Shown here: positions 1 to 64,000 of the stretch, piece by piece
How positions within the stretch are numbered: the stretch's first letter is position 1
How the letters are laid out: the number at the start of each line of letters is the position of its first letter
Assembly: GCA_021826315.1 (NCBI GenBank)
Contig: JAKAZZ010000006.1
Location: 1 to 64,000 of the forward strand
Source of the DNA: Actinomycetes bacterium
Lineage (GTDB): Bacteria; Actinomycetota; Acidimicrobiia; Acidimicrobiales; Acidimicrobiaceae
DNA length: 64,000 nt
Reading direction: 5' to 3'
Program-made: the position numbers and the translations under genes
Notes under the pieces: generated by a model
What the model was told of the DNA's origin: nothing
Database searches by the model: none
Seen by the model: only the letters and a program-made list of their open reading frames with translations

Positions 1-106
1 TTGCAGCCCCTCTAATCGAAAAGCCTTCTTTATTTACCGCAACTCTGATATTCTCGTAGAGTTCCACTCTTAGCATCCTTTTTCTGTCTTTTGAGTCGTT
101 TTTCAT
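1..106 (-). CDS. istA: IS21-family transposase IstA, N-terminal fragment cut by window edge
   Basis: The minus strand reads an open frame from ATG at 106-104 to the window edge, 35 residues with no stop. The stretch from residue 11 (MLRVELYENIRVAV, then EGFSIRGAA) matches the usual start of IS21 IstA transposases, where a helix-turn-helix follows a Leu/Glu-rich first helix. An internal ATG at 76-74 is an alternative start. The DDE catalytic core and the istB helper would lie outside the window. Two tandem copies of a tggggcca(c/g)ttggtc motif just upstream fit the multiple terminal repeats of this family. Only the N-terminus is visible, so the assignment rests on one motif and the context. 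Confidence 0.6.
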   Translation of the reverse strand, partial: MKNDSKDRKRMLRVELYENIRVAVNKEGFSIRGAA

Positions 107-132
107 AAACTCAATGATAGGAATTAATGTGT

Positions 133-918
133 CTAAGAGTGGGGCCACTTGGTCAAGCTAACTGGGGCCAGTTTGGTCCGTTGTTTCCAATTCGATACAA
201 TCGACTCATCGATTCGGATGGTGCCGAGTGCGAGATCACAATCGTTCCAACGGATTGCACAGGCCTCGCCCCTGCGCATGCCAGTGGCAACGATGATGCG
301 AAGAATACAGCTGATGCGCGGATCTAGGCTTTGGGCTGCAACAAGTAACTTCTGCACCTCATCAAGTGATGGAGCCCGCACTGGCGTGTGAGACTCAATC
401 GACCAACCAGGCATCTCGGTATCTGCAATTGGGTTGGGCAAAGCCCCACCGCTCCACTTGCGAGCCAATCGGCACGCTCTTCCGAGTACTGCCCTGACTT
501 GGCGTACACTTGCCTCAGCGAGTCCTTCATCTTTCAGACTTCGCAAGTACTTCTCAACGTCATACGATGACAGCGACGAGATGCGCCTTCGATCAATGGA
601 GTCCTTGATCTTCACCTTCCATAGACTCTCGTACCTGCGCGTCGTGGACGGAGAGAGATCTGCCCAGCCATTGTTGCGCCAAGCAACGATCGCGTCGTTG
701 ATGGTGGTCGTCGAGTTCCACTTAAATTCGGTCTCAACGATTGGCGCTGGTTTTGCCTCGTGCTCAGACACCAATCTGGCAAGCTCTCGTTCGGCCTGGC
801 GCTTCGTACCGCGGAATCGAACATAGCGATGCTTGATTTTTCCGAGGCTGTCTCGACCCATGAACACACGCAATTCCCAGGTGTCCGGCTGGGCCACAAG
901 CCGCATGCTTCCTGCCAT
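133..918 (-). pseudogene. Tyrosine recombinase (phage-type integrase), C-terminus lost to IS insertion
   Basis: This is a site-specific recombinase of an integrated element. It has an N-terminal Arm/SAM-like region (RVFMGRDSLGKIKHRY, then a core-binding helix bundle) and the start of the catalytic domain. The first catalytic arginine is visible in ATGMRRGEACAIRW. The frame then runs into the repeat-bearing IS end near 180 and stops at 133, so the HxxR box, the second histidine and the nucleophilic tyrosine are all missing. It should be inactive. I place the start at ATG 918, preceded by gggga. Upstream in-frame codons run into the tRNA gene and are not coding. The gene sits immediately beside a tRNA 3' end, the classic integration site. 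Confidence 0.8.
140..178. repeat. Two direct repeats, probable IS21-type element end
   Basis: Two near-identical motifs lie at 140-154 (tggggccacttggtc) and 163-178 (tggggccagtttggtc), with starts 23 bases apart. They sit between the transposase start and the point where the integrase frame loses its family sequence. IS21 elements carry several such internal copies at their ends, where transposase binds. The exact outer tip and the target duplication cannot be fixed because the other end is not in the window. Confidence 0.5.
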
Positions 919-998
919 CGATTCCCCCAACTTCAAACCCCTTGATGGGTTTTCTGTTGGGATTATCGTATCACAAGTAAGGCATATAACCTCTGAAC

Positions 999-1075
<77 letters not shown>

Positions 1076-1171
1076 GAAAACATACTAATGTAATTTGCCT
1101 CAAAGTAATCCATAGTTTTACAAATCAATGAGTTGAAGACTCTCACCAATTCGCATTATCCTCAATATTCA

Positions 1172-1891
1172 ATGATTCTTTGCGCCGACGTAGGTGAAAC
1201 GTTCGAGGATAAGTCAGTGGGATTCGACTCTGAAGTCATACCCTTCGTTGACATCGCCAACATTGCCTGCGGTGGTCATGGTGGCACTTACGAAAGCATC
1301 ACGACGGCGATCGAACTCACACGAGAAAATGGCGTCAAAATCGCTGCCCACCCCTCTTATGTCGACCCCGAACACTTCGGCCGACGATCGATCGATATCG
1401 AATCCAAAGTGCTGAAAAAACAGCTCAAAGATCAGTTCAGCTACTTGTGCGAACTAACCGGTGAAGAGCCAAAGCTGATAAAAGCCCACGGTGCTCTTTA
1501 TAACGATATGTTCAGCAACAGAAAGATCGCTCAAACTTTCCTAGAAGCCTTCGAAGAAGTTGCGGACGAAACAACCTTCATCGGTGCGCCGCGGAGCTCA
1601 CTTGAAGGCTTATGTATAGAAAATAACATCGCCTTTATGAAGGAGGGCTTCGCTGACAGACGATACTTAGATGACGCATCTCTCGCTCCTCGTACGCAGG
1701 GAGGTTCACAGCTAATCGACATCGACGAGATCCTAGAACAAGTGGCGTCGATCGCTAAGGCGTCGACTGTCGTAGCGGAATCGGGCAACAAGGTCGACCT
1801 TATCGTCGATGTCATCTGCTTTCACGGTGATCACCGACCATCGATCGAAGCGCTTGCCAAACTATTTGAGATGCGAAATGAGTTCCAATAG
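1172..1891 (+). CDS. pxpA: 5-oxoprolinase subunit A (LamB/YcsF family)
   Basis: This is subunit A of the bacterial ATP-dependent 5-oxoprolinase, which opens 5-oxoproline (pyroglutamate) to glutamate in the cytoplasm with PxpB and PxpC. Family motifs are the ADVGE start, the NIACGGHGG loop, AAHPSYVDPEHFGRR, KAHGALYND and the C-terminal ICFHGDHRP. At about 239 residues it is close to the usual 245-255. The ATG at 1172 begins almost at the ADVGE motif, and an in-frame TTG at 1133 would add 13 residues. Neither has a clear ribosome site. The family's DLNxDxGE box is altered at its first positions. The fused pxpBC gene follows 93 bases downstream. Confidence 0.88.
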   Translation: MILCADVGETFEDKSVGFDSEVIPFVDIANIACGGHGGTYESITTAIELTRENGVKIAAHPSYVDPEHFGRRSIDIESKVLKKQLKDQFSYLCELTGEEPKLIKAHGALYNDMFSNRKIAQTFLEAFEEVADETTFIGAPRSSLEGLCIENNIAFMKEGFADRRYLDDASLAPRTQGGSQLIDIDEILEQVASIAKASTVVAESGNKVDLIVDVICFHGDHRPSIEALAKLFEMRNEFQ

Positions 1892-1996
1892 CGGTGGTGT
1901 ATTGGCCCAACGTACCGCACCAATCTAAGAAAAACTGCCCTCACCTGAATCGGCACTTCAAGATCATCCAATCATTGGGTACGATTGAACCTGACA

Positions 1997-3964
1997 ATGC
2001 TTAGAGCTCGACAAGTTAGCCCTGAACTAATACAAGTTGACGGACTAACTAAAGAGCAGATAGCCAATGTGCTAAACCACCGGATTACGCCGTATGTACT
2101 CAACTACTACGCCTTCGGCGACCAGGTTCTCATAGAGTTCGACACCAACGTCGCGTTGGAACTGATGGTAGATGTCGTATCACGATCAATCTTAAGCAGT
2201 CCATGGAACGTCGATGAAAATAAATCCAACTCCGCCAACGTTCTCAATAACCACGAAGCGAATAACAGGCGACAAGAGCATTCGATCAGATTCCAACTCG
2301 ATGGAGAGGACCTCAATGACGCAATCGTTCAAGGCATAACTATCGATGCGCTAACGAGAGCATTAGAGGAGACAGAGTACCAAGTAGAAGAGATCGCCTT
2401 CGCTCCAGGGTTTCTCTATTTAAGCGGCCTACCCGACAGCTGTCATCTTCCACGTCGAGCGACCCCACGCCCCCTTGTGCCACCAAGATCTCTGGCTTTG
2501 GGTGGTCCGTACGTGGGAATCTACTCGCTTGCATCGCCCGGGGGCTGGAATATCGTCGGCACCATCATTGACCCAATAGAAGAGCTAGTTATTGGCGGCA
2601 CCATCAAGCGGGGCGACAAGATCAGATTCATTCGCCAAGATCGTTCTGACGACAAAGATAATAACGGTGTATCCCTATCTGCTTTCAAATCTGATGCAAC
2701 GAGAGGCAATACGTACGAAACTACCGAGGCTGCGCAGGTAGAAGGTATACAGTTGGCTAGTCGGTCTGGCACTGAGCATTTACACGGGTTAAAAACCCTC
2801 GCTGAGATTACGGAAATTACTGGACAGGCGACAGTCCAAGGCGGTTATCGCGACCACCTTGGACCAGTCGCAATCTCCCGATCCGGTCCTGTAGATGCCG
2901 CGCTTTTGCAGATCGCGAATCTCGCAGTTGGAAATTCTGCAGAGTTAGCCGGGATCGAAATCGCTCTTGGCTCATCAATCGAATTTCGGGTGCTCGTCGA
3001 CTCTCACATCGCCTACACGCGCGAGTCAATCGGAGTGTTCGTAGAGGGCCATCAGCTATCGCCTATGTGTGTAGTCCCGGTCAACGTGGGAGAATCGGTT
3101 CGGGTATCAAACCCTTTCGGTGGAGATAGGTCGTATGAATATCTAGCCTTCGGAGGTGGCATCTCCTCCCAAGAGGCAAATTTAGGAGAAGTCCAATCCT
3201 TTGACACCCTATCTACGATTGGTCAAAGGATTGGAAAGACCACTGTTCTTTGTCGCAAGCCGCGAGAGGGACCACTTAGATCCAATATCGTCTTCAATCG
3301 CACGATTGGGGAAACCGCATACTCCACCCAACTTTCCGAAGTTACTGACTTCACAAATTCGTTTAGCGCCAGCAAGGTGAAAGTAGAACCGGAGCTAATT
3401 CAATTGACGCTTGGACCAGATGACGAGCTGTTCACAAGCAAAGATATAGCTCGGCTAAGTAGCACTACCTTTTCCGTCACCGGTAGAAAGTCGCGAAGCG
3501 GGGTGCACCTCGAAATCACGCCAAAGATCCAATTTTCACGAGCCCTCGCTAAGTCACATCCAATTGCCGCAGGGGCGCTACAGATCAACCCGGACGGAAA
3601 TGGCTTTGTCATTGGCCGCGACCACCCTGTATCAGGTGGCTATCCAGTGATCGGTTACTTTTCCAAAAGCGATCTCGTAACAATCATGCAACTTCCACCC
3701 GATAGCAGCTTCTCAGTAAAGGCGACACTCCCCACCGATCTAAGCAGCGCCATTACAACACGCCCCGCAACTACTTCGACCGGCCCCGACGCCCGAGTAA
3801 TCAATGAGGACATTATGAATCTTGCACCACCCACAACTAATTCGAATAGAACATTGGACTTAGCCCCAGAAGACATCGCTAACAGTTCGAAACCTAGGGC
3901 TACGGCACGCTATGCATATCACGTTGTTGGATATCTGCCTCTTGAGGAACAGGTAAAACATTAG
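1997..3964 (+). CDS. pxpBC: 5-oxoprolinase subunits B and C fused (KipI/KipA-type)
   Basis: One chain of about 655 residues joins the two partners of PxpA. The first 230 residues are the allophanate-hydrolase-subunit-1/KipI fold, with FAPGFLYLSGLP, LPRRATPR and YSLASPGGWNIVG as signatures. From about residue 275 the chain is the subunit-2/KipA fold, with RSGPVDAALLQIANLAVGN and the late GGYPVIGYFSKSDL box. B and C are usually separate genes, and fusions occur in actinobacteria. Start choice is open between ATG 1997 and an upstream TTG at 1985, as neither has a strong ribosome site. With PxpA upstream this makes a complete enzyme. Confidence 0.88.
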   Translation: MLRARQVSPELIQVDGLTKEQIANVLNHRITPYVLNYYAFGDQVLIEFDTNVALELMVDVVSRSILSSPWNVDENKSNSANVLNNHEANNRRQEHSIRFQLDGEDLNDAIVQGITIDALTRALEETEYQVEEIAFAPGFLYLSGLPDSCHLPRRATPRPLVPPRSLALGGPYVGIYSLASPGGWNIVGTIIDPIEELVIGGTIKRGDKIRFIRQDRSDDKDNNGVSLSAFKSDATRGNTYETTEAAQVEGIQLASRSGTEHLHGLKTLAEITEITGQATVQGGYRDHLGPVAISRSGPVDAALLQIANLAVGNSAELAGIEIALGSSIEFRVLVDSHIAYTRESIGVFVEGHQLSPMCVVPVNVGESVRVSNPFGGDRSYEYLAFGGGISSQEANLGEVQSFDTLSTIGQRIGKTTVLCRKPREGPLRSNIVFNRTIGETAYSTQLSEVTDFTNSFSASKVKVEPELIQLTLGPDDELFTSKDIARLSSTTFSVTGRKSRSGVHLEITPKIQFSRALAKSHPIAAGALQINPDGNGFVIGRDHPVSGGYPVIGYFSKSDLVTIMQLPPDSSFSVKATLPTDLSSAITTRPATTSTGPDARVINEDIMNLAPPTTNSNRTLDLAPEDIANSSKPRATARYAYHVVGYLPLEEQVKH

Positions 3965-4198
3965 TCCCGCATAGATTACATCCCACGAGGCGGAAACCTT
4001 GTGTCCAACTGAATTCGCTAGTCGATTCGGCCTCACTTATCAGCGAAACCTTTCACCTCGATGCCAATCCCCAAATGAGATCCGGTCAGGTGTAACACGT
4101 CGACCCGGGCTAGCCGACCATAGTTAAGCCACAGGCGACCGTAAAAAGCGCGAATACCGAGCCTCGTATCCAGCAATCTAAGGGCTTGCTGGCACGAA

Positions 4199-4570
4199 TT
4201 ACTGGGTGTAGTGCGAGATCGACCTTGTCACCATAGGGGTGCTTGAAGAGGCATCGTCGAAGTAGAAGGTCTCGGCTAGATTGCGACCTTGTCCGATTCT
4301 CGAGTAGACCACGATCGAGTCGATACCAGAAAGCACCTGAACGATTTCGATGTTGAGATTCGGAAATTGAGAAAGCGCCTTAGCCCAGTAGGCGCTGACT
4401 GCTTCTCGCCCTGCCAATCTCCCGCTATCCACGCCGGCGATCCTAACAATCGCCGGCGACACCATTTCAAAGTCGTCATGGAGAAAGGCAAGGATCGCAT
4501 CTAGGTCATGGTCATTCCACGCCTCAGCCCAGTTTGCTGCAAAGTGCGCTGCAAATGCCGGGTCGATCAT
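4199..4570 (-). CDS. SnoaL-like / NTF2-fold protein
   Basis: A 123-residue protein with the cone-shaped alpha+beta pattern of SnoaL or DUF4440-type NTF2-like proteins. An amphipathic helix (FAANWAEAWNDHDLDAILAFL) is followed by HDDFEMVSP, then strands including VVYSRIG and ETFYFDD. Members are small polyketide cyclases, isomerases or ketosteroid-isomerase relatives, and nothing here fixes the substrate. The ATG at 4570 is preceded by aaaggggag at good spacing, so the upstream in-frame ATG at 4600 is less likely. It lies on the same strand as the LLM oxidoreductase, but 247 bases separate them. Confidence 0.65.
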   Translation of the reverse strand: MIDPAFAAHFAANWAEAWNDHDLDAILAFLHDDFEMVSPAIVRIAGVDSGRLAGREAVSAYWAKALSQFPNLNIEIVQVLSGIDSIVVYSRIGQGRNLAETFYFDDASSSTPMVTRSISHYTQ

Positions 4571-4817
4571 CACTCCCCTTTCAAAAATCCTCGCACACAA
4601 GTTTCACTATGGTGTGACGCCATGAGAGGTCACAAACCAAGTAACGCTGATTGAACATCCCTTCAAATGGATAACATAGCAAAATTTCGAATCCACAAAC
4701 TAAATATCGCAAGGTATTTTTGGAGCGAATTCGAAGTGCGCTGCAACTTTGGGGGTGCAATCCTTATCAAGCTAAGACGCAATTGTCACTACCAGCAAAC
4801 AACGCAGGCTCCAAATC

Positions 4818-5852
4818 CTATGCAGTCAACTCCGCCATAGTTCGGATAGTAGATAAGTCTCCTCCAACGATCACGGTGGTCACCACAGTTTCACTCCATC
4901 GCTCAAGTGAATCACGAATTCGCTCTTTGGGTCCAATGAGAGCTACATCTTCAACCATCTCCATGGTGACCGCGGCTAACGCCTCATCCTTGCGCCCTGC
5001 TAAGTAGAGACCTTGAATCTCTTCACACTCCTTTTCGTATCCCATTCGAATAAAGACATCAGCGTGAAAGTTCGTATCTTTCGCCCCCATTCCTCCAACG
5101 TAAAGGCCAATCATGGGACGTATCTTGTTAGCTGCCGCCTCCAGATCGTCATCGATGACGACCGGCACGGGACAAAAGACCTCGAAATTCTCGATCGGAC
5201 TAGGAGCACTTCGCTTGGCGAAGCCTTCGGCGAGCGCCTTTGAGTAGAAGTCATTCGATCGGGGCGAAAACCAGAAGGGGAACCATCCATCCGCAACCTC
5301 TGCGGCAAGTGCTACGTTCTTTGGACCCTCAGCGGCTATTGCAATCGGGATATTGGTACGAAGTGGATGTATGGTCGACTTCAACGCCTTACCTAACCCG
5401 GCGCCACCCTCATACGGCAGCGAATAGAAGGAGCCTGAATATTGAACTGGGCCCTCTCGCTCGATGACTTTTCGCGCAATCTCGACGTACTCTCTGGTTC
5501 TCAACAATGGCTTTGGGTAGGGCTGACCGTACCACCCTTCAACCACTTGAGGGCCAGATGCTCCAATTCCCATGATAAATCGGCCATTGCTAAGGTAGTC
5601 GAGCGACATAGCGGCCATCGCGGCCGCCGTTGGCGTCCTAGCACTCACCTGCATAATAGCGGTGCCAATACGCAATTTCGTGGTTTGGGAACCCCACCAC
5701 GCAAGAGGTGTTAGCGCATCGGAGCCGTAAGCTTCAGCGGTCCACATAGAGTCAAAACCAGCGTCTTCGGCAGCGTGAACCATCTCCATTGCACCCGCAG
5801 GAGGCCTAGATCCCCAGTATCCAAGTTGCAGCCCTAACTTTAACTTCGCCAC
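4818..5852 (-). CDS. LLM-class (luciferase-like) oxidoreductase, probably F420-dependent
   Basis: A 344-residue TIM-barrel oxidoreductase of the luciferase-like monooxygenase class. It has a GLQLGYWG first strand, AEDAGFDSMWTAEAYGSDALTPLAWW, the LRIGTAIMQVSARTPTAAAM segment and the SNGRFIMGIGASGPQVVEGWYG loop that binds the phosphate of the flavin or deazaflavin. In actinobacteria this subgroup mostly uses F420, which I infer from the family and cannot see directly. The substrate is unknown. The start ATG at 5852 gives the standard length. No partner gene is next to it. Confidence 0.82.
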   Translation of the reverse strand: MAKLKLGLQLGYWGSRPPAGAMEMVHAAEDAGFDSMWTAEAYGSDALTPLAWWGSQTTKLRIGTAIMQVSARTPTAAAMAAMSLDYLSNGRFIMGIGASGPQVVEGWYGQPYPKPLLRTREYVEIARKVIEREGPVQYSGSFYSLPYEGGAGLGKALKSTIHPLRTNIPIAIAAEGPKNVALAAEVADGWFPFWFSPRSNDFYSKALAEGFAKRSAPSPIENFEVFCPVPVVIDDDLEAAANKIRPMIGLYVGGMGAKDTNFHADVFIRMGYEKECEEIQGLYLAGRKDEALAAVTMEMVEDVALIGPKERIRDSLERWSETVVTTVIVGGDLSTIRTMAELTA

Positions 5853-6129
5853 TTCAAACCGCTTTCAATCCAAGACCGCAACCCCATACGACTACGGCCG
5901 TAGCCCTAAGCTACCAAATGATCGCTCGCTTCCAAGGGAGTTATTGAAATTGCCCACAAATTCACCCGGGTAGATGTCGCAAATCGACGTTGACTTGGGT
6001 ATGATTACATATCAGCGCAGCCCCATTTACGTCCCGTTACGGTGTTATCTTTATATGGGCCGTCTCTTTCTGCACGTAGATGTGCACGATCCGCTCAAAG
6101 ACGACATTATCTAGAATTTGAGGAAACCA

Positions 6130-6867
6130 ATGAAGATTGGCTTGATGATCACTTGTATCAACGACGCTCTGTACCCTGACGCTGCGATCTCTGTAGTCAA
6201 GGTTTTAGAACGCCTCGGACATGCGGTCTACTTTCCTGAAGGACAGAGTTGCTGCGGACAGATGCATCTCAACTCGGGTTACCGAGTCGAGGGGATTGAA
6301 TTAGCAAAGAGGTCGATCGACGTATTTGAATCGTTTGACTACATCGTTTCCCCATCGGCAAGTTGCGTTGGCACAATTCGAGAGGTCTACCATAACGCTG
6401 CGGTAGCCACCGGTGACCATAGCTTTGAAGAAAGTGCATCACAATTTGCCCCTAAGGTCTTTGAATTTAGCGAATTTCTAATCGATGTTCTCAAAGTAGA
6501 AGATGTCGGGGCATCCTTTCCGCATAAGGTCGCCTACCACCCCACTTGCCACTCACTTCGAGTAACAAAGGCTGGTGATCGGCCAAGGCGCCTTCTTGAG
6601 GCGGTACGAAACCTCAAGTTGGTTGAGATGGAAAAAGAAGACTCCTGTTGTGGCTTTGGCGGTGTCTTTGCCCTTAAAAACTCTGATACATCAATTGCTA
6701 TGGGAAGCGACAAGTTCGCATCGGTCAAGAAAAGTGGCGCCGAGGTTCTCTGTTCGCTTGACAACTCCTGCCTTACCCATATTGGAAGTATTGCAGATCG
6801 AATGAAGAGCGGTCTAAAAGTCATGCATCTGGCCGAGATACTCGCACAAACTGGAGATGAAAAGTGA
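6130..6867 (+). CDS. lutA: L-lactate utilisation protein LutA (CCG-domain Fe-S subunit)
   Basis: This is one of three components of the LutABC system that oxidises L-lactate to pyruvate. The 245-residue chain has two CCG domains. The first shows GQSCCGQMHLNSGY and the second CHSLR followed by DSCCGFGGVFA, the cysteine-rich motifs that hold iron-sulfur centres. ATG 6130 is preceded by gagga at seven bases, while a TTG at 6118 is a weaker alternative. Its stop overlaps the lutBC start as GTGA, so the two are probably translationally coupled. The substrate may come from the RhaEW route encoded downstream in the window. Confidence 0.92.
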   Translation: MKIGLMITCINDALYPDAAISVVKVLERLGHAVYFPEGQSCCGQMHLNSGYRVEGIELAKRSIDVFESFDYIVSPSASCVGTIREVYHNAAVATGDHSFEESASQFAPKVFEFSEFLIDVLKVEDVGASFPHKVAYHPTCHSLRVTKAGDRPRRLLEAVRNLKLVEMEKEDSCCGFGGVFALKNSDTSIAMGSDKFASVKKSGAEVLCSLDNSCLTHIGSIADRMKSGLKVMHLAEILAQTGDEK

Positions 6868-9131
6868 CATCTAGGACATTTGACGACCCACGTCCATTTC
6901 AAAAGCAGGTAATTGCAGCGCTAAACGACTCACAACTAAGGGCAAATCTAGGTCATGCGACCTCGACGATTCGAAATAAACGTGCGAAAGTAGTAGCTGA
7001 ACTCGACGATTGGGAGGCCCTGCGAGACCACGGAGCATACATCAAAGACCTCGCGCAATCGCAACTCCCTGAACTCATCCGAATGGTCGAAACAAACGTT
7101 ACCAAAGCAGGAGGTCACGTTCACTACGCCAAAGATGGCGCTGAGGCCAACGCAATTGCGATATCGCTTACCAAGTCCTATGGTGCCAAGTCAGTTGTAA
7201 AGATCAAATCGATGGCCACTCAAGAGATCGAACTAAACAAAGCCTTTGAAGAGGCTGGCCTTGAGGCATACGAGACCGACTTGGCAGAGCTGATCGTACA
7301 ACTCGGCGACGACCTTCCATCGCATATATTGGTGCCTGCAATTCACAAGAATCGCGCACAGATCCGCGAAATCTTCATCGAAAATATGGGTAAATCGGGA
7401 GTCCCGGCCCCAGAGGGATTGACCGATAGCCCTAAGGAGTTAGCGGCAGCAGCTAGGAGCCACCTTCGGGCACGCTTTCTAGAGAGCAAGGTTGCGGTTT
7501 CGGGCGGAAACTTCCTAGTAGCTGAGACTGGATCGATTGTGATCGTTGAATCTGAGGGGAATGGACGAATGTGTCTAACCCTTCCCGAGACCTTGATCTC
7601 AGTGGTTGGGATCGACAAGATCGTACCCGATTGGGACTCTTTGGATGTGTTTCTCCAACTACTTCCTCGATCTTCCACCGGCGAGCGGATGAACCCCTAC
7701 ACATCTGTCTTCACCGGAGTTACCCCTGGGGATGGACCTAAAAACTTTCACCTCATACTTCTCGACAATGGACGAAGCGACGCTCTAAAAGATCCGGTTG
7801 GTCGTGAAGTACTCAGGTGCATTCGCTGTTCAGCTTGTCTAAACGTGTGCCCCGTCTATGAGCGCGCAGGTGGCCACTCATATGGTTCAACATATCCAGG
7901 ACCCATTGGAGCTGTTTTAGTTCCTCAGATAAGGCGGGGGGCACTTGGTAAACTGGAAAAGTCCCTCCCATATGCATCCTCGCTATGCGGTGCATGCTAC
8001 GAAGTATGTCCCGTAAAGATCGATATTCCAAAACTTCTAGTAGAGCTTCGATCTCAAAACGTCGACAGCGCCCGAAACGATGGAGATGTATCGGGAGAAA
8101 AACTCCTAATGGAGGGCGTTTATACCGCCTTCAATAATCCCCGCTTATTTGTCGCCTTCTTAGATCTAGCCAGAAAAGGTGCCTCTCTCGTTGGTAAGCG
8201 ACGGATCAATATTGCCCCACCACCCCTTTCAGCATGGACCAAAGCACGTTCACTGCCGATACCAAATGGGGTTTCTTTTCGTGATTGGATGAAGGAGTAC
8301 CACCCAGAGCAAATCGTCAAAGCTACCAAAAAGAAAAATAGTGCGCTGTCAGCTAAGAGCGCGGTAAATGGTCTTCGTCAAATTGCAAAATTTGGACTTC
8401 ACCTTGAAAGAGACATTGCTAAACAAAGTCGCAAGTTTGTTGCAACTAACCACAGCAACGAGAATCAATCAGTTGCGCCACTTTCAGATCGCCGAACCGA
8501 CGGAGAGGCAATCGATTCTTTTATCGCCCCTATCGAAGCGATAGTAGGCTCGAACTTTACAAAACCAACTGAGCCAACCACTGACTATCGTCGCTCCGGA
8601 TCACTCTCGCACGAAGAGACTATTGAGCTGTTTATCGATCGCATTATCGACTACAAGGCGACCATTACTCGGTGTAGCGAAGGGGATCTACCGACGGCGA
8701 TCGAAGAGCTTTTGACCAAGAATGGGACGTCATCTCTAGTGGCAGCCCAAGACCTCAACCCTTCATGGTTGAGCAGAGAGACTCTAAAGATCGTGACCTT
8801 CGACAATAGCATTAGCAATGATCGACTCGACGAGATCGATTCTGTTGTGACTTCGACTGCCGTTGCCGTTGCGACGAGCGGAACAATCATCCTTGATGGC
8901 AGCCAAGGCCAAGGCAGGAGGGCGATTTCACTGATTGTCGACCACCATATCGCCGTAGTTTTTGAAGATCAGATCGTAGAAGTCCTACCTGAAGCAACGA
9001 AGCGTATAGACCGTTACGCACCACAGACTTGGATCTCTGGACCTTCTGCTACATCGGACATTGAACTTGAACGAGTAGAAGGGGTACACGGCCCACGCAA
9101 ACTAGATGTAGTGGTGGTTAAAAGAGGCTAG
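6864..9131 (+). CDS. lutBC: LutB-LutC fusion, Fe-S lactate oxidation protein
   Basis: This 755-residue chain combines LutB and LutC. The LutB part spans roughly residues 1-470. It shows GGHVHYAKDGAEAN, an ETGSIVIVESEGNGRMC region and two 4Fe-4S motifs: CIRCSACLNVCPVYE at about 318-332 and CGACYEVCPVKI at about 373-384. A charged linker follows. The last 170 residues resemble LutC (DUF162), with AVATSGTIILDG and a C-terminal ISGPSATSDIELERVEGVHGPRKLDVV, the LUD-family closing motif. LutB and LutC are normally separate genes. The GTG start at 6864 overlaps the lutA stop by four bases. A strong hairpin follows the gene. Confidence 0.9.
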   Translation: MTSRTFDDPRPFQKQVIAALNDSQLRANLGHATSTIRNKRAKVVAELDDWEALRDHGAYIKDLAQSQLPELIRMVETNVTKAGGHVHYAKDGAEANAIAISLTKSYGAKSVVKIKSMATQEIELNKAFEEAGLEAYETDLAELIVQLGDDLPSHILVPAIHKNRAQIREIFIENMGKSGVPAPEGLTDSPKELAAAARSHLRARFLESKVAVSGGNFLVAETGSIVIVESEGNGRMCLTLPETLISVVGIDKIVPDWDSLDVFLQLLPRSSTGERMNPYTSVFTGVTPGDGPKNFHLILLDNGRSDALKDPVGREVLRCIRCSACLNVCPVYERAGGHSYGSTYPGPIGAVLVPQIRRGALGKLEKSLPYASSLCGACYEVCPVKIDIPKLLVELRSQNVDSARNDGDVSGEKLLMEGVYTAFNNPRLFVAFLDLARKGASLVGKRRINIAPPPLSAWTKARSLPIPNGVSFRDWMKEYHPEQIVKATKKKNSALSAKSAVNGLRQIAKFGLHLERDIAKQSRKFVATNHSNENQSVAPLSDRRTDGEAIDSFIAPIEAIVGSNFTKPTEPTTDYRRSGSLSHEETIELFIDRIIDYKATITRCSEGDLPTAIEELLTKNGTSSLVAAQDLNPSWLSRETLKIVTFDNSISNDRLDEIDSVVTSTAVAVATSGTIILDGSQGQGRRAISLIVDHHIAVVFEDQIVEVLPEATKRIDRYAPQTWISGPSATSDIELERVEGVHGPRKLDVVVVKRG

Positions 9132-9160
9132 GCAATTGCGGGCGCAAAGAGCAGTTCAAA

Positions 9161-9194
9161 ATGGATCCCTCGTTATCTAACGAGGGATCCATTG
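9161..9194. terminator. Perfect 16-bp hairpin after lutBC
   Basis: The arms at 9161-9176 and 9179-9194 are perfect inverted repeats around a two-base loop, 30 bases after the lutBC stop. No long T-run follows, so it may end transcription inefficiently or protect the 3' end of the lut mRNA. Confidence 0.6.
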
Positions 9195-9898
9195 ATCTAG
9201 CTATTCATACCGACGCACTCCTCCGCCGCGTTTTTGGAACTCTTAATCACCGACGACTGAGGCTGTGTACCGTGACTAACCAAACAGGCAGCATTCGAAT
9301 GACAACAATCGTTGCTACCTCAGAAAAACCAGTAACGTCGCATCGGCACCAAGCTGCAGTTCCATTGCTGAAAAGGAAAAGGTTCGAACCTATAGTCTTC
9401 GTATTGTGAGTACAACCACGTATTTCTGGTGGCGAACTCTCCACACAGCGAGCGCTCGACTCCTGACCTATGACGCCGCATATCTACCAGAAACTGCGCG
9501 TACGGATGTTCGATTCGGCGCCACTCCTCCGCCCCATCCGCAAAAGAAAATAGAGCTCTCTTGCGACTCACAAAATATCAAATCGTACGGTCGCCATATA
9601 TCATAAGGCCCTCCTGGATGATAATCGAGGCGTATTGGATCGATTAGAGATCTCGGCTTGGAAGAGACCCAAGATTTACCATTCAATCTTCGTCATGTCA
9701 ACTTCGTCAACGACGATCTTTTGGCTCCGTTCCCCCAATTTTATAAAAAATTGCAAAATTTACAAACGATAATTCGCTTTCACCTTTCGAGCAATGATTG
9801 GAACGATTGCTAACTTGCCATCGATTAGTGCTGCATGTTTAAGCTTTGGTGGATACGGCAGTAGCTATCGTATGGTGATGGCATAATTTACGCTGTAT
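9195..9898. other. Non-coding or decayed interval
   Basis: About 700 bases without a gene I can support. Short open frames occur on both strands (for example minus 9571-9320 and 9686-9468), but none has a convincing start, family motif or consistent codon pattern. The right part is A+T-rich and holds the promoter region of the toxin-antitoxin pair. The interval may contain decayed genes. Confidence 0.4.
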
Positions 9899-9912
9899 AT
9901 ACTTTGTAGTAT
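9899..9912. promoter_or_regulatory. Palindrome at the toxin-antitoxin start, likely autoregulatory operator
   Basis: ATACT-TTGT-AGTAT is a perfect inverted repeat whose right arm overlaps the antitoxin ATG at 9911. Ribbon-helix-helix antitoxins of this class bind such palindromes to repress their own operon. A cataat at about 9882-9887 could be the -10 box. Confidence 0.45.
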
Positions 9913-10180
9913 GAAGACAGTTATAAGTGTCAAGATCGACTCTGAAATAAAAGAGGCTGCTCAGGAAGTCGCTAAAAGTGCGGGGCTGACTCTGAGCGCG
10001 TTGGTGAACGCATACTTACGACAGGTCGTAGCAACTCGCAGAATTGAATTCTATGTTGCCGAACCAATGTCACCACATCTAGAGAGCCTGATAGCGGAGG
10101 TCGAAAAAGATCTTTTAGGAGGCAAGGCCAGTAGGGCATTCGAAGAGGTAGATGAGTTTTTGGATGATCTAAAGAAGTAG
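9911..10180 (+). CDS. RelB/DinJ-type antitoxin
   Basis: An 89-residue protein with an N-terminal ribbon-helix-helix. The first strand is TVISVKIDSEIKEAAQEVAKS, and the second helix holds GLTLSALVNAYLRQVV, as in the DinJ/RelB group. The acidic C-terminus (EEVDEFLDDLKK) would wrap the toxin. The toxin gene starts nine bases after its stop. The RHH dimer should bind DNA alone and in complex with toxin, giving conditional autoregulation, and a palindrome overlaps the start codon. It neutralises the partner nuclease in the cytoplasm. Confidence 0.85.
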   Translation: MKTVISVKIDSEIKEAAQEVAKSAGLTLSALVNAYLRQVVATRRIEFYVAEPMSPHLESLIAEVEKDLLGGKASRAFEEVDEFLDDLKK

Positions 10181-10189
10181 TCCGCACAA

Positions 10190-10450
10190 ATGGTCATCAA
10201 GTATCTTCCGCAGTTCAAAAAGCAATACAAGAGACTGCCAAATCCCATTCAAGCCCAGTTTGATGAGCGTTTACGCTTATTCGTGGTTGATCCAACAGAT
10301 CGCCGTTTGAGAATTCATCCCCTCAAAGGAGCCTTTTCGGGATATTGGAGTATGAACATCAACGGTGATATACGCGCTCTATATTTTTTTGAAAATGATG
10401 AAATTGTAATCTTTGCGCTCATTGGTACTCATAGCGAACTTTACGGTTAG
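10190..10450 (+). CDS. RelE/YafQ-type toxin (putative ribosome-dependent mRNA nuclease)
   Basis: An 86-residue RelE/ParE-fold protein. It opens with IKYLPQFKKQYKRLP, then shows LRIHPLKGAFSGYWSMNINGDIRALYFF, the usual beta-sheet core with basic side chains, and ends IVIFALIGTHSELYG, where the late histidine is typical of YafQ/RelE catalytic sites. Such toxins cut mRNA in the ribosome, while ParE relatives poison gyrase, so the target is inferred. It is placed directly behind its antitoxin in the same operon. Confidence 0.83.
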   Translation: MVIKYLPQFKKQYKRLPNPIQAQFDERLRLFVVDPTDRRLRIHPLKGAFSGYWSMNINGDIRALYFFENDEIVIFALIGTHSELYG

Positions 10451-10978
10451 CCAGAAAACGTACCGAGGGTGAAGAGATCCTTTGCGATGTTTTGGATGCA
10501 AGCGCCAAAAGATTCCCGGGCACTCTAGAATCCGCCTTCCGATTCTTTGAACTCATCAACGTTTCAACCACGATAAGCTCGCTTACGATGGCACCCCTAG
10601 AGGGGAAATTCATTCGCGCATTAATTTGTCAGAAACTTTCGGCGTGGTGAGGCAAAAAACACAAAAAGGAATGAGCCATCGTAAGAACGCACCATTGCCT
10701 CTTCGATTCTCCATCGTCGAATTGCCAATCAATACTCAGCGCTGCCCGTTGGCACAATGTAGTTGTCCCACGAATGCTACGGCGATAGGAATTGCAATTT
10801 TTAGACGCGATGCGCTAGGAGAGGTTGGAGGATTTCGCACCACGGTCGTGAGCAGACTAGAAGATTCGGATCCCGCCCCCAAGCTCAATGTTCAGGACTA
10901 TAAATTGAATTGGTAACTGATCCTTCCTTTTGAACAGAGTGAACGACGAAAAGGGTTTCAACTTCGGAGACGAGATGT
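10451..10978. other. Interval after toxin gene, no supported gene
   Basis: One plus-strand frame stays open from about 10458 to 10650 (codons reading RTEGEEILCDVLD onward) but lacks a start codon with a ribosome site and matches nothing I know. A following frame to 10916 has an unusual composition. The stretch may be debris from mobile DNA. Confidence 0.35.
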
Positions 10979-11191
10979 TCAATCGCTAAAAAATCGCCTC
11001 CGTACCGCGTTGACATCCAAAGACGTGACGAAACGCGACCGACAGGCATTCTTAGCAATTGAGATCACTTCACCAAGATCAGGAGTCCTCGATAATTCGT
11101 CCCACGCAGTACGAATTGCCCACACGATTCGTAACCGTTGAACCAATGGTGGTCGGTAAAAGGTATCAAAGTAGAGATTCGAGAAGTCCAA
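10979..11191 (-). CDS. Small hypothetical protein downstream of the ankyrin gene
   Basis: A 70-residue frame on the minus strand begins at ATG 11191, overlapping the last 26 bases of the ankyrin gene. The sequence has an aromatic start (MDFSNLYFDTFYRPP), a predicted helix WAIRTAWDELSR and a basic end NAVRRRFF. I recognise no family. The overlap and shared strand would fit an operon partner, but a chance frame is about as likely. Confidence 0.25.
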   Translation of the reverse strand: MDFSNLYFDTFYRPPLVQRLRIVWAIRTAWDELSRTPDLGEVISIAKNACRSRFVTSLDVNAVRRRFFSD

Positions 11192-11939
11192 CTAGAAGTT
11201 CGCGCTGAGTTCCAAGCGACTTCGCAACATCTACGTGGCTTTGACCACCTGCATACTCTGGCTTTCCTCGCAATGAGGCACCCCTTGCGAGGAGTAGCTT
11301 TACAGCCCTAACATGCCCTACCTGGCATCCATGCCATAGAGCTTGGTCCAACTCTTCCTGGATATGGGCTTCCTCGCGAGAAATTCCGTGAACATTTACT
11401 GCGGCACTTCGCGCCTCGAGCAACTCCTCCAACAGGTCTGTCATGCCGAGCGCACTAGCCTCCCACAGACTACTAACCAGCGCGCCTCGAGCAACTAGAA
11501 GCGACGCAACACTCCAACATCCATACCCAATCGCATTTGCGAGAGGAGTTCCTATCGAACCTCCTCCTCGTTCGATATCAGCCCCACCATCAATCAAAAC
11601 ACGAGCTACGTCGACGTCATCGCTACTCGCCGCATAATGGAGCGCCGTCTCTGGCATAGATCCTCCACAATCGACATTGGGGTCGCCTCCGGCTTCAATT
11701 AGTAGCTTTGCAATGCTGGGTGCATTGTCAAAATATCCAGGCCAATCCGTAATTACGTGCAACGGAGTACGCCAACTATCTCTCGAATCGTCCGTTTCGA
11801 TCAGGCGAACATTTGCAAGCGATGGATCTTCGGCGAGGATCGAGGCAATGGCACTTAGATTGCCTTCCTTGAGAGAGATTACTAAATTGATGGCAACCGA
11901 CTCAGAAGTCAACAAAAACAACGGCTTGTTGCTTTGCAC
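11166..11939 (-). CDS. Ankyrin-repeat protein
   Basis: A 257-residue protein built of ankyrin repeats. Typical units are TPLHVITDWPGY...IAKLLIEAGGDPN, TALHYAASSDDVDVARVLIDGGADIE, TPLANAIGYGCWSVASLLVARGA and a last ALWHGCQVGHVRAVKLLLARGASLRG. About five repeats pack into a protein-binding solenoid. There is no signal peptide or membrane segment, so it should be cytoplasmic. The binding partner is unknown. Bacterial proteins of this kind are often annotated only as ankyrin proteins. It is a single gene, possibly with a 70-residue frame behind it. Confidence 0.85.
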   Translation of the reverse strand: MQSNKPLFLLTSESVAINLVISLKEGNLSAIASILAEDPSLANVRLIETDDSRDSWRTPLHVITDWPGYFDNAPSIAKLLIEAGGDPNVDCGGSMPETALHYAASSDDVDVARVLIDGGADIERGGGSIGTPLANAIGYGCWSVASLLVARGALVSSLWEASALGMTDLLEELLEARSAAVNVHGISREEAHIQEELDQALWHGCQVGHVRAVKLLLARGASLRGKPEYAGGQSHVDVAKSLGTQRELLVGLLESLL

Positions 11940-12153
11940 CGACGACTCCCCTCACAACAAGACCACCCTAGCTAATTATCATTGCGAAGAGGAGGCCTCA
12001 TCGCGATTCGCCGTGGGTAGGTCAAAGTCTTGAACGTTAACCTCGAAAACTCGGACAACATCCAAAAAAGGATATCGATTGCTAACACAAGATATTCAGG
12101 CAGCAAAGGGCAACTATAGAGAGGCTCAATACCGACGGTCAGCCACGGGTTCG

Positions 12154-13683
12154 CTAGTCCTTAGGACTACTAAATCTACCCACGTACTCGGCAAAGCGTT
12201 CATGATTATATGGATCCGGATCGTAAGAAACTACGTCAAATGAGTCTGCCACTATCGACCGCACTACCTCGATATCTCTTGACACATCTCCAAGAGATAT
12301 CAACTGCATCAAACCGTTGCCAAGGGTAGCGGCTTCAACTGGGCCTGCCACCACTACCTTTCCAGTCGCATCCGCCGTAAGTTGACACAAAAGTCGATTC
12401 TGCGAACCGCCGCCAACAATATGTACGACATCGATCGATCGTTGAGTCAACTCCTCGATCTCTGCAATGGTGTTGGCGTAAGCAATCGCAAGCGAATCGA
12501 AGATACATCGCGCAAACTCAGAGATCGATCTCGGGGCCTTATATCCAAGCCGCTCTGACTGGGTTGTGATTCGCCTAGCCATTGAACCGATACCAATAAA
12601 TTCATCAGATGCAGCATCGACGAGTGAAGCAAAGGCCTCGACACTGCTTGCGCTAGAAATTAATACATCTAAATCAAGCCCAGTTGGATCGATTTCAAAG
12701 TCACGAAGTGTCTCAGAGAGGAGCCAAAGCCCCATCACATTCTTTAAAAAGCGATAGCGGCCAAATGCTCCGAGCTCATTGGTATAGCCACTCTCAAATG
12801 CCTCCATTGTCACGATCGGCGAATCAACCTCCACGCCCACCAATGACCAAGTACCAGATGATATGTAGACAGACAGCGAACTTTTATCGGCCGCTGAATT
12901 GGCCCCCCTAGTTGGGACGCGACGCGCAAAAGGGACCGCTAGAACCGCTGAGGCCGTGTCATGCGACGCGACAGTATGCACTGGAAGTGACGCGAGGTTT
13001 AGCTCACTTGAAAGGTCCTCAGTTAAATATCCTCTAAGGCTTCCCGCCTCAACGATCTCACCAAAAATGCCATCGCCGATACCTAGCTCTTCGAACAGAA
13101 CACTATCGAGATGGCCATTGGTCATCATCAACTGTGTTGTCGAGAAGTTCGTCGCCTCTGTCGCAATTTCATTGGTCATGAAGTAGTTGAGCAGGTCAGG
13201 AATCAAGAGTGCCCTAAGGGAGGTGAGATCAAAGATAGATCTATCCTCAGCCATTAGCTGGTAAAGGGTGTTGAAGCGGTGCAATGCGATCCCAGAGCGT
13301 TGATAAAGCTCAAATGGATTCCACCGCCCAAATAACTCTCTCTGCGTCTTTATAGTTCGATCGTCACGGTGGTGATGCGGGAGACTAAGGAGGGGGCCAT
13401 CGGGAATCACAAAGCCGTAGTCGACCGCCCAAGAGTCCACCGCTATCGACGAAAGCTTCGATGTTTCACTGGTAGCGATTCGATTGGCAAGTGCGATACC
13501 CTCTTTCAATCCGCCAAATAAGTGGCCAATATCCCAGTAGAGGTGACCCGCAATGGAGACAGCGCCATTGCTGAATCTATTTGCCAACTCAAGGTTGACC
13601 TTGTCTCCATCGAAGCTGACCGCCGAAACTCTTCCACTTGATGCTCCGAGGTCGACCGCGGCAACGTACCTTTTCACCTTCAA
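12154..13683 (-). CDS. rhaB: L-rhamnulokinase
   Basis: This FGGY-family sugar kinase of 509 residues phosphorylates L-rhamnulose to L-rhamnulose 1-phosphate with ATP. It shows the N-terminal ATP-binding strand AAVDLGASSGRVSAV, SVDSWAVDYGFV of the sugar site, the SSGTWSLVGVE motif and the C-terminal HIVGGGSQNRLLCQLTAD with GPVEAATLGNGL. It is the last gene of the rha operon, about 250 bases behind rhaEW, and a strong stem-loop in that gap may lower its expression relative to the genes before it. Confidence 0.93.
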   Translation of the reverse strand: MKVKRYVAAVDLGASSGRVSAVSFDGDKVNLELANRFSNGAVSIAGHLYWDIGHLFGGLKEGIALANRIATSETSKLSSIAVDSWAVDYGFVIPDGPLLSLPHHHRDDRTIKTQRELFGRWNPFELYQRSGIALHRFNTLYQLMAEDRSIFDLTSLRALLIPDLLNYFMTNEIATEATNFSTTQLMMTNGHLDSVLFEELGIGDGIFGEIVEAGSLRGYLTEDLSSELNLASLPVHTVASHDTASAVLAVPFARRVPTRGANSAADKSSLSVYISSGTWSLVGVEVDSPIVTMEAFESGYTNELGAFGRYRFLKNVMGLWLLSETLRDFEIDPTGLDLDVLISSASSVEAFASLVDAASDEFIGIGSMARRITTQSERLGYKAPRSISEFARCIFDSLAIAYANTIAEIEELTQRSIDVVHIVGGGSQNRLLCQLTADATGKVVVAGPVEAATLGNGLMQLISLGDVSRDIEVVRSIVADSFDVVSYDPDPYNHERFAEYVGRFSSPKD

Positions 13684-13714
13684 ACTCTACCTCGCAAACA
13701 TAAATAAAAAGGGG

Positions 13715-13755
13715 AGCCCTCCGCCTTGTGGGTGCGCAACGGAGGGCTTTTTTTT
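13715..13755. terminator. Stem-loop between rhaEW and rhaB
   Basis: AGCCCTCCG at 13715-13723 pairs with CGGAGGGCT at 13740-13748. T-rich tracts flank both sides: an eight-T run rightwards on plus, and CCCCTTTTT leftwards on minus. It could act in either direction. On the minus strand it lies between rhaEW and rhaB and may be a partial terminator within the operon. A run of eight G follows the T-run on the plus strand. Confidence 0.7.
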
Positions 13756-13931
13756 GGGGGGGGAATATCGCATCGAAATCACTAATGACCATCAACTGAG
13801 GATTCCCAAAACCTGCTATCTACCGAGCAAGTATGCAGACAGTCAATTGCGCTCGATGCGGACGTCTACAGTCTTAGCTAACACGTCCTATCAACGAACA
13901 GTAATTAGCGACCGCAACAAGAAGGCAATTC

Positions 13932-16022
13932 CTACCTCAAAAAGGCATTCGCCACTCCTGAATCCACAGGAATGTGCACTCCAGTTGTCTGTGCTAAGTC
14001 ACCACCAACAAGAACAAAGATCGCAGAGGCAATGCTCTCTGGAACTACCTCTGTTCCAAGAAGGGTGCGGGATGCGTAGTACTTTCCAAGTTCTGCCTCA
14101 TCAACTCCGTAGACCGCAGCCCTCTTAGCACCCCAACCACTAGAGAAGATCTTTGAACCTCGAACGACACCATCAGGATTGACACCGTTTACCCGAATTC
14201 CAAATTGCCCGAGCTCGGCGGCTAGTAGCCGAACTTGGTGGGCCTGATTCGCCTTAGTGGCACCGTATGCGACATTATTTGGACCAGCAAATACTGCGTT
14301 TTTCGAGACGACATAGATTATGTCTCCGCCAATACCCTGATCGACCATAACCTTAGCTATCGCCTTCGACATCAGGAAAGATCCCTTAGCCATAACCTCG
14401 CTTTGACGATCCCAATCCTCTTCCGTAGTCTCGAAGAGCGACTTAGAGATCGAAAGGCCGGCGTTGTTTACCAAGATGTCATAGCCAAGATATGCAAGGA
14501 CTGCATCGACCATAGCGTGATTGATACTCGCACTCTCAGCAACATTCATACCAACGCCTACCGCATTGTCGGCTCCGCCTATCGATGCTGCAACTTCACG
14601 CGCGCTAGCGACATCTAAATCACTAACGATCACGTGAGCACCCTCGCTAGCAAGACGACGCGCCGTGGCTGCTCCAATTCCGGAACCGCCACCGGTCACC
14701 ATGGCAATCTTGCCGCTAAGGGGCTTTGCCTTTGGCATCCGCTTTAGTTTGTCCTCTTCTAGCTGCCAATATTCGATGCGGAACTTCTCAGACTCATCGA
14801 TGGGTCGATATGTGGATATCGACTCCGCACCGGTCATTACGTTGATGGCGTTGATGTAAAACTCTCCTGCCACTCGCGCCGTCTGACTATCCTTGCCGAA
14901 AGAGAACATCCCGATACCAGGAACCAAAAAGATTGTTGGGTCTGCACCGCGCATCGCTGGGGATGTCTCTGTCGCGTAGCGCTGATAGTAGGCGGTGTAC
15001 TCCTCGCGATACTCTTCGTGCAGTTCCTTCAATCGAGCAACTACCACCTCAAGCGGGGCATCAGCGGGAGAATCAACTATTAGCGGTCGTACCTTTGTAC
15101 GTAAAAAGTGATCCGGGCAGCTCGTGCCACGCATCGCTACTTCGTGGTGGCCTTCGCGCGATAGAAAGTCCAAGACGACATCGTCGTCTTTGAAGTGACC
15201 TACGACTCGAACATCTGTTGAGGCGAGGCCTCGTATTATCGGTGCTAACGCCGCTGCTCGAATACGCCTCGATCCCTCGTCGAGTGGCGCAAATTGAGGA
15301 GCTACCTTTCCGAAGACCTCCGACCTACCATTTTCACGTATGTATCGCGCAGCCTCCTCGATGATCTCGATGCTGTTAGCCTCGCACTCCTTTGATGTCG
15401 CACCCCATGAGGTGATGCCGTGGCCACCCAAGATGACACCGATGGCGTCTGGATTCTCTCGTGCCACCTTGGCGATCTCACGCCCCAACTCAAATCCGGG
15501 TCGACGCCAATCGACATACTTTACGCGGTCCCCAAAGATCTTTTCGGTGAGCTCTCGGCCATTTGCAGAAGTCGCAATGGCAATTCCTGAATCAGGGTGA
15601 AGGTGATCGACGTGTGAGCATTCGACTAACCCATGCATTGCAGTATCGATCGAAGGTGCCGCCCCACCGCGACCAAAGGCGCAAAAGTCAAAGGCCGCCA
15701 CCATCTCATCTTCGTAGTCGACGCCACGATATACGCCTTCTAAGGCCCTTAGCTGATCGACCTTTAGAGCGGCAAGGCCACCGAACGTAAGAGTTCCAAG
15801 GTCGCCTCCCGAGCCCTTGACCCACATTATTTCGACTTCACGTCCACTCGAAGGATCAACAACGAGAGCCTTCGCCGAGGCGTTGCCCCCGGCATAGTTT
15901 GTATTCTTGGGATCGCTCCCGAGCCTGTTCGCCCTCTCTAGAAGTTCTTCGACTGCCTTGGGAGGAGTATATGAAAAAGATGTCGCCACCTTAAGCACCC
16001 CATCCCGCTTGAGTTCCGCCAA
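13932..16022 (-). CDS. rhaEW: Bifunctional rhamnulose-1-phosphate aldolase / lactaldehyde dehydrogenase (SDR)
   Basis: A 696-residue two-domain enzyme. The N-terminal 420 residues are a class II aldolase/adducin domain with NYAGGNASAK, WVKGSGGDLGTL, HVDHLHPDSGIAIA (metal histidines) and ILGGHGITSWG. It splits rhamnulose 1-phosphate to DHAP and L-lactaldehyde. The C-terminal 260 residues are an SDR, with GGGSGIGAATA for NAD binding, NNAG and YGATKANQ at the catalytic Tyr-Lys. It oxidises lactaldehyde to lactate, as in Bacillus RhaEW. The start at 16022 overlaps rhaI by 32 bases, and in-frame GTG codons at 15998 and 15989 are alternatives. The lactate product links the operon to lutABC. Confidence 0.92.
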   Translation of the reverse strand: MAELKRDGVLKVATSFSYTPPKAVEELLERANRLGSDPKNTNYAGGNASAKALVVDPSSGREVEIMWVKGSGGDLGTLTFGGLAALKVDQLRALEGVYRGVDYEDEMVAAFDFCAFGRGGAAPSIDTAMHGLVECSHVDHLHPDSGIAIATSANGRELTEKIFGDRVKYVDWRRPGFELGREIAKVARENPDAIGVILGGHGITSWGATSKECEANSIEIIEEAARYIRENGRSEVFGKVAPQFAPLDEGSRRIRAAALAPIIRGLASTDVRVVGHFKDDDVVLDFLSREGHHEVAMRGTSCPDHFLRTKVRPLIVDSPADAPLEVVVARLKELHEEYREEYTAYYQRYATETSPAMRGADPTIFLVPGIGMFSFGKDSQTARVAGEFYINAINVMTGAESISTYRPIDESEKFRIEYWQLEEDKLKRMPKAKPLSGKIAMVTGGGSGIGAATARRLASEGAHVIVSDLDVASAREVAASIGGADNAVGVGMNVAESASINHAMVDAVLAYLGYDILVNNAGLSISKSLFETTEEDWDRQSEVMAKGSFLMSKAIAKVMVDQGIGGDIIYVVSKNAVFAGPNNVAYGATKANQAHQVRLLAAELGQFGIRVNGVNPDGVVRGSKIFSSGWGAKRAAVYGVDEAELGKYYASRTLLGTEVVPESIASAIFVLVGGDLAQTTGVHIPVDSGVANAFLR

Positions 16023-17157
16023 TGCGACTCTCCTCGATCTTCTTCTGGTAGCCCGATGCCTTATAAGCGGCTATTGGGTCGCGATCCAAACCCATTTCTT
16101 CCCGAACTTCAGCTAGGATGCCTCGAACATCGGTGTTGAATGCCTCCTGAAAGATCGCGTTTGCCTCGAGTACTTCACCAGCAAGTTGAGCCTTCGCAAG
16201 TTCGGCTCGGTCAACTAGGAGTGCTTTAGCGGTCGCCTCCTGTACATTCATGACAGAACGGATCTCAGCCTGAACTTTGGGCTCGATATTGTGGCACTGA
16301 TCGAGCATGAACGCTACGCCGCCCTCTGGAGTTACCGCATCCGCGTCCACTATCTCGAACATAATGCGAAAGAGTTGATAGGGATCTGCGCTACCAACCA
16401 TCAGGTCATCATCGCCGTAGAAGCGGGAGTTAAAGTGAAATCCACCTAATCGTTGAACTCTAATCAATGACGAAACCAAAAATTCAATGTTGGTAGCAAG
16501 TGCGTGGTGGCCGGTATCTACTAGAACCTTGGCCTGTTCACCAAGTGCCATGCAATGGATGAGGGAAGTCCCCCAATCGGGAAGGTCCATCGTATAAAAA
16601 GAGGGCTCGTAGAGCTTGTATTCAATAAGCATGGTAAGGTCATTGCCCATGTGACTATAGGTTGTCGAAAGGGCCTCACCTAGGCGTTCCTGGCGCGCCC
16701 TAATCGAATCCTGGCCAGGATAATTCGTCCCATCGGCGAACCAAAGGGAGAGGGCGAACGAATCTGTCTCGTGTGCAATATCAACACACTCGAGTAGGTG
16801 ATCAATGGCCTTTCTTCGAATCTTGGGGTCGGGGTTACATACCGAACCGAGGCGATAGTCGACATCTTGGAAGACGTTAGGGTTGATCGCCCCAATCTTG
16901 ATCCCTAACTCACTAGCGTGCTTAGCAAGTCTGGAGTAGTCGTCGGTCTTATCCCACGGAATATGAAGTGCGACTGACGGCGCAACTCCGGTGAAGCGGT
17001 GAACAGTCGCCGCGTCTTCAATCTTTTCAAATGGATCTCGTGCTACCCCAGGTTGAGGAAAAACCTTAAACCGAGTGCCGGAGTTACCATAGGCCCACGA
17101 GGGTGTCTCGATTTGCTGCCTCTTTAAGGTTGCTTTTACTGAATTTAGATCGATCAC
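15991..17157 (-). CDS. rhaI: L-rhamnose isomerase
   Basis: A 388-residue TIM-barrel sugar isomerase converting L-rhamnose to L-rhamnulose. It is of the RhaI type (Pseudomonas stutzeri-like) rather than the E. coli RhaA type. Metal-site motifs include IEYKLYEPSFY, VLVDTGHHAL, GGFHFNSRFYGDDDLMVGSADPYQ and FMLDQCHNIEPK. ATG 17157 gives MIDLNSVKATLKRQQ, a typical start. It is second in the catabolic half of the operon, 40 bases after rhaM and overlapping rhaEW. Confidence 0.92.
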   Translation of the reverse strand: MIDLNSVKATLKRQQIETPSWAYGNSGTRFKVFPQPGVARDPFEKIEDAATVHRFTGVAPSVALHIPWDKTDDYSRLAKHASELGIKIGAINPNVFQDVDYRLGSVCNPDPKIRRKAIDHLLECVDIAHETDSFALSLWFADGTNYPGQDSIRARQERLGEALSTTYSHMGNDLTMLIEYKLYEPSFYTMDLPDWGTSLIHCMALGEQAKVLVDTGHHALATNIEFLVSSLIRVQRLGGFHFNSRFYGDDDLMVGSADPYQLFRIMFEIVDADAVTPEGGVAFMLDQCHNIEPKVQAEIRSVMNVQEATAKALLVDRAELAKAQLAGEVLEANAIFQEAFNTDVRGILAEVREEMGLDRDPIAAYKASGYQKKIEESRIGGTQAGWGA

Positions 17158-17197
17158 TTTATACTCTCACTTTCAATAACTTTCCACCGCCGATCTT

Positions 17198-17515
17198 TTA
17201 ATCGAGGTGAAAGACCTCTTCCACACTCACCATCGCTCCATCGGGAGCACCGTCGATCTCAATAAAGTACGGGGCCATCATCGCCTGCCACCGAGCATTT
17301 ACTTCGTTGGATGCCATCTCACTTAGGCATGTGGCAAAGTCTTCACATTCGAGGTACCCCGTCAATAGGCCGTCGTTAGTTAGAAATAGTGAGTAGTTTC
17401 GCCAACCGGCTTGACTCAACGCAGTTTGCATGTCGGGCCAAACTTCTCGGTGGTGCGCCTTATACTCTTCAACCTTTTTAGGATTGATTCTCAGATGGAA
17501 TAGGACTCGTTGCAA
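17198..17515 (-). CDS. rhaM: L-rhamnose mutarotase
   Basis: A small dimeric ferredoxin-like-fold enzyme that interconverts the alpha and beta anomers of L-rhamnose before isomerisation. The sequence QRVLFHLRINPKKVEEYKAHH is followed by EVWPDMQTALSQAGWRNYSLFL and LLTGYLECED, the family core. I place the start at TTG 17515, with GGAGG five bases upstream, which gives 105 residues, the usual RhaM length. A longer frame to 17572 would add a Pro-rich tail unlike the family. It lies between the transporter and isomerase genes. Confidence 0.9.
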   Translation of the reverse strand: MQRVLFHLRINPKKVEEYKAHHREVWPDMQTALSQAGWRNYSLFLTNDGLLTGYLECEDFATCLSEMASNEVNARWQAMMAPYFIEIDGAPDGAMVSVEEVFHLD

Positions 17516-17540
17516 AACGACCTCCGTCGCCTGGGGTGGC

Positions 17541-17567
17541 GGGGCGCTATTTAAGGGGTGGCGCCCC
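17541..17567. promoter_or_regulatory. Hairpin between rhaS and rhaM
   Basis: GGGGCGC at 17541-17547 pairs with GCGCCCC at 17561-17567, 18 bases after the rhaS stop on the minus strand. Such hairpins behind binding-protein genes often protect the upstream message or partly stop transcription, so that more binding protein is made than downstream enzymes. No T-run follows. Confidence 0.45.
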
Positions 17568-17584
17568 GTCACTCGATGGGGAAT

Positions 17585-18673
17585 TTAGAAGTTGAAGTTG
17601 TTGATATTCGTCTTGTCGAAGACGTAAGGGGCGCCCAACAAGATCGAGTGGTCAGAGGCGATGGTGTACTTACCCAACTTGCCAGCGGTGAAGGTCTGGC
17701 CAGGTGTATTAGTGATCGCCTTACTCGCCAACTCTGCCGCTGCATAGCCAGCTAGGTAACCAAGATTGGCTGGGTTCCACAGCTCAAAGGAGGTTACAGT
17801 GCCATCTGCTACGTACTTCTTCATCTCATTCGGAGTAGCAAGGCCAGTTAAGGCGATCTTGCCACGGTATTGAGGTGTATCGAGAAGTGCCGCAGCCGCT
17901 GCAATACCTACCGTCGTTGGCGATATGATGCCCTTCAAGTTCGGGTACTGCTGAAGCAAGCCTTGAGTAACCGCAGTAGCAGTGGCGGGATCGTCGTTAC
18001 CGTAGACGATCGAAACCAGGTGCATATTCGGATACTTGGTAAGCTCCTGCTTCATGTAGCCGATCCATGCATTCTGATTCGTTGCAGAGGCGGTAGCAGA
18101 GACGATAGCGATGTCACCAGTTGAATTGATCTGCTTGGCTAGTAGATCGACCTCGCTGGTTCCAATCTGCGAAGTGCTCGCTTGATTGACGAACAGGTTA
18201 CGACAGGTGGGAGCATCGCTGTCATAGGTAACAACGGTGATACCTTTGGCCATCGCCTGATTTAGGGTCGGACAAAGGGCGGTTGGGTCGGTCGCCGAAA
18301 TTACCAAGGCGTTAGCGCCCTGAGTGATCGCGCTCTGAATTACCGGTAGCTGCGACGAAGGTGTGGCAGCGGTACCGCTAGTCTCAGATCCAGTCTCGCC
18401 CAGCGATTGAAGCGCTGCTAGTGCACCACCTGATTGAACCGAATCGGCGGTCGTAAAGTATGAGTTACCGATAACCTTAGGTATTACTACTACCTTCAAG
18501 CCGGTCTTGATCGATCCACCTGAAGCAGCCGCCTGGGTCGTTGCCGTGGACGCTGCTGTAGTGGAAGTTGAAGACGATACCGTCGTACCACAAGCCACTA
18601 GGGCAACCGATGATGCACCCAATAGAAGTGCCGTGGTTGTCTTTCTCTTTGAGAACATTGATTTTCCTTGCAT
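17585..18673 (-). CDS. rhaS: Rhamnose ABC transporter substrate-binding lipoprotein
   Basis: A 362-residue periplasmic-binding-type protein of the ribose/rhamnose group. It has a signal peptide with lipobox LVAC, lipid cysteine at residue 28, and a Ser/Thr/Ala-rich tether. The two-lobed sugar-binding fold shows VVIPKVIGNSYFTTADSVQSGGALAALQSLGE, ANALVISATDPTALCPTLNQA and ITVVTYDSDAPTCRNLFVNQA. It should catch L-rhamnose at the outer membrane face and deliver it to the two permeases. The ATG at 18673 has gggggaa upstream, while ATG 18658 (aaggaaa upstream) is also possible. It is followed by a hairpin. Confidence 0.9.
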   Translation of the reverse strand: MQGKSMFSKRKTTTALLLGASSVALVACGTTVSSSTSTTAASTATTQAAASGGSIKTGLKVVVIPKVIGNSYFTTADSVQSGGALAALQSLGETGSETSGTAATPSSQLPVIQSAITQGANALVISATDPTALCPTLNQAMAKGITVVTYDSDAPTCRNLFVNQASTSQIGTSEVDLLAKQINSTGDIAIVSATASATNQNAWIGYMKQELTKYPNMHLVSIVYGNDDPATATAVTQGLLQQYPNLKGIISPTTVGIAAAAALLDTPQYRGKIALTGLATPNEMKKYVADGTVTSFELWNPANLGYLAGYAAAELASKAITNTPGQTFTAGKLGKYTIASDHSILLGAPYVFDKTNINNFNF

Positions 18674-18945
18674 AATACTTTTCCCCCATCACATGAGGAA
18701 ATCACCAAAATTTCCCAATGTCACACACCCGATGGGTTGTGACTCGAACATCTATCTTCTCCCCCATCACCTCCTTTTTCTGAGTGAGGATGACCACTTT
18801 CCCCTAGCACGCAGCCCCGCCGCTAGGTGGAAATGGCCACCTCAGGTAAATTCGCTAATCCAATTGCCTTGGACTTGAAACTTTCGAAGCGGCAAATCTC
18901 GAGATGACTCACCGACAATCAACCGCACAAAGGCCGGCGGTCCCT

Positions 18946-20004
18946 CTAACCTCTGCGGAGGCCGACTAAACGTCGCCTCGCGTAATGACCCCTTAACCTG
19001 CCGAACAGCTCTCGCGCATTTGGAACAAAGACGCTTATCAAAAGCAGGCCCCCATTGATAAGGCCCATCGCCTGTTGTGGAAAGTTCGCCAGAAGAAGGG
19101 CGTTGCCGATAGCGCCAACGGTGGCCGCAGCCAAAACAACGCCAATGATAGTTCCACGACCACCAAAGATCGAGACCCCTGCTAGCAGAACGATCGAAAC
19201 TGCATTGAGCTCGAGGCCAGTTGCGTTATCGTACTCAGCAGTCGCCAAGCGAAAGGTAAAGAGAATTCCAGCCAAAGAACAGACAACACCGGAGAGGATA
19301 TAGAGGCGCATCTTGATCTGCTTGACCTTAATGCCGGAGTAGGCGGCTGCCTCCGAATTGGATCCGATCGCAAAGATAGACCGACCAAGAGGGGTAAAGT
19401 GAGCAACAACTCCAAAGATCAATGCCAAGATTAAAAAGATCCCCACTGACCACGGCAGTGGCGTCCCAGGTATCGGATTTACTCCGATAGTGGTGTAACT
19501 CGCCGGAAAGTTGGAGACGATATTCGAGCCGAGCAAAATTAGGGCGATGCCGCGATACAAGGTAAGGGTCCCGATGGTGACGGCAAGGGAAGGAAGGCCC
19601 AACTTGGTTACTAAAAATCCGTTGATAAACCCTAGGATGGCCCCGTCTATCAAGACGACGGGGATAATTAGTTGAATCGGCCAACCGTGTATCCAAAGAA
19701 AACCTAGCAACGAGGATGAAAGGCCAAGGATTGAAGCAACCGAGAGGTCAATCTCGCCTGAGATTACGATCAACGTCAGCGGAAGTGCCATGATGGCAAT
19801 ATCACCGACCGAAAGGCCAATGTTGAAGAAGTTCGCCGAGGTAAGAAATTGCGGCGATGCTACGGTACCAATAATTAGCGATGCGATCAGTACGATCCCA
19901 AGGCCACTCTCCCACCGCACGAGACTTCTTACATCAAAGGAACCCTTGGCTCCACGGTTGCTATCGATATCATCTTTTAGTTCGATCGTTTCAGCTTGCA
20001 ACAC
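18946..20004 (-). CDS. rhaQ: Rhamnose ABC transporter permease (second)
   Basis: A 352-residue inner-membrane permease of the BPD_transp_2 (ribose/rhamnose) family with about ten helices. Marks include GEIDLSVASILGLSSSL, INGFLVTKLGLPSLAVTIGTLTLYRG and IGSNSEAAAYSGIKV, the EAA-like coupling loop, and VSIFGGRGTIIGVVLAA. I start it at GTG 20004, preceded by GAGGAG, which overlaps the first permease by 14 bases. A start at 20046 would overlap by 56. It pairs with the preceding permease as a heterodimer. A 272-base gap separates it from rhaS. The rhaP and rhaQ names may be swapped. Confidence 0.88.
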   Translation of the reverse strand: MLQAETIELKDDIDSNRGAKGSFDVRSLVRWESGLGIVLIASLIIGTVASPQFLTSANFFNIGLSVGDIAIMALPLTLIVISGEIDLSVASILGLSSSLLGFLWIHGWPIQLIIPVVLIDGAILGFINGFLVTKLGLPSLAVTIGTLTLYRGIALILLGSNIVSNFPASYTTIGVNPIPGTPLPWSVGIFLILALIFGVVAHFTPLGRSIFAIGSNSEAAAYSGIKVKQIKMRLYILSGVVCSLAGILFTFRLATAEYDNATGLELNAVSIVLLAGVSIFGGRGTIIGVVLAAATVGAIGNALLLANFPQQAMGLINGGLLLISVFVPNARELFGRLRGHYARRRLVGLRRG

Positions 20005-21061
20005 GAGAACTCCTCTTGCGTAGTGACTTTGCGAGATAAAGGCCAATGCCGCGATCTAGAGCGATAGCCAAGATAAGCAGTAGACCACTTATCGCTTGGT
20101 CCCAAAAGGCTGAGACCCCTAGGACATAAAGTGACGAGTTGATGGTATTCAGAAGAAGTGCTCCGATAGCGGCACCGATCGCGCTCCCACTACCACCAAA
20201 GATGGCAACTCCTCCGACGACAACAGCCGTTACAACCGTGAATTCGTATCCGGTCCCCGCCGTGGAGTCGATAGTTCCGTAGTACGAGGCCCAGATAACA
20301 CCGGCTAATCCAGCGATTGCGCCCGAGATTGCAAAGGCAGTAAAGACTCTCTTAGCTATAGGGATGCCGACTAGACCAGCGGCTTGCTCACTAGAACCGA
20401 TGGCGTACAAGTCCCGTCCAGACCGATAGTTTTTGAGGTAGTAGGCACCTCCAAATACGACTATCGCGACAACGATCGAGATAATTGGAATAGCGCCAAA
20501 AGAGGCCGAAGTTACCGATAGAAAATTAGACGGTAGCGAAGAGGCTACAACTTGGCGACCACCGACGATAAGTACGTCTAAACCCCTAAATATGTAGAGT
20601 GAAGCTAGTGTTACGACGAGACTAGGCACTCTTCCGAACGCGATTAATACGCCGTTTACAACCCCTAGGACTAAGCCAATTCCGATCCCTACGGCAAAGA
20701 CAAAAACGATTGAGACGTGGTGAAATTGCTGGTAGAGATTAGACGATACAAAGGCTGACAGTCCAAGGATAGACCCAATTGAGAGATCAACGTTCTTAGA
20801 GACTACAACCATCGTCTCCCCAAGGGCCAAAAGGGCAAAGATAGTGGTGTCAATCAGGATGAACTTAATATTTTGCCCAGCTAAGAACCTTGGCTTGATA
20901 GCAGTAGTAAGAAGGACAAAGATGAACAGAATCCCAAAGATACCAAATTCACGCGCCCTAAAGACCAGTGACGTGAACTTAGAGGCACCGCTAGGAACCA
21001 ATTCAACCGAAGATCCGCTATTCGATGGGTTACTCTGAGAGTTTTGTTCTATTAGCGTCAT
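19991..21061 (-). CDS. rhaP: Rhamnose ABC transporter permease (first)
   Basis: A 356-residue multi-spanning permease of the same family as the gene behind it. It shows SKNVDLSIGSILGLSAFVSS, VNGVLIAFGRVPSLVVTLASLYIFRG, IGSSEQAAGLVGIPI (coupling loop to the ATPase) and VAIFGGSGSAIGAAIGALLLNT. The N-terminal 30 residues are polar and cytosolic. Its ATG overlaps the rhaT stop as ATGA, a sign of translational coupling. It forms the membrane channel with the second permease. Confidence 0.88.
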   Translation of the reverse strand: MTLIEQNSQSNPSNSGSSVELVPSGASKFTSLVFRAREFGIFGILFIFVLLTTAIKPRFLAGQNIKFILIDTTIFALLALGETMVVVSKNVDLSIGSILGLSAFVSSNLYQQFHHVSIVFVFAVGIGIGLVLGVVNGVLIAFGRVPSLVVTLASLYIFRGLDVLIVGGRQVVASSLPSNFLSVTSASFGAIPIISIVVAIVVFGGAYYLKNYRSGRDLYAIGSSEQAAGLVGIPIAKRVFTAFAISGAIAGLAGVIWASYYGTIDSTAGTGYEFTVVTAVVVGGVAIFGGSGSAIGAAIGALLLNTINSSLYVLGVSAFWDQAISGLLLILAIALDRGIGLYLAKSLRKRSSRVAS

Positions 21062-22572
21062 GCTGCCTTTACCTCCTTTGAGAGGGTCGCTGCGGCAATA
21101 ATTGCCTCTTCGGTCGCCCCTTTATGGTCAAACTCGGCGACTAGTCGCCCCTCACGCATCACCAATATGCGGTCGGCCAAGTTCAAGACCTCAGGAAGCT
21201 CCGATGAGATGACGAGTACGGCTACCCCGCTCTTAGCCAACTCCAAAATCAACCGATGGACTTCAGCCTTGGTTCCAATATCGATACCTCGTGTAGGTTC
21301 ATCCACAATCAAAACCTTTGGCGAACGCGACATCCACTTCGCCAAGACGACCTTCTGCTGGTTGCCACCGGAGAGGGTTGATACCGAGTTGCCTAAGTTG
21401 CCATATTTAATCTGAAGCTTCACCGACCAGTCTGCGGCAAAACGCGTCTCGGTCAAAGATCGAATGAGTCCCTTTCGCTTGAGGCTCTTGAAAGATCCCA
21501 TAGCAATATTTCGAGCTATCGACTGCTCCATAACGAGTCCCTGAAGGCGACGATCCTCAGGGACGAGACCTATTCCAGCGGCCATGGCGCTAGAGGGCGA
21601 ACCGCGCTTCAACGCCTTCCCGCCCACCTTTACTGAGCCATAGTCGTAGCGTCTAACCCCAAAGATGGCGGTTGCGACTTCACTCCTACCCGCACCAACT
21701 AAACCTGAAAGGGCGACTACTTCTCCTGCCGCAACGGTGAAAGAGATATCGGCAAATAGACCCTCTAGCGTCAGATGCTCAACTTCCAGCAGAGGCTTCA
21801 GGTCGATACCGCGAATTTGATCTGACCTTCGCTCAACGTCTCTGCCCACCATCGCCCTCACCAGCGCATCTTCGTTGGTCTCGCTGCTCATCGTGGTCAG
21901 GACGAAGCGGCCATCACGCATCACCGTAACCCGCTCGCATAGGGTAAATACCTCATCGAGGCGGTGCGATATGAAGAGGATCGCTACTCCCGAGTTCTTC
22001 AAAGTCTCAGCTACGCGAAAGAGGCGATGGACCTCGACAGATGAGAGTGCAGCGGTCGGCTCATCCATTATTATGACGCGAGCCTCCAATGAGAGTGCCT
22101 TGGCTATCTCGACTATCTGTTGCTCAGCTATCGACAATCCAAGGGCCAGTCGTGTTGGATCTAAATCCACTTCGAGGCGCGAAAAGATCACGCGAGCGGC
22201 CTTATTCATACTCCGGTAGTCGATCCTTCGAAAGCTTCGTTGAGGCTGTCGCTCCATAAATATATTCTCAGCAACGGTTAGGTCGGGAAATAGAGTCGGT
22301 TCCTGGTAGATCACTGCGACGCCAGCTTCGATTGCATCCCTAGGTGAGTTGAAAAACACTTCGTTTCCATCGAACTTTAGCGATCCCGAATCAGGTCGAT
22401 GGAGACCGGCAAATATCTTGACCAGGGTTGACTTTCCTGCGCCGTTTTCCCCTACCAATGCGTGCGCTTCTCCGGCGAAGAGGTCAATTTGTCCATCCTC
22501 TAGGGCGTGAACAGCGCCGAAGTACTTTTTTGCGCCCGTGAGTGATATCACAGAATCTTTATCATTACTCAA
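21058..22572 (-). CDS. rhaT: Rhamnose ABC transporter ATPase (two-domain)
   Basis: A sugar ABC ATPase with two nucleotide-binding domains, as in RbsA/RhaT. Domain 1 has GENGAGKSTLVK (Walker A), IAEQQIVEIAKAL and VIIMDEPTAALS. Domain 2 has the degenerate Walker A SGLVGAGRSEVA, then LSGGNQQKVVLAKW and VLIVDEPTRGID. The consensus second-domain Walker lysine is replaced by Arg, as is usual for this subfamily. I start it at TTG 22572, preceded by gggggaa. The open frame continues to 22665, but that region contains the regulator operator. It is the first gene of the rha operon. Confidence 0.9.
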   Translation of the reverse strand: MSNDKDSVISLTGAKKYFGAVHALEDGQIDLFAGEAHALVGENGAGKSTLVKIFAGLHRPDSGSLKFDGNEVFFNSPRDAIEAGVAVIYQEPTLFPDLTVAENIFMERQPQRSFRRIDYRSMNKAARVIFSRLEVDLDPTRLALGLSIAEQQIVEIAKALSLEARVIIMDEPTAALSSVEVHRLFRVAETLKNSGVAILFISHRLDEVFTLCERVTVMRDGRFVLTTMSSETNEDALVRAMVGRDVERRSDQIRGIDLKPLLEVEHLTLEGLFADISFTVAAGEVVALSGLVGAGRSEVATAIFGVRRYDYGSVKVGGKALKRGSPSSAMAAGIGLVPEDRRLQGLVMEQSIARNIAMGSFKSLKRKGLIRSLTETRFAADWSVKLQIKYGNLGNSVSTLSGGNQQKVVLAKWMSRSPKVLIVDEPTRGIDIGTKAEVHRLILELAKSGVAVLVISSELPEVLNLADRILVMREGRLVAEFDHKGATEEAIIAAATLSKEVKAA

Positions 22573-22651
22573 AGAAGTTCCCCCGAAGATTTCCAAGTAA
22601 ATTGTGAGGTTCACCCCCACTCGCCAACACCAAGATTGGAAAAATGTGTTA

Positions 22652-22665
22652 TTGAAACGTTTCAA
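22652..22665. promoter_or_regulatory. LacI-family operator upstream of the rha operon
   Basis: TTGAAACGTTTCAA is a perfect 14-bp palindrome with the central CG expected for LacI/GalR proteins. It lies 80 bases upstream of the rhaT start, in the divergent region shared with the LacI-family gene. Binding there would block the operon promoter in the absence of the inducing sugar. Confidence 0.8.
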
Positions 22666-22909
22666 AAACTTATCGATAGTGTAACGGCAATGTTAACGAG
22701 AATCAAGCCAGAATCTAAATTTCTGATAAATTTCTTTCAACCAGCATCACCTTCGTTAGTCACTCAAAGCGAACGGAGCCGAAATAGAGACGCAGAAAAA
22801 CCAAGTCAAAGTAGTAGGAATAGCAAAATAGCCGCGACGAAGAAAAAAATCAAAGTCTCCAAGCGCTAGTTCTAGATTCATTGCTATCGTACTAAGTAGG
22901 TTTGGCAAT

Positions 22910-22923
22910 AAAAAACGTTTCAA
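22910..22923. promoter_or_regulatory. Second, degenerate LacI-type operator before the regulator gene
   Basis: AAAAAACGTTTCAA keeps the central ACGTTTCAA of the perfect site at 22652 and differs at its first three positions. It sits 15 bases ahead of the regulator's ATG, so it probably serves for autorepression. Two sites 258 bases apart could also support looping. Confidence 0.6.
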
Positions 22924-22937
22924 CTTTCGGAGGAAAC

Positions 22938-24038
22938 ATGGCTGGAGATAGTGGCGCCCATGGAGATCTCTCCAGTAACGGCACACATCCAACCAAAGAT
23001 TCCAAAAAAGCTACCATTCGGGACGTCGCGAACAAGGCAAAGGTCTCACTCGGCACGGTCTCAAATGTACTAAACGATCCAGAACGAGTTGCGCCGGCGA
23101 CGCGAAATAGAGTCTTAAAGGCCATCGAAACAACTGGATTTGTTCGCAATATCGCAGCACGTCAACTGCGAGGCGGAGGCTCCAAAGCAGTTGGGATCGT
23201 AATATTAGACTCCTCAAACCCCTTCTTCACCGAGATGATTCGAGGAGCCGAAGACGCACTTCGACAAGAGGGCTACCTCCTCATCGCTTGCTCCACGGAT
23301 GGAAGTAACGACCGCGAGGCGATGTACCTTCGACACCTCGAAGAGCATCAAGTAGAGGGCGTTCTAATAACCCCAAGCAACGACGACTTGGAGCAGATAA
23401 TCGACTTTCACGACCGCGGCACACCTGTTGTGCTAGTTGATCGCGAATCGCATTCAGGAGAACTCTGCTCAGTTACCGTCGACGACGTCAGGGGTGGATC
23501 AATAGCGGTCTCACACCTCATCGACGAGGGGCACACGAAGATTCTCTTCATCAATGGCCCAACTACGATTCGACAGTGTCGCGACCGACGCGCCGGGGTC
23601 GATGTAGCCCTAAAGAGTCTAAAGAAGGTGGAGGAGGCCGATTGGATCGAGGTTGTCGATCTTGAAGTTCCTTCTCTCTCGATTGCATCAGGTGAAGAGA
23701 TCTCAATCGAACTGATCGACCTCGATCCAACGATCACCGCGATCATGTGCGCAAACGACCTCGTGGCAATCGGCGTCATGAGAGGACTTGCGCGAAGCGG
23801 CGCGGACCTTTTATCCCGTGTAGCTCTCGTCGGCTATGACGACATCACCTTTTCTTCGCTCGTTTCACCAGCCCTGACCTCGGTTCACCAACCACAATAT
23901 GACCTCGGATATGCGGCTGCGAGATTGCTCCTAGAGGAGCTCGGCGACTCCAACCACCGCCACCACGAGATTCGCTTCACACCCGATCTCGTTGTAAGGG
24001 AATCAAGCAGTGGCAGAAGTTCACAATCTCAAAGGTAA
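22938..24038 (+). CDS. LacI-family repressor of the rhamnose operon
   Basis: A 366-residue LacI/GalR regulator. Its helix-turn-helix and hinge helix are ATIRDVANKAKVSLGTVSNVLNDPERVAPATR...NIAARQLRGG. The sugar-binding domain follows, with IVILDSSNPFFTEMIRGAED, VEGVLITPSND, VDDVRGGSIAVSHLIDEGH and VGYDDITFSSLVSPALTSVHQP. The start at ATG 22938 has ggagg seven bases upstream. About 20 Gly/Ser-rich residues precede the HTH. It is divergent from the rha operon, and both flanks carry a palindrome of its family, so rhamnose or a pathway intermediate is the likely inducer. Confidence 0.88.
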   Translation: MAGDSGAHGDLSSNGTHPTKDSKKATIRDVANKAKVSLGTVSNVLNDPERVAPATRNRVLKAIETTGFVRNIAARQLRGGGSKAVGIVILDSSNPFFTEMIRGAEDALRQEGYLLIACSTDGSNDREAMYLRHLEEHQVEGVLITPSNDDLEQIIDFHDRGTPVVLVDRESHSGELCSVTVDDVRGGSIAVSHLIDEGHTKILFINGPTTIRQCRDRRAGVDVALKSLKKVEEADWIEVVDLEVPSLSIASGEEISIELIDLDPTITAIMCANDLVAIGVMRGLARSGADLLSRVALVGYDDITFSSLVSPALTSVHQPQYDLGYAAARLLLEELGDSNHRHHEIRFTPDLVVRESSSGRSSQSQR

Positions 24039-24080
24039 ACCCGTTACCAATCGCAAAGCAGAGCGAGCCGAGATAGAGCT

Positions 24081-24569
24081 TTATCTAACTACGAAGTCCA
24101 ACAAGGGATCGATGCACCGTTCGATGGTTCTAAGCGTTTCATCGTAGACTGAATTGCTCCTATGGTAAGGGTCAGCAACATCAAAGTCGCTCGATGCAAC
24201 CTTGGTAAGATGGTTCAACTCAGGGTCAAAGAACCGTAACATCGTAAGTTGTTCTGGGCTTGCCACAAGAGCAGCAAAGTGCGACAGATCTCTATAGTTA
24301 GAGTGATCCAGGGCTACATAGAGCACGCCGAATTCGACAAGTCTGTTACTTATCTGACGAGCACCATGGCCTTTATGACTAAAGCCGGCGCGATTGAGCG
24401 CTTGCAAAGCTTGTACATCGGCATCACCTCCGATGTGCCAAGAACCCGTACCAAAGCTCTCAACTTCGATCGGCAATCCACGATCGGCAACCCTACCTTT
24501 CGCAATGGCCTCGGCCGTTGGTGAACGACAGATATTACCGAGACACACAAATGCGATCTTATTGAACAT
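24081..24569 (-). CDS. Low-molecular-weight protein tyrosine phosphatase
   Basis: A 162-residue cytoplasmic phosphatase with the family's N-terminal P-loop FVCLGNICRSPTAEA, where Cys9 is the nucleophile and Arg15 binds phosphate (C-x5-R). The general acid aspartate lies in FDVADPYHR. Members dephosphorylate tyrosine or arginine on proteins and often act on polysaccharide-export kinases, but no kinase gene is nearby. It is convergent with the LacI gene, 42 bases apart, and probably transcribed alone. Confidence 0.9.
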   Translation of the reverse strand: MFNKIAFVCLGNICRSPTAEAIAKGRVADRGLPIEVESFGTGSWHIGGDADVQALQALNRAGFSHKGHGARQISNRLVEFGVLYVALDHSNYRDLSHFAALVASPEQLTMLRFFDPELNHLTKVASSDFDVADPYHRSNSVYDETLRTIERCIDPLLDFVVR

Positions 24570-25143
24570 GAGTAACCCTGCTTCAACCTATGCGTACTTC
24601 ACCTAAGAGTCCATTCCGCCCTCACCCATAAAGGTACAAACAGGGACAAAAGGCCACAAAGGCAATATAAGTGCCAGAAATGCATAATCAGCATTCAAAA
24701 TCATCAACGAAGTAAAACTTCCTATCATTCGAAGACCACCAGCGCTTTGCCCTCTTCGATTGAATATTAGCAAACTCGATTACCTCGCAGTGTTGATAGT
24801 TCTTTCGCATCTCATCAATCTTCAAAGGTGATCGCAACCATAAACTTCGAAGTTACGGTCTGCAACTTTATCCAACGAAGCCCCTCGTTAACATCTAGGC
24901 TTAGGCCGTTTCAAAAGACGAATTCATCAATACAAGGAACACTCACCACATGGCAACGTTAAAGGTCTACGCACTTTAGAGGTGAACGTAGGAGCTAAAG
25001 CGGTCCAGATACAGTTCAAAATTCGACCTGGCACCAAATCAACTTAACCCTTTCACAACTACTTCACTTAGAGTTGAACGAAGCAACTAAAAGAACGCGA
25101 CGTTCAGATGTAATGCGAAGCAATTTTCGAAGGGAATGGCAAT
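24570..25143. other. Intergenic interval, nothing supported
   Basis: The 574 bases between the phosphatase start and the SDR start are A+T-rich and carry stops in all frames. I see no hairpin terminator, RNA gene or conserved small protein. Both flanking genes are transcribed outward, so promoters for both should lie here. Confidence 0.4.
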
Positions 25144-25986
25144 TTGATACCGATCTATGAAAACTTACGAGGTCGCACTGCCGCTATCACTGGGGGAAGT
25201 GGCGTACTTTCAAGCGCCATGGCGAGAGAACTCGCTCGCCATGGCGTGAGCGTTGCGATCCTCAATAGAAGTACCGAGTCTGGGGCGAAAGTTGCTCAAG
25301 AGATCGTCGACTCAGGCGGTATCGCAAAGGCATTTACCTGCGATGTCACCAAAGCTGAAAGCATATGCGCAGCCAAAAAAGAGATTGACGAAGAATTTGG
25401 AAGATGCGAAATTCTAATAAATGGAGCCGGGGGAAACGTAGCTGAGGCAATCACAACTGACGAAACCTTCAAAGACGGGGCCAACTCTAATGATCGATCA
25501 TTCTTTGACCTAGAGATAGCTGCTTTTAGCAAGGTCTTTGACCTAAACCTGACTGGAACAATCGCAACGTCACAAATCTTTGCCAAAGACATGATAGGTC
25601 TACCTGGCGCAACAATCGTCAACATTTCATCTATGAGTGCATTTTCACCACTTACCAAAGTCCCCGCCTACTCGGCGTCAAAGGCTGGTATTAATAACTT
25701 CACTTCGTGGCTAGCCGTCTACCTTGCCAAATCTCAAGTCCGCGTAAATGCAATAGCACCTGGCTTTTTCCTCACGACACAGAATCGACACCTGCTGACT
25801 AACCAAGATGGATCGTTAACTCCCCGCTCGAAGAAGATCATAGGTAAGACACCCATGGCAAGATTTGGCGAGCCGCATGAACTCCTTGGAACTCTCCTAT
25901 GGCTCCTAGACGAAGAACTTTCCGGGTTCATAACTGGAGTAACTATCCCTGTTGATGGCGGATTCATGGCCAATAGCGGCGTATAA
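25144..25986 (+). CDS. SDR oxidoreductase, D-mannonate oxidoreductase-like
   Basis: A 280-residue classical short-chain dehydrogenase. It has an NAD-binding TGGSGVLSSAMARELARHG turn, INGAGGN, catalytic Ser in INISSMSA-like NISSMSAFSP, and YSASKAG (Tyr-Lys). The long segment FFLTTQNRHLLTNQDGSLTPRSKKIIGKTPMARFGEP followed by GVTIPVDGGFMANSGV is typical of the SDR-type fructuronate/mannonate reductases (UxuB/YjmF group). No other hexuronate gene is near, so the substrate is inferred from similarity only. The start is TTG 25144 with aaggga upstream. Confidence 0.8.
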   Translation: MIPIYENLRGRTAAITGGSGVLSSAMARELARHGVSVAILNRSTESGAKVAQEIVDSGGIAKAFTCDVTKAESICAAKKEIDEEFGRCEILINGAGGNVAEAITTDETFKDGANSNDRSFFDLEIAAFSKVFDLNLTGTIATSQIFAKDMIGLPGATIVNISSMSAFSPLTKVPAYSASKAGINNFTSWLAVYLAKSQVRVNAIAPGFFLTTQNRHLLTNQDGSLTPRSKKIIGKTPMARFGEPHELLGTLLWLLDEELSGFITGVTIPVDGGFMANSGV

Positions 25987-26507
25987 ATTCCAATCTAAAA
26001 CCCCAATAAAGTGATCCAACGAGCTTTTACTTGAAGGTCACATTGCCCGAACAACCTCCGAATAATTCCTTGAAATCGCTTAAGAGCCACGCTGTCGATC
26101 ATCCGTATAGCGATATCGCTCACGCAAAAAATTGAGCTAACTATTTGTACTTACCATTTGAACTGCTGGAAACGGAATCATTCGCGATTACATTGGCCAC
26201 CTCTGACACCGGATCCCATTCCCTACAACCGCGAACGAAGGGGCGACCCACAAGTGGAGAGGCTCCAAGTTAGGTTGATTTTCGATACATCGAAAGTATT
26301 AAAAAGACCTTACTTTATCCAACGATCCGCCCAGTGGGGGGGTTCATCACATGGACGAAACTTTAGGTGGAATGAGTACTGATAGATGTCTTGGCGTAAC
26401 TTATTCATGATGAGCTGGTACCGGAAGTAGAGTCTCTATAAAATACCCTCGGAATATCACAATTTATGAAGACTCTATAAAGCCGCCCAATTCACCGAAA
26501 TGAAATC
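25987..26507. other. Intergenic interval
   Basis: About 520 bases between convergent genes. I see no gene with a credible start. A short plus frame at 26158-26382 is Arg/Pro-rich and lacks family features. The interval ends in a strong bidirectional terminator. Confidence 0.4.
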
Positions 26508-26555
26508 AAAAAAGGGGCCGAGATGAAAGGCTTCACACCACTCGGCCCCTTTTTT
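26508..26555. terminator. Strong bidirectional terminator between SDR and MFS genes
   Basis: AAAAAAGGGGCCGAG at 26508-26522 pairs perfectly with CTCGGCCCCTTTTTT at 26541-26555 around an 18-base loop. It has T-runs in both directions and lies 33 bases after the MFS stop. Confidence 0.92.
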
Positions 26556-26587
26556 GAACTATTAAAAGTCCTAATTGCATAAAACAA

Positions 26588-28582
26588 TTAGACCGAAGTG
26601 AACTTCTTCATCTCCTCTTGAACCATAGCCTCGTGAGCAAGTTCGTCACTCTTAGCCTTCGAGGGGCTCCATCTACCACGCATCATTGGCACGCTCAAGA
26701 TGAAGAGGAGGCACGCCGCAACGCAGATCCAATACCAAGTCTGCCATTGTGAAGGAGAGTCCTTTGATGCCTGAATCACGGCTGCACCGTGAGCTTGCAG
26801 GAAGGCAAGCTCGGGTGCTGCCTTCTGGAGTGCGGCAAGTTGCGGCGCATCTGCCTGAAGTTGGGTAAAGAACTGAGCATTTGCTCCGATCTGTGAAAGT
26901 TGAGTTGCATAAGGAGCCAACGCCGTAAGTTGAGGCGCTACGGCAATGACGTTAGTGATGGCACTCTGATTTTCAGCGATCGTAGCTAGGATCGCCTGAC
27001 CAGTCGCTCCACCGCCAGCTGCTTGGACCGCCTGAGCTAGAAGCGCCGGTGGAATCGAAGCAGTAGACGGGTAAGTGGCCAACTGGGTGAACAACGCTGG
27101 ATTTGCCTGAATAACCTTCAACTCGGCGGCATACTTCTGAGCGTCACTCAATTGTGTTGCGTACTTTGTCGCGGTTGCAATTACCTGTTGGTGAGTCTCT
27201 GCAAACTTGATGAGAGCTCCATGGGTAGATGCGAAGCTCAGAAGCGGACCATTCGCCTTAGCAAAAGCGAGCTGGGATGCATCTTGAGCTGCGTACTTTT
27301 GCACCGTCGCACCATAACTAACAAGCGGATTTGCGGAATTGACAATTTGAGGAAGGATCATAAAGGCTAGAAATACGACGATCCTTAGAATCCAGCCCCA
27401 AATCGCGAGTCCTGTCGCAGTAAGCGCAGGATTATGAGCCTCGACGGTCTCAGTAAAGCTAGCCATCCAAGGTGCGTATGCGAAGGCAAGAAAGAGTGAG
27501 ATCAGCGCGAGCAGCAATGCAACCTCATAGTAACTGGTATGGTGACCAAGTCGCCCGAGAAACACTATCGTTACGATTGCGCCACCGAGGGCACCTAGGA
27601 TCATAAACGGCTTTCGGACCCGGACCTTGTCCGAGATGATGCCGATGAGAATGAGACCAACGGCGTTAGCGCCCCACTGCCAGTTGCCAATCCCATTGGC
27701 ATCCTTCAGGGAAAAACCAAAGACCGTAGTGAGAAGTACGGTCCCAAATCCAACCGCGGTGTAATAAATAAGGAGCATAATCGAGATAGCGATCGCCGAG
27801 ATAATTATGTCGGGCTTAATCATCTGCTTCCATGGATTACGCAGACTCGCCTCAATATCAATTCCCTTGGCTCGCGCTTCGATGAGAACCCTATCCTTTA
27901 GAGAAACCATCAGTTGGTCTCTCAGGCGAGGAGACAGTTCGCGGAGGCCAAAGAGCGCTACGACAAAGACGACAAGGCCGACGACTCCGCAGATTCGATA
28001 CTCGGTCTGCCATTGAGTGTTCGCATTGATAGTCGCCGAACCAACGATCGATACCACAAGGCTCCCGAGTACCGGCCCAGTCGTCCAGAGGCCCATCGCT
28101 GTCGCCCTTCCGGTCTGTGGTGAAAAGTCGCGGATCAACGCGGGCGTCGCAACTAGGGCGATCCCTTCTACTATTCCAACTACGAATGTGGTGATAATAA
28201 AGGGCCACTTCGAGGTCATCTGAGGAATGACAAAAAGTGTCGCAAGTCCGGTCAGCAATAGACCCGCCACTACCAAGTTGGCGCGCCCAAGGCGATCGGA
28301 TAGTCCAGCCAAAAGTGAGCCAAAGGCACCCAAAAGGTTACCAATGGCTAAAGCCGTTACATAAAAGGTAAAGCTCATCCCGAGGCTAGGCAAAAGTATC
28401 GTTGTAACCGATCCGCCCACATAGAGTTCGTAGTAGAGAGCGACGGTTATCAAAACGACGATAGCTAGCTGAACTAGCCGTGGCCCCATCTCTGGATAAG
28501 AATCTAAGTTTCGATGAGTCAACCTGTAGATTGCCCCACTTCCAGAGTCAACCTCTTTTAACTCATCAACGGTTGTTGACAT
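26588..28582 (-). CDS. MFS transporter with a large Ala/Gln-rich loop insertion
   Basis: A 664-residue major facilitator. Twelve segments are visible. The loop 2-3 motif is GSLLAGLSDRLGRANLVVAG and the 8-9 counterpart is ISDKVRVRKPFM. Between the eleventh helix (VVFLAFMILPQIV) and the twelfth (WYWICVAACLLFILSVPMM) lies an insertion at residues 415-607 made of Ala/Gln/Leu-rich helical repeats such as APQLTALAPYATQL and APQLAALQKAAPELAFL. By topology it should be outside the membrane. A normal carrier has only a few residues here. The substrate is unknown. The single gene ends in a strong terminator. Confidence 0.88.
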   Translation of the reverse strand: MSTTVDELKEVDSGSGAIYRLTHRNLDSYPEMGPRLVQLAIVVLITVALYYELYVGGSVTTILLPSLGMSFTFYVTALAIGNLLGAFGSLLAGLSDRLGRANLVVAGLLLTGLATLFVIPQMTSKWPFIITTFVVGIVEGIALVATPALIRDFSPQTGRATAMGLWTTGPVLGSLVVSIVGSATINANTQWQTEYRICGVVGLVVFVVALFGLRELSPRLRDQLMVSLKDRVLIEARAKGIDIEASLRNPWKQMIKPDIIISAIAISIMLLIYYTAVGFGTVLLTTVFGFSLKDANGIGNWQWGANAVGLILIGIISDKVRVRKPFMILGALGGAIVTIVFLGRLGHHTSYYEVALLLALISLFLAFAYAPWMASFTETVEAHNPALTATGLAIWGWILRIVVFLAFMILPQIVNSANPLVSYGATVQKYAAQDASQLAFAKANGPLLSFASTHGALIKFAETHQQVIATATKYATQLSDAQKYAAELKVIQANPALFTQLATYPSTASIPPALLAQAVQAAGGGATGQAILATIAENQSAITNVIAVAPQLTALAPYATQLSQIGANAQFFTQLQADAPQLAALQKAAPELAFLQAHGAAVIQASKDSPSQWQTWYWICVAACLLFILSVPMMRGRWSPSKAKSDELAHEAMVQEEMKKFTSV

Positions 28583-28993
28583 TTCCCCCCCATTTACTCG
28601 TTGCGCCTTGACCCCCGGTCAGCACTTCCGATAAATCACAAAGATGAAAAAGCTCCATATCTGCGACCCTGTAATTATGAAACTTACACACAATTTTCGG
28701 TCATTTTCATTCATTCGCACATTAAATTCTTGAACCGCCAAATAAGCCTTGAGGCATTGCCGATGGATTCGTATACGAACAATTCCTCAGATGTCGAACA
28801 GGAACGCAGGCAGGTACCAGAGAAAGCGTCTATCGGCTGCCGTGCATGAATAGATCTACTAGAGGATCCATTCATGCTATTATCCCATGTCAAAGCTAAA
28901 TCAAATGAGTTGCTTCGTCAAAAAATCACGATACGCGTCCCCCGACTAAACTAGCTATGGAATAAGGTACGGAGCAATTACGTAGAGCTATCC
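28583..28993. other. Intergenic interval upstream of DUF2256 and photolyase genes
   Basis: About 410 bases between divergent genes. Short frames here are not credible. Promoters for the MFS gene and for the DUF2256-photolyase pair should lie inside. I see no clear operator palindrome. Confidence 0.35.
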
Positions 28994-29164
28994 GTGACTC
29001 ACTCGAAGCTAAACCTTCCCACCAAAGTCTGCCTGGTCTGCGGCCTTGAATTTTCGTATAGAAAAAAGTGGCGTAATAGTTGGGAGTCGGTCATCTACTG
29101 CTCCGAGCGATGCAGAAGAGGGAAAGAGGCCGCCAAAAACATAGTGTCGGGAGGTGCCAAGTGA
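28994..29164 (+). CDS. DUF2256 zinc-ribbon-like small protein
   Basis: A 56-residue protein from GTG 28994 to TGA 29164. It holds two cysteine pairs, CLVCG at residues 13-17 and YCSERCRR at 35-42, around the conserved FSYRKKW and W30 region. This is the DUF2256 pattern, probably a zinc-binding mini-domain. DUF2256 proteins are commonly coded next to the Fe-S photolyase-like family, as here. Its stop overlaps the photolyase GTG by four bases (GTGA), so they are likely co-translated. The function is unknown. It is easily missed because of its size and GTG start. Confidence 0.85.
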
Positions 29165-30693
29165 CGAGGTTAGCGATCATTCTTGGAGACCAACTCAGCC
29201 ACGATTCACCTATCTTCAACTCCCTTGATCTTAATAAAGACGTAGTGGTCATGGCCGAAGTTCATGAAGAGGCAAGCCATGTATGGTCGCATAAGGCACG
29301 TATCGCGCTTTTCTTCAGTGCGATGCGCCACTTTTCCGCCGAATTAGTCGAACGAGGAGTTGAAGTCCACTACTACAGATACGGCGAGCATCCATTTTCG
29401 TCTCTAAGGGAGTGCATCGAGGCGGAGATTAGAGCCATTTCGCCAAGCGAAGTTCTAGTCGTCCAACCCGGGGAACACCGAGTTGAAGCGTCGATAAGCC
29501 AGGTTGTAAAAGACGCAGGTACACACCTATACATCCTTGAAGACAGCCACTTTGTAGTCCCACTCAAAACCTTCAACACGTGGGCTAAAGGGCGCAAACT
29601 CTTTCGCCTCGAACACTTTTATCGGCTGTCGCGCCGCCTTACCGACACTTTGATGGACGGCGACCAACCTATTGGCGGAAGATGGAACTTTGACGTTGAA
29701 AACCGCTCTAGCTTTCCAAAGAGTGGCCCACCCTTTCGTACGTCGCGAATCAATCGCCAGCCGGATCAAATTACCAAGGAAGTTCTAGCCTTAGTTGAGA
29801 CCAACTTTACCGATCACCCCGGATCCCTAGACGACTTCAGCTGGCCCACTACCAGAGTAGAAGCACTCATAGACCTCGATAACTTTATCGAAAACCATCT
29901 AGCTCACTTCGGAAGATACCAGGATGCTATGTGGACGAACGAGCCATTTCTTGGCCACTCACTTTTATCGGCCGCATTAAATCTAAAGCTACTTGATCCA
30001 AGGGAGGTATGCAGGCGGGCTGAAGAGGCCTACCTTACCGACAAGGCCCCCATTGAGTCTGTAGAGGGATTCATCCGCCAGATAATTGGATGGCGGGAGT
30101 ATGTGAGGGGACTTTACTACTTCTTTGGCAAATCATGGACTAGCTGGAACCATCTCGAAGCAAAGGAAAAACTACCGTCATGGTACTGGAGTGGCGAAGT
30201 TGAGATGGCCTGCCTCTCTGACACAATCAAACAGACTCTCCGCTACGGATACGCCCACCACATCCAAAGGCTCATGGTAACTGGATTATTCGCACTCCTT
30301 TGGAGCACTGATCCATATGAGGTACACGAGTGGTACCTCGCCGTCTACGTCGATGCAGTGGAGTGGGTAGAGGCACCAAACGTAATCGGAATGAGCCAGT
30401 ACGGTGACGGAGGAATAATGGCATCCAAGCCCTACATAGCATCGGGCGCATACATCTCCAAGATGTCGAACTACTGTGCGAGTTGTCCGTACTCCCCTAA
30501 AAAGGCAACCGGACCTGACGGATGTCCATTTACCACCCTTTACTGGGCATTTATCGACCGCCACCAAGTGATGCTACGAGATCATCCGCGGTTAGCACTC
30601 CAAGTAAAGAACCTCGAAAAGAAGGCCCCATCTGAAATTGTAGAGATTCGCGCAAGGGCAAAGGAGCTTCACCAAAGGTGGTCACCTAAGTGA
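29161..30693 (+). CDS. Fe-S bacterial photolyase/cryptochrome (FeS-BCP, PhrB-like (6-4) photolyase)
   Basis: A 510-residue protein starting at GTG 29161 with [19 protein letters not shown], the usual start of the iron-sulfur photolyase group. Cys351, Cys439, Cys442 and Cys455 match the four 4Fe-4S ligands of Agrobacterium PhrB (350/438/441/454) with a one-residue offset. The FAD-binding part shows [31 protein letters not shown] and [15 protein letters not shown]. Members repair (6-4) photoproducts or act as blue-light sensors. I cannot distinguish these from sequence, but repair is more likely. It is coupled to the upstream DUF2256 gene. Confidence 0.93.
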
Positions 30694-30970
30694 ACTCAAT
30701 AATTGGCTCATATCCGTAAAGTCCCATTGTCGTGAAACCAGTGCGATTATTCACACCTAGCGACCAATCTCCAAAATTGCCTTTCTAATACGAATACCGG
30801 CATCGGAGAGCTACGTTATTTCTACTCATACCCGTAAACTATCGATTCAGATGGCACGAGATAGCGGCACAGAGATAAGGACATCCACCCTCTGCAAATC
30901 AAAGCATCGCTGCAGAACGAAGAGACCTCGGCACCTGAATATCCGTTGCAACTTTTGAGAGGGGGGCAGA

Positions 30971-31909
30971 TTGATCGATCGAATACATAGATTCCGACCG
31001 ACCTCCATCTCTTTTCTAGCACTCATGTCAATGATCGTCGCCTCATGCGGAAGCAGTGCAGTCAGTCTTCCCCCACCATCTACGACACAACGACTGTCGA
31101 CCCCCACAAGCACCAGTTCATTCGAGGCAACAAGCACTACCTTTATATCGAGACCTCAAGGCCAGAGGGTAAGTGCTAAATGGGTCCTTACCTCCAATGT
31201 ATTGAAGGTAATTGCCAAGAATCAATCGATCTACCCAAAAATCGCCTCCGAAGGTGTAATCGAAGTAACGCCCATCGATGCATCTCCGCTACTTGGAGTC
31301 GGTGTAGTTCCCGCTGTAAAGTTCACAAGTGTGAAAAGCCTCGTCCAGGCAATACAGAGCGGAGCTCTACCCACTTGGGCAAAGGCAGTCATCTACGATC
31401 CGGAGTATTGGGCGCTAACACCGACGACGGAACAGTCAGATCCGGTCACAGCCTCCTCGATGGCAAGTGTCGCGGCCAGGCAAGCAGGACTTATCTACGT
31501 TGTTACACCCGCCCTTGACCTCACGAAGGCACTTGCCCCAAACACAGCACCCAACGGCCAATCGCTTATCGAAATGGGCCTCTATGGCAAATTAGCTAAG
31601 GCAGCAGATGTAATAGTGATCCAATCGCAGTCATTAGAGGGAAATCTCCCGGCCTACAGCTCCCTCTTATCTCAAAGCTCAAGCCAAGCTCGCAGCGCGA
31701 ATCCAAATATCGACGTACTTGGAGGGCTGAGCACGAACTTACGCAGTGCTTCGCTCGGCTTGATCAATCTAACTAGCGCTTATTCAAGCGGCCTCACCCA
31801 AGTAAATGGCTATTGGTTCAACGTTCCAGGTAAGTCAATCCAATGTCCCACTTGTTCGCAAGCAAATTTTCAACTAGCGATGAGCTTCTTTGAAGCCGCA
31901 CTCACCTAG
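30971..31909 (+). CDS. Secreted lipoprotein of unknown function
   Basis: A 312-residue exported protein. It has a signal peptide and lipobox (IVASC, lipid-modified Cys26), then about 40 Ser/Thr/Pro-rich residues, then a folded domain. Segments such as TWAKAVIYDPEYWALTP, GLIYVVTPALDL and ADVIVIQSQSLEGN suggest an alpha/beta barrel like those of glycoside-hydrolase-type proteins, with a CPTC motif near the end. I do not recognise the family. The start is TTG 30971 behind gagagggggg. It is a single transcription unit, transcribed toward the convergent peptidase gene. Confidence 0.7.
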   Translation: MIDRIHRFRPTSISFLALMSMIVASCGSSAVSLPPPSTTQRLSTPTSTSSFEATSTTFISRPQGQRVSAKWVLTSNVLKVIAKNQSIYPKIASEGVIEVTPIDASPLLGVGVVPAVKFTSVKSLVQAIQSGALPTWAKAVIYDPEYWALTPTTEQSDPVTASSMASVAARQAGLIYVVTPALDLTKALAPNTAPNGQSLIEMGLYGKLAKAADVIVIQSQSLEGNLPAYSSLLSQSSSQARSANPNIDVLGGLSTNLRSASLGLINLTSAYSSGLTQVNGYWFNVPGKSIQCPTCSQANFQLAMSFFEAALT

Positions 31910-31975
31910 CGGCCATTCCTTATCCCTTACAATTACTGAGCTGCCCACATAATTGCCTGGCTCTCACAAAGCGTC

Positions 31976-32707
31976 TCACCTAGCCAAGGCAACAGGCTCT
32001 ATGGGCTCTTCGACCACATCGCTTCCACTAGGGCGAACCGAATATGCGAAGCGGCCATCAACCTCAGAGACGGCTCCCTCTAACTCTGTACCAACGTAGA
32101 CCAGACCTACGCCATCGTCGGTAGCATATCCCTCTGGCAGCATCCCACTTTTGATAGCATCTTGAAAAAGTGGGCGTCGCTGCAGTTCGGAATTGTAATG
32201 AACACCATTTGAATAAGGAATCAACCCAAGTCCATTATTTACCACTTTCAGATCAGGACCAAATGAGTCCGTTGTCCCTCCAATATGCCAACAGATAGAA
32301 CCTGCAGACACGCCACCTAGAACTTTGCCACTTAGCCACAGCCTCTTCATGATCGCATCAAGTCCATGAAGGCTCCACAAGGCGAGAAGGTTGGCGACGC
32401 TTCCTCCTCCAACCCATATGACATGGTGGTCACCTAGGAAGGACTCAATATCGTCGACGTTTGGCATCGGAAAGAGATTTAGATGTGAGCAGACGATTCC
32501 GGCATCTTTGGCCGCCATATCCAAATTCGCCTGCCAATATCTTTGATCGCCAGAGGCGGTAGAGATGTGACATATCGAGGGAGACCTGCCGACCACACCC
32601 GAGCGGCTTATCGCATAGTGAATCAATGGGGCATACGCAATGGGACTTCTGCGCCCTTGGGTAAAGCCCCCGGAGGTTGCAATGATCGTTGGCAAGTTAG
32701 TTGTCAT
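31976..32707 (-). CDS. Peptidase E-like protein (S51 family)
   Basis: A 243-residue cytoplasmic protein with the class-I-glutamine-amidotransferase-like fold of S51 peptidases. It opens TIIATSGGFTQGRRSP and has the WVGGGSVANLLALW loop, the nucleophile elbow GGVSAGSICW with the catalytic serine, and HYNSELQRRPLF, probably supplying the histidine. Relatives are aspartyl dipeptidase and cyanophycinase. This is nearest to the peptidase E group, with the substrate uncertain. I choose ATG 32707. An in-frame start at 32737 adds a hydrophobic stretch not seen in the family. Confidence 0.83.
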   Translation of the reverse strand: MTTNLPTIIATSGGFTQGRRSPIAYAPLIHYAISRSGVVGRSPSICHISTASGDQRYWQANLDMAAKDAGIVCSHLNLFPMPNVDDIESFLGDHHVIWVGGGSVANLLALWSLHGLDAIMKRLWLSGKVLGGVSAGSICWHIGGTTDSFGPDLKVVNNGLGLIPYSNGVHYNSELQRRPLFQDAIKSGMLPEGYATDDGVGLVYVGTELEGAVSEVDGRFAYSVRPSGSDVVEEPIEPVALAR

Positions 32708-32935
32708 GAAAGCAAATATAGACCACCAACTAATCAAAGAGGCAAAGGTAGTTCCAGATCTGATAGATAAGCGAGGCTAGGTTTCCTCAACGTGTTGGGC
32801 GATAACCTACGCACCCAACGACAATCCAAGCCACCGGACGCCCAAAAACTCCACTGATAGGACAACGGAGACAAACATGTTCAAACAATAGGGTTTCGAA
32901 CGATCATCGCAATAGTGAGGTGGCTTTAAAAACAA

Positions 32936-32962
32936 GATCGGCGACCCATCGGATCGCCGATC
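32936..32962 (-). terminator. Terminator after tRNA-Asn
   Basis: On the minus strand GATCGGCGA pairs with TCGCCGATC (32962-32954 with 32944-32936) around nine bases and is followed by TTGTTTTT. It lies about 20 bases after the tRNA. Confidence 0.75.
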
Positions 32963-32984
32963 TACCAGACTTTGAATCTCAAAG

Positions 32985-33057
32985 CTCCGGGGGAGAGACT
33001 CGAACTCTCAACCCCACGATTAACAGTCGCGTGCTCTGCCAATTGAGCTACCCCGGA
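32985..33057 (-). tRNA. tRNA-Asn (GTT)
   Basis: A 73-nt cloverleaf. The acceptor TCCGGGG pairs with CCCCGGA and the D arm is TAGCTCAATTGGCAGAGC. The anticodon loop CTGTTAA carries GTT, and the T arm is GAGAG-TTCGAGT-CTCTC. The discriminator is G. CCA is not encoded, unlike the tRNA at 999-1075. A hairpin terminator follows. Confidence 0.95.
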
Positions 33058-33268
33058 AGGTATAGAACACACTAGCAGGAACTATCGACGATCAATCACC
33101 CTAAAAAGAGAGAAATTTGCCCTTTTTTGAAAGTGAAAGGTTCACCTCTCGAGAACTTCCAGCTCACCTAGAAATTGGATCACTCAACCATCACTTGCCG
33201 TAATATACAAGTCAATCTCACCTAAGCAAAACAAGAGAACGCACATCGGTAGCGACGATCTCGTCAAG

Positions 33269-34198
33269 TTAGATCAGATCTTTGAGTTCCGCTGCAGACT
33301 TCGACGCCTTGATCTTCCGCAGAGCCTTAGCTTCGATCTGATGGATCTTATCCTTCTTGGCAAAACCGAGGGCGGATGCAATCTCGTCGTCCCTCATTAC
33401 GGCTCTACTTTCAGTTAGGCCAAACTTCATCATTATGATTTCGCGCTCAACATCGCTGAGATCACCTAGCGCAGACTCAATCCGCCTACGCACGTCATCG
33501 CGCTCGACTTCAAGGTAGCTCGCGATCGAGTTCTCATCTTCGATGGTATCGACCAAAGAAAAGTCACTCTCATCGTCATTGCCAACCCCTTGGTCTAGTG
33601 AGAGTGCTTCGCTTTGGATCTTTAGTAGATCCTCAACGTGAAACCGATCTATCTGGGTAGCTTTTGCGATCTCCGTAGGAGTCGGCTCCCTAGCCAACTC
33701 TTGCTTGAGGGAGACTTTGGTGCGGGCGACCAAATTAAGTTCGTCGAGGATGTGCTGGGGTATCCGCATAGCTCCCCTGGACTCACCAACTCCACGTACA
33801 ATCGCTTGTTTGATCCACCACGTGGCATAGGTGGAAAAACGAAAGCCCTTGCGCTCATCAAACCTGTCTACCGCCTTCATCAGACCGAGATTGCCCTCCT
33901 GGATTAGATCAAGGAAGGAAAGGCCTCGATAACGGTACCTCTTGGCAATCGAAACGACAAGGCGTAGGTTAGCATTCGTGAGATGGGACTTGGCTCTTTC
34001 GCCTTCTTCAGCCCTTACCCGATCTTCGGACTCTTCCTCACTAGCCTCGATCCTCCGGAGCGCTTCGATTCCTTGACGCACTTTGAACGCTAGTTCAGCC
34101 TCTTCTTGAGCCGAAAGAACCTTATAGGCAGCGATATCGTGAAGATACTGCGCTAGTGAAACGTCACCTAACGATCCGCTATTGGAGTCAATTGACAT
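33269..34198 (-). CDS. Sigma-70 family RNA polymerase sigma factor, divergent in DNA-contact regions
   Basis: A 309-residue sigma factor with regions 1.2 to 4. Region 1.2 is QYLHDIAAYKVLSAQEEAELA, region 2 is NLRLVVSIAKRYRYRGLSFLDLIQEGNLGLMKAVDRFD with RFSTYATWWIKQAI, and region 3 is REPTPTEIAKA. Region 4 ends IHQIEAKALRKI. The position behind dnaG matches rpoD in many bacteria. However, the -35 recognition helix reads KKDKIHQ (281-287) where housekeeping factors have TRERIRQ, with one extra residue upstream, and region 2.4 has AIVRGVGESRGAMRI. A group 2 factor with altered promoter choice is therefore as likely as the primary sigma. Confidence 0.85.
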   Translation of the reverse strand: MSIDSNSGSLGDVSLAQYLHDIAAYKVLSAQEEAELAFKVRQGIEALRRIEASEEESEDRVRAEEGERAKSHLTNANLRLVVSIAKRYRYRGLSFLDLIQEGNLGLMKAVDRFDERKGFRFSTYATWWIKQAIVRGVGESRGAMRIPQHILDELNLVARTKVSLKQELAREPTPTEIAKATQIDRFHVEDLLKIQSEALSLDQGVGNDDESDFSLVDTIEDENSIASYLEVERDDVRRRIESALGDLSDVEREIIMMKFGLTESRAVMRDDEIASALGFAKKDKIHQIEAKALRKIKASKSAAELKDLI

Positions 34199-34281
34199 TT
34201 CCTAGCAAGCTCCCCTATGGCCAAACACCTACTTTGAGACCTGATCAAAATACTATGCCCAGTCTCAATGGTAACCCATAA

Positions 34282-36153
34282 TTAGCTAAAGTATGTAAGT
34301 AGCTCCCGTACGGCACTATCCATGGTTCTACCGTCGCGTAATTCTCCTACGGTCTTTCTCAAATACGAGATAGAGTGAGTAACTTTTTGTGCCTCGTCTT
34401 CGCCCAACTTCCTATCCTCACCGCCACGAATTGATCGCAAAAGAGACTCTACGGTCCTCTCGCTGTGCAGCTCAAGAAGGCGGGCAATCACATCTACAAC
34501 GTCGTGGTCACCGTCGAGCTGTGATACTGCAGCCATTAACCCCCTCGCCGATGAACTCAGCTCAGACTGATTGGCCCTTTGGGCATCCACCTGGCGATTG
34601 TTAGCCGCAAAACTATGAAGTTCAAGGTGAACGGGATGTGTAAAGAGAAAACTTGGCATATAGTCAATGACTTCGTCACAATTGTGGAGGAGGTGCCACA
34701 GTGCGATGTTGTATGGGCGATACTCTCCTGAAGTCAATTCCTTTACGGAATAGGTAGGACGATCTTCCTGTACCTCTCCATCTGCAGGAGGCTCATCCGA
34801 TCCATTCTCGACGGGCCTACGTCGCGCCTTGCCCGAGTCATCACCCTTGGTACGAAGTGCTCGGCGGGTACGTTCGAGGCGTCGTTCAAGTTCATGAATA
34901 TCAACATCACACGCCTCGGATATCTCCATAAGGTAGTTGCCGCGAACTATCGCGTTAGGGTGCTCGGCGATAATCTCCACCGCCTTGCTACTAGCTAGGA
35001 TTCGTCCTTCGATCGTAGATAGATCACTTGCCTCTAAGTGGCGATCTAGGCGGAACGAAAGAAACGGCTTAGCCTCTTCAATTGCCTTCTTCAACTCTTC
35101 AGGTGCGCTGAGACTGAGAGACGCTGGATCTTCTCCAGCTGGGAATTTGGCAACCTTCACGGCTAACGAGAACTTCTTCTCCCATTCATAGATTCGCTCT
35201 GTCGCACTCTGGCCAGCCTTATCGCCATCGAATGCCAAGACGATATTGCGCGAGTAGTTCTTCAATCGATCGAGGTGCTCTTCTGTAAGAGCAGTACCGC
35301 AGGTAGCAATGGCTAATGGCAAGCCCACCTTATGAAACGCGATCACGTCGGTATATCCCTCACAGATTATCGCGAGTTGATTTCGAACGATCTCTGACTT
35401 GGCTAAATTGAGGCCATAAAGGGTACGCCTCTTACGGTAGTACTTAGTCTCAGGGGAGTTCTTGTACTTAGCACCTTCGGCATCCCTAAGCTCGATACCA
35501 GGGAGAACTCGCCCTCCAAAGGCAACTACCTGCCCCTTATCGTCAAATATCGGAAAGATCAACCTGCCAGCAAACATATCCCTCTGCTGACCAGTTGAGT
35601 CTACGAAGCCCAGCCCACAACTTTGAAATAATGCATTCGGGATGTTGAGCATCTTTGGAAGTGCTGTGGAATTTCGAGGGGCGAGGCCAACCTGAAATGA
35701 CTCTTGCAGGCCACTGCCGATACCACGACTTTCGAGGTAGCTAAGGGCGATCTTTGAGTCCGAGCCATCATATAAGTTACGGCGATAGAAGTCGAGGGAG
35801 TCGTTTAGCACCTTGGAGATTCTCTTCGCTTCGCGGTATCGGCGAGCGTCCTCTTCATTCTCTTGAGAAAGCGTTACGCCCGCTCTATCAGCCAGTAGCT
35901 GAACAGACTCTGTAAAGTCGAGGTGTTCAATAGCTCTAATAAACGAGATCGAATCACCCGAAGCACCACAGCCGAAGCAATGATAGACGCCAAGCGCGGG
36001 GTTTACCGTAAATGACGGAGTAGATTCATTGTGAAATGGGCAGAGACCGCTGTATCTGCTTCCTGCCCGCTTGAGTGTCACGTAGTCACCGACGAGAGAG
36101 ATGATGTCAAGGCGCTCTAGGACGAGGGCTACGTCGTTATGTGCAATCGCCAA
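34282..36153 (-). CDS. dnaG: DNA primase
   Basis: The 623-residue primase that makes RNA primers at the replication fork. The N-terminal CHC2 zinc finger shows CPFHNESTPSF and HCFGCGASGD. The TOPRIM core follows, with AIICEGYTDVIAFHKVGL and LAFDGDKAGQSA, the metal-binding acidic residues. The C-terminal 180 residues are the variable helicase-interaction domain, with a charged linker near 430-465. The start is TTG 36153 behind ggacggaa. It is 83 bases ahead of the sigma gene on the same strand, the classical dnaG-sigma pair. Confidence 0.95.
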   Translation of the reverse strand: MAIAHNDVALVLERLDIISLVGDYVTLKRAGSRYSGLCPFHNESTPSFTVNPALGVYHCFGCGASGDSISFIRAIEHLDFTESVQLLADRAGVTLSQENEEDARRYREAKRISKVLNDSLDFYRRNLYDGSDSKIALSYLESRGIGSGLQESFQVGLAPRNSTALPKMLNIPNALFQSCGLGFVDSTGQQRDMFAGRLIFPIFDDKGQVVAFGGRVLPGIELRDAEGAKYKNSPETKYYRKRRTLYGLNLAKSEIVRNQLAIICEGYTDVIAFHKVGLPLAIATCGTALTEEHLDRLKNYSRNIVLAFDGDKAGQSATERIYEWEKKFSLAVKVAKFPAGEDPASLSLSAPEELKKAIEEAKPFLSFRLDRHLEASDLSTIEGRILASSKAVEIIAEHPNAIVRGNYLMEISEACDVDIHELERRLERTRRALRTKGDDSGKARRRPVENGSDEPPADGEVQEDRPTYSVKELTSGEYRPYNIALWHLLHNCDEVIDYMPSFLFTHPVHLELHSFAANNRQVDAQRANQSELSSSARGLMAAVSQLDGDHDVVDVIARLLELHSERTVESLLRSIRGGEDRKLGEDEAQKVTHSISYLRKTVGELRDGRTMDSAVRELLTYFS

Positions 36154-36497
36154 ATTAGTTCCGTCCTTTCATCCAACGCCGCTACCGCCAAGAGTAGTGC
36201 AAATTGCACCCCGATTTATCCATTGGCTACCACTGCATTAGGCTGCTGCAACCAAGTATTGCCTTACGCCGACGAGTGACTCAATAAGTCCAATGAGTAC
36301 GCCTGAATCTAAGGCTTAGCACCTCTGGCGTGAATCGCCCTTTTGCCTTTGATCACGTCAAACACTAAAGAGAGTTTGCTTGGGTCGCGAACTCCTTATT
36401 CAAAGGTTGAAAGGACCACGACCACAGGCGAGGGATCCATACAGGATGACCGTTGCGCCACTATTCTAGTGGCTTACAACAAAACTTCATTGGAAGA
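36154..36497. other. Intergenic interval upstream of dnaG
   Basis: The 344 bases have no credible gene. A short plus frame at 36343-36612 overlaps the next gene antisense and is not supported. The dnaG promoter should lie here. Confidence 0.35.
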
Positions 36498-37199
36498 TCA
36501 ATTGATCGGTGCTACGCGCGGCCTACGTCGATATACCCATACCGTAAGGGCCATCGTTGCAGCAATGAATACCAGATGTGTAACTCCATTTATTGAGACC
36601 ATCTGCGAATAACTCAATGAAAAGACTAACAAGAAGTGAATGAAAACTTGAATTGAAAGTGAGACAGCCCAAATCACCGTCGCCCTCCAATCGCCATCCG
36701 AGCTACCCCGCTTCTTTTCATCATCCCGAGCGCTACCTATCGGAAAATCACCATTTTGAAGTCCAACTTCATCTGTGGTTTCGAAAGTTTTAGAATCGCC
36801 AGTAAGCGAACTTCTTTTGCCTGCCGTTGACCACGGCAGTGGAACTTCACCTCTCAATAGTGTGAATATTGGCCTCTTCAAGACAAGTGAGACGAAAAGT
36901 GCAAGGGCTAACGCCGACGAAACGAAGGCGTCACTGAGCAAGATCAATCTCGGGGAACCACCAACCAACGCAACGACGAGTTTTACCGCAACTACCAATA
37001 TCGCTAAAAGGCCCACAACCTCTAAAGTTCCCCTTCTCAGGGCCTGATCGACCACTGTTACCAAGGGAACCAAACTCGCTACGATAAGCGAAGTCGAAAT
37101 ACCGAGATGGAGGTGATCCAAGGAGACCCGATAGAAGAGGATAGGTCCAAATATGACAAGTAGCCAGAGTCTTGACGCGAGGAGCCACCGCCTTATCAC
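36498..37199 (-). CDS. Integral membrane protein, VC0807-like
   Basis: A 233-residue membrane protein with about six helices in two groups: four or five in the first 115 residues (LWLLVIFGPILFYRVS through LALALFVSLVLKRPIF), then a charged cytosolic segment of about 55 residues, then two more ending VYRRRPRV. The pattern SPRLILLSDAFVSSALALALF followed by KRPIF recalls the VC0807 family of unknown role. I am only moderately sure of that. It is probably transcribed on its own, upstream of dnaG on the same strand. Confidence 0.55.
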   Translation of the reverse strand: MIRRWLLASRLWLLVIFGPILFYRVSLDHLHLGISTSLIVASLVPLVTVVDQALRRGTLEVVGLLAILVVAVKLVVALVGGSPRLILLSDAFVSSALALALFVSLVLKRPIFTLLRGEVPLPWSTAGKRSSLTGDSKTFETTDEVGLQNGDFPIGSARDDEKKRGSSDGDWRATVIWAVSLSIQVFIHFLLVFSLSYSQMVSINGVTHLVFIAATMALTVWVYRRRPRVAPIN

Positions 37200-37580
37200 T
37201 CAATTATCCCTTCCTGCCCAACTCCTATTGAAGATTCATGCCTCTTCATTCGCCGATGAATTTTGAACAGCATCTTTATCCACAGGTAATTTTTGAATTG
37301 AGAATCTACCACAGTTAAAATTCCTGAATAACCAAAATGAGATAAACGCGCCTTTTCCAGCGTCAAACGCTGCAATGGGCTAAGTTGAACTTATAGCAAC
37401 TCAAAAGAGGGCATTTGCAAAACAATCCGAGTTGAAAGGAACGTTTTACGCCATTTCAACCCAGAAATATCACTGCTAGGTAACCATCACGTATTAGACC
37501 ACCAGCGAAGAAAAATGGAGAACGAGTACGAAGACTCTTACAATATTCGCAATTACAACAGCAATTTACTCAAACTAAAC
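37200..37580. other. Intergenic interval upstream of the B12-binding regulator
   Basis: Two diverging genes flank this A+T-rich stretch. I see stops in all frames and no hairpin that suggests an RNA element. A TTATCCACAG match to a DnaA-box-like sequence occurs near 37278, but a single box does not make an origin. Confidence 0.35.
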
Positions 37581-37609
37581 TTTACATAATTAGATGGTAG
37601 GCTTGTAAG
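37581..37609 (+). promoter_or_regulatory. Possible promoter or operator before the CarH-like gene
   Basis: TTTACA at 37581-37586 and TGTAAG at 37604-37609 are 17 bases apart, as a -35 and a weak -10 would be. The same bases form an inverted repeat (TTACA-N17-TGTAA) and could be an operator for the gene's own product. Confidence 0.35.
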
Positions 37610-37640
37610 GTTAGTTCTTGGAGTAACAAGGGAAACTGTA

Positions 37641-38450
37641 GTGGCAGACGATTCAAAAAATGAATCTAATTCAGAAACAGACGAGTTTCTTGATCTGAAC
37701 GACGCGTCGGAGTATCTCGGCGTCCACTACCAAACTATTTACCGATGGGTGCGTGAAGGCAATATTGCCGCTACCAAGGTTGGAACTCGCTACCAGATAG
37801 CCGTCAGCGAGCTGGAGAACTTTGCACGAAAGAGAATCGAACCATCTCCGCCACCAGAAGTTACCAAGGTCCGCAACTGGGAGGACATACAACGTCGCCT
37901 CTACGAGAATCTCATTAACTTCAATGAGATAGCCGCAACAGATCAGGTAAATCGACTCGTGACCGGTTCTGTCGAGGTTGTAGCAATTCTCGACAATCTC
38001 ATATCACCAGTTCTACGCGAAATTGGAGAGGGTTGGCTACGGGGAGAGATCTCAATATCACAAGAGCACCGTGCAAGCCGGCTCATCCACAGGATTATAG
38101 ATAACATTGATGTGGCAAGGCGAGGGAGACCTCACGGCCGCGTAATAGTCACCACTCCGTCAAACGAAGATCACGAACTACCCGCAGCCATGGCATCGGT
38201 TGCGCTGAAGGCCGAACACTGGACGGTTATTAACCTAGGCGCACGGGTCCCTCCCCAAGATCTCATCGACTTTGCGATAAAGGAGCGAGCCGACCTGGTG
38301 GTTCTCTCGGTCACCATCTCGGATCACTTGGTAGAGGCCCATGAAACTGCTGCGAAGCTATCGTCCGTCAAGATCCCATGCATAGTGGGAGGCAACGGAG
38401 TAAGTTTGCGAGAACTGCTCGAAAGAGCAGCCCTCGCAATTAACTCCTAA
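37641..38450 (+). CDS. CarH-like cobalamin-binding transcriptional regulator (putative photoreceptor)
   Basis: A 269-residue regulator from GTG 37641. Residues 15-65 form an excisionase/MerR-superfamily helix-turn-helix, LNDASEYLGVHYQTIYRWVREGNIAA. Residues 80-160 are the four-helix cap and contain W132-x9-E142-H143, the motif by which CarH shields adenosylcobalamin. The Rossmann domain follows, with EDHELP where His178 is the likely lower cobalt ligand, then LSVTIS and VGGNGV. CarH releases DNA on light exposure. Here the residue matching the light-state second ligand (His132 in Thermus CarH) is Leu133. The gene is convergent with glyQS, and the stops overlap. Targets are unknown, and the photolyase 7 kb away is one candidate. 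Confidence 0.82.
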   Translation: MADDSKNESNSETDEFLDLNDASEYLGVHYQTIYRWVREGNIAATKVGTRYQIAVSELENFARKRIEPSPPPEVTKVRNWEDIQRRLYENLINFNEIAATDQVNRLVTGSVEVVAILDNLISPVLREIGEGWLRGEISISQEHRASRLIHRIIDNIDVARRGRPHGRVIVTTPSNEDHELPAAMASVALKAEHWTVINLGARVPPQDLIDFAIKERADLVVLSVTISDHLVEAHETAAKLSSVKIPCIVGGNGVSLRELLERAALAINS

Positions 38451-39760
38451 CGAGAAAAAGCAGCAAAGATCGTCTCAACTGCTTCGACTAGTCCGTCGAT
38501 CGGCACACGTATCTGTTCCATCGAGTCCCTCGAACGAAGGGTAACCTGATTGTCTTCAAGGGAGTCGAAGTCGACTGTTAGACAGACCGGAGTCCCGACT
38601 TCGTCTTGGCGGCGGTAACGCTTTCCGATTGACTGCGTATCGTCGTAGTCACAGAGAAATGTACCTGAGAGGCGGTCAAAGATCGACTCTGCCAACTCGC
38701 TTAGTTGTGGCTTCCTCATCAATGGCAAGATCGCTACCTGAACAGGGGCAATATTTGGATGGAGCCTCAGAACAACTCGGGTCTCGCCCTCTAACTCCTC
38801 TTCGTCGTAGGAGGCGATAAGAAAAGCCATCATCGCCCTCGTTGCACCAGCCGCAGGTTCAATCACATAAGGGACGTACCTGCTATTTGTGGTCTGATCG
38901 AAGTACTCCAACTTCTCACCCGAGCCGCTTTGGTGCGCCTTCAGGTCAAAGTCGGTACGATTTGCTATTCCCTCGAGCTCGCCAAATCCCCATGGGAAGT
39001 CAAATTCAATGTCGACGGTGCCGGCGCTGTAATGGCTCAACTCCTCCTTCTCATGATGGCGTAGACGAAGCATCGACTCTGGAATGCCATACTTTCGATA
39101 CCATGCGAAGCGCTCGTTATACCAATATTCGAACCATTGAGTGGCTTGATCTGGCGGTACGAAAAACTCCATCTCCATCTGTTCGAACTCGCGGGTTCTA
39201 AAGACGAAGTTACCCGGTGTGATCTCATTTCTGAAGCTTTTTCCTACTTGTGCGATACCAAAAGGAGGCTTCTTACGAGATGTCGTGAGGACGTTCGCAA
39301 AGTTGATGAACATACCTTGGGCAGTCTCAGGGCGAAGGTAGGCCACCGAGGCGTCGGACTCTACTGGACCCGCGTGCGTCTTGAACATCATATTGAAGGC
39401 CCGGGCAGGAGTAAGATCTGTAGAACCGCAATTCGGACAGACACCGTCGATATGATCGGCCCTCCACCTCTCCTTGCACTTTCTACAGTCGACCAATGGG
39501 TCGGTAAAGTTTTCAAGGTGACCAGAAGCCTCCCAAATCTTGGGAGTGGAAAGAATGGAGGCGTCAAGACCAACGACATCGCGACGGCGTTCAACCATCT
39601 CATGCCACCACGCATTCTTTACGTTTCTGAGCATGGCGACCCCTAACGGACCGTAGTCGTAGGTACTTCTAAATCCCCCGTAAATCTCGGCGGATGGGTA
39701 GATAAAGCCGCGACGCTTTGCGAGACTAACGATCTTTTCCATAAGGTCTTGGTTTGCCAT
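38447..39760 (-). CDS. glyQS: Glycyl-tRNA synthetase (single-chain, class II)
   Basis: The 437-residue dimeric enzyme charging tRNA-Gly. Class II motifs are present: GVAMLRNVKNAWWHEM, then QVGKSFRNEITPGNFVFRTREFEQMEMEFF (motif 2), and VIEPAAGATRAMMAFL (motif 3). A zinc-like CRKCKERWRADHIDGVCPNCG insertion sits at about 90-110. The anticodon-binding domain ends the chain. ATG 39760 gives the normal start. Its stop overlaps the convergent CarH-like gene by four bases. The gene is downstream of recO on the same strand. Confidence 0.95.
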   Translation of the reverse strand: MANQDLMEKIVSLAKRRGFIYPSAEIYGGFRSTYDYGPLGVAMLRNVKNAWWHEMVERRRDVVGLDASILSTPKIWEASGHLENFTDPLVDCRKCKERWRADHIDGVCPNCGSTDLTPARAFNMMFKTHAGPVESDASVAYLRPETAQGMFINFANVLTTSRKKPPFGIAQVGKSFRNEITPGNFVFRTREFEQMEMEFFVPPDQATQWFEYWYNERFAWYRKYGIPESMLRLRHHEKEELSHYSAGTVDIEFDFPWGFGELEGIANRTDFDLKAHQSGSGEKLEYFDQTTNSRYVPYVIEPAAGATRAMMAFLIASYDEEELEGETRVVLRLHPNIAPVQVAILPLMRKPQLSELAESIFDRLSGTFLCDYDDTQSIGKRYRRQDEVGTPVCLTVDFDSLEDNQVTLRSRDSMEQIRVPIDGLVEAVETIFAAFSR

Positions 39761-39891
39761 AATAGGAAAATCCTAATAGTTGAAGCGTAGTGATCGACTT
39801 CAATGAGCGGTGTCAGTACCTATCTATCTTTGAAAAGCGTCACTTGTGAAGGTAGGCCAATCAAATAACTTAGATAGTTGCCTGAGAGGAT

Positions 39892-40611
39892 CTAATATTG
39901 CGAGTCCATGTGGAGTGCTTTTACTCGATGAGAGATGAGATTCTCCACTAATTCGATGGCGATCTCTTCGAATTTGATTCGAAAGATCATATCCTCGAGG
40001 TTCAGAAGCTTGGCTACCTCACCGCCGATCGCCATATCCATAAGAACCCTCACCTCGTCGTCGAAGAAGCGCCCGCCTCTATGGCTCTCACATAGAAGAC
40101 CACTGCCATCTGGAGCTAAGTAGTTGAGGCCCTGTTCGCCTCCGCACTCCATACATACAGATATGTCCGGGGCAACTCCTTGTATCTGAAGCAACCTCCA
40201 AAGAAACGCACCAAGAAGATAAGGTGAATCGTCGCGTTCCAGCTGTCCTAAAACCCGAACTAGGAGGCGAAAGATGTCAAAATCACCATCTGAATCACCC
40301 ACAAGTTCATCGATTACCTCGACTATGGCTAGCCCCTTGCGCAACTTTTCAAAGTCACGCTTTGTTGACGGAAAGAGCTCTATTGAGTCGGCCTGACTCA
40401 ATATGTGCAGTTCAGAATTGCCCTTCCAGCACTGTACATTGAGGTAGCTTATGGGTTCAATCCTTCCCCCAAACTTACTCTTCGTCTTGCGTGCACCCTT
40501 GGCTACGGCACGTATCTTGCCATTTTCGGCGCCATACATCGAGATGATTCGATCGCTTTCACCTAGCTTCCAACTGCGAAGCACTACGACCTGATCACTG
40601 TATAGAGTCAA
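39892..40611 (-). CDS. recO: DNA repair protein RecO
   Basis: A 239-residue recombination mediator of the RecFOR pathway that helps load RecA on gapped DNA. The N-terminal OB fold reads YSDQVVVLRSWKLGESDRIISMYG, with KGARKTKSKFGGRIEPIS. A helical domain and a zinc site follow, CMECGG and CESHRGG. The start is TTG 40611, and its second and third bases belong to the TGA stop of the small membrane gene upstream (TTGA overlap). It is part of the uppS-recO operon. Confidence 0.92.
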   Translation of the reverse strand: MTLYSDQVVVLRSWKLGESDRIISMYGAENGKIRAVAKGARKTKSKFGGRIEPISYLNVQCWKGNSELHILSQADSIELFPSTKRDFEKLRKGLAIVEVIDELVGDSDGDFDIFRLLVRVLGQLERDDSPYLLGAFLWRLLQIQGVAPDISVCMECGGEQGLNYLAPDGSGLLCESHRGGRFFDDEVRVLMDMAIGGEVAKLLNLEDMIFRIKFEEIAIELVENLISHRVKALHMDSQY

Positions 40612-40763
40612 GAACGCTTCGATCTCCGAGGACCAACGTTAAAGAGCAGTGAAAACACTGCAATCACGACGATGACTATCCAGGCTTGCGAAAATCCAGC
40701 TACAGCCATAGCTATCAAAATTAGTAGGGCTGCTAACAACCCCAAGGAGGCGAGCGTCTTCAA
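40608..40763 (-). CDS. Small two-helix membrane protein between uppS and recO
   Basis: A 51-residue protein from TTG 40763 to TGA 40608. It has two hydrophobic segments, residues 7-24 (LGLLAALLILIAMAVAGF) and 28-43 (WIVIVVIAVFSLLFNV), and a basic tail PRRSKRS. The start codon shares bases with the uppS stop, and its own stop shares bases with the recO start. Both are TTGA overlaps of four bases, which strongly suggests a real, co-translated gene. The tail should be cytosolic. The function is unknown, but association with undecaprenyl lipid synthesis is possible from position alone. Confidence 0.7.
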   Translation of the reverse strand: MKTLASLGLLAALLILIAMAVAGFSQAWIVIVVIAVFSLLFNVGPRRSKRS

Positions 40764-41521
40764 TTGCTATCTCCTACCTTTCCATAGCGGCGGTTTCTAC
40801 CTTGATACTCGTAAATGGCCTTGAAGAGATCCTCTCTTCTGAAGTCAGGCCAAAGTACATCGGTGAAGACCAACTCCGAATATGCGATCTCCCAGAGCAA
40901 AAAGTTGCTAATCCGATACTCACCTGACGTTCGAATTACGAGGTCGGGATCGGGAGCATCGTTAATATAAAGATACTTGGCTATCGCCTTCTCTGATACG
41001 TCACTAGCCTTGGCTCCCGAAGCAATCAATGCTTTGACTGCATCCACGATCTCTGCTCGACCGCCGTAGTTGAATGCAATCGTGAGGGTCAGGCGCCGAT
41101 TATGGGCCGTCTTTGCCTCGGTTAACTCGATACGCTTTAGAACTGACCGCGGCACTCGCCAGTCACGACGACCGGCAAAGATTATTCGGACGCCCTTCTC
41201 GTTCAATTCATCGCTTCTACGCTCGAGCAACATTCGATTGAAGTTCATCAGGAACCTAACCTCGTCGGCAGGCCTTCGCCAATTTTCTGTAGAGAAGGCA
41301 TATACCGTCAACCACTCAACTCCACAGTCAAGTGCTCCGTAGATGGTATCCATGAGTGCTTCTTCACCCGCGGCATGGCCGTCAGTACGAGGGAGCCCTC
41401 TCTTTTGAGCCCACCTACCGTTACCGTCCATGACGCAACCAACGTGCTTAGGGATTCGCCGCCTGTCTAGAAGAGAGAGAATATCTCGATCACCCCTTGA
41501 ATCTCGTGGATCAAAGGTCAC
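40760..41521 (-). CDS. uppS: Isoprenyl transferase (undecaprenyl diphosphate synthase)
   Basis: A 253-residue cis-prenyltransferase that extends farnesyl diphosphate with isopentenyl diphosphate to the lipid carrier for cell-wall synthesis. Marks are HVGCVMDGNGRWAQKRGLPRTDGHAAG with the catalytic Asp, VEWLTVYAFSTENWRRP, AFNYGGRAEIVDA, and DLVIRTSGEYRISNFLLWEIAYSEL. The start is GTG 41521, overlapping the stop of the upstream nitrobindin-like gene as GTGA. The small membrane gene follows with a further overlap. Confidence 0.95.
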   Translation of the reverse strand: MTFDPRDSRGDRDILSLLDRRRIPKHVGCVMDGNGRWAQKRGLPRTDGHAAGEEALMDTIYGALDCGVEWLTVYAFSTENWRRPADEVRFLMNFNRMLLERRSDELNEKGVRIIFAGRRDWRVPRSVLKRIELTEAKTAHNRRLTLTIAFNYGGRAEIVDAVKALIASGAKASDVSEKAIAKYLYINDAPDPDLVIRTSGEYRISNFLLWEIAYSELVFTDVLWPDFRREDLFKAIYEYQGRNRRYGKVGDSN

Positions 41522-41997
41522 TTGTCACCACCAATGCGCCTTAGTTCGGCAGAAAGGTGCCAAGTCATCTCAGCTTTATCGGTTTCCATATGGAAGCTAT
41601 AGTTCAACGCACCTACCCCAAACCGAAACTCTCTTACGGTTCTAGCTACAGCCTTGGCCGATGGCGAAGCAGTGGGAACAGCCTCGACCCTCAAGGTCAC
41701 CTCTTCCCCGTCGACGGAGATCGTCCCTGTTGCTACCTCTGCTAATCCCGTCGGCTGCGCAATGATGAGCTCTGCAATATCTCGAGATATAACTCTCAAA
41801 TATCCGCACTCGGTATGCATTGGTGAACCATCGACCTTAGATTTAGTTGTGGATCGGTAGGCAAGGAAACCTTTTGGAGATAGTACAAGTTCAATAGTCT
41901 CAAAGTACTCAAAGTTGGAGATGTTCGGATACCCTCCTCGTCCTTCACCTTGAAAGGAACCGCCAAGGAGAGACCTAATTGCGTCGACTTCCATCAA
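41518..41997 (-). CDS. Nitrobindin-like FABP-fold heme protein
   Basis: A 159-residue ten-strand beta-barrel protein of the THAP4/nitrobindin group (DUF1794). The opening GGSFQGEGRGGYPNI and FEYFETIEL, GYLRVI and LIIAQPTGLAEV are family motifs. The late histidine in MTWHLSAELRRIGG is the expected heme ligand. Actinobacterial members bind ferric heme and can isomerise peroxynitrite, which is a family-based inference. It is coupled to uppS by a four-base overlap. The two ATGs at 41997 and 41994 are equivalent choices. Confidence 0.85.
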   Translation of the reverse strand: MMEVDAIRSLLGGSFQGEGRGGYPNISNFEYFETIELVLSPKGFLAYRSTTKSKVDGSPMHTECGYLRVISRDIAELIIAQPTGLAEVATGTISVDGEEVTLRVEAVPTASPSAKAVARTVREFRFGVGALNYSFHMETDKAEMTWHLSAELRRIGGDK

Positions 41998-42267
41998 TCT
42001 CCACTTCTAACTTTCAATGTACCTAGAACAATTTAGCCACTAATTACAGCGACTAAAAGGACCATCGGCGAATAAGACTTTTGTAGCAAGATATCTTTCC
42101 ACCATCGATAAGGGAAACTTTGCTGATTCTAGGGGGCGTACCAATGGCAGACTAAGCGCCTTCTTCGAATTGCGAAAGTAGAGATACGCAAAGGCGCTTA
42201 GAGACAGAGCTTGGCCCTTGTAAGGCGAAGAGGTATCCAAATATAGAAAGATAGCGCTTTAGAGCGT

Positions 42268-43116
42268 CTATAGGCCTAAGTCGTCTAGGAACGAGGAACG
42301 CGACTGCCAATCCTTAGCAACTTTGACAACAAGATCGAGGTAGGTATTAGGTGGGAGGTGCTTTCTGACTTCTATACCAACCTCTTTAAGGTTGACCCCG
42401 CCACGGCCAAGGACGATTGCCTTTTGACTGTCACGCTCCACAAATATGTCACACCTTAAGTATCTTCCTTCAACCTCGGTGATCATAGTTGCAATAGAGT
42501 GGGGAATCTCGTCTCTCACCCTCTTTAGAAGGGCCTCTCGGACCAGCTCAGCCACCCACTCGGTGTCTGTGATATCGCGCTTCATACTCTCAGGGTAGAA
42601 AGCCGGCCCCTCCTCCATCTTGGAAAAGAGGTAGTCTGCTAACTCTTTTATCCCATCGCCGCTCTTGGCCGAGATAGGGAAGTAGCTAGAGGCATCGAAA
42701 GGCACGAGTGCTTGCAGTCGTTCGAGAATATCCTTCTTTGAGGTTCGATCTACCTTGTTGACTGCGACAACTGCACCCGGCATGACCTGAGTTAGCACCC
42801 TAAGATCGCCTGGTCCCATTGGTACTGAACCATCGACCACCACAACTACCAGATCGACGTCACTTATCGCGTCGTTGGCACTTTGATTAAGGCGATTTCC
42901 AAGTGCGCTTTTAGGCTTATGAATACCGGGGGTATCTACTAGAACGATCTGAACACCCTCCCGATTCATAACCCCACGAACTTGATTACGGGTGGTATTT
43001 GGCTTATCAGAGACGATCGATACCTTCTCTCCTACGAGAGCGTTTATGAGGGTTGATTTACCAACATTGGGTCTACCAACGATGGCAACGAAGCCGGAGC
43101 GGAATGTATTTTCCAA
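42268..43116 (-). CDS. era: GTPase Era
   Basis: The 282-residue ribosome-assembly GTPase that binds 16S rRNA near its 3' end. G motifs: GRPNVGKSTLIN (G1), TTRNQVRG (G2), DTPGIHKPKSALG (G3) and NKVD (G4), with ISAKSGDGI (G5). The C-terminal KH domain contains VLGRGGVNLKEVGIEVRKHL. It starts at ATG 43116, two bases after the stop of the CNNM-type gene, so it is in the same operon. About 270 bases without a gene separate it from the nitrobindin-like gene. Confidence 0.96.
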   Translation of the reverse strand: MENTFRSGFVAIVGRPNVGKSTLINALVGEKVSIVSDKPNTTRNQVRGVMNREGVQIVLVDTPGIHKPKSALGNRLNQSANDAISDVDLVVVVVDGSVPMGPGDLRVLTQVMPGAVVAVNKVDRTSKKDILERLQALVPFDASSYFPISAKSGDGIKELADYLFSKMEEGPAFYPESMKRDITDTEWVAELVREALLKRVRDEIPHSIATMITEVEGRYLRCDIFVERDSQKAIVLGRGGVNLKEVGIEVRKHLPPNTYLDLVVKVAKDWQSRSSFLDDLGL

Positions 43117-43118
43117 TG

Positions 43119-44420
43119 CTATTCCTCTAGTTCACCTTGAGGAGTATCTTCGTCGACACGCGTAATCGAAACCAGAAGAATTCTATTTTTTGCGACCTTC
43201 TCAGCCACAATTTTTACACCGTCGGCATATGAAAACTCGCCTTCAGTCGGTAAATGGCCAAGCTGCTGTAGTAGTAAACCGCCCACCGACTCCCAATCTC
43301 CCGTAGGAAGGCTGAGTTCGCATTCGTCATTGATCTCATCGATACTCTTGGAAGCCTTTACAAAGAAGGAGCCGTCACCATTTTTCACGACCTCAGCCTC
43401 GGCTAGATCATATTCATCTTCAATCTCTCCGACGAGCTCTTCAATGAGATCTTCCATGGCTACAAGGCCTGCTGTGCCGCCGTATTCATCGACAACAATT
43501 ACTAAGTGGTACTTGCCCGCCTGCATTTCACGCAAGAGTTGTGAGACTATCTTGGTCTCAGGAACGAAGACCGCCTTTCTGACGATCGTCGCTACCTTGT
43601 CTAAGCCTTTACCATCCCTAATGTGGCGAACCATATCTTTCAAGAGAGCGATTCCGGTTATCGAATCGAGGTTATCTTCAAAGAGCGGGATTCGAGATAC
43701 TCCCGAATCAAGGGCGGTATTGAGGGCGTCTTCTATCGTCAAATCAATGTCAGCTGCAACTATGTCGACGCGCGGAACCATAATCTCTCTAGCAACCGTG
43801 TCGCCAAATTCGATTACCGATGCGATGATCTCTCTTTCTTCATCTTCAATAACCTCATCTTCTGCCGCGGCATCTGCCATTGCTAGTAGCTCTTCTTGCG
43901 AAACGATATTCATCGACTGGTAAGGACGCCCCTTTAGGGCCACGTTTGTCACCGCAGCAACGATCAAAATTGCTAATCGGATGAGGGGAAACTTGACGAT
44001 CGCGGTGATCAAGGGTGCGGAGAAGAGTGCGCTCGTCTCGGGGTGATGTACCGCATAGTTTTTGGGGAGTGCTTCTGCAACTATAAAGATGAATATGACC
44101 TCGAAGATGACCGCTACGATAACTCCGAGCGTACCAAAGATTCGGTCGGCGACTATGCCAACAAGAGTCGCCGCGATCAATTGGCTCACAAGTCCTGTCA
44201 GCAAGATCGCATTCAAAAAGTCAGATGGCTTTTCTATTAAACGCGCCAGAACGCCTGCGCCCCTACGCTGCTGTTCCACTAACGCGGCAGCTTTAACCTT
44301 CGAAACTCTCGTCAATGAAGTCTCGGCCAGAGCGATAAAACTGGAAAACGCGATGAGAACAACGATCGCTATCGAAGCATATGTATCGCTGCTCCGCCAT
44401 ATAACTGCAATCAAATTCAT
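43119..44420 (-). CDS. CNNM/HlyC-CorC family membrane protein (DUF21, CBS pair, CorC domain)
   Basis: A 433-residue membrane protein. An N-terminal DUF21 region of about four helices (IAIVVLIAFSSFIALAETSLTRVSK through IRLAILIVAAVTNVAL) is followed by two CBS domains (IMVPRVDIVAADIDLTIEDAL and YHLVIVVDEYGGTAGLVAMEDLIEELVGEIEDEYD) and a C-terminal CorC/transporter-associated domain. Relatives take part in magnesium efflux and are often mislabelled hemolysins. I use ATG 44420. An in-frame TTG at 44438 adds six residues. It lies directly upstream of era, the usual actinobacterial order. Confidence 0.9.
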   Translation of the reverse strand: MNLIAVIWRSSDTYASIAIVVLIAFSSFIALAETSLTRVSKVKAAALVEQQRRGAGVLARLIEKPSDFLNAILLTGLVSQLIAATLVGIVADRIFGTLGVIVAVIFEVIFIFIVAEALPKNYAVHHPETSALFSAPLITAIVKFPLIRLAILIVAAVTNVALKGRPYQSMNIVSQEELLAMADAAAEDEVIEDEEREIIASVIEFGDTVAREIMVPRVDIVAADIDLTIEDALNTALDSGVSRIPLFEDNLDSITGIALLKDMVRHIRDGKGLDKVATIVRKAVFVPETKIVSQLLREMQAGKYHLVIVVDEYGGTAGLVAMEDLIEELVGEIEDEYDLAEAEVVKNGDGSFFVKASKSIDEINDECELSLPTGDWESVGGLLLQQLGHLPTEGEFSYADGVKIVAEKVAKNRILLVSITRVDEDTPQGELEE

Positions 44421-44438
44421 CACTAATGTTTTGGGCAA

Positions 44439-44830
44439 CCTGAAACGCCCATGGCTCCTAAAAATCTGAACTTTATTCTAATGGCTAACGACTAACTCTT
44501 GGTATTAACTCTAAGAATCGCCTCGATAGGAATCCGACGGGAAGATCTAAAGCCAAATCAACGACGTAACCAACCTAAATGTACCAATCCATTGACCCGT
44601 CGTACGCAGAGTTGACCCGGGCTCACTCACCGATATCGATTAAAGCTCAAACAAAAATGGCCCACCTGGGGCCGACGATTTAACCCTAACGCTGACCATA
44701 GGGACTCTTTCAATGGTCGCAACTGCAATTTGACAGTTCGATGAGTGAAAAGATGCACGGGCGAGAAAAAGCAATCTTTCGAGTCAGGGAGCTATTTTCG
44801 CCTTCTCGAAAAACGCGCTGCTTCCAAGTT
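44439..44830. other. Gap between CNNM-type gene and ybeY
   Basis: About 390 bases where related genomes usually place these genes almost back to back. I see no open frame with a credible start on either strand. A short ggcccacctggggcc inverted repeat lies near 44660. The era operon may have its own promoter here. Confidence 0.4.
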
Positions 44831-45307
44831 TTAATCCCCAAGTCCGTAGTAGGCCGCCCGTAATATTACCCTCTCGAGTTCTTCCATCTCTTCCGCCTCT
44901 TCATCGACCGTATGGTCCATCCCAGAGATATGCAATATTCCATGGACAAGAAGGAGAGCAAGCTCATCATTGGTTGTGCCTCGATGGAGAGAATCGACCT
45001 GCTCCGCGGCCTTACTAGCGGCTACCTGCGGGCAGATATAGACCTCGCCAAGTATTCTGGGTATCTCCGGCGAGATCTCAACTTCAAAGCTAACGTCAAA
45101 AGAGAGGACATCCGTTGGCCCCTCCTTGCCCATGAGTTCCTTGTTGAGGTTAGCCATCTCATCGACACCGACGTAAGAGATATAGAGCTCGCTCTCGCCT
45201 TCGACTCCAAGTCTTTTCAGAGTCGAAAGAGCCAATTCGTCCCAACGATGTGTTTCAATGTCAATGCCTGATCGATTATCAAGGTAATTTTTATGTGTCA
45301 AATCCAA
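44831..45307 (-). CDS. ybeY: Endoribonuclease YbeY (16S rRNA maturation)
   Basis: A 158-residue zinc-dependent endoribonuclease for 16S rRNA 3' maturation and ribosome quality control. The zinc site HGILHISGMDH (HGxxHxxGxDH) lies near the C-terminus. Family motifs NKELMGKEGPTDVLSFD and LGEVYICPQVA are present. The start is TTG 45307, with agagaag upstream. It lies about 205 bases behind phoH on the same strand, the standard pairing. Confidence 0.94.
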   Translation of the reverse strand: MDLTHKNYLDNRSGIDIETHRWDELALSTLKRLGVEGESELYISYVGVDEMANLNKELMGKEGPTDVLSFDVSFEVEISPEIPRILGEVYICPQVAASKAAEQVDSLHRGTTNDELALLLVHGILHISGMDHTVDEEAEEMEELERVILRAAYYGLGD

Positions 45308-45512
45308 CTTCTCTGTGCTTATTCAACGAGATCAAATCTAATAACCCAGTACCGGCCACTTATCGAATGTCATGGCAGGTAAACTAAGAGCTATCTTGCA
45401 AACATTTACATGAGCCCCGAAAGGCTGCTCGGACGCATCACGAAAGTGACATCGAGCCGATCTGACGTCGCAAACCACCTACAAAACGTTAGCTAACGCT
45501 AATTCATATTTT

Positions 45513-46526
45513 CTAACGGTGAGCCTCGCGAGACTCATACGCTGCGACAATATCTGAGACGATTCGGTGGCGGACTACGTCGCCCTTGCCAAGATAGACA
45601 AAGCTAATCCCTTCGATCCCATCGAGAATCTTTGCAATATCCGCAAGTCCACTTTTACCACCAGCAAGATCTACTTGGGTAACATCACCAGTTACCACAA
45701 CCTTCGAACCAAATCCGATCCTAGTCAGAAACATTTTCATCTGTTCTGGAGTGGTATTTTGTGCTTCGTCGAGGATAATGAAGCTCGAGTTCAAAGTTCG
45801 ACCACGCATGAATGCCAGTGGCGCAATCTCGATAATGCCCTTTTCAATAAAGCGTGCTACCGTCTCTGGATCCAACATATCGTTTAGGGCGTCGTAAAGG
45901 GGGCGCAGGTAAGGGTCAACCTTGGCCATCAAGTCACCCGGCAAGAAGCCAAGGCGTTCGCCGGCCTCAACTGCCGGTCTCGTCAGTATGATCCGATTCA
46001 CTGACTTATCTTGAAGTGCCTGAACCGCAAGGGCTACAGCTAAGTAGCTCTTTCCCGTACCAGCAGGTCCGATTCCGAAGGTGATGATATTTTCGGCGAT
46101 CGCATCAGTGTACTTCTTTTGCCCTGCAGTCTTGGGTTTGACGTACTTTCCCTTAGTCGAACGCGCAACTCGGCTTGTTAAAACTTCAGATGGTCGGATG
46201 TCGGCACGCACCATATCGATCGATCTCGTTACGACATGCTCGTCTAGAAGTTCACCAGATTCGAGAACAACGACCCATTCATGTATCAGCTTCGAAAGGA
46301 CAGGTGAATCCGGTCCATCGATCGTTAATTGGTTTCCGCGAGCATGTACCTTGGTATTTGGAAAGGCCGCCTCAACCTGCAGGATATTTTTGTCCCCCTG
46401 CCCAAGTAACGAGGTCATAAGCGAATTCGATGGAACGAATATTACTACGGGGTCATTGACTGCCGTACCCTCGGTCACCAAGTCAGCCTCAATCTCAATT
46501 CTCCATTCGACGAAGTATTTAGCCAC
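45513..46526 (-). CDS. phoH: PhoH-like ATPase
   Basis: A 337-residue RNA-associated P-loop ATPase of the PhoH/YbeZ type, which works with YbeY in rRNA processing. It has a KH-like N-terminal region (TSLLGQGDKNILQVEAAFPNTKVHARGNQLTIDG), Walker A GIGPAGTGKSYLAVALAV, then EAGERLGFLPGDLMAKVDPYLRPLYDAL, Walker B SFIILDEAQN, and TGDVTQVDL. The start is GTG 46526, giving a typical length. It begins the phoH-ybeY-CNNM-era series. Confidence 0.94.
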   Translation of the reverse strand: MAKYFVEWRIEIEADLVTEGTAVNDPVVIFVPSNSLMTSLLGQGDKNILQVEAAFPNTKVHARGNQLTIDGPDSPVLSKLIHEWVVVLESGELLDEHVVTRSIDMVRADIRPSEVLTSRVARSTKGKYVKPKTAGQKKYTDAIAENIITFGIGPAGTGKSYLAVALAVQALQDKSVNRIILTRPAVEAGERLGFLPGDLMAKVDPYLRPLYDALNDMLDPETVARFIEKGIIEIAPLAFMRGRTLNSSFIILDEAQNTTPEQMKMFLTRIGFGSKVVVTGDVTQVDLAGGKSGLADIAKILDGIEGISFVYLGKGDVVRHRIVSDIVAAYESREAHR

Positions 46527-46732
46527 AAATGTAACGTACTAAAGCCTACACCTAAGCCTGCAACACATAGAGCCACGGAGCCCTTTCGACAAAGAAGGCT
46601 TTTCGCCCTGGAAAATCCATCGAATGAAAGCATTGAGGTCGCTTTTCTAGCTTCGATCGCAAATTTGAGTTACAATTCAAATCCGATCGATCGCCAATTT
46701 CGCGCCTCACACAATCACCATTCCATCGAAAG

Positions 46733-47290
46733 ATGACGAGGTATCAAGCTATGGACGAGAAATTCTTTGATGCACCAGGCTACTTTCTTGACAGGCACAA
46801 CGTAGATGAGCTAGCACAACTAAGACGTGATAGCAGAGGCGATGAAAAATTCCAATTGATTGCATCAATTGAGACATCGTCGATAGACAAGGTCATCCAC
46901 TTCGCCCGAACATCGCGTCAGCAAATTGAAATTACCATCGTTGGGGCGGAGTCACCACTTTCAGGCGAAGTGATAGACCACTTCAGTGATGGACTCTCAA
47001 TTCGAGGAGGTCAAAGGAGTAGAGTCCACTTCGTACCGCGGCGCAAAATTAGTACGATCCGATATCGGGGGGACTTTATATTGCCTATCGACTTCGAGGT
47101 TGAGCCAAATCCAATGTGGATCTTCATATCAAACCAATTCTTAGATCAAGAAGTAGTTGCCTACTCATGGGGTAAGCGCCACGAAGGGATACTCTACGGC
47201 GTGGGAGATGAGATCGTTACATTAAAGTCAAAGGGGCGATTCGATAGAGTCGCCCTACGCATTCGCGATATCGATCAGATTGAAACATAG
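46733..47290 (+). CDS. Hypothetical cytoplasmic protein
   Basis: A 185-residue soluble protein without a signal or membrane segment. The first 30 residues are charged (MTRYQAMDEKFFDAPGYFLD). The rest is rich in beta strands: IEITIVGAESPLSG, RSRVHFVPRRKISTIRYRGD, MWIFISN, EGILYGVGDEIVTL and VALRIRDIDQIE. This looks like a small beta-barrel pair. I do not recognise the family. The second ATG at 46751 is an alternative start. It is convergent with the HTH gene to the right, with a short GGAAAGAT/ATCTTTCC hairpin at 47345-47361 between them. Confidence 0.6.
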   Translation: MTRYQAMDEKFFDAPGYFLDRHNVDELAQLRRDSRGDEKFQLIASIETSSIDKVIHFARTSRQQIEITIVGAESPLSGEVIDHFSDGLSIRGGQRSRVHFVPRRKISTIRYRGDFILPIDFEVEPNPMWIFISNQFLDQEVVAYSWGKRHEGILYGVGDEIVTLKSKGRFDRVALRIRDIDQIET

Positions 47291-47400
47291 TTGAATATCT
47301 GTAGCTGCGATCGAGAATGGGCTAGATGGTCTTCTCCATCCTCAGGAAAGATCATCTTTCCATTGCTCAATTAGAGAACTTCTGGTGATTGTACGAAGTT

Positions 47401-47922
47401 CTAAAGGTCAGGCGGGTCTTCGCGCTCTGGTGTTGCCTCACTTACGATCTCTCCATCCGAAGTCGAATCGTCTACGACCCCTTCACTATGAATCGACTCA
47501 TCGGAGACCTCTGCCAAATAGTCGTCGTCGAAGTCATCATCAGAAAGTACCTTATCAATGGCCTCAAGCGACTTTAGAACTCGCTCTCGTTCCTCTTGAA
47601 GTAGGAATTTAGCTCGAAGATGAGCAGCGGTCATACTACGCTCCCTCGGAATTGAGGGGGACTCACTAGCTTTTTTGGCGACTTCAATCGGCTCACGACG
47701 GCGGAGAAGCTGGTTCAATTCTCCCTTTGCTATGCGCTGACCTTCGAGAAACTCAAGGACATCTTCGTACCTCAAGCGAATTACCCTGCCCATATGGTAA
47801 GCCGCTAACGCTCCATCGTCTATGAACTTGTATAGAGTTTGCAGAGATACCCCAAGGTAGGATGCGGCCTCCTTCGAAGACATCCAATTGATCTCTGCTC
47901 TGTTTGCATCTTTTTCGCCCAT
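47401..47922 (-). CDS. Excisionase/BldC-type helix-turn-helix protein with acidic tail
   Basis: A 173-residue protein. Residues 13-60 are an excisionase-family winged HTH, WMSSKEAASYLGVSLQTLYKFIDDGALAAYHMGRVIRLRYEDVLEFLE, related to the small MerR-like BldC regulators. The central part is a predicted coiled coil (FLLQEERERVLKSLEAIDKVL), and the last 45 residues are strongly acidic. BldC-type proteins bind direct repeats cooperatively, but the targets here are unknown. ATG 47922 is clear. The head resembles that of the CarH-like gene at 37641. Confidence 0.75.
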   Translation of the reverse strand: MGEKDANRAEINWMSSKEAASYLGVSLQTLYKFIDDGALAAYHMGRVIRLRYEDVLEFLEGQRIAKGELNQLLRRREPIEVAKKASESPSIPRERSMTAAHLRAKFLLQEERERVLKSLEAIDKVLSDDDFDDDYLAEVSDESIHSEGVVDDSTSDGEIVSEATPEREDPPDL

Positions 47923-48136
47923 AGTGATCCCCTATTTACGGCACTTCTACCAGTTCCAACAGTGGTGGACAAGATTTGTCAATATCTTTAATTCAGATTA
48001 CCCCAAGATGTACTTGAGCTATTTGGTAAATATCAAATAATTTCATAATTTGAATACCTTTCCTACTTCAGTGATATACCATGAAAGACATCGAAATTGC
48101 TCATGCCTCACAATAAGCGCCACGAACATCGCAGAA

Positions 48137-48856
48137 ATGGCAACAGCAATGAAGACTTCCACGAAATTCCGACCACTGCGCGAAATCCGCACTGCTAAAC
48201 CAAAGCAACGCAATGGAACGATCACCTCTCTCGCATTCGCACTCATTGCCCTTGTAGCCTCGGTTTACTCGATATCCACTAACTCTCGCACATCAGGAGT
48301 AACCGGATACCTAGCAATCGCGACCGCCACCATTACTCCAGGGAGGCTCATCAGACCATCACAAGTACAGATCGAAAAGGTCACCTCGGTATCACCCCTA
48401 GCCTTTTCCACACCCGCGGAGGCCCTATCCAAAGTTGTGGGAACCGAAAGCAGTACCACCATTACCGCTGGATCGATCATCGCATTGAGCGAACTCATTC
48501 AATCAGGGGCAGGAACTGCAGATCGCATACTCTCCTTTGCTCTACCTCTAAGTCACGCAGCGGGAGGCCTCATTGCAGCAGGCGATAGGATTGACATCCT
48601 CGCGAATGAAGGTAATGGCGCTAATCAAGTTACGGTCGCCCTGGCTCGGGGGGTCAAGGTCGTAGCGGTCAATATTCCAAATGCGTCAATTTCTACGCCA
48701 GCCGACCCTAATATCACAGTTACCGTTGCCATCTCGTCCTCGTTGACAACGATGATGGTAGTAAATGGCTTAACATCCAACAGCCTCTACGTCGTCCTAT
48801 CCAATCGTGCCACCACTCCAAACGACAGCGGCATCTACATTCCATCGTTGGGATAA
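48137..48856 (+). CDS. cpaB: SAF-domain protein, CpaB/RcpC-like
   Basis: A roughly 239-residue membrane-anchored protein of the Tad/Flp pilus type. A basic cytosolic head (RPLREIRTAKPKQRNG) is followed by one helix (LAFALIALVASVYSI), then an SAF domain ATATITPGRLIRPSQVQIEKV...GTESSTTITAGSIIALSEL, and a C-terminal CpaB region, LPLSHAAGGLIAAGDRIDIL. CpaB proteins stabilise the pilus assembly in the envelope. The start is uncertain between ATG 48137 and 48149, and no good ribosome site is visible. Seven bases separate it from the CpaE-like gene. Confidence 0.8.
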   Translation: MATAMKTSTKFRPLREIRTAKPKQRNGTITSLAFALIALVASVYSISTNSRTSGVTGYLAIATATITPGRLIRPSQVQIEKVTSVSPLAFSTPAEALSKVVGTESSTTITAGSIIALSELIQSGAGTADRILSFALPLSHAAGGLIAAGDRIDILANEGNGANQVTVALARGVKVVAVNIPNASISTPADPNITVTVAISSSLTTMMVVNGLTSNSLYVVLSNRATTPNDSGIYIPSLG

Positions 48857-48863
48857 CGAAGTG

Positions 48864-51512
48864 ATGGCTGACATACTCGTTCTAGCAAATGGCAACTCAA
48901 AATGGGTCCGAGACGTAAACCGAATCGTAAGTGGCTATCCATACCGCGTGACCCTCAAGGTCTTCTTTGACGAAGGCGAATTCAAAGCAGCAATCGCCGA
49001 CGAAGGTAAGGTCGCCCTAGTTTCTTCCTACTTCTACAACGAAGTTACAGCTAAGTGGCTAACGTCGATTGCCACTATCCGCCTCTACGTAGTTGGGGAG
49101 GTAGAGATCTTGCGTATTGAAAGAACAGGGACACATACCAAAGTAACCATGGATGAGATGACCTCGGTACTGATTCTCGAAGATCTAAAGCTCGCATCAC
49201 GCAAGCATCCGCAGATCCAAGGAACACCTAAACCTCGGAGAGAGGAATACCAACCGTTAAACCAGCCAGCTCATACAACAGTAGATCCTTTTGAGATCAG
49301 GGGAGAAATTAATGTTCGAGAAACGAAAGACAAAAGTGACGCCCGAGGCAAACCGCTAAGGGGCAATTCGAAGGCCAAAGGCGACGATCTCTACCAGCAA
49401 GATGCCGGCCGAATTGAAATAAATCACCCAACTTTTGACCACGACGCAGGAGTCAACTGGGTATTTGATCCAACCGAATCGGAGAGTAATCCTTCGGCGA
49501 AACGGTCCGAGATCATCTTCCTAGATATTGCCGAGAGGTGGCAGACATTGGAAAAAGGGGCGCCAACGAAGGGCGATAACGCCAACCAATCCCAACTAGG
49601 AGCCCAGCCCCAGCCAGATGCGAGTGGCAGCGATGGGTCCTTCAATGAATGGACCGAAGCTAAGTTCGCAGAGTACCTAGCCGACTTGCCAGACGCATCC
49701 CCTGCGGACGTTTTAGCGGGTGCCCTTTGGAGGTTAGACGATTTCGAAAGTGGCAATTCAAAAGCGGAATGGGAAAGTGAGTGGAAAGATCCGAGAGCGA
49801 TCGATGACGGTGCAGTCGACCCCTTCAGTCATCATCGCGACCACTTCATTCCGAACATGCCAGAGGGTAAAGGTCTCAGAAGGGATTCGGAATCATCGCA
49901 GGCTTCAATAGAAGAGTTGAATGAATCGAACTCCAACGAAGGACCGAGCCAATGGCAAAATCGAAGCGCTACTCCATCTAGTTCCAACGGTAGCAACATC
50001 AGCTCCGCCGACATGGGGTTGAGAAACAATACGGCAAAGGTTCCGTTGATCCCCAAAGGCAGGCTCGGAGAGGGAGCAGTCGAGAGTACTTTCGGAGGAA
50101 AACTCTTTGACGACTCCGACGCCACCTATGACCGATGGGGCGGACAACATTGGCCTACCACATCCAAATCCGAAGCAGCCTTCGCAGAACCAACGCCGTG
50201 GCCGATCGAGCAGGAGCAGATGGTAACCAATACGGGCGAAAAGTCACCTGAGCTGAACGCTCCTGAGGCAGGCCACCGCAAAAGAACGAGACGAGAGCCA
50301 AAGCAACCAAAGGCTAACGTGGGCAAACTCTCCGATGACTACCAAAAAAAGACTACGACCACGACCTCTCCAGATCCACGTGCGGCCATTAATAGGGCGC
50401 CCAAGGGCGAGAAGTCGTCTCTATCGTCACTCCTATCAACATTCAAAGTGCGCTCTCTCAACTCAGAGATCGAGGGAGGAACCGAGGGTGACACAGAGGA
50501 AGTAGGTAATCCACCAAAAACAATAATGAAGTACCGCCTTGGAAGCGGAAATTTAGGAAAGGAGCTCAAATTCAAAGGGGAAGAACCCCTCGGCCTGGCA
50601 ATTGGCGTACTAGGCGTCGGTGGATCTGGTGCATCCACAATCGCGATGGCAGTTGCTCAATCCTTTGCCGGAGAACACCGCGTCAACCTGATCGACTTAG
50701 TCGTCGAGGGAAGTCAAAGAATGTACCATGACATTGACATAGTGCAACCTGGCGTAACTGAAGCGATCGCTGGAAGTCGAGTTATGAACGTCGGAGACGA
50801 TTACTTTGAGCGATTCAAAATTCCAATTCTCGAACGGGGATACCTTCTAATGCTCTCGATATCACACCAAAACCAACTTGAGGCACTTCGACGAAGTGAC
50901 TTAGGAGAGGCCATCGAGAGATTAAAGAGAACGAGTGACATCACCATCTTTGACCTAGATCCCGATTTTGCCTCCGGATCGATTCGAGAATCGGCAACTA
51001 TCACTCCAACGGCACCAACCGAAGAGGTGCTCCGCGAGATCGATGCCGTCATCATCGTCGTCAATGAAGACTACCGAAGCCTACATCGTGGAGTCAACCT
51101 TGGAAGGCGACTGATCGATGAGGGTTTCAGCGCATCGCAGATAGCTATCATAAACAATGACAACCACCAAAGCACCCCTTCTTCGATTCGACAGATTAGA
51201 AAACTCCCCGCATTGCTTCAGGAATACGGCCCGCAACGTCAAACGGAGAAAACAGAGGCTATGGATTCAGCTAGATCACTGCGCGAAGACGTACCGAATG
51301 GATCTCGCAGCCCAATTTACATTGATGTACCTTATAGCAAAGAGGTGGCAAAGATCCATGAAGAGGTTCGCCCGTTTACGGCGAGCTTTCTGAAGAAACT
51401 TCAACCCGTGATTCAATTCTGCGCCAACGCCCGTAGCTTTTCGAGTGAACGCGCTATCACTAACGACGACTTTGCCTTAGTTAGGCCGCAAAGGAAGGTA
51501 GGTCCCAAATAG
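48864..51512 (+). CDS. CpaE/TadZ-like protein with long acidic linker and degenerate P-loop
   Basis: An 882-residue protein starting at ATG 48864. The first 115 residues form an alpha/beta domain like the pseudo-receiver head of CpaE. Residues of about 115-565 are polar, rich in Ser, Glu, Asp, Asn and Pro, and look disordered. From about 570 a ParA/MinD-like ATPase fold begins, ILGVLGVGGSGAST-like (GVGGSGAST at 584-592), then VNLIDLVVEGSQRMYHDIDIV, ITIFDLDPDF, and VIIVVNEDYRS. Both lysines of the deviant Walker A (KGGxGKT) are absent, so nucleotide hydrolysis is doubtful. TadZ proteins place the pilus machine at the cell pole. CpaE relatives are typically 250-550 residues. Confidence 0.75.
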   Translation: MADILVLANGNSKWVRDVNRIVSGYPYRVTLKVFFDEGEFKAAIADEGKVALVSSYFYNEVTAKWLTSIATIRLYVVGEVEILRIERTGTHTKVTMDEMTSVLILEDLKLASRKHPQIQGTPKPRREEYQPLNQPAHTTVDPFEIRGEINVRETKDKSDARGKPLRGNSKAKGDDLYQQDAGRIEINHPTFDHDAGVNWVFDPTESESNPSAKRSEIIFLDIAERWQTLEKGAPTKGDNANQSQLGAQPQPDASGSDGSFNEWTEAKFAEYLADLPDASPADVLAGALWRLDDFESGNSKAEWESEWKDPRAIDDGAVDPFSHHRDHFIPNMPEGKGLRRDSESSQASIEELNESNSNEGPSQWQNRSATPSSSNGSNISSADMGLRNNTAKVPLIPKGRLGEGAVESTFGGKLFDDSDATYDRWGGQHWPTTSKSEAAFAEPTPWPIEQEQMVTNTGEKSPELNAPEAGHRKRTRREPKQPKANVGKLSDDYQKKTTTTTSPDPRAAINRAPKGEKSSLSSLLSTFKVRSLNSEIEGGTEGDTEEVGNPPKTIMKYRLGSGNLGKELKFKGEEPLGLAIGVLGVGGSGASTIAMAVAQSFAGEHRVNLIDLVVEGSQRMYHDIDIVQPGVTEAIAGSRVMNVGDDYFERFKIPILERGYLLMLSISHQNQLEALRRSDLGEAIERLKRTSDITIFDLDPDFASGSIRESATITPTAPTEEVLREIDAVIIVVNEDYRSLHRGVNLGRRLIDEGFSASQIAIINNDNHQSTPSSIRQIRKLPALLQEYGPQRQTEKTEAMDSARSLREDVPNGSRSPIYIDVPYSKEVAKIHEEVRPFTASFLKKLQPVIQFCANARSFSSERAITNDDFALVRPQRKVGPK

Positions 51513-51554
51513 TGTGTCATCGACGGAGGTAAATACCGATAAGGCAACCCTGCA

Positions 51555-52463
51555 TCATAGATTGTCGATGGAGAAGGCCGACTCGAACGATAAGCTACCG
51601 GCTTCGCCAACGAGCGAATATCGGTCAGCTTCTTCAACAAGGTACCCTCGCTCACGAAGGGTAGCAAGTGCAGCGAGAGTCGAAAGCTTTGCAGCAAACT
51701 TTAATGTATTCGAGATCGAATCACCGTAAATCTTCTCAACGATCTCGTGTACGTCCGCACTGTCATCAGCTAGAAAGCTGATCAACTGGGTCATGCGCGC
51801 TTTGCGGTGGCCGAGATAGAAGGAAAGAACGTCGTCGATTCGCTCTCCTACTATCTCTGGACCGTGGCCTGGTAGCGCAACCCTCTTTTCAACGTCAAAG
51901 AGTCGAAGTATCGATCGAATATAGGAAGACAAGTTGCCATCTGGGTGAGCAACCACCGAAGTTCCTCGCCCCAAGACGTGATCTCCGGTCAAAAGCGCCC
52001 CATCATTTGTTAGAAATGCAAGGTGGTCTCCCGTGTGGCCCGGCGTCTCTATGACACTGATCTTAAGGTCACCCGATTCAAGATGAGAACCCTCAGATAT
52101 TACTCGTACGCCGTTTCCTCCGCTAGCTCCGTACAACGGTGCATCAAAGTGGTGGGACCAACTCTTAGCAGCTTCGGAGTGGTCGAAGTGGCCGTGGGTA
52201 AGTAGGACACCCTCAACTTCGATTCCATCGCTGCGAAGAACCTCTTCAACCCTCTTTAAGTGTTCGTCGATCGAGGGGCCAGGGTCTACGATAAATGCAC
52301 CGCGGGTCGAGCGAAGAATATAAGTGTTCGTTCCATCGAGAGTCATAGGTGAGGGATTTGGTGCCAAAACTCGAATAGCGAACTCTCCGAATGTACTAAC
52401 CTTAGGTATCTGACCAAATCTAACAACGTCGACCCGCGGGTCATCACTTCTCATTTGTACCAT
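51555..52463 (-). CDS. MBL-fold metallo-hydrolase (LACTB2-like)
   Basis: A 302-residue metallo-beta-lactamase-fold hydrolase. The metal site is THGHFDHSEAA, with later ligands in ETPGHTGDHLAFL, LLTGDHVLG and ALPGHGPEI. The N-terminus carries PNPSPMTLDGTNTYIL, typical of the LACTB2/beta-lactamase-like group, and a winged-helix-like tail (TLAALATLRERGYLVEE) follows. Substrate class is unknown, either nuclease or thioesterase. It is convergent with the CpaE-like gene and about 43 bases from it. The ATG at 52463 is accepted, with ATG 52454 in frame behind it. Confidence 0.85.
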   Translation of the reverse strand: MVQMRSDDPRVDVVRFGQIPKVSTFGEFAIRVLAPNPSPMTLDGTNTYILRSTRGAFIVDPGPSIDEHLKRVEEVLRSDGIEVEGVLLTHGHFDHSEAAKSWSHHFDAPLYGASGGNGVRVISEGSHLESGDLKISVIETPGHTGDHLAFLTNDGALLTGDHVLGRGTSVVAHPDGNLSSYIRSILRLFDVEKRVALPGHGPEIVGERIDDVLSFYLGHRKARMTQLISFLADDSADVHEIVEKIYGDSISNTLKFAAKLSTLAALATLRERGYLVEEADRYSLVGEAGSLSFESAFSIDNL

Positions 52464-52892
52464 CGCGAGTTACCACTCTCTAAAACACTGAAAACATTTT
52501 CGTATTCGAGCTATCACTCTAGTTGAAAGTTGTAACCCATTATCAGGGTTAGCCTACTTCGCATTCAGACAGCTATAAGGGCAAGCTTCATCTTAACTCG
52601 AATATATTCACCCATTTTCGCCCGATTTCGGAGGGGGAAAATCCCTAGCGAAACGCAAACGGAAAAAAAGTATCAATAGCCCTCTATAGACGAAGGAAAG
52701 TACGCACTTTCGGATGCTTCAAAGCAGATACCTGCATCCGAGCGACAAGTCGACATAACACACGATACGGATCGCAACCGGATCGCAATGACGGTCAAAT
52801 GTGCATTCACTGTAAGGAGATTCCTCATTCGACCCTCACACTAAGTTACAAAATTACTTTCCGCACAGCACTACCTTGCCGAGGCCGCCCCT
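52464..52892. other. Intergenic interval
   Basis: About 430 bases between the MFS stop and the MBL-fold start, both on the minus strand. No open frame of interest was found. A promoter for the hydrolase gene should be near 52500. Confidence 0.35.
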
Positions 52893-54578
52893 TTAGTTAG
52901 CATCTTCGTGAACGAACTTCTTGCCCCTGAAAAATGATGCCGCAGCCGCCACTAAACACAGGATCAGAGCAACTGTAAAGGCGATACTTAATCCCGACTT
53001 GAAAGCTGATGATATCAAGTGAGGGAAGTAGGAATTTGAGGTGATCTTGTGAACCACCGACGATGGAAGCGTTGAAAGGGACGGTCCTAGGAGTGTCTTT
53101 ATTGGGTTGAATCCGAGAAATGCCCCGAATAATGAGGCGACAGCTGGAAGATGGGCGATGTAATTGGCCGATGAGGCCGAAACTCCCGATGATGTTAGTC
53201 CGTTGTATAGTTCGCTCGGAAGCGATGAGGACAATCCCGCGATCATCAGTGAGAAGAATATACCTATCGACAGAACCTGGCCTGTATTGGTCAAAGTCGC
53301 CAACATGCCAGATGCAGTTCCTCTCGCATTCGCTGAAACACTATTCATGACAGCTGAGGAGTTCGGTGCTGCAAAGAGTCCAAATCCAATGCCGTTCACG
53401 AGGAGAATTGGCGCAAACACGAAGTAGGAAAAGTTAACTGGTAGGAGAATTAATGCGAAAAACGAAGCACCTGCGACGACCATTCCAACCGTTGCGAATG
53501 CCCTTGCGCCGAAGCGATCCGACAGGTAACCCGAAACCGGCCCTGAGATCAAAAATCCAATCGTTAGGGGGAGCAAGTAGATACCAGCCCAAAGAGGAGT
53601 TTGAGCGAACGAATAACCATGCAGAGGTAGCCAGATCCCTTGCAGCCATAGGATCAACATGAACTGAAGACCACCACGACCGATCGCCGCCAAAAGGTTT
53701 GCAAGATTGCCCGCAGCAAAGGCTCGCGTCCGAAAGAGGTTCACCTTCAACATCGGCTCTTCAACCTTATTCTCGACGATAAAGAAGACGACCAAGAGGG
53801 CTACGCCGCCTATCAATTCACCCAGGATTGTCGGGGTACCCCAACTCATGGTATGCCCCTTCGTTGGCTGAATGCCATAACTTATCGCGATAAGGATCAG
53901 GATCAACGAAGCTGCGAATAGGACAGAACCAATGTAGTCGATCTTGACCCTACGACGAGGAGCCACATCCTTGAGCTTGTAAAAAGCCCAGACTGTACCA
54001 AAGATACCAAATGGAACGGAAACTATAAAGACTGCTCTCCAATTGATATCGGCGAGAACTCCACCTGCTATCAAACCGATGAACGCACCCGACAGGCCAG
54101 CAACTTGGTTGATACCAAGCGCAGTGCCTCGTCGCTCAGGAGGAAAGGTGTCTGCAATAATTGCATTAGCGTTTGCGAATAGGAACGCACCGCCGATACC
54201 TTGGACGATCCTCATGACAACCAAATAGAGCGCTGCACCCGAACCCTTCCCTGGCGTTAAGGAGAGTGCAACCGAACCAACCGTAAATATCGCAAAGCCC
54301 AAGGTAAATAACTTTGCGCGTCCAACGATGTCTCCCAAGCGGCCAAGCGAAACCACCAACACCGCCGAGGCGACCGAAAAACCAAGAAGCATCCAGAGCA
54401 GGTACGACACGTTCGACGGAGCGAGCGGATTCAGTGCTATGCCTCTAAATATCGCCGGCAAGGCGATAATCACTATCGAGTAGTTCAGAAAGGCCATAAA
54501 GACGCCAAGTGTGGTATTCGAAAGAACCAAGGCCTGATAGCGACGATTCTTTCGTAGCTCTAAATCAGCCTCAGTCAT
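52893..54578 (-). CDS. MFS drug/proton antiporter, DHA2-type (EmrB/QacA)
   Basis: A 561-residue exporter with 14 predicted helices. Marks include LGVFMAFLNYSIVIIALPAI (motif D1), SLGRLGDIVGRAKLFTLGF (motif A), the GFAIFTVGSVALSLT helix and GTALGINQVAGLSGAFIGLIAGGVL (motif C, antiporter). A second copy of motif A appears as SGYLSDRFGARAFA. DHA2 carriers expel drugs or organic acids, and the substrate here is unknown. I use ATG 54578. An in-frame start at 54608 adds ten residues. It is divergent from the tadA operon. Confidence 0.88.
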   Translation of the reverse strand: MTEADLELRKNRRYQALVLSNTTLGVFMAFLNYSIVIIALPAIFRGIALNPLAPSNVSYLLWMLLGFSVASAVLVVSLGRLGDIVGRAKLFTLGFAIFTVGSVALSLTPGKGSGAALYLVVMRIVQGIGGAFLFANANAIIADTFPPERRGTALGINQVAGLSGAFIGLIAGGVLADINWRAVFIVSVPFGIFGTVWAFYKLKDVAPRRRVKIDYIGSVLFAASLILILIAISYGIQPTKGHTMSWGTPTILGELIGGVALLVVFFIVENKVEEPMLKVNLFRTRAFAAGNLANLLAAIGRGGLQFMLILWLQGIWLPLHGYSFAQTPLWAGIYLLPLTIGFLISGPVSGYLSDRFGARAFATVGMVVAGASFFALILLPVNFSYFVFAPILLVNGIGFGLFAAPNSSAVMNSVSANARGTASGMLATLTNTGQVLSIGIFFSLMIAGLSSSLPSELYNGLTSSGVSASSANYIAHLPAVASLFGAFLGFNPIKTLLGPSLSTLPSSVVHKITSNSYFPHLISSAFKSGLSIAFTVALILCLVAAAASFFRGKKFVHEDAN

Positions 54579-54783
54579 GGAATCAGTTTTAACCAAAGAA
54601 AACACCAAACCTTGTTAATTACCTATCATTCACTTTAGTTGCATGTAACACACAACTATATGAATTTATTCTCTGAGAAAAAAGTCACGATTTGATGTGT
54701 GTCATCTATTTCCATGTGATATCGTTCTAAACGATACTAAACCTCGCCTCGAGCCTCGCCGTAGTAACATTTCCGGAGGCATC

Positions 54784-56073
54784 GTGGCAATCGCAGGTCA
54801 GACTCCTATTCAAGAGATCGAGCGCATGGTACAGTCGGCGGCTCAATCAAGCCCTGATGATCTGACGCTAGAGCAAAATAGAAATCTGCTAAATCGAGTC
54901 ATTACCAATGAAATTGACAGGTGGCAAACTCTAAATGCTTCATATCCCCTTAGCCCCGATACCTACGAGTACATAACACAACGTGTGATCTCGAACATCG
55001 TGGGGTACGGACCTCTCGACAGCCTTTTTGCTGATGAGGACGTTTGGGAGGTCATTGTAAATGCAGCCGACTCAATCTTCGTAAAGCGCCACTCAAGCGG
55101 CACCTCCTACCACAGCGACTCGTTCCACGATACCGACCACCTCCGACGCACCCTTGCAAAACTCCTAGCCGAACTAGGGGTCAACCAAAGAAAGCTCGAA
55201 GCGTACGACGGAATCCAGGATGTTCAACTGCGTAACGATGCACGCCTTCACCTAGTCCATCCAGATCTAAATAAAGAGTCGACCTTTTCGCTCAATATAA
55301 GAAAATACAACGGCGTCAAAGTTAGATCAATAGATGAGTTGGTAGAGCGCTCAATGTTGAGTCGAGAGGCAGCTTCATTTCTCATTGAAGCACAGCGTTG
55401 CGGCCTTTCGATAGTCTTCTCCGGCCCACCAGGCTCTGGCAAGACTACCCTACTATCGTCGTTAGCAAATGAGCTTCCCGCAAAGACACGGGTTGTAATT
55501 GCCGAAGAGGTTCTTGAAACCGTCGTGGATCTTCCAAACGTTACCCACCTTCAATCACGACCTGAACGTGGTGGTGCGAACGGAGTCGATCTTCGTAGAA
55601 TCGCCAGCGCCTTTTTGCGGATGTCTCCAGATCTCGCAATCGTCGGCGAGGTGAGAGACAGTGAGGTACTTCCATTAATTATGACGCTCACCTCAGGGGT
55701 GCCAGGGTACACTACGATCCACTCCTCGAATGCTCGAGCGACACTATCTCGGCTGCGCCTTCTCCTGCTACTCTCTGGTGCACCACTAACGAACGCCACT
55801 GCATCGGCTTTGGTCAGCGAAGCCATCGATATTGTCGTCTTTGCATCAAGGGCGGACGGCACGCCAAAGGTACGAGAAATCATCGCAATCGAAGATATGG
55901 CAGCTGGGTCTGAGGGGACATTTACAACCACAACTCTCTTTCAGATGGAGGGTGGGCGCCTACAACCAACCTCAATATCGCCCTTTAGGATCCGAGAGCG
56001 AGCGAAGGCGCGTGGAACCCGCTTGAACTTTGAGGCTGGCGACTCCTACTCACAGGTCGTAGGGGGTATATAA
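54784..56073 (+). CDS. tadA: Tad pilus secretion ATPase TadA/CpaF
   Basis: A hexameric ATPase of about 429 residues that powers assembly of Tad/Flp-type pili. An N-terminal helical domain (VISNIVGYGPLDSLFADEDVWEVIVNAADSIFVKRH) precedes the RecA-like core with Walker A SGPPGSGKTTLL, Lys220, and an Asp box (VVIAEEVLETVVDLPNVTHL). SPDLAIVGEVRDSE is Walker B, and YTTIHSSNARATLSRLR is the His box. The start is GTG 54784 with ggagg eight bases upstream. An earlier ATG at 54697 lacks such a site. tadB follows after one base. Confidence 0.93.
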   Translation: MAIAGQTPIQEIERMVQSAAQSSPDDLTLEQNRNLLNRVITNEIDRWQTLNASYPLSPDTYEYITQRVISNIVGYGPLDSLFADEDVWEVIVNAADSIFVKRHSSGTSYHSDSFHDTDHLRRTLAKLLAELGVNQRKLEAYDGIQDVQLRNDARLHLVHPDLNKESTFSLNIRKYNGVKVRSIDELVERSMLSREAASFLIEAQRCGLSIVFSGPPGSGKTTLLSSLANELPAKTRVVIAEEVLETVVDLPNVTHLQSRPERGGANGVDLRRIASAFLRMSPDLAIVGEVRDSEVLPLIMTLTSGVPGYTTIHSSNARATLSRLRLLLLLSGAPLTNATASALVSEAIDIVVFASRADGTPKVREIIAIEDMAAGSEGTFTTTTLFQMEGGRLQPTSISPFRIRERAKARGTRLNFEAGDSYSQVVGGI

Positions 56074-56074
56074 A

Positions 56075-56977
56075 GTGGTCTCATTAATAATTGGGCTCTG
56101 CTCCGCCCTAGTCGCGGTTGGCATTGCGCTTCTTCCACAAATCGCTAAGAAGCCAACTACAGCTACGTTTCCTGGGGAGCGCGTTTCGCCTTGGAAGTCA
56201 AGATTGCTCAAGCAGATCCCCAAAGGCCTCACAACCCGCGAGCTAACTACTGCCATTGCGCTCGCTCTAACAACAACTACTTCCTTTTCAATCATGATCG
56301 CCTCACCGCTTCCCTTGATCACAGCACCGATTATCTTCTCAAAGATTGCGGCGGCTATCGACCGTGCAAAGCTCGAAAAATTGCGCAAGGAGGCCGCTTC
56401 GGAGTGGCCAAATATCCTTTCAGAGCTTCACCTTCGGATCACTGCCATGGGTGCCCCAATCCACCATGGCCTCTTTTCAGCGGCAAAGAGCGCGAAGGCG
56501 ACACTACGTAACGCATTCGACCAATCGGAGCGTACTTTCGCCATTACCAACTCGATCGAATTGGCACTCGACAACCTCTATCGCGATATACCATTCACAA
56601 CCACATTTCGAGTGGTGGAGGCTCTCAAAGTCGTTTTAGAAGTTCCTGGTGGAGATATCGCTGGCATCATTCTCGACCTCAAGGAAGACCTAGAACGAGA
56701 GTGGCGTCAACATAGCGAATTTGAGGCGCGCCTCAAAGGTGTCAAGTTCGCTCGCAACTTCGTTGTCATCGTTCCAATTGCCATGTTTCTCGCAGGAGCT
56801 TCAATTGGTGGCTTCGGATCCTACCGAGGCCTCGCCTCTATAGTTACGCTATCACTGAGCGCGATCGTGGTCTTCGTTTGCTGGGTTATCGTCTCCAAGA
56901 TGACAAGTAGCTCCACTCTCTACAAAGGCGATATCGACTTCATTGGGAGTGCGCTTCGAAAAAGGGTAGAGCGATGA
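56075..56977 (+). CDS. tadB: Tad pilus inner-membrane platform protein TadB
   Basis: A 300-residue membrane protein of the T2SS-F family. An N-terminal helix (LIIGLCSALVAVGIALLP) and a central pair (TTTTSFSIMIASPLPLITAPIIF) come before a cytosolic helical domain, WPNILSELHLRITAMGAPIHHGLFSAAKSA, and a C-terminal pair (FVVIVPIAMFLAGASIGGF and IVTLSLSAIVVFVCWVIVS). It forms the platform on which TadA acts. The GTG start at 56075 follows aggggg. Its stop overlaps tadC as ATGA. Confidence 0.88.
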   Translation: MVSLIIGLCSALVAVGIALLPQIAKKPTTATFPGERVSPWKSRLLKQIPKGLTTRELTTAIALALTTTTSFSIMIASPLPLITAPIIFSKIAAAIDRAKLEKLRKEAASEWPNILSELHLRITAMGAPIHHGLFSAAKSAKATLRNAFDQSERTFAITNSIELALDNLYRDIPFTTTFRVVEALKVVLEVPGGDIAGIILDLKEDLEREWRQHSEFEARLKGVKFARNFVVIVPIAMFLAGASIGGFGSYRGLASIVTLSLSAIVVFVCWVIVSKMTSSSTLYKGDIDFIGSALRKRVER

Positions 56978-57795
56978 CCGTTGAACTGGCCGAGTACATT
57001 GCCCTAATAGTAAGTAGTCTCGTCGTCGCCGTTGAGGCAAAAAAGGTTTTGAATCGAAGGGCAAATAAAGGCAAGCGTATAGAGCGCCACGTAGATGCAT
57101 CGCGAGACAAAGGATACAACGCCGCCGCGAAACCGCAGAGGCCGTGGCTACAGGAGGAGATACTAGCTGATCGAGCGCGAATCAGGCAAAGGCTAATTGT
57201 GGCAGTCGTTGCCTCGCTTCTCGCAGATATTGCCATATTTGACTTGAATCGACGACTATTTCTCTTTGCACTCATGATCGAATCAGTCCTCGTTCCTCTT
57301 TTAGCCGTAGCTGATGCCGCATCAAAGATTCGCAATGAACTTCGTCAAAGAGTCGAAATAGAGTCGAATCTGCCACTAGAGATCGAAAAACTCGCGCTGT
57401 ACCTTGGTAGTGGCCTCTCCCTCAACAGCTCCTTTTATCGCCTAGCGAAGACCTCTAGCACAGAGACTCGCGCCGTATTTATCTTTATTGCCCAAGGTCT
57501 CCAGAGCGGACTTCCGGTAGGCGAAGTTCTAGAAGAGTGCTACCTGCGCTTTCCAACCGATTCAATAAGGCGTATCACGAACCTTTTGGCGGGAGGAGCG
57601 AGCGGAGGAGACCTTGTCAGGGTTACACGCGAAGAGGCTGCAAACCAGCGAGGAGTACGCCACCTCAATGCGCTCGCAAAAATGGAAAAGGTAACTCAAT
57701 CAGTCTGGATTCCCATCACCATCGCCGCCCTGCTGCCGGGCATAGCGATCGTATTCATCCCGTTCTTCTCAATCCTTACTTCCTTGAAGGGTTAA
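56974..57795 (+). CDS. tadC: Tad pilus inner-membrane platform protein TadC
   Basis: A 273-residue T2SS-F family membrane protein, partner of TadB. One N-terminal helix (YIALIVSSLVVAVEA) is followed by a basic cytosolic stretch, then two helices (LIVAVVASLLADIAIF and FALMIESVLVPLLAVA), the F domain (LPLEIEKLALYLGSGLSLNSSFYRLAKTS, GLPVGEVLEECYLRFP) and a terminal helix pair (WIPITIAALLPGIAIVFIPFF). Its ATG overlaps the tadB stop by four bases. Confidence 0.87.
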   Translation: MTVELAEYIALIVSSLVVAVEAKKVLNRRANKGKRIERHVDASRDKGYNAAAKPQRPWLQEEILADRARIRQRLIVAVVASLLADIAIFDLNRRLFLFALMIESVLVPLLAVADAASKIRNELRQRVEIESNLPLEIEKLALYLGSGLSLNSSFYRLAKTSSTETRAVFIFIAQGLQSGLPVGEVLEECYLRFPTDSIRRITNLLAGGASGGDLVRVTREEAANQRGVRHLNALAKMEKVTQSVWIPITIAALLPGIAIVFIPFFSILTSLKG

Positions 57796-57890
57796 TCCTC
57801 CCAAAACAATGAATTAAAGAACTTATCGACCCTCGCGTCCTCATTTTTACCTCGAACTAATCGATGCAAATCGAAGAAAGAGAATCTTCC

Positions 57891-58127
57891 ATGTGGGTAT
57901 TTAGGGTTATCTCGGCAGCGTATGGTCTATTTGGAGTCGTTGCGGGCGCTATTCAAAACAGAGTTGAAAAGGTGGCTGCATCAGACGCAGGTGAAGGCGT
58001 AGTCTCGGCCGCTATTGCAGTTTTGATCTTCGCATTTCTCGGCGTCATACTATGGGTCGCTTTCAAAGCAACCATGGGCACAGCTACGACGACGATCAAC
58101 GCACAAGTCGCGAGACTAGGTCAGTGA
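57891..58127 (+). CDS. Flp-type prepilin-like small protein
   Basis: A 78-residue protein with a short leader ending in DAGEGVVSAAIAVLIFAFLGVILWVAF. A glycine-glutamate pair ahead of a hydrophobic helix recalls Flp prepilins and the DUF4244-type pilins of actinobacterial Tad loci, cleaved by a prepilin peptidase, which is not in the window. ATG 57891 has gaaagagaa upstream, and ATG 57864 would add nine residues. It is the best candidate for the major pilin. Its stop overlaps the next start as GTGA. Confidence 0.7.
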   Translation: MWVFRVISAAYGLFGVVAGAIQNRVEKVAASDAGEGVVSAAIAVLIFAFLGVILWVAFKATMGTATTTINAQVARLGQ

Positions 58128-58486
58128 CGCAAATGAGCAAGGAGGAGGGAAGCGGTGTAGTTGCCTCGATCATTTCAATGACGATCGCCTTGACGCTGAT
58201 CGCCCTTCTCCTCTCAACCTTCGAATTGGCATCTACGAAGATAAGGAGTTCGGCTACGGCAAATGACGTCGCCCGACTAATCGGCGGTTATCAATTTCGA
58301 AGCGGAGCTATAGGTCAATCTTCGGTCGACGCCACCCTCACAGCCGACCTAGGATCGCTAAATTCCAGATGCAGCCCAACATACATAATTGGCCAACCAG
58401 AGTCAAAGGTTACGATAACGTGCCAAGTAAAGTTACTCTCATTCGTTCCAATCGTCGTGACGTCCTCATCTCTCATTTGGAATTGA
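58124..58486 (+). CDS. TadE-like pseudopilin (first)
   Basis: A 120-residue protein from GTG 58124, which overlaps the preceding stop. A short polar head, EEGSGVV, leads into a hydrophobic helix, ASIISMTIALTLIALLLSTFELA, followed by an exported domain with two cysteines (RCSP and TCQV), probably a disulfide. The G-x-V-V-x-x-I pattern repeats that of the small pilin before it. It is likely a minor pilin or TadE-like assembly protein, by position and shape rather than by strong motif. Its stop overlaps the next start as TTGA. Confidence 0.65.
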   Translation: MTQMSKEEGSGVVASIISMTIALTLIALLLSTFELASTKIRSSATANDVARLIGGYQFRSGAIGQSSVDATLTADLGSLNSRCSPTYIIGQPESKVTITCQVKLLSFVPIVVTSSSLIWN

Positions 58487-58899
58487 AAGATGAACCAGAA
58501 ACAAAGTGGAGAAAACGTCTAGGTGACGATGCAGGAGTGGTCGATGTCGCGATTGCCACAGTATCAATCGTTATCTGCCTTTTGCTAGCTGCTACGATCT
58601 TCGCCCTAACTGCGACTTCGACACGAATCAACGACGCTGCAGTACAAGTAGCACGAAACGAAGCCAGAGCAATCGAGAGGTCAAACACGTATTTGAATAG
58701 CGCGTCGCTACAACAGATTGCAACAGATACAGTAGGGTCACTAACTTCCATATCTATCTCAACAGAGGCGATAGCTCTCGGAGGTACGTGTCCTTCGGAG
58801 TACTACGCCATCTACGTAAAATCACAGCAGCTTCCCTTTATCACTTCAAGCATGACTGAGACGGTGCCCATTGGATTGAACCTAGGCGGCTGTCAATGA
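58483..58899 (+). CDS. TadE-like pseudopilin (second)
   Basis: A 138-residue protein whose start is TTG 58483, sharing bases with the TGA of the previous gene. The charged head DEPETKWRKRLGDDAGVV precedes the helix DVAIATVSIVICLLLAATIFALTA, then an external domain with a cysteine pair (GGTCPSEYY and GGCQ). It has the same architecture as its neighbours and is probably a minor pilin. Earlier in-frame codons up to 58369 overlap the previous gene heavily and are not used. Its stop overlaps the next start as ATGA. Confidence 0.65.
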   Translation: MKDEPETKWRKRLGDDAGVVDVAIATVSIVICLLLAATIFALTATSTRINDAAVQVARNEARAIERSNTYLNSASLQQIATDTVGSLTSISISTEAIALGGTCPSEYYAIYVKSQQLPFITSSMTETVPIGLNLGGCQ

Positions 58900-59432
58900 C
58901 GATCCATAAAATCTGCTTATTAACAAATCCTATGACGGCTTCTCGCCGGAAATTAATCGAACGTAGATACACCCCTAAAGCAATTTGCGACGATCGGGGA
59001 ACGATTCTCATAATCGCTCCCTTTATCTTGTTAGTCACACTCACACTCGCAAGCATCGTGATTGACCTCAACGCGATCTACACAGCCAAGACCGCACTCC
59101 AAGATCGAATCCAAGCTATCGCTTCTGCGGCAGCCAATCAGGTAAGCCCGGGAAATCTCTACGGCAGAGGTGAAATCTCAATAGACCAGGCTCGAGCGGA
59201 ATCTCTCGTATCACAGCAGCTAACTTCGAACATTGGAGACTTAGCCATCAGCAGCTATCAGATCAACTCAACCCTTAACTCCGTCTGCATAAGGGCAACC
59301 GCAACGTTCGTACTTCCCGCGTTAGCGCCGATCATCGACTCAATAGTTTCGCCAACGGTGCAAGCCAATGCAGTAGCAGTCCTTCCAAACCCAATTTCGC
59401 AATCTGCGGCTACTACAATTTGCACGCCATAA
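58896..59432 (+). CDS. TadG/TadE-like pilus assembly protein
   Basis: A 178-residue protein with a basic cytosolic head, the DDRGTILIIAPFILLVTLTLASIVIDL membrane segment and an external part, KTALQDRIQAIASAAANQVSPG. This head-plus-helix layout (R/D-R-G-x-x, then an apolar helix and AxxAAxxAA) is the mark of TadG/TadE proteins that hold the Tad machine in the envelope. It has an ATGA overlap with the gene before. It is the last member of the tightly coupled tad run. Confidence 0.7.
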   Translation: MTIHKICLLTNPMTASRRKLIERRYTPKAICDDRGTILIIAPFILLVTLTLASIVIDLNAIYTAKTALQDRIQAIASAAANQVSPGNLYGRGEISIDQARAESLVSQQLTSNIGDLAISSYQINSTLNSVCIRATATFVLPALAPIIDSIVSPTVQANAVAVLPNPISQSAATTICTP

Positions 59433-59501
59433 CTTGAAAATTATTGGATGTCCTACTATTAAATATTTAGTAGCCTTACACCATCATCGCGAAGGGATTA
59501 A

Positions 59502-60464
59502 ATGGACGGCGCACTTATCGCTAATGTAAAGGTATGGACACCAAGTAACCAATATTTATCAAGCGGATCGAATTTTGATCTATTTTCACTTATCGAAAGT
59601 GAGAATTGCCAGATCATTTATCAACGCATATCCGATGGCAGCATCGTGACGTCGGAGGTACTTCCCCTCGTAATAGGCGTCAACAAGATTGAGGTCCCAA
59701 CTCGAGTACCAGATGCGATCAATGTGATAGCGAGTGTGGACAATACACGGATCAATATAACTCCACGCCGCTTTGGGGCAACCAGATTGACCAATTTTAG
59801 AGATGCTGGTGGTCTGCCGCTCCTTGAAGAAGGGGTAATGGTTCGAAATAGATACTACCGTTCCGAAAATCTCTCGAAGGTAGATGGCAAAGACATCGCC
59901 TTCTTTGGCGAACTCGGCATCAAAAGGGTCGTCGATTTGAGGAAACCCGAAGAGAAGCTTACGGCACCAACCCCGAATGAATTACGAGACAAAGTTACAG
60001 TCGTAGAGGTGCCAATATCTAGCAAAATCGCTGGCTTTGACGACGGTCTGGACGCGATATTAACTAAGAAAATATCTTCTATTAATTCTGAAGATATGGC
60101 CGAAATGTACCTAGAAATACTAGATGAATACTCCGATAGTCTTATCGAATTAGCGCAACAGACGATCGACTTCTCGAATGGATCGACTTTAATCCATTGC
60201 ACCGCTGGTAAAGATCGCACCGGAATGCTCGTGGCACTAATTCAACTTGCTCACGGAGTGGCCAAAGAGTACGTCTACCACGACTACCTCCTTTCAAACG
60301 CTTATAGGACCCCCTTTCGCATGGAGAGTTTAGGGCCCACGCTGCAGCAAAATGGTATCGACTTCGAAAAGTTCAAGGCGTATCTTTCAGCTCCGCTAGA
60401 GGCGCTCGATGCCGCCTTTGATCATCTTCAAAGTCTTTCAAGCCAACTAACTGTGTCGAACTAG
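59502..60464 (+). CDS. Tyrosine-protein phosphatase (DSP-like, Y_phosphatase3)
   Basis: A 320-residue protein. The first 90 residues form a beta-rich extra domain (VKVWTPSNQYLSSGS, VIGVNKIEVPTR). The phosphatase follows with TNFRDAGGLP, RYYRSENLSKVDGKD, VVDLRKPEEK and the P-loop IHCTAGKDRTGM, Cys233 nucleophile and Arg239 (C-x5-R with Lys-Asp, as in MptpB/Y_phosphatase3). MptpB-like enzymes act on phosphotyrosine and phosphoinositides. It is 69 bases after the tad run on the same strand and may or may not belong to it. Confidence 0.87.
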   Translation: MDGALIANVKVWTPSNQYLSSGSNFDLFSLIESENCQIIYQRISDGSIVTSEVLPLVIGVNKIEVPTRVPDAINVIASVDNTRINITPRRFGATRLTNFRDAGGLPLLEEGVMVRNRYYRSENLSKVDGKDIAFFGELGIKRVVDLRKPEEKLTAPTPNELRDKVTVVEVPISSKIAGFDDGLDAILTKKISSINSEDMAEMYLEILDEYSDSLIELAQQTIDFSNGSTLIHCTAGKDRTGMLVALIQLAHGVAKEYVYHDYLLSNAYRTPFRMESLGPTLQQNGIDFEKFKAYLSAPLEALDAAFDHLQSLSSQLTVSN

Positions 60465-60675
60465 GCACCATATTTTAGTTTGTTACCAAATTATTAATTG
60501 GGAAATCTCGCTATCACAAAGTCACCCGTAACGTGATTCGTCAATACCAGAAATCTTTAGTGACATTTTTCTAAAAAATTCTTGCCTCGTTTGGACATGA
60601 AGTCAATTAAATGCCTATTATCGTGACGCTTCAACAAATCGTGAAGTTTGTCATATTGATTTATAAGGGGGATCA

Positions 60676-62673
60676 ATGCCTGAGTTGCCGGAGGATTCTG
60701 GGGTAACCATTGAGGCACTCATGGACGAGCAGAGGACCTTTGCGCCCTCTCCCTCGTTCAGTGAGCAAGCAAACATCTCTTCTCCTTCGATCTACGAAGA
60801 GGGAGAGGACTACGTATCGTTCTGGGAGAAGCAGGCCGATCGAATTGCATGGCGAACTCCATGGAGTCAAGTTCTCGATTGGAGCAATGCGCCATTCGCA
60901 AAGTGGTACGTAGATGCAAAACTGAATGTAACTGAGAGCTGTCTTGATCGTCACCTTGAGACCAAGGGTGACAAGGTAGCCTTCCACTTCGAAGGCGAAC
61001 CAGGTGACTCTCGTACAATCACCTACCGAGAGCTATACCATGAAGTAAACAAGTTTGCGAACGGGCTAGAGTCCCTCGGAGTTCAAAAGGGCGACCGTAT
61101 CGCGATCTACATGGGAATGATCCCCGAACTTCCAATCGCACTCCTCGCATCTGCACGCCTTGGCGCGACTCACTCCGTCGTTTTCGGTGGTTTCTCATCG
61201 GACTCTCTTCGTGATCGCATCAACGACGCTGAAGCTAAGGTTCTCATCACCTGCGATGAGGCATGGAGAAATGGCAATCGCATCGCTCTTAAAGAGTATG
61301 CCGACAGCGCCGTCGAAGAGTGCCCAAGCATCGAGAAGGTAGTCGTAGTCGCCCGCACCAACGCAGAGGTAGCAATGGCAGAGGGACGAGACATCTACTA
61401 CCACGACCTCATTGAATCGATGCCAGACGAGAAGGAAGCTACCGAGACGGACTCTGAAGATCCTCTCTTCATCCTCTATACCTCTGGGACAACGGGACGC
61501 CCGAAAGGTATCCAACACTCAACTGGTGGCTATCTAGTCGGAACGTCATTTACTCACCAAAACGTCTTCGACATCAAAGACGATGACATCTATTGGTGCA
61601 CAGCTGACATCGGTTGGGTGACTGGCCACAGCTATATCGTCTACGGGCCGCTGGCTAACGGTTGCACATCTGTCATCTACGAAGGAGTCCCCAACTTTCC
61701 AGACAAGGATCGCTTCTGGGAGATCATCTCTAAGTACAAGGTCACTCAGTTCTACACAGCCCCAACTGCTATTCGTACCTTCATGAAGTGGGGAACCGAG
61801 TTCCCAGAGCGTCACGATCTATCGAGCCTTAAGGTGATTGGAACCGTAGGAGAGCCAATCAACCCTGAGGCATGGATCTGGTACAACGAGACCATCGGCA
61901 AGGGAACCTGCCCAATCGTCGATACTTGGTGGCAGACCGAAACCGGTCACATCATGATCTCGCCACTACCAGGAGTCACCACAACCAAGCCAGGATCTGC
62001 CACGGTACCACTACCAGGCATCGGCGCAGACATCGTCGACGACGAAGGCCATAGTGTTCCTCTTGGCGGCGGCGGTTATCTAGTTCTCAACCATCCTTGG
62101 CCTGGAATGCTCCGCACTATCTACAAAGATCCAGAGCGTTTCAAAGAGACCTATTGGGGCCGCTTCTCGAAGCCGGAAGAGAACAAGTGGATCTACTTCG
62201 CTGGTGACGGCGCAAAGCGTGACACCGATGGTTACTTCTGGCTACTCGGACGAGTTGACGACGTCATGAACATCTCAGGTCACCGAATCTCAACGCTCGA
62301 GGTCGAGTCTGCTCTCGTAGATCACCACTCGGTAGCTGAAGCCGCTGTTGTTGGACGTAACGATGCGATCACCGGCCAAGCTATCGCAGCCTTCGTAACC
62401 CTCAAGGGCAACGTCGAAGGTAACGAGGTCCTCCTCCAGGAACTTCGCGAACACGTAGCAACAAAGATCGGAAAGATTGCTCGCCCTGCGTCAATCGTCT
62501 TCACCGATGAACTACCGAAGACGAGGTCAGGAAAGATCATGAGGCGACTTCTACGTGATATCTCAGAACAGCGAAAGCTCGGAGACGTCACCACGCTTGC
62601 CAACGCCGACGTGGTACGTGAGATCGCCGAGAGGGCGCAGAACCAAGCAGCTTCACAAGCTTCCCAAGAGTAA
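60676..62673 (+). CDS. acsA: Acetyl-CoA synthetase
   Basis: The 665-residue AMP-forming acetate:CoA ligase. It activates acetate to acetyl-CoA in two steps, via acetyl-AMP. Motifs: the N-terminal [18 protein letters not shown], the P-loop [22 protein letters not shown], a WWQTETGH acetate-pocket motif, and [16 protein letters not shown] at the hinge. [11 protein letters not shown] follows, with Lys620 as the residue usually controlled by acetylation. The ATG at 60676 is behind aagggggatca. An acetate transporter gene lies 250 bases downstream on the same strand, so uptake and activation are linked. Confidence 0.96.
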
Positions 62674-62742
62674 CGACCTTACTTCGAGGGATTAGCGTCA
62701 GCGGTGGCCAAAAGCCAAACCAGGCGCGAATTTGACAGATGG

Positions 62743-62766
62743 GCTACCCCTAATGAAAGGGGTAGC
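62743..62766. terminator. Hairpin between acsA and the acetate transporter gene
   Basis: GCTACCCC at 62743-62750 pairs with GGGGTAGC at 62759-62766, about 70 bases after the acsA stop. No T-run follows. It could slow transcription or trim the message end. Confidence 0.45.
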
Positions 62767-62922
62767 TACTAAGTCATCTAGACCACTTAGGTGGTTTGGG
62801 ACTGGTCTTTATTGAAAGTCGGGAGAGTGCAAGGATGTGCTCGAATTGGCAGGCCCTTTTCACTCCCGATAATTGATAGGACCTTATTGGGGGAACTTTG
62901 TCAGAAAGGGCAGAGAAAACAA

Positions 62923-63504
62923 ATGGCAGATAACACGCCTAGTGTTGCAGATCCAGGACCGTTAGGTCTTGCCGGTTTCGCAATGACAACTTTCGTTCTG
63001 AGCGTTTTCAACGCCGGACTTCTCGATGGAAAACTGCAGGGAGTCGTACTTCCACTTGCACTCTTCTACGGTGGCATCGCACAGATCCTCGCCGGAATGT
63101 GGGAGTTCAAGAGGAACAACCTCTTTGGTGCAGTTGCATTCACATCATACGGTGCCTTTTGGCTAGCCTTCTGGTACCTAATCGAGCACGCAAGCACGAT
63201 CTTGGTAGGATCCGATGCCAACAAGGCAGTCGGCCTCTTCCTACTCGCGTGGACGATCATAACGGTCATCCTGCTTGTAGCTACGACTGGAACTAACGGG
63301 TTTCTACTAACGCTCTTCGCAGTGTTGACCGTTACTTTCGTCTTCTTGACTATCGGCAACTTTGCTAACTCCACCGGAATCATCAAGGTTGGTGGGTACT
63401 TCGGTCTTGCAACCGCCGCCATCGCTTGGTACGGCGTGCTAGCAAACGTTACCAATGCAACCCGTGGGAAAGTAATTTTCCCGCTCTTCCCATTCAAGAA
63501 GTAA
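62923..63504 (+). CDS. Acetate uptake transporter (AceTr, GPR1/FUN34/YaaH family)
   Basis: A 193-residue membrane protein with six helices. It opens with DPGPLGLAGFAMTTFVLSVFNAGLL, close to the family's NPAPLGL signature, then GGIAQILAGMWEFKRNN, FGAVAFTSYGAFWLAFWYL and FLLAWTIITVILLVATTG. Members carry acetate or succinate with protons. ATG 62923 follows an aaaggg site. Longer in-frame starts add a non-family tail. It is behind acsA, which would use the incoming acetate, and is followed by a strong terminator. Confidence 0.92.
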   Translation: MADNTPSVADPGPLGLAGFAMTTFVLSVFNAGLLDGKLQGVVLPLALFYGGIAQILAGMWEFKRNNLFGAVAFTSYGAFWLAFWYLIEHASTILVGSDANKAVGLFLLAWTIITVILLVATTGTNGFLLTLFAVLTVTFVFLTIGNFANSTGIIKVGGYFGLATAAIAWYGVLANVTNATRGKVIFPLFPFKK

Positions 63505-63581
63505 CTAGTAGCTCTGCTATCTAGTTAGCAATGGACGCTTTCAGGGGCAATAATGCCTCTAGAGGCGGTGAGGGATTCGAA

Positions 63582-63619
63582 AAAGGGGGGCACCTAGATA
63601 AATCTAGGTGCCCCCCTTT
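63582..63619. terminator. Strong bidirectional terminator after the acetate transporter
   Basis: AAAGGGGGGCACCTAGAT at 63582-63599 pairs with its exact inverse at 63602-63619 across a two-base loop, an 18-pair stem with A and T ends. It separates the transporter gene from the convergent gene at the right edge. Confidence 0.9.
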
Positions 63620-63679
63620 GAATTTAACTGAAGTGCTGAGATCTACGCTCTATTGCATCTTTCACCCTTCGAAAGGTAC

Positions 63680-64000
63680 TTAAAGGACGCTTTGTATGAG
63701 AAGGGATGCCAAGGGCGAATCTCCCAGAAGTGCAAAGGCACGATTGATGGACGCCTCAGAGGCGAGGAAGTCTCCATCTTGATGCACCTCCTCAAGTAGT
63801 GCAATCAGAGCCGTAAAGTTGCCCTCACCATCGTAGAGGGCAACTTTTTCGAGTCGAACCAGAAGATCCTTAGGTTCAATTCCGGCTCCCATCTCTCCTA
63901 GGATCGATGAAATCAAGTTAACCGCCTCGCGCTGGCGCTTAGGATCAGCTTTAGCTCTATCGGTTCCACGCTCTTCAATAAGATACGCTACAAAATCCTC
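63680..64000 (-). CDS. C-terminal part of an unidentified protein, cut by window edge
   Basis: The minus-strand frame stays open from the window edge (EDFVAYLIEERGTDRAKADPKRQREAVN) to the TGA at 63682-63680, giving 106 residues. It is helical and acidic, with segments LLVRLEKVALYDGEGNFTALIALLEEVH and ASINRAFALLGDSPLASLL. The TTG at 63916 is a possible internal start, but the frame continues upstream without a stop, so it is more probably the end of a longer gene. No family was recognised. Confidence 0.6.
   Translation of the reverse strand, partial: EDFVAYLIEERGTDRAKADPKRQREAVNLISSILGEMGAGIEPKDLLVRLEKVALYDGEGNFTALIALLEEVHQDGDFLASEASINRAFALLGDSPLASLLIQSVL

Follow-up and report, generated by a model that had tools for sequence, protein, structure and literature searches.

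Small helical extensions in the last outside loop of MFS carriers have been described in Rv1410/MHAS2168 and in QacA. In Rv1410/MHAS2168 (PMC10576003, PDB 8pnl), TM11 and TM12 reach past the membrane on its outer side, and truncation of the TM12 extension in Rv1410 homologues abolished lipid (triacylglyceride) transport. The lipoprotein LprG was proposed to dock at, or be positioned by, this TM11–TM12 extension (PMC10576003). In QacA, a drug:H+ antiporter of the DHA2 type, the EL7 hairpin (residues 441 to 467, between TM13 and TM14) forms a gate together with EL1, and its deletion abolished resistance (PMC10425836). For coiled coils, a 10/3 periodicity has been proposed as the lower limit and is seen as stammers with local 3-10 helix (PMC4786415).

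The window analyzed here, a stretch of 64,000 nucleotides from a member of a group of acid-loving actinobacteria, encodes a complete MFS transporter of 664 aa with 12 TM helices (26588..28582, minus strand), as assigned from the ORF, the Pfam MFS_1 match and an AF2 model. The MFS_1 match covers residues 54 to 394 (E = 2.6e-28, 99.4 bits, gathering score 33.4), and MFS motif A (GxxDRxGR, loop 2-3) is present as AGLSDRLGR at residues 92 to 100, with G93, D96, R97, G99 and R100 invariant in our alignment A1. The AF2 model of the full chain adopts the MFS fold with 12 TM helices, and its core superposed best on SLC37A4 (G6PT1), with a Z of 39.2 and an rmsd of 2.9 over 374 residues. SLC37A4, OxlT, the D-galactonate symporter and other 12-TM MFS structures all share the core fold (Z 33 to 39, about 370 to 390 residues), but none of them, by aligned length, has room for a counterpart to the segment described below. 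NCBIfam searches returned sub-threshold matches alone, the D-galactonate subfamily being the best; TIGR00893 (anion:cation symporter/D-galactonate transporter) scored 60.9 bits, below its curated cut-off of 395.

The segment lies between TM11 (27341..27430, minus strand, residues 385 to 414; hydropathy peak 392 to 410, AF2 helix 385 to 413) and TM12 (26681..26746, minus strand, about residues 613 to 634; hydropathy 616 to 634), which alignments place at the conserved QWxxWYWIC. A first-pass annotation of this DNA had described a 193-residue Ala/Gln-rich insertion between the last two MFS helices, and the ORF, Pfam, hydropathy, AF2 and homologue lengths all agree with it: residues 415 to 607 (26762..27340, minus strand) contain 49 Ala, 23 Gln and 20 Leu. 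Hydropathy and the AF2 model revealed no membrane-grade hydrophobic stretch within the insert, and ordinary membrane helices, a prediction that the annotation had named as fatal to its proposal, were rejected on these grounds. K+R residues occur in the N-terminal segment, the TM6-7 segment (residues 217 to 256, a loop of cytoplasmic type that is charged and contains short helices), the TM8-9 segment and the C-terminal segment, while the short outside loops contain 0 to 1. Because K+R is nearly missing from those loops, the TM11–TM12 segment is predicted to lie outside, and as a prediction this position is well supported.

The insert occupies the same last outside loop as the TM11–TM12 extension of Rv1410/MHAS2168 and, like the QacA hairpin, it is predicted to be a modular helical hairpin, found in a subset of relatives only. 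However, Rv1410/MHAS2168 has 14 TM helices plus linker helices (TM6–TM7) and an extension of 31 to 38 residues (about 20 Å), and QacA has 14 TM helices and a hairpin lacking a tandem repeat, whereas the window protein has 12 TM helices and 193 residues built on tandem decads. Because both known carriers have 14 helices, the window protein belongs to neither family. The annotation had also stated that no standard MFS family has this layout; that holds insofar as it matches no standard Pfam or NCBIfam family, but Rv1410/MHAS2168 and QacA provide smaller precedents. No MFS layout like this one was found in the open-access literature, and this conserved elaboration of a widespread transporter type has apparently not been described before.

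Inspection of the insert revealed two blocks of tandem decapeptides. Arm 1 (27071..27310, minus strand, residues 425 to 504) contains eight, in order ATVQKYAAQD, ASQLAFAKAN, GPLLSFASTH, GALIKFAETH, QQVIATATKY, ATQLSDAQKY, AAELKVIQAN and PALFTQLATY; arm 2 (26762..26971, minus strand, residues 538 to 607) contains seven; and between them alignments place a tip or link of 33 residues, PSTASIPPALLAQAVQAAGGGATGQ... (26972..27070, minus strand, residues 505 to 537). Both blocks are exact, with zero single-residue slips, and the arm-1 unit, roughly xxxL-A-F-A-xx-[H/Y/N], is in identical frame with the arm-2 unit, AxQLxxLxx[N/Y/H]. The decad periodicity is far beyond chance: lag-10 self-similarity against shuffles gave z values of 7.5 to 7.6 for the window protein and 7.1 to 10.1 for the other sequences from the family of the window genome (Acidithrix, Ferrithrix and relatives; eight sequences in all), with harmonics at lags 20 (z 4.7 to 6.8) and 30. 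In these same-family inserts the values at lags 7 and 11 were near zero or negative, not as in a heptad or hendecad coiled coil. The helical repeats proposed in the annotation, APQLxxL and related units, therefore stand as a periodic helical array, but the unit is exactly 10 residues and more regular than had been described. In both arms, hydrophobicity is concentrated at decad positions 4 and 7, and in three of four arms tested the hydrophobic moment peaked at 107 to 107.5°, equivalent to ~3.35 residues for each helical turn (10/3); the exception, with its peak elsewhere, is arm 1 of the window protein. Coiled-coil decads and stammers likewise have a ten-residue, three-turn hydrophobic spacing taken up by local helix distortion; the described examples are local three-residue insertions in heptad coils or single decad motifs (PMC4786415, PMC9369452), whereas the insert has 15 decads, arranged as two tandem blocks within the loop of a membrane carrier.

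AF2 models of the full chain and of the isolated insert, built on alignments of only 6 to 7 sequences, both show a helix break roughly once per ten residues. In the full chain, arm 1 is modeled as short helices at residues 435 to 443, 445 to 453, 455 to 463, 465 to 473, 475 to 483, 485 to 493 and 495 to 501, and the isolated insert as nine-residue helices with period 10 (mean pLDDT 83.6, 84 to 93 over most of the insert). The helical arm is thus a prediction, and well supported as such; that the last outside loop forms an ordered hairpin of helices is likewise a prediction, from AF2 together with the co-lengthening of the arms described below. Searches of Pfam with four inserts gave nothing near the cut-offs, and a search of PDB sequences with the insert gave zero matches. 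Foldseek (best E 0.53) and the VIA fold comparison (highest Z 4.6, which for helical models is within the noise of that method) returned weak long-helix look-alikes. There was no significant match among PDB and viral folds, although this is no proof of a new fold.

To place the insert in its wider context, we compared homologues. The insert-length set held 72 measured sequences, with one truncated locus dropped and some rows near-copies; 71 homologous sequences have 87 to 246 aa at the insert place, and one distant Nonomuraea protein, the outgroup, has 3 aa. Homologues generally have the insert, which rules out a local repeat expansion in one genome, the other outcome that the annotation had named as fatal to its proposal. 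All eight same-family sequences have a 197-residue segment by landmarks (the 193 residues above plus four), and this length is constant although insert identity to the window protein falls to 49%. A diverged second paralogue in a same-genus genome (L019, G007:C13; 64% identical) has a 197-residue segment likewise, and many genomes of the order contain two or three carrier paralogues in differing gene contexts (G702, G721, G730, G758, G764, G801, G814, G826, G844). An Acidithrix-like genome also holds a stray insert piece, ASISANKAAVEGVIAVASQLRTLTP, with stops around it and no long frame (L037, G001:C87:22595-22693), which is a relic or a recombined fragment.

At the strict cut-off the carrier was found in 10 of 60 family relatives searched, some family genomes having no gene, and in the order-level sample of 347 genomes it occurs in 57 genomes and 43 of 194 genera. 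It was also found on plasmids of Streptomyces, Embleya and Rhodococcus. Because phylum-wide samples of about 300 to 400 genomes gave, at the strict cut-off, the window's own genome only, the range outside Acidimicrobiales rests on these plasmid matches. In the core tree, the long same-family forms cluster (support 93/100) and the insert-less outgroup sits on a very long branch; this fits a history in which the insert may have gone from none to short to long, on a tree whose root is not secure. The last arm-1 unit together with IPPALLxQA is common to Streptomyces, Embleya and short-form relatives. Base and tip sequences are found again in the short forms, while the stalk varies in length.

To measure arm length, we next took the conserved motif at the end of arm 1, xxLFxxLxxY, as a landmark. 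The lengths of arm 1 and of the rest of the insert were 30/51, 32/57, 50/69, 57/84, 68/88, 70/94, 80/107, 82/109 and 104/132, and over 20 representatives the two rose together with r = 0.97 and a slope of 1.09, for points that are related by descent and hence not independent (r = 0.81 with L078, in which the motif falls in arm 2). The two arms of an antiparallel hairpin have to lengthen in step, and we count this co-lengthening in favor of the hairpin. Unit scans gave about 2+2 decads per arm in Streptomyces, 3+3 in L043, 8+7 in the window protein and 10+8 in L045. Outside the window's family, the mean z over 63 sequences peaked at lag 10 (1.79), indicating a weak decad signature throughout the group. 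The inserts of L053, L057 to L059 and L080 are as long but lack decads; decads are therefore not essential for a long loop, and such loops have more than one origin. Those of L057, L058, L059 and L080, from another family of the order, measure 231 to 232 residues and are a parallel expansion, their growth being due in part to longer repeats such as FSPAAASVQAGKPVSPATVASIKKYSPQLA, found twice in L058.

The MFS gene stands alone in its context. Just downstream, a terminator-like inverted repeat with A6/T6 flanks, GGGGCCGAG...CTCGGCCCC (26514..26549, minus strand), was read in the sequence; the loop limit of our inverted-repeat scan leaves it out. The flanks are a rhamnose operon and a D-mannonate oxidoreductase gene on one side and a photolyase-related gene on the other. 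The rhamnose utilization cluster (13932-22665, minus strand, and 22902-24038, plus strand) encodes a RhaI-type isomerase, a RhaD-type bifunctional aldolase/dehydrogenase, a RhaS binding protein, an ABC importer and a LacI-type regulator. The D-mannonate oxidoreductase (25144-25986, plus strand; NF006132 above cut-off) is a neighbor of the MFS gene in the window and, among relatives, solely in the closely related L001. We considered and rejected sugar-acid uptake on the basis of this neighbor, as it is common only to the very close L001 and the SDR near L108 is 27% identical to it. A lipoprotein-like ORF with a VASC lipobox and no Pfam match lies 2.4 kb from the MFS gene (30971-31909, plus strand) and was rejected as a partner, since the syntenic L001 locus has no room for it. 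Across 34 loci no neighbor gene, lipoprotein or other partner gene conserved beyond close relatives was found, whereas LprG is encoded in the same operon as Rv1410.

Taken together, the computational data support a 12-TM MFS carrier whose last outside loop (TM11–TM12) is predicted to form a long hairpin of tandem decapeptide helices, 8+7 units, with a conserved tip. As the best explanation of the whole, which we advance tentatively, the insert would be a stalk that presents its tip outside the membrane for docking and has a gating base. The two arms may pack along each other via decad positions 4 and 7, with a spacing of 3-3-4 if the position-10 H/Y/N residue is counted, and such packing would give a stiff stalk. 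Anchored on two neighboring C-domain helices, the stalk would move with the C-domain in the rocker-switch cycle, with its base bracing the outside gate and its length fixing how far into the cell wall zone the conserved tip reaches. There, the tip might serve for docking to, or substrate exchange with, an extracytoplasmic partner whose gene lies elsewhere. A gate-bracing base combined with a docking tip seems the most likely of the functions considered, and among the roles that the annotation had listed for the segment, namely sensor, docking arm and envelope-spanning element, the docking arm is our favored guess. It is possible, if somewhat doubtful, that this hairpin of tandem decapeptide (10/3) helices represents a structural repeat of a new type. 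It would lie at the proposed limit of coiled-coil periodicity and serve as a length-adjustable stalk carrying a conserved docking tip from the MFS carrier into the cell wall zone.

The part of the insert conserved most widely is the base (S-TPLV-YG, QWxxWYW), and by the QacA precedent a hairpin of ~25 residues is enough for gating. Both points would suit a hairpin that acts as a whole on the transporter as an allosteric outside gate, in the manner of QacA EL7, its extra length serving no partner. We regard this as unlikely, for it leaves the lengths of 87 to 246 aa, the conserved tip and the fixed length in the eight same-family sequences unexplained. A different alternative is that a short ancestral hairpin was lengthened by unit duplication to little functional effect, its low charge merely suiting an acidic exterior. 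The insert does change about twice as fast as the core (nonsynonymous differences per site of 0.09 to 0.34 versus 0.05 to 0.18 among same-family sequences, nearly all pairs of which have reached saturation at synonymous sites; individual comparisons gave 0.091 versus 0.049 and 0.287 versus 0.118), and other lineages have a different, decad-free sequence at similar length. Yet purifying selection acts on the insert, about half as strictly as on the core, its length is invariant inside the family, and the arms lengthen together and not by independent drift, making such a drift-tolerant filler more unlikely still.

The composition of decad position 10 could also point to ligand binding. In arm 1, the 64 cells at this position hold 24 H, 21 Y, 8 N, 6 F and 5 D, and a ladder of His/Tyr/Asn might capture a metal or an organic ligand and pass it on to the carrier. 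But the window insert has only 3 His, no Cys and few acidic residues, and position 10 is plausible as a helix cap or core layer, so we consider this reading highly improbable.

If the docking stalk with a gating base is correct, MFS carriers can acquire an outside arm that lengthens ten residues at a time. The natural length series, from 2 to about 10 units per arm, would then allow stalk length, gating and partner docking to be separated. The long decad runs would also make it possible to test, on a natural example, whether paired helices of this kind can form a stable rod at what is, by theory, the edge of the possible.
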